Shown: one piece after another, positions 1-11,196 of the stretch
Position numbering within the stretch: position 1 is the stretch's first letter
How the letters are laid out: every line of letters begins with the position of its first letter
NCBI GenBank assembly: GCA_937919795.1
Contig: CALFOA010000151.1
Location: 1-11,196, forward strand
DNA: 11,196 nt
Direction of reading: 5' to 3'
Source of the DNA: an uncultured Neisseria sp.
Lineage (GTDB): Bacteria; Pseudomonadota; Gammaproteobacteria; Burkholderiales; Neisseriaceae
Notes under the pieces: model-generated
What the model saw: only the letters and a program-made list of their open reading frames with translations
Database searches by the model: none
Told to the model about the DNA's origin: nothing
Translations under genes and position numbers: made by a program

Positions 1-1
1 G

Positions 2-778
2 CACGTCAAAACCGGCACCGGCGAGCGTGCCGTATTTCAGCGCGGCGACCACCGCCTGCTCATCGGCCAAGCCGCCGCGACCGACGTTAATCAGGATGGC
101 GCCGGGCTTCATCTGCTGCAATTCCGCCTCGCCGATCAGGTTGCGGGTGTCTTCATTCAGCACACAATTGAGCGACACCACATCGGCCAGCTGCAAGGCT
201 TCGGCAAAAGCGGTATAGCCTTCGCGCACGGTTTTGGCGTGTTTGTGTTCGCCAAACAGCACCTTCATGCCAAATACTTCGGCATAGTTTGCCAGCGTGC
301 GACCGATGCTGCCGCGGCCGAAAATCACCAGCGTTTTGCCTTTCAAATCGCGCATCGGCGCACCGAAATGGCAGAAAAACGGCGATTGCGCCCACAAACC
401 GGCCGCGACGTCGCGCTGATAAGCGGGCAGATTGCGCATCAGCGCCAGCATCAACATCATCGAATGTTCGGCCACCGAATCGCTACCGTAAGCCGGAATA
501 TTGCACACGGTGGTATCGTTTTGGCGGGCGGCGGCAATGTCGACGTTGTTATAACCAGTAGCCGCCACCGCAATCAGCTTGAGCTGCGGGTTGGCAGCCA
601 GATGCTCCGCACTTACCCACACTTTATTGCTGATCACCACATCGGCACCGGCCAAATGCTCAGCGGTTTCCTGCGGCGTGGTGAGCGGGTATTCAATTAA
701 TTCGTGTTCAAAATCAAAAGCAAACGGCCGTTTGCACAAGGTATCGCGGTCGAGCACCACTACTTTTAACGCTGTCAT
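2..778 (-). CDS. D-2-hydroxyacid dehydrogenase, NAD(P)-dependent (C-terminus cut off by window edge)
   Basis: This is a 259-codon open frame that starts with ATG at 778 and runs out through the left edge. It would oxidise or reduce a 2-hydroxyacid/2-oxoacid pair in the cytoplasm, as glycerate dehydrogenase and D-lactate dehydrogenase do. The N-terminal substrate-domain half ends in the family segment AATGYNNVD (about residues 77-85). The Rossmann dinucleotide loop GRGSIG lies at residues 154-159. The motif NVGRGGLAD carries the expected catalytic arginine near residue 234. The catalytic Glu and His lie beyond the edge. An AGGA stretch eight bases upstream supports the start. It is divergent from the small membrane gene at 925. 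HprA-type hydroxypyruvate/glycerate dehydrogenase is the likeliest subgroup, but I cannot fix the substrate. Confidence 0.9.
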   Translation of the reverse strand, partial: MTALKVVVLDRDTLCKRPFAFDFEHELIEYPLTTPQETAEHLAGADVVISNKVWVSAEHLAANPQLKLIAVAATGYNNVDIAAARQNDTTVCNIPAYGSDSVAEHSMMLMLALMRNLPAYQRDVAAGLWAQSPFFCHFGAPMRDLKGKTLVIFGRGSIGRTLANYAEVFGMKVLFGEHKHAKTVREGYTAFAEALQLADVVSLNCVLNEDTRNLIGEAELQQMKPGAILINVGRGGLADEQAVVAALKYGTLAGAGFDV

Positions 779-858
779 GGTTTTATTCCTATAAACATTG
801 TTGGTGTGATTTATTTTATTAATCAGCAAATTTAAAATGAATACTGTACTTTTTAAAT

Positions 859-877
859 GATAACAATTATTATTTAC
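859..877. promoter_or_regulatory. possible Fur-box-like AT-rich site between divergent genes
   Basis: GATAACAATTATTATTTAC matches the 19-bp Fur consensus (GATAATGATAATCATTATC) at 13 of 19 positions by my hand count. It lies in the AT-rich gap between the dehydrogenase and the DUF2061 gene, about 50 bases before the latter's start, where a repressor could act on either promoter. AT-rich promoter DNA can give such matches by chance, so this is only a candidate. Confidence 0.25.
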
Positions 878-924
878 TCAACGTGATCGACACACTTCGG
901 GAAAATATCCGAAAGGACAATATT

Positions 925-1131
925 ATGTTGAAAACCCTTACTTTCGCCATTCTACACTTCTCGGTGGCCTTCAGTATCACCTATCTGCTCACCGGCAGCA
1001 TCGGGATTTCCAGCGCGGTGGCCTTAATTGAGCCTTTGGTCAACACCGTGGTATTTTATTTCCATGAAAAAGCCTGGCGTCACCATGAGCAGAAAAAGGC
1101 TACGCAACAGCTTAGTACGCCCTTATGCTAA
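925..1131 (+). CDS. DUF2061 small inner-membrane protein
   Basis: This 68-residue protein has two predicted hydrophobic segments, about residues 5-22 and 28-47. It ends in a charged tail rich in His, Lys and Gln. The pattern K-T-L-T-F followed by a second segment with EPLVNTVVFYFHEKAW is typical of the DUF2061 family of short membrane proteins, whose function is unknown. The ATG at 925 was chosen because AAAGGA lies seven bases upstream. An in-frame GTG at 883 would add 14 polar residues with no obvious ribosome binding site. The gene stands just upstream of the FKBP gene with a 67-base gap, so cotranscription is possible but not shown. Confidence 0.8.
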   Translation: MLKTLTFAILHFSVAFSITYLLTGSIGISSAVALIEPLVNTVVFYFHEKAWRHHEQKKATQQLSTPLC

Positions 1132-1198
1132 GGTCGACGATTTGTGGTAGGCTTGGCACCGGTACATTAATAACCCATCTGATTAAGAAGGAAAACCC

Positions 1199-1525
1199 AT
1201 GAGCTTGCAAATTGAAGACTTGGTAACCGGCGAAGGCCGCGAAGCGCAACAAGGCAAAGAAATCACCGTACATTACACCGGCTGGCTGGAAGACGGCACC
1301 AAATTCGACTCCAGCTTGGATCGCCGCCAACCCTTGAGCATCATCCTCGGCGTCGGCCAAGTAATCGAAGGCTGGGACAAAGGCTTTGCCGGTATGCGCG
1401 AAGGCGGCAAACGCAAACTGACCATCCCGCCGGAAATGGGCTACGGCGCTCGCGGTGCCGGCGGCGTGATTCCGCCGAACGCCACGCTGGTGTTTGAAGT
1501 GGAATTGTTGAAAGTGGCCGAGTGA
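1199..1525 (+). CDS. fbp: FKBP-type peptidyl-prolyl cis-trans isomerase
   Basis: This 108-residue, single-domain FKBP catalyses cis-trans isomerisation of peptidyl-proline bonds and assists protein folding. No signal peptide is seen, so it should act in the cytoplasm. The family pocket residues are visible: VHYTGWL (Tyr26), KFDSS (Phe36, Asp37), GQVIEGWD (Val55, Ile56, Trp59), IPPEMGYG (Tyr82) and the final strand with Phe99. Length and sequence fit the small Neisseria Fbp protein. AAGGA upstream of the ATG gives a clear ribosome binding site. An inverted-DUS hairpin follows the stop by 11 bases and probably ends the transcript. Confidence 0.95.
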
Positions 1526-1536
1526 TTTGAAAAGGG

Positions 1537-1578
1537 TTTCAGACAGGCATTTGATGGTGTTGAAATGCCTGTCTGAAA
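1537..1578 (+). terminator. inverted-DUS hairpin after fbp
   Basis: A perfect 16-bp inverted repeat (1537-1552 and 1563-1578) encloses a 10-base loop. Each arm contains the 12-mer TGCCTGTCTGAA, in opposite orientations. Inverted DUS pairs commonly serve as transcription terminators in Neisseria. There is no T-run after the right arm, so termination may be weak in this direction. Confidence 0.7.
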
Positions 1579-1683
1579 GATACAAACTGAATCAGCCGTT
1601 GAGAGAATGTTCTTAGCGGCTGTGTGTTGAAACAATGAAATCGCGGGGGATGAGTTTATTCCCATGCTTGCAGCCCCCCAATC
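1579..1683 (+). other. structured intergenic stretch between two DUS hairpins
   Basis: No gene is visible here. Bases 1593-1622 can fold into a 12-bp stem (two G-U pairs) with a six-base loop. A run of five G near 1645 can pair with a run of C near 1675. Because the stretch ends in a good hairpin terminator (1684-1721), it could be a small RNA or an untranslated 3' tail of fbp. I recognise no known RNA family. Confidence 0.3.
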
Positions 1684-1721
1684 AATGCCTGTCTGAAACC
1701 ACTTTTCAGACAGGCATTTTT
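1684..1721 (+). terminator. inverted-DUS terminator with T-run
   Basis: A 15-bp perfect stem (1684-1698 and 1704-1718) has a five-base loop and is followed by T residues. Both arms carry TGCCTGTCTGAA. This is a textbook intrinsic terminator made from two facing DUS copies. It insulates the downstream tetR promoter from readthrough. Confidence 0.85.
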
Positions 1722-1731
1722 CATCACCCGG

Positions 1732-1773
1732 TTTACACCGCCCATTTCCCTGCTTATACTGGACACTCGTCCA
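1732..1773 (+). promoter_or_regulatory. promoter of the exporter locus with overlapping TetR-type operator
   Basis: TTTACA (1732-1737) and TATACT (1755-1760) are separated by 17 bases and each differs from the sigma-70 consensus at one position. The palindrome TGGAC-ACTC-GTCCA (1760-1773) begins on the last base of the -10 box and covers the expected transcription start. That is where a TetR-family repressor would block transcription. The adjoining tetR gene starts 20 bases later, so autoregulation is the natural reading. Binding itself is inferred. Confidence 0.65.
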
Positions 1774-1792
1774 ATAAACAAATCATAGCCTT

Positions 1793-2422
1793 ATGAACCC
1801 CACCGCCCGTTCCCAATTTCTCGCTGCCGGGGCAAAGCTTTATCCGCAATACAGCTACCGCCAGCTGTCGGTGCGTTTGCTGGCGGCGGAAACCGGCCTC
1901 AGTTCCGGCATGTTTCACCACTTATTTGCCAGTAAGGCCGATTTTGTGGCGGAATTGCTGGAAAGCCAAAATGCCGACACCTTCGGCCGCTTGGATTTCC
2001 GCACCGACGAAAACGCCAGCGCGGTGACAAAACTGCGCCATGCCGTGTGTTTGCTGGCCGGGGGTGTTCGCGATAATCTGGCTTGGATTAACCGTATTTT
2101 TGCCGACAGCGCCGACGGTGTAGAAACCGCCGATACCTTTCTGCGCCAACAATTCGACCGCTATTCGGCCTGGCTGTACCAACTGCTCGGCGAATGTTTT
2201 CCCCAAATGCCGCTGCCCGACTTGGTGGTGCGGATGTCTTACCTGTGCAGCTCGGTGGTGGCGCCGATGTTTTTGAGCATCCGCCTCAACAATATGGGCA
2301 TTTTGCTGGAAGAAGTGAGCAGCCACATCCCCACCGTACTCACCGACGAAGCGCTTGAACAACGCATTGATTGGACATTTGCCGCCCTCTTTCCCGATTA
2401 TTCCGCTCAGGACAAACCATGA
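1793..2422 (+). CDS. TetR/AcrR-family transcriptional regulator
   Basis: This is a 209-residue protein with an N-terminal TetR helix-turn-helix at about residues 24-50; SVRLLAAETGLSSGMFHHLF followed by ASK is the recognition segment. A helical C-terminal domain would bind a ligand or effector. It is the first gene of the exporter locus and overlaps the next gene by four bases (ATGA), which points to translational coupling. It most likely represses its own operon through the palindrome at 1760-1773 and is relieved by a compound the pump exports. No convincing Shine-Dalgarno sequence precedes the ATG, and the predicted leader is only about 25 bases. The ligand is unknown. Confidence 0.9.
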   Translation: MNPTARSQFLAAGAKLYPQYSYRQLSVRLLAAETGLSSGMFHHLFASKADFVAELLESQNADTFGRLDFRTDENASAVTKLRHAVCLLAGGVRDNLAWINRIFADSADGVETADTFLRQQFDRYSAWLYQLLGECFPQMPLPDLVVRMSYLCSSVVAPMFLSIRLNNMGILLEEVSSHIPTVLTDEALEQRIDWTFAALFPDYSAQDKP

Positions 2423-3390
2423 AAAAACCGATTGCCGTCCTTCTGATTGCCGCGCTGGCCGCCGGCGGCTGGTATTACTACCAACAACAGCAAAAAAGCC
2501 CCCTGCCCGACAGCATTACCTATTCCAACGGACGCCTAGAACTCAACCGCTTAGACATCGCCAGCCTCTACCCCGGCCGCATCAAAGCCATGCCGGTGGA
2601 CGAAGGCAGCATCGTGAAAGAAGGCGACGTGTTGGCCGAGCTGTCGTCCGACACCAGCGAAAGCCGCGTGGCCGCCGCCAAAGCGCAGAAACAGCGGGCG
2701 CAGGAAAGCACCGCACGCGCCGATGCCGAAATCAGGTCTTACGAGCAGCAATTGAAAGTGGCGCAACTCGAATTGGATAACGCCTTGAATATGCGCCGCG
2801 AAGATTTGGTATCCGACAGCGAAGTGCGCAAACGCCGCGCCAGCCGCGACAGCGCCGCCGCTTCGGTGCAAGCCGCCAAAGCCGCGCGCGCCGAATCGTT
2901 GGCCGCCGTCAACGCCGCCGGTGCGCAGGAAACCGAAGCCACCTCGGCCAACCAAGACATGACCATCCGCAGCCCCAAAGCCGGCTTGGTGGAATACCGC
3001 ATCGCCGAAATCGGCAGCGTGATTGCCGCCGGCAACAAAGTGGTGGGGCTGCTCGACCCTGCCGACGTATCGATGAATATCTTCCTGCCCAACCGCCAGA
3101 TGAGCCGTCTGAAAGTGGGCGGTGAAGCGCGTATCGTGCTCGACGGCCTCAACGCCGTGTTCCCCGCCCGGGTTGCCTTTATCGCCACCGATGCGCAATT
3201 CACCCCCAAAGCGGTGGAAACCCAAACCGAGCGCGACAAGCTGATGTTTAAAGTCAAACTCAAAATCCCCGAAGCCACCGCCCTGCAATACCAAGGCCTG
3301 CTCAAAGGCGGCATGACCGGCAACGGCTATGTGCGCATGGATGAACAAACCCCGTGGCCGTCTGAATTAGCGGTGAAATTACCGAAGTAA
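2419..3390 (+). CDS. yhiI: HlyD-type membrane fusion protein, YhiI-like, of ABC exporter
   Basis: This 323-residue periplasmic adaptor would link an inner-membrane ABC transporter to an outer-membrane channel. It has one N-terminal membrane anchor (about residues 4-21) and a lipoyl-type half domain around SLYPGRIKAMPVDEGSIVKEGD (49-70). An Ala/Glu/Arg-rich coiled coil follows (about 80-180), then the second lipoyl half (SPKAGLVEYRIAEIGSVI, 185-202) and a beta-barrel region. The stretches VETQTERDKLMFKVK and TPWPSELAVKLPK match my memory of E. coli YhiI, the partner of RbbA and YhhJ. The ATG at 2419 overlaps the tetR stop. An upstream in-frame start at 2371 would lie inside tetR and add a polar tail before the anchor, so I rejected it. 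Confidence 0.9.
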   Translation: MKKPIAVLLIAALAAGGWYYYQQQQKSPLPDSITYSNGRLELNRLDIASLYPGRIKAMPVDEGSIVKEGDVLAELSSDTSESRVAAAKAQKQRAQESTARADAEIRSYEQQLKVAQLELDNALNMRREDLVSDSEVRKRRASRDSAAASVQAAKAARAESLAAVNAAGAQETEATSANQDMTIRSPKAGLVEYRIAEIGSVIAAGNKVVGLLDPADVSMNIFLPNRQMSRLKVGGEARIVLDGLNAVFPARVAFIATDAQFTPKAVETQTERDKLMFKVKLKIPEATALQYQGLLKGGMTGNGYVRMDEQTPWPSELAVKLPK

Positions 3391-3391
3391 A

Positions 3392-3403
3392 TGCCTGTCT
3401 GAA
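3392..3403 (+). repeat. single DUS (TG-wad dialect)
   Basis: TGCCTGTCTGAA lies directly after the yhiI-like stop codon. It is an uptake signal for natural transformation. Unlike the DUS pairs elsewhere it has no inverted partner, so it should not form a terminator. Confidence 0.85.
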
Positions 3404-3410
3404 AAAGCTA

Positions 3411-3558
3411 AGTATCGTAGACAAAACGGTTGAAACTTCGAGAGTAGGTTGGGTTAGGCTGCCAAGGCCGTAACCCAACAAAAGGGGAATTTTTCGGATA
3501 CGTTGCCGAATGCTCGGCAATGTTGGGTTACGCTGGCGCTAACCCAACCTACGATACT
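3411..3558. repeat. nested palindromic intergenic repeat, full-length copy
   Basis: The outer arms AGTATCGTAG (3411-3420) and CTACGATACT (3549-3558) are exact inverted repeats. A second pair, GTAGGTTGGGTTA (3444-3456) and TAACCCAACCTAC (3540-3552), lies inside. Within that, GTTGGGTTA/TAACCCAAC hairpins form at 3448-3479 and 3522-3548, with a TTGCCGA/TCGGCAA hairpin (3503-3520) between them. No protein is encoded, so this resembles a non-autonomous mobile palindrome. A truncated second copy lies at 3972-4031. Confidence 0.75.
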
Positions 3559-3578
3559 GATTAATTTGGAACTAGAAA

Positions 3579-3923
3579 ATGAAACCGATTACCCCCGAAA
3601 CCGCCCAAACGCGCATCAACGAAGTCCAACAACTCTACCGCGAATGGACTCAACTCTTGCCCCGCCTGCAAGCCGCGCAGCAAGAATGGCAACGCGGCGC
3701 CGAAATCATGCACGCGCTGTCGCAATTTTATTTCGACGGCGAGTTCGGCCGCTACCACGACGCGCTGGAAAACGGCCTAGAGCTGGATTTGCATACCGAC
3801 GGCGAATACAGCGTATTGAGCGAAGACGCGTTGTGGAACGCCTTTCACGAGCAACAACAACTGGCCTGGCAACGCCTGCGCTCGGCGGTAGCGGTGTTGG
3901 ATAGGGAAGGCGAAGGCTTGTAG
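3579..3923 (+). CDS. DUF4298-family protein
   Basis: This 114-residue soluble protein has no signal peptide or membrane segment. It is mostly helical in composition, with a Gln/Glu/Leu-rich N-terminal half (residues 8-50). The segment ALSQFYFDGEFGRYHDALEN, followed by YSVLSEDALWNAF (77-89), fits DUF4298, a family of short cytoplasmic proteins of unknown function. The ATG at 3579 follows GGAA at a seven-base spacing. The gene sits between two palindromic repeats and is not an obvious part of the exporter; it looks like cargo between yhiI and rbbA. Its base composition matches the surrounding genome, unlike the next gene. Confidence 0.75.
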   Translation: MKPITPETAQTRINEVQQLYREWTQLLPRLQAAQQEWQRGAEIMHALSQFYFDGEFGRYHDALENGLELDLHTDGEYSVLSEDALWNAFHEQQQLAWQRLRSAVAVLDREGEGL

Positions 3924-3924
3924 A

Positions 3925-3943
3925 TCGGATACCCGTATCCGAC
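3925..3943. repeat. short palindromic repeat, copy 1
   Basis: TCGGATACCCGTATCCGAC folds as an eight-base inverted repeat immediately after the DUF4298 stop codon. The identical 19-mer occurs in reverse orientation at 5230-5248. It is followed by a single DUS at 3948-3959 (TGCCTGTCTGAA). It may act as a weak terminator. Confidence 0.7.
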
Positions 3944-3971
3944 GAAATGCCTGTCTGAAAAGTTTTTAGTA

Positions 3972-4031
3972 GTAGGTTGGGTTAGGCCGCCAAGGCCGTA
4001 ACCCAACAAAATAAGAGGATTCGGATACGTT
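3972..4031. repeat. truncated copy of the nested palindromic repeat
   Basis: GTAGGTTGGGTTA (3972-3984) and TAACCCAAC (3999-4007) form the same left hairpin as at 3444-3479. The match continues through TCGGATACGTT, ending at 4031. The right half of the element (the TTGCCGA hairpin and the right GTTGGGTTA arm) is missing, and AT-rich DNA starts at this point. Confidence 0.7.
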
Positions 4032-4100
4032 TCCTCATATCAGACTTTGTATTGATATCTTTAATTGTGATTTTTTTGTAATTTTTAAAGGGGAAGTTAG

Positions 4101-4502
4101 ATGCCAAGAAGGTTAGATGCTATTCCAGAAGGAATGAAGCAAGCGTTATTAAATACAGCTTTTGAAAATCAAGTAGTTACATGGTTAATGCAAGATGGCT
4201 GGCAAGTATTTACACCTGTTTTAGACCATGGACATAAAACGGATGTTTTAATTTCCGATGGGAAACGGTATTTTCGCATTCAAATTAAAACAGTTGATGC
4301 AAATAAAGGAAAAAAACAAGAAATTTCCAATGTATGGGGAAGTTGTTCACTTGATTTTATTATTTATTTTGCAAGAAATGGTGAGTGGGGTTATATCGTT
4401 CCAGCATTTAGCGAAAGTAAAAAAATCCTTAATGCACCTGAACACAAGATGTTTCTTTTAAAAAGAGCAGAGTTCCTTACCGCTTTTCATACAGTTGATT
4501 AA
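4101..4502 (+). CDS. PD-(D/E)XK-like nuclease (group I intron-associated endonuclease type), AT-rich, likely acquired
   Basis: This 133-residue protein has a PD-(D/E)XK nuclease layout. Glu22 lies in the first helix (AFENQVVTWL), Asp48 in HKTDVLI, and the Q-x-K triad at Gln61 and Lys63 in YFRIQIKT. Aromatic strands follow (LDFIIYFARNGEWGYIVP). Length and order fit the small PDDEXK_5 family first noted beside group I introns. No intron is visible here, so its role is open: a degenerate homing-type nuclease, or a stand-alone enzyme. AAGGGGAAG just upstream is a strong ribosome binding site. Codons are markedly A/T-rich compared with every neighbour, and the gene is fenced by a truncated repeat and a DUS. 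This points to horizontal acquisition. Confidence 0.7.
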   Translation: MPRRLDAIPEGMKQALLNTAFENQVVTWLMQDGWQVFTPVLDHGHKTDVLISDGKRYFRIQIKTVDANKGKKQEISNVWGSCSLDFIIYFARNGEWGYIVPAFSESKKILNAPEHKMFLLKRAEFLTAFHTVD

Positions 4503-4515
4503 TTGATCAAAATCA

Positions 4516-4527
4516 TTCAGACGGCCT
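4516..4527 (-). repeat. DUS of the AG dialect after the AT-rich gene
   Basis: TTCAGACGGCCT is the reverse complement of AGGCCGTCTGAA, the AG-DUS form of Neisseria. It differs from the TG-wad form that dominates the window outside rbbA. It lies 13 bases after the nuclease stop codon. Confidence 0.8.
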
Positions 4528-4551
4528 GTATTGGAACAACCCTAAAGAAAA

Positions 4552-4586
4552 GCCTATCTGAAAACCTATATCGTTTTCAGACAGGC
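4552..4586 (+). terminator. imperfect inverted-DUS hairpin before nnrU
   Basis: GCCTATCTGAAAA (4552-4564) pairs with TTTTCAGACAGGC (4574-4586) with one mismatch around a nine-base loop. The right arm is a perfect TG-wad DUS and the left arm has one changed base. It probably terminates transcription from the AT-rich gene. Confidence 0.6.
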
Positions 4587-4618
4587 ATATACCTTAACCG
4601 CAAACCAAGGAGCAACCC

Positions 4619-5188
4619 ATGTGGATACTGATACTCGGCTGCCTGTTGTTTTTCGGCGTGCATTCGCTAGCGATGGTTTTCCCCGCGTTGCGCGAACGCT
4701 TTACCGCCCGCTACGGCGCGAACCCTTGGCAGGGCTTATACAGCCTGATTGCCGCCATCGGCCTGGCTTTGATGATATACGGTTACGGCGCCGCCCGCGT
4801 CGATTCGGCCTGGCTCTACACCCCGCCAACATGGAGCCGACACACGGCATTTGCCTTGATGTTGCCGGTGTTTGTGCTGCTGGCGGCGGCCTATATTCCC
4901 GGGCGCATCCGCCAACGGCTCGGCCATCCGATGCTGATGGCGGTGGTGTTGTGGTCGGCCGCGCATTTGCTCGCCAACGGGCGCGTGGCCGATGTGGTGT
5001 TGTTCGGCAGTTTTCTGGTGTGGTCACTGCTGGACTGGCTGTCGATGGCTTGGCGCAGCGAACGCACCATCCGCCGCCTGCCCGGCGGCAAATGGAACGA
5101 TGCCATCGCGGTGGTGGTCGGGCTGGCGGCGTATGTGCTGTTTGCCTTCTATCTGCACGGCTGGATAACGGGCGTGCCGTTGGCATAA
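4619..5188 (+). CDS. NnrU-family integral membrane protein
   Basis: This is a 189-residue protein of about five to six hydrophobic segments with the NnrU hallmarks. These are an early GVHSL (His15), GHPM near residue 102, and LWSAAHLLANGRVADVVLFGSF (111-132) with His116. NnrU was named from a gene needed for nitrite/nitric oxide metabolism in Rhodobacter, but most members are of unproven function. AAGGAG six bases before the ATG gives an excellent ribosome binding site. A DUS hairpin separates it from the gene upstream, so it has its own transcript or relies on readthrough. No denitrification gene is visible nearby, so I would not assign a nitrogen-oxide role from context. Confidence 0.88.
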   Translation: MWILILGCLLFFGVHSLAMVFPALRERFTARYGANPWQGLYSLIAAIGLALMIYGYGAARVDSAWLYTPPTWSRHTAFALMLPVFVLLAAAYIPGRIRQRLGHPMLMAVVLWSAAHLLANGRVADVVLFGSFLVWSLLDWLSMAWRSERTIRRLPGGKWNDAIAVVVGLAAYVLFAFYLHGWITGVPLA

Positions 5189-5229
5189 CGCGATTCTTGA
5201 ATCCGACATGACTGCGTTACCGTCATCTT

Positions 5230-5249
5230 GTCGGATACGGGTATCCGAC
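5230..5249. terminator. palindrome between convergent genes (short repeat, copy 2)
   Basis: GTCGGATACGGGTATCCGAC is a nine-base perfect inverted repeat with a two-base centre. It sits between the convergent nnrU and small membrane genes and could end both transcripts. It is the reverse complement of the copy at 3925-3943. The left arm can also pair with TCCGACATGAC at 5202-5212, giving an alternative fold. Confidence 0.6.
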
Positions 5250-5257
5250 CTACTAGG

Positions 5258-5506
5258 CTAAGTTTCTTGATCCTCATCCTTGGGCTGCGATTCACCTTGC
5301 TCCCTGCTGGTAAGATAACCTGCAAGCATCGGGAAAAAAGCCGCCAGCAGGCACGACGCGCCGATGACCAACAGCGCAATCGCACCGGCAGGCTCGCGCA
5401 GTAATTCATGTACCCATTCGCCTTCGCCAAACAGCGTCATGATACCGGGGATAATCGCACTCAAGCCGCAAATCAAAATAATCAGAGAACCGATATGAAA
5501 GCGCAT
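5258..5506 (-). CDS. small two-helix membrane protein, unrecognised
   Basis: This 82-residue protein has two hydrophobic segments, about residues 6-26 and 42-63. The short loop between them contains GEGEW, and the acidic, Gln-rich tail ends in KDEDQET. I do not recognise a family. The ATG at 5506 was chosen because AAAGGA (reading the minus strand, 5519-5514) lies seven bases upstream. A TTG at 5527 would extend the frame through that ribosome binding site. It is the only gene on the minus strand inside the exporter locus, so transcription started at tetR would pass through it antisense before reaching rbbA. Confidence 0.65.
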   Translation of the reverse strand: MRFHIGSLIILICGLSAIIPGIMTLFGEGEWVHELLREPAGAIALLVIGASCLLAAFFPMLAGYLTSREQGESQPKDEDQET

Positions 5507-5619
5507 GGCAGTATCCTTTCTTGGCAAAACTGAGGATGAGAAGATAATGTAACACTTTATTTTTATTCAGTATACCAACCGTCAGATATTAAAACCCAAC
5601 CGACCGATAAAGCGCCATT

Positions 5620-8600
5620 ATGAACCCCACCCCAACCGCCGTTTCCATCCAGTCCCTCAGCCACCGCTACGGCAAAAACAAAACCCTTGCGCTGGATAAT
5701 GTCTCGCTCACCATCCCGCGCGGGGTGACTGTGGGCTTGATCGGGCCGGACGGGGTGGGCAAATCGACGTTGTTGTCGCTGATGGCGGGGGTGCGGGTCA
5801 TTCAGCAGGGCACAGTGACGGTGTTGGGCGGCGATATGGCCGATAAAGCCGTGCGCCGTGATTTGTCGCACCGCATCGCCTATATGCCGCAGGGTTTGGG
5901 CAAGAATCTGTATCCCACCTTGAGCGTGTATGAAAACGTTGACTTTCATGCGCGGCTGTATGGTTTGGACGCGACAGCGCGCCAGGCGAGAATTGCGCGG
6001 CTGCTGGCCGCCACCGGCCTCGCGCCGTTTCCCAACCGCGCCGCCGGCAAGCTCTCGGGCGGCATGAAGCAAAAGCTGAGCCTGTGTTGCGCGCTGGTGC
6101 ATTCGCCCGATTTGCTGATTCTGGATGAGCCGACCACCGGTGTGGATCCGCTGTCGCGCCGCCAGTTTTGGTCCTTGGTAAACGATTTGCGCGCCGAACA
6201 CGCAGGGATGACGGTGGTGGTGGCGACCGCTTATATCGAAGAAGCCGAGCAGTTTGAACACCTGCTGGCGATGGACGCGGGCAAGCTGCTGGTGAACCGC
6301 CCCACCCGCGAAGTGATGGCGGACTATCAAACCGATACGCTGGAAGAGGCGTATATCCAAATGCTGCCGCCCGAAAAACAGCAAGGCTCGGGCAGGCTGG
6401 AGATTACGCCGTTTGTGTCCGACCCCGCTTCGCCGCCAGCGATGGAAGCGCACGGGCTGACCAAGCGCTTCGGCAAATTCACCGCAGTCGACCATGTGAG
6501 CTTCACCATTCAGAAAGGCGAGATTTTCGGCTTTCTCGGCAGCAACGGCTGCGGCAAATCCACCACCATGAAAATGCTCACTGGCCTGTTAGATGCAACG
6601 GAAGGCACGGCAGAGTTGCTTGGCAAGCCCATCAATGCGGACGGCATGGACGTCAAAATGCGCGTGGGTTATATGTCGCAGGCGTTTTCGCTGTATGAAG
6701 AATTGAGCGTGCGCCAAAACCTGAAGCTGCACGCCAAGCTGTATCAGATGGGCAGCCGCGGCGAGGCAGCAGTCAACGAAGCGTTGCAACAGTTTGACCT
6801 GCAAGAGGTGGCCGACACCGCCCCCGCTTCGCTGCCCTTAGGCATCCGCCAACGCCTGCAACTGGCCGCCGCCTGCCTGCACCACCCCGAAGTGCTGATT
6901 CTCGACGAACCCACTTCCGGCGTCGATCCCGCCGCCCGCGATATGTTCTGGCGCACGCTGCTGAAGCTGTCGCGCGAAGACAAAATCACCATATTCGTCT
7001 CCACCCATTTTATGAACGAGGCCGAACGCTGCGACCGCATCTCCTTCATGCACAAAGGCCGCGTGCTGGCGGTCGGCACGCCGGATGAATTGGTGGCGCA
7101 ATATCGGGCTGCTAATTTGGAAGAAGCGTTTATTCATTATTTGGAAGAGGATGAAGCGCGGGAAGCGGCGGCGGAGGGGCGGTTGACTGAAAACTTAAAC
7201 CCCAACAGCAACGCCGCTCCCTCCCCCGTGGCGACCGCAGGAAGGGGCTGGGGAGAGGGCAAAACGCCTGAATCTTCCGCAAATGTTTCCGAAGCTCAAC
7301 CAAGCCCTCTCCCTAACCCTCCCCCACGGGGGAGGGGACAGATTGCTGAAGTTTCAGACGGCCTATCATCCACCGACAAGCCGTCTGAAAGCGTGGCTGA
7401 ATTAGCCAAGCGCGTGATTGCTGCTGATAAGAATGAATGCCTGTCTGAAAACTTAAATCCCAACAGCAACGCTACTCCCTCCCCCGTGGGGGAGGGCTGG
7501 GGAGAGGGCAAAACGTCTGAATCTTCCACAAATGTTTCCGAAGCCCCAACAAGCCCTCTCCCTAACCCTCCCCCACGGGGGAGGGAACAGGTTGCTGAAG
7601 TTTCAGACAGCCTATCTTCAACCAACCACCAATCGGATACCGACACCTCCCCTCCCCAGCTTGCGGGGGAGGGTCAGGGTGGGGGCGTTTCGGATACCAC
7701 CCACGTTTCCGAAGCCCAAACCGCCACCCGCCCCCTAGCCCCCTCCCGCCAGCGGGTGGGGGAACAGGCTGCTGGAGTTTCAGACGGCCTTGCATCAATC
7801 AACAAGCCGTCTGAAAAAACAGACAATAAACCAGAATGCCTGTCTGAAAACGCCAATACCCGCAACACCCATACCCTCAAATACTGGCTCGCCACCGTTT
7901 TCACCTTTGCCAATCGTGAAACTAAAGAGCTGCTGCGCGACAAAATCCGTCTGTTTTTCGCGGTATTCGGTCCACTCATCATGATGGCAGCGGTCGCATG
8001 GGGGATATCGTTTGATGTGCAAAACCTCAAATTCGCGGTGTATGACCGCGACCAGAGTTCCGACAGCCGCGCGCTGACTGAATACTTTTCCGGATCACGT
8101 TATTTCATTGAACAGCCACCGCTGCAATCGGCCGAGCAGATAGACATCACACTCAAAAGCTCGCAGGCAGTACTGATTATCGATATTCCGTCAGGTTTTG
8201 GCCGTGACTTGCAGCTCGGGCAAAAACCCGAAGTGGGCTTTTATATCGATGGCTCCCTACCCTTTAATGCGGCCAATATCCAAGGCTATGTCAACAGCCT
8301 GGTTTCCGCCTACACGCGCGACCAAATCCGCGCAACAGGCAGACCCATATCTTTGCAAGCAGCCGCTGGAATTGAAGTGCGTTATATGTATAACCAAGAC
8401 TTCAACAGCATCAATGCCATTGCGCCCGGTGTCATCATGATGGTGCTCATCATGATACCGGCCATGATGGCGGCAATAGGCGTAGTGCGCGAACGCGAAA
8501 TCGGCTCAATCGCCAATTTCCATGCCTCACCCGCCAGTACGTCGCAATACCTGATTGGCAAACAGCTGCCCTACATTGGCGCAGGCATGGTGAACTTTAT

Positions 8601-9006
8601 CTCGCTGGCGCTGATGATGGTTTTCTGGTTCAACGTTCCACCGAAAGGTTCGCTCATCGCGTTGCTACTTGGCACCTTCATGGTTGTCTGTGCATCCACC
8701 GCGGTGGGGCTGCTGATTTCCTGCTTTGTGCGCTCGCAACTGGCCGCAATTTTTGCGGCAGCAATTCTGACCATGCTTACCACGGTGAACTATTCGGGCT
8801 TTCTCTACCCGCTTTCCACCATGAGCGGAAGCGCCTACGTCATCGGAAAAATCTATCCCGCCTCGTGGTACCACAATGTCAGCATGGGCGGCTTCACCAA
8901 AAGTCTGGGCTTTGGCGATTTGCAACAGGAATTTCTGGTGATGGCCACATTCGCACTGACATGCGTGGCGCTGGCCTGCGTGCTGCTGAAAAAACAGGAA
9001 AAATGA
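5620..9006 (+). CDS. rbbA: RbbA-type ABC exporter: two ATPase domains fused to an ABC-2 permease, with expanded repeat linker
   Basis: This 1128-residue inner-membrane protein would drive export with ATP. ABC domain 1 has Walker A GPDGVGKST (42-50), signature LSGGMKQ (145-151) and Walker B LLILDEPTTG (165-174). ABC domain 2 has Walker A GSNGCGKST (307-315) and Walker B at about 425-434. Its signature is degenerate (LPLGIRQRL, 406-414), as I recall for E. coli RbbA. Residues about 521-750 are a low-complexity linker made of repeats. The permease half follows: a first membrane helix near 777-798, a periplasmic domain containing SGSRYFIEQPPLQ, then a cluster of helices ending in LLKKQEK. E. coli RbbA is about 911 residues, so the extra length is close to that of the linker. 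E. coli RbbA was first described as ribosome-associated; here the locus argues for export with YhiI and YhhJ. There is no clear ribosome binding site before 5620. Confidence 0.93.
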   Translation: MNPTPTAVSIQSLSHRYGKNKTLALDNVSLTIPRGVTVGLIGPDGVGKSTLLSLMAGVRVIQQGTVTVLGGDMADKAVRRDLSHRIAYMPQGLGKNLYPTLSVYENVDFHARLYGLDATARQARIARLLAATGLAPFPNRAAGKLSGGMKQKLSLCCALVHSPDLLILDEPTTGVDPLSRRQFWSLVNDLRAEHAGMTVVVATAYIEEAEQFEHLLAMDAGKLLVNRPTREVMADYQTDTLEEAYIQMLPPEKQQGSGRLEITPFVSDPASPPAMEAHGLTKRFGKFTAVDHVSFTIQKGEIFGFLGSNGCGKSTTMKMLTGLLDATEGTAELLGKPINADGMDVKMRVGYMSQAFSLYEELSVRQNLKLHAKLYQMGSRGEAAVNEALQQFDLQEVADTAPASLPLGIRQRLQLAAACLHHPEVLILDEPTSGVDPAARDMFWRTLLKLSREDKITIFVSTHFMNEAERCDRISFMHKGRVLAVGTPDELVAQYRAANLEEAFIHYLEEDEAREAAAEGRLTENLNPNSNAAPSPVATAGRGWGEGKTPESSANVSEAQPSPLPNPPPRGRGQIAEVSDGLSSTDKPSESVAELAKRVIAADKNECLSENLNPNSNATPSPVGEGWGEGKTSESSTNVSEAPTSPLPNPPPRGREQVAEVSDSLSSTNHQSDTDTSPPQLAGEGQGGGVSDTTHVSEAQTATRPLAPSRQRVGEQAAGVSDGLASINKPSEKTDNKPECLSENANTRNTHTLKYWLATVFTFANRETKELLRDKIRLFFAVFGPLIMMAAVAWGISFDVQNLKFAVYDRDQSSDSRALTEYFSGSRYFIEQPPLQSAEQIDITLKSSQAVLIIDIPSGFGRDLQLGQKPEVGFYIDGSLPFNAANIQGYVNSLVSAYTRDQIRATGRPISLQAAAGIEVRYMYNQDFNSINAIAPGVIMMVLIMIPAMMAAIGVVREREIGSIANFHASPASTSQYLIGKQLPYIGAGMVNFISLALMMVFWFNVPPKGSLIALLLGTFMVVCASTAVGLLISCFVRSQLAAIFAAAILTMLTTVNYSGFLYPLSTMSGSAYVIGKIYPASWYHNVSMGGFTKSLGFGDLQQEFLVMATFALTCVALACVLLKKQEK
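7187..7848 (+). repeat. in-frame array of three REP/DUS cassettes inside rbbA
   Basis: Copies 1 (from 7187) and 2 (from 7445) are offset by 258 bases. They encode near-identical text, ENLNPNSNA..PSPV..GWGEGK and SPLPNPPPRGR, and differ by a nine-base in-frame indel. Copy 3 (7646-7848) is more diverged. Each copy has two facing GC-rich palindromic arms: 7219-7259 with 7305-7336, 7477-7508 with 7554-7585, and 7646-7685 with 7724-7762. DUS copies lie between and after them: 7353-7364, 7380-7389, 7438-7449, 7602-7613 (variant), 7779-7790, 7806-7815 and 7837-7848. All 662 bases stay in frame without a stop. Confidence 0.9.
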
Positions 9007-10121
9007 TGCGCACACTTAAAAATATCTGGGCATTGATGCTGAAAGAATTCCGCAGCCTGTTTACCGATCCGGTGTTGCTGGTGCTGATTACTTTCATGTT
9101 CACAGGCTCCATTATCAACACAGCCAAGGGCATCAGTACCGATGTAAAGAACGCCACCGTCGGCATCATCGATCAGGATCGCTCGCAACTCTCCATGCGC
9201 ATCCGAGATGCCATACAAGCGCCTTTTTTCAAACTGCCGCAAGATGTGCGACGTGAAGAGGTAGACGCACTGATGGACAAGGGTGAATACATTTTCATTC
9301 TGGAAATTCCGCCCAATTTCGAACGTGACGTGCAGGCAGGCCGCAGCCCGAACATGCAATTGCTGGTGGACGCAACCGTCATGTCGCAAGCCGGCGTGGG
9401 GGCCTCTTACCTGTCGCAGATTATCAATCGCGAGGTCAACAGCTTTGCCGGCATCAGCATGCCGGTAATCATTACGCCTGTTGTGAACACCCAGTTCAAC
9501 CCCAACGGTGAAAGCGCATGGTACATGCCAGTATCGCAAGTCGGCTCGAATGCCGCGATGATCATGCTGATTTTGGTAGGAGCGGCGGTTATCCGCGAGC
9601 GCGAACGCGGCACGATTGAACACTTGCTGGTAATGCCCGTTAGCTCGTTTGAGTTGATGATGTCCAAAATCATTGCCAATGGTACGGTGATCATGGCAGC
9701 CGCACTGGCTTCCATGTGGCTGGTTGTCCATTTTTATCTCGGTGTACCCATCAAAGGTTCGCTGCTGTTGTACAGCGTAGGCATGATGTTGTATCTGTTC
9801 TGCCTGGCTTCAATGGGCGTCATGCTGGCTACTGTTGCTCCGTCCATGGCGCAATTTGGCCTGTTGATGATGCCGATTTACATGGTAATGATGTTGTTTT
9901 CCGGCTCGGCATCGCCGCGCAGCAACATGCCAGCAGCGGCACAATGGATCAGCGCCTATTGGCCAATGACCCAGTTCATGGAGTTTGCGCAGAACATCAT
10001 GTTTCGTGGTGCAGGAATCGGCATTGTCTGGCCGCAAATGGTGGCATTGGCCTTGCTGGGTGTGGCCTTTTTAGGTTTTGCCCTGATTCGCTTCCGCCGG
10101 ATGCTGGAACAGCAAAGTTGA
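9006..10121 (+). CDS. yhhJ: ABC-2 type permease, YhhJ-like
   Basis: This 371-residue inner-membrane permease would pair with the permease half of RbbA. A first helix (about 23-39) is followed by a large periplasmic domain (40-180) with VGIIDQDRSQLS and IPPNFERDVQAGR. Further helices start near 181, 222, 251, 283 and 341. The ABC-2 motif RERERGTIEHLLVMPVS lies at 197-213. The start MRTLKNI matches my memory of E. coli YhhJ and puts AGGA at six-base spacing, so I chose ATG 9006 over the adjacent ATG at 9003. The start overlaps the rbbA stop by one base (TGATG), indicating tight coupling. A weak DUS-like AGGCCATCTGAA begins on the last base of the stop codon. Confidence 0.92.
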   Translation: MRTLKNIWALMLKEFRSLFTDPVLLVLITFMFTGSIINTAKGISTDVKNATVGIIDQDRSQLSMRIRDAIQAPFFKLPQDVRREEVDALMDKGEYIFILEIPPNFERDVQAGRSPNMQLLVDATVMSQAGVGASYLSQIINREVNSFAGISMPVIITPVVNTQFNPNGESAWYMPVSQVGSNAAMIMLILVGAAVIRERERGTIEHLLVMPVSSFELMMSKIIANGTVIMAAALASMWLVVHFYLGVPIKGSLLLYSVGMMLYLFCLASMGVMLATVAPSMAQFGLLMMPIYMVMMLFSGSASPRSNMPAAAQWISAYWPMTQFMEFAQNIMFRGAGIGIVWPQMVALALLGVAFLGFALIRFRRMLEQQS

Positions 10122-10177
10122 GGCCATCTGAAAGATACGGCATGGCCATGCAACATGGACACACCGCAGGAAAAACA

Positions 10178-10564
10178 ATGATGAACAATCCCATGGAAAT
10201 TTTCCGCAGTGCAGACGGACAAGCGCAAATAGCAGTACGCGCCAAGCAGCAAAACGTGTGGCTGCGCATACAGCAGATAGCCGATATTTTCGGTCGTGAC
10301 ACGCTAGTGAGTTTGCAACACTTGAAAAATGCATGTACCAAAGGCGAGTTGGCACACGGTGAAGTTGTTGCCAAAAGCGCATCTGGCTTTTACCGATTGC
10401 AGCCCGCTCAAGTTCCACGTAATACCCTCCGTTCAGTCGCTCTGTGCCAGCGATACCCTTGGCTGCGCACAGCGTGGCACTTTTCAGTTTTGCCCCGATG
10501 GGCCGCCGCTCCCGCTGAGACGGCACGGGCCATCAGCGGCGCCACGGCGATTCGAGGTCGTTGA
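10178..10564 (+). pseudogene. N-terminal remnant of a RhuM-like gene
   Basis: This 128-codon frame begins MMNNPMEIFRSADGQAQIAV. Residues about 5-70 show the order seen at the start of RhuM-type proteins: a DG turn, VWLRIQQIADIFGRD, then SLQHLKNACTKGELAHGEVV. Family members are roughly 300 residues or more. Here similarity stops near codon 75 (about base 10405), and the rest reads as unrelated sequence ending in a run of Ala, Thr and Arg. AGGA upstream of the ATG suggests it was once translated. It sits between yhhJ and the outer membrane gene with no link to export. A genuine short protein is possible but less likely. Bases about 10405-10660 hold nothing else I can name. Confidence 0.5.
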
Positions 10565-10666
10565 AAATCCTGACTGCAAAGAAACGAACCCATGAGCCAG
10601 AAACAACCAAACGGCAAGACCACAACATCCCCAACAACCACTCACCCCTTCACAGGAAAGAGAACC

Positions 10667-11196
10667 ATGTGGCCCCAACCCCTTCCCTTTGCTGCCAGTC
10701 TGCTGGCTCTGGCATTTTTAACTGCCTGCCAGACAACAACCATTTTTACCGCCAGTACCGTCAAAATTCCTCAGGCCTTCGACCAAGCGCAGGCGGCGCG
10801 CGGCAGTGCCGAAATCGGCCAATGGTGGCGGCAATGGAACGATCCCGTGTTGAGCAGCCTGATTGAACAAGGCTTGCAGCAGAGCCACGATATCCGCATC
10901 GCCCAAAGCCGTTTGCAGGAAGCGCGCGCCAACACCCGCTTGGCCGATGCTGACAAAGGCCCCACCGTCGGCCTGAGCGGTGACGCCCGCCATCTGCATA
11001 CCAACAGTTCCTTAAGCAAAGAAGCCCGCGCCATGCTGGAGCAAATGCCGCAGGCGGCCGGTTTGGGCGAAAAAATGTCCGGCGACGGCAACACCTTCAC
11101 CACCGGCTTTTCCGCTTCGTGGGAACCCGATATTTTTGGTCAAAAACGCAGCGATGCCGATGCCGCCCGCTATGCCCAAATGGGCGCGCAAGAGCA
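10667..11196 (+). CDS. NodT/OprM-type outer membrane efflux lipoprotein (3' end beyond window)
   Basis: This 176-codon partial frame runs to the right edge. It begins with a lipoprotein signal ending in the lipobox LTAC (Cys21), so the mature protein should be lipid-anchored. WWRQWNDPVLSSLIEQGL, then AQSRLQEARAN and later SWEPDIFGQKRSDADAARYA, are hallmarks of the NodT/OprM family of TolC-like outer membrane channels. It would complete a tripartite exporter with the YhiI, RbbA and YhhJ products. AGGAAAGAG precedes the ATG at 10667. That start gives a signal without basic residues, while an in-frame ATG at 10592 adds 25 residues including Lys-Arg just before the hydrophobic core, so the true start is uncertain. 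No terminator separates it from yhhJ that I can see. Confidence 0.9.
   Translation, partial: MWPQPLPFAASLLALAFLTACQTTTIFTASTVKIPQAFDQAQAARGSAEIGQWWRQWNDPVLSSLIEQGLQQSHDIRIAQSRLQEARANTRLADADKGPTVGLSGDARHLHTNSSLSKEARAMLEQMPQAAGLGEKMSGDGNTFTTGFSASWEPDIFGQKRSDADAARYAQMGAQE

What the first reader, a model, noticed from the sequence alone, without database searches (positions are those of the whole stretch)
7180..7866. Intergenic-type repeats (REP palindromes and DUS) translated as a giant interdomain linker in RbbA
The join between the second ATPase domain and the permease is a few tens of residues in E. coli RbbA as I recall it. Here it is about 230 residues, encoded almost entirely by GC-rich palindromes and DNA uptake sequences that normally lie between genes. 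The frame is open throughout. The repeats therefore serve as both mobile or uptake DNA and protein: TGCCTGTCTGAA reads CLSE and GCCGTCTGAA reads PSE. The linker is rich in Pro, Ser, Gly and Glu and probably disordered. It may loosen coupling between ATPase and permease, or simply be tolerated.
Basis: partly seen in the sequence, partly recalled or inferred. Interest (0 to 1): 0.85.

Follow-up and report, generated by a model that had tools for sequence, protein, structure and literature searches.

The report
Uptake-repeat linkers inside Neisseria proteins
In Neisseria relatives a floppy stretch inside a transporter-like protein has grown in step with short DNA tags that these bacteria use to recognise their own DNA, and similar linkers in other proteins have taken in whole extra domains.

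Summary
The rbbA frame (5620-9006) is open, and about 230 residues between the second ATPase and the permease (nt 7195-7875) carry four exact DUS, two wadDUS and six REP-like palindromes, together 284 of 687 nt, so "almost entirely" is too strong. A structure model leaves the stretch without helix or strand (pLDDT mostly under 50). In 51 rbbA genes (window plus 50 Neisseriaceae loci) linker length is about 34 aa plus 24 aa per DUS (phylogenetic contrasts r 0.94); DUS density is 9.0/kb in linkers, 0.39/kb in the rest of the genes. All 84 canonical DUS in linkers read PSE or SDG; 35 of 38 close inverted pairs have the non-terminator order. In six related genes dN/dS is about 0.5 in the linker, 0.1 beside it. 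Cassettes of the same kind sit in HrpA, Mfd and Rhs proteins (16 of 16 sites in one frame per orientation), and some linkers enclose whole domains. DUS lie near domain edges only modestly more often than chance. I read this as a tolerated disordered slot that grows with DUS-bearing DNA. In-frame REPs and DUS in permissive gene regions are known; dose-dependent growth and enclosed domains were not found in nine searches.

The parts
5620..9006 (+). rbbA ORF, 1128 aa: two ABC ATPase domains, long linker, ABC-2 permease
   Evidence: ORF; NF033858 1367.3 bits (cut-off 1050); ABC_tran and ABC2_membrane_3
7195..7875 (+). structureless interdomain linker (aa 526-752)
   Evidence: no helix or strand, pLDDT mostly under 50; 246 aa between alignment anchors
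7353..7362 (-). DUS (TTCAGACGGC on +), read SDG; first half of inverted pair
7380..7389 (+). DUS (GCCGTCTGAA), read PSE; second half of pair, 17 nt apart
7438..7449 (+). wadDUS 12-mer TGCCTGTCTGAA, read CLSE
7602..7611 (-). DUS with one mismatch (TTCAGACAGC), read SDS
7779..7788 (-). DUS, read SDG; first half of second inverted pair
7806..7815 (+). DUS, read PSE; second half of second pair
7837..7848 (+). wadDUS 12-mer, read CLSE
7218..7260 (+). REP-like element, degenerate forward copy (PSPVATAGRGWGEG)
7304..7336 (-). REP palindrome, reverse copy, read SPLPNPPPRGR
   Evidence: D1, I2
7476..7509 (+). REP palindrome, forward copy, read PSPVGEGWGEG
   Evidence: I1, 94% complementary to 7553-7586
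7553..7586 (-). REP palindrome, reverse copy, read SPLPNPPPRGR
   Evidence: I1
7656..7688 (+). REP-like variant copy
   Evidence: (I3, I4 overlap it, 79-86% complementary to other copies)
7730..7762 (-). REP-like variant copy
   Evidence: (D1, 75%)
7245..7393 (+). first copy of duplicated unit
   Evidence: D2
7494..7642 (+). second copy of duplicated unit, 88% identical, spacing 249 nt (83 codons)
   Evidence: D2
7951..8979 (+). ABC-2 permease domain of RbbA (aa 778-1120)
   Evidence: PF12698

Best explanation
The join between the second ATPase and the permease of RbbA is a permissive, disordered slot that in Neisseriaceae grows in frame by gain and duplication of DNA that bears uptake sequences, with REPs and other intergenic repeats carried along. 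Shown here: length scales with DUS number, canonical DUS use one reading frame per orientation, terminator-type pairs are rare, constraint is relaxed, the predicted structure is disordered, and cassettes of the same kind occur in HrpA, Mfd and Rhs proteins. Inferred: DUS-bearing fragments enter by natural transformation and recombine with DUS-bearing linkers; insertions that break the frame, stop transcription or disturb the folded domains are lost; the linker itself is mostly tolerated, not needed.
For: 51 rbbA genes: 131 motif hits (seven dialect motifs sought, six found; overlapping king/sim dyads count twice) in linkers (9.0/kb) against 53 in the rest of the same genes (0.39/kb), Spearman 0.90; independent contrasts r 0.94, 50 contrasts; fit 34 aa + 24 aa per DUS, with 20 of 21 DUS-free linkers at 30-44 aa. 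All 84 canonical DUS in linkers read PSE (62) or SDG (22). Inverted DUS pairs no more than 30 nt apart: 35 SDG>PSE to 1 PSE>SDG in linkers, but 18 to 80 in DNA of 40 fetched stretches not covered by an ORF of 300 aa or more, 68 of those 80 beside a T or A run. Median pairwise dN/dS 0.52 in the linker, 0.12 and 0.10 either side, 15 pairs of six related genes; G055 differs by an extra 83-aa unit. Linker modelled without structure. 16 of 98 REP sites lie in HrpA, Mfd or Rhs genes, 16 of 16 in the frames GEGWGEG or PLPN/SP, against 24 of 80 elsewhere by longest covering frame. In 18 RbbA proteins closest in the linker the span is 114-470 aa. N and C parts share one ORF in 50 of 50 loci.
Against: No expression data; transformation as the route is not tested. 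Dialect mismatch: three wadDUS-dominant genomes (G015, G035, G050) hold 5, 4 and 4 canonical DUS and no wadDUS in the linker; a fourth, G039, holds neither; G022, with 3298 canonical DUS, holds four mucDUS and none canonical. So present-day uptake does not explain what is there. Linker dN/dS near 0.5, not 1, leaves room for function. Inside ORFs of 300 aa or more (stop to stop, some spurious) of the 40 stretches, pairs are 14 PSE>SDG to 9 SDG>PSE, 12 of the 14 beside a T or A run, so the order rule is not shown for coding DNA at large. Five of 131 linker hits, all king or sim, use other frames. L099 has a 68-aa linker with no exact DUS. Six of the 55 genomes with RbbA were not measured among the 50 loci (G001, as L025, is in the other set; five were broken or weak).
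Confidence: 0.72

Rival explanations
1. The linker DUS are kept by selection for uptake: rbbA carries them so that it is efficiently transformed, and the coding role is incidental.
For: DUS density in the linker is 23 times that of the rest of the gene; linkers with mucDUS occur in genomes poor in canonical DUS (G016, G028, G033, G036; mucDUS itself was not counted genome-wide). Treangen 2008 (PMC2397512, section 11 read) reports that DUS themselves are highly conserved.
Against: A few DUS per gene should suffice (inference), yet up to 12 sit in one linker (L105). wadDUS-dominant genomes keep the other dialect in the linker, and G022 shows a mismatch of another kind. Uptake selection alone does not explain about 24 added aa per DUS.
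Confidence: 0.15
2. The long linker is functional: its length or composition tunes coupling between the ATPases and the permease, or binds a partner.
For: dN/dS 0.52 is below 1; N and C parts share one frame in 50 of 50 loci.
Against: Length varies from 30 to 280 aa within the family and content differs by lineage; spans of 114-470 aa occur in the closest set; 20 of 21 DUS-free linkers stay at 30-44 aa.
Confidence: 0.12
3. The cassettes are active REP-type mobile elements that insert into genes as Rickettsia palindromic elements do, and the DUS are passengers.
For: The REP core occurs in 34 of 83 genomes, up to 126 exact sites, with no match to the reversed control in the table; it lies both inside HrpA, Mfd and Rhs genes and elsewhere. 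RAYT family PF01797 is found in 34 of 83 genomes, among them REP-rich G028, G036, G044 and G066.
Against: By my regular expression only the window, L091 and L103 of the 51 rbbA linkers hold the REP core, while DUS are in 30 of 51. PF01797 is not found at E 1e-5 in G016, G031, G033, G048 or G067, five of the nine genomes with 20 or more REP sites.
Confidence: 0.17
4. Assembly or annotation artefact: the long ORF is a misjoin or an intergenic region read through.
For: The 19 closest RbbA proteins come from ENA-sourced, probably metagenomic, sequence, one of them also in an NCBI source, and repeats are prone to misassembly.
Against: Large linkers occur in genomes with the gene deep in a long contig (G033, G048, G055). 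N- and C-terminal parts share one frame in 50 of 50 loci and both sides are under strong purifying selection.
Confidence: 0.04

Closest known systems
Rickettsia palindromic elements and intragenic GTAG/CGTC REPs (Di Nocera 2013, PMC3733652, passages read)
   Same: Palindromic repeats, mostly between genes, found in frame inside genes, often repair genes, and suggested to be neutral in flexible linkers or loops.
   Different: The larger REP-encoded stretches named there are 43-82 aa; here 114-470 aa in the closest RbbA set. DUS, not REPs, follow length across the family, and whole domains are enclosed in some linkers. I did not test the GTAG/CGTC tag on this REP.
Intragenic DNA uptake sequences (Frye 2013, PMC3630211, passages read; Treangen 2008, PMC2397512, passages and section 11 read)
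   Same: Same motifs and dialects; DUS known inside genes, in regions that tolerate substitution. Frye notes that all dialects but king3DUS hold a stop in one frame.
   Different: Treangen mentions a lack of DUS in gained and lost regions; here the gained linker DNA is the DUS-rich part. Arrays that lengthen a linker in proportion were not described in the parts I read.
DUS-containing terminators (Ambur 2007, seen only as a reference title; form recalled)
   Same: Inverted DUS pairs.
   Different: Linker pairs mostly have the opposite order (SDG then PSE, 35 of 38), and no plus-strand terminator was found in the window's linker.
Repeat-driven domain shuffling in proteins (general knowledge, no call)
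   Same: Domains gained between existing domains.
   Different: The surrounding DNA here is uptake sequences and REPs rather than introns or transposon ends.

Membership tests
RbbA (ribosome-associated ATPase, NF033858) | Score above the curated cut-off | tested here: met
   1367.3 bits against 1050
RbbA (ribosome-associated ATPase, NF033858) | Two ABC ATPase domains followed by an ABC-2 permease in one chain | tested here: met
   PF00005 in two stretches, PF12698 at aa 778-1120
RbbA (ribosome-associated ATPase, NF033858) | Ribosome-bound ATPase activity | not testable with these tools
   needs protein
DNA uptake sequence (DUS/wadDUS) | Exact core motif, far more often than chance | tested here: met
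   4 DUS and 2 wadDUS in the linker, about 0.001 DUS expected; both motifs occur by the thousand in some relatives. Dialect letters other than the two in the finding are recalled.
DNA uptake sequence (DUS/wadDUS) | Promotes uptake of the DNA that bears it | not testable with these tools
   needs transformation assays
Protein-coding palindromic repeats (RPE/intragenic REP kind) | Same repeat found in several places, in frame within genes and elsewhere | tested here: met
   In relatives G016, G024, G028: 98 of 103 sites examined, 16 within HrpA, Mfd or Rhs genes. The window's own genome is not held.
Protein-coding palindromic repeats (RPE/intragenic REP kind) | Host protein stays functional | not testable with these tools
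   only indirect: flanking domains at dN/dS about 0.1 in six related genes
RAYT-mobilised REP/REPIN | RAYT transposase (PF01797) in the same genome | tested here: inconclusive
   Found in 4 (G028, G036, G044, G066) and not in 5 (G016, G031, G033, G048, G067) of nine relatives with 20 or more REP sites; 34 of 83 overall. Own genome not held.
GTAG/CGTC REP superfamilies | GTAG or CGTC tag at one end | not tested
   not examined

The most novel reading that the evidence does not exclude
Uptake sequences act as joints for building proteins: DNA marked by DUS is taken up, recombines at short DUS or REP identities into DUS-bearing interdomain linkers, and so lengthens them and inserts complete folded domains in frame. 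RbbA, HrpA and Mfd linkers would then be acceptor sites of a transformation-driven, exon-shuffling-like process in bacteria. (Lowered from 0.35 in my draft after the control.)
Probability: 0.27. Interest if true: 0.92.

Novelty: new variant of a known kind. Interest (0 to 1): 0.7.

Why it matters
It turns a curiosity in one gene into a measurable rule, about 24 residues of linker per uptake sequence. It shows what DNA uptake tags can do at the protein level, and gives a natural series of one protein with linkers from 30 to 280 residues (470 with a domain inside) for testing how interdomain linkers matter. If recombination at uptake sequences brings in the enclosed domains, natural transformation would be a source of new domain combinations in a genus that includes human pathogens.

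Tried and rejected
Rejected: that the linker DUS pairs are displaced terminators, since 35 of 38 have the reverse order and no plus-strand terminator was found in 7100-7960. Rejected: that each linker carries its genome's dominant dialect; G015, G035, G050 and G022 contradict it. Not supported: a separate permease start by ATG in the linker (GTG and TTG codons exist). Left open: RAYT as the mover.

Weakened on checking: DUS as edges of enclosed domains. 11 of 14 domain instances have a DUS motif within 30 nt of an edge, but random points in the same linkers give 7.1 expected, and 5 have it at both edges against 3.0; the six HrpA small domains and the four HrpA GNAT domains of one type share ancestry, and the 30-nt limit was set.

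Led nowhere: tandem repeat finder found no array; no RbbA chain was listed at E 1e-40 among solved structures. Pfam and NCBIfam gave nothing convincing for the small enclosed domain (best E 0.0049, below its cut-off); Foldseek gave nothing at E 0.001, and the second look only middling Z (best 6.6, 67 residues, rmsd 3.5), the range of a common small-barrel arrangement; only two of its five models reached mean pLDDT 92, the others 58-69. Literature: nine searches; no listed title or abstract start described DUS-built linkers or domains within them, but the library lacks most subscription journals and two papers I wanted are not held.

Rows dropped: one of 80 loci of the set had no measurable linker; L025 in that set is itself Neisseriaceae; L043 (117 aa) is the outlier. 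Of 55 genomes with RbbA, 49 gave the 50 loci used (G006 gave two); G001 was measured as L025; G021, G041, G062, G077 (contig ends or a break outside the linker) and G079 (weak match) were not used. P0019 was not measured. Mfd gaps were read by hand for 39 of 79 genomes; those left out include long ones (G022, G029, G036, G049, ORFs of 1316-1381 aa) as well as ordinary ones. Five of 103 REP sites in G016, G024 and G028 were not examined.

Full report
What is there. The window encodes RbbA on the plus strand, 5620-9006, 1128 aa, in one open frame. Between the second ATPase and the permease lies a stretch of 246 aa by alignment anchors. It holds four exact DUS in two inverted pairs, two wadDUS, one near-DUS and six REP-like palindromes in both orientations, plus a duplication with 249-nt spacing. 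Exact DUS and REP-like stretches make up 284 of 687 nt. The other five frames hold 3-17 stops, and a Markov model would leave this one open in about 0.2% of trials. A model of aa 269-900 built on 40 sequences gives the second ATPase and the start of the permease mostly with high confidence and leaves aa 526-752 with no helix or strand.

Is it peculiar to this gene copy? No. A search with the linker listed 19 RbbA proteins among its first 20 hits; in the 18 I could measure, the span between two motif anchors runs from 114 to 470 aa, 257 in the window, with differing numbers and orders of similar units. One, P0007, encloses an alpha/beta hydrolase (PF00561, aa 553-796). The other hits listed carry domains of HrpA or Mfd, and the nine whose sequence I printed have the same kind of cassette in a linker.

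Family survey. Of 83 Neisseriaceae genomes, 55 have RbbA at E 1e-60. Fifty loci from 49 of them, plus the window, gave linkers of 30-280 aa; 78 of 79 measured loci of the set have 26-49 aa. In the 51 genes, hits to seven dialect motifs number 131 in linkers and 53 elsewhere, 9.0 against 0.39 per kb; length and DUS count correlate at 0.90 and at 0.94 in phylogenetic contrasts on a tree of the flanking domains. The fit is 34 aa plus 24 aa per DUS; 20 of 21 DUS-free linkers are 30-44 aa. This is the main new result: the linker grows with the DUS.

Constraints. Canonical DUS have two stop-free frames forward and three in reverse, yet all 84 in linkers read PSE or SDG; related genes inherit these, so events are fewer than 84. 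Five king or sim hits use other frames. Inverted pairs up to 30 nt apart are 35 to 1 in the order SDG-PSE (35 to 3 up to 60 nt), against 18 to 80 in the fetched DNA outside ORFs of 300 aa. Inside such ORFs, some of them spurious, the count is 9 to 14, so I claim the rule for the RbbA linkers only. In six related genes the linker has median dN/dS 0.52 against 0.12 and 0.10 beside it, and one gene differs by an extra 83-aa unit. So coding, and probably transcription, filter what may stay, while the amino acids matter less.

Not only RbbA. The REP core is in 34 of 83 genomes. Of 98 sites examined in G016, G024 and G028 (of 103), 16 lie in nine ORFs of 300 aa or more, all matching HrpA, Mfd or Rhs-repeat families. 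All 16 use the same frame per orientation, against 24 of 80 elsewhere. In Mfd, a junction read by hand in 39 of 79 genomes is 7 aa or less in 25, 11-60 aa in 11 and 129, 152 and 269 aa in three; several long ones were not in that list. HrpA linkers hold one or two GNAT domains and an unnamed domain of about 76 aa.

Mechanism. I favour tolerated growth of a disordered slot by gain and duplication of DUS-bearing DNA. Shown: the dose relation, frame, pair order, constraint, predicted disorder. Inferred: uptake and recombination. Against simple uptake selection: wadDUS-dominant G015, G035, G050 keep canonical DUS in the linker and G022 has mucDUS in a genome of canonical DUS. RAYT-driven REP insertion stays open: PF01797 is found in four of nine REP-rich relatives.

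What is known. In-frame REPs in flexible linkers, with stretches up to 82 aa, are described (PMC3733652, passages), as are intragenic DUS in permissive regions (PMC2397512, section 11) and wadDUS (PMC3630211, passages). The listings of nine searches of an open-licence library showed no account of DUS-scaled linkers or of domains within them. Hence a new variant of a known kind, with a bolder reading that the evidence does not exclude.

Noticed in passing
L112:3109-3372; L186:5000-5299; L217; L216; L218: An unnamed domain of about 76 aa is shared by linkers of RbbA, HrpA and Mfd and also occurs free beside Rhs modules in G054; whether the free form is an immunity-like protein was not tested.
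   Followed up: partly
P0007 aa 553-796: An RbbA close to the window's has a whole alpha/beta hydrolase domain inside the linker, with a wadDUS-type peptide (ECLSEN) after it.
   Followed up: partly
L212 (HrpA of G013): One HrpA linker holds two different GNAT acetyltransferase domains and the small domain, strung between DUS-type motifs.
   Followed up: partly
L100, L104, L106 (G015, G035, G050); L094 (G022): Linker dialect differs from the genome's dominant one: canonical DUS in wadDUS genomes, and mucDUS in a canonical-DUS genome, as if imported or relict.
   Followed up: partly
L101, L104, L106: One linker DUS reads as an exact eikDUS core (GCTACCTGAA, dialect letters recalled) where relatives read RPSE: three adjacent changes from one dialect to another.
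   Followed up: no
5191-5250: A repeat with CGATTCTTGAATCCGACA and TTGTCGGATACGGGTATCCGACC upstream of rbbA resembles one translated as VGRILESDT...LSDT.IR in the Mfd linker of G013.
   Followed up: partly
P0004 linker; L096 linker: Peptides SFPRRRES and SRLRGND suggest that dRS3-type repeats are translated there too; the assignment is recalled, not tested.
   Followed up: no
L043: Oceanicella actignis RbbA has a 117-aa linker, the one outlier of the set; its content was not examined.
   Followed up: no
L178, L179, L180: Rhs-repeat proteins of G028 carry a REP read as PVGEGWGEG, in more than one paralogue.
   Followed up: no
7296-7646, 7674-8030: Antisense ORFs of 116 and 118 aa overlie the linker (PSPQPSPTGEG-type peptides); probably spurious products of the palindromes.
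   Followed up: no
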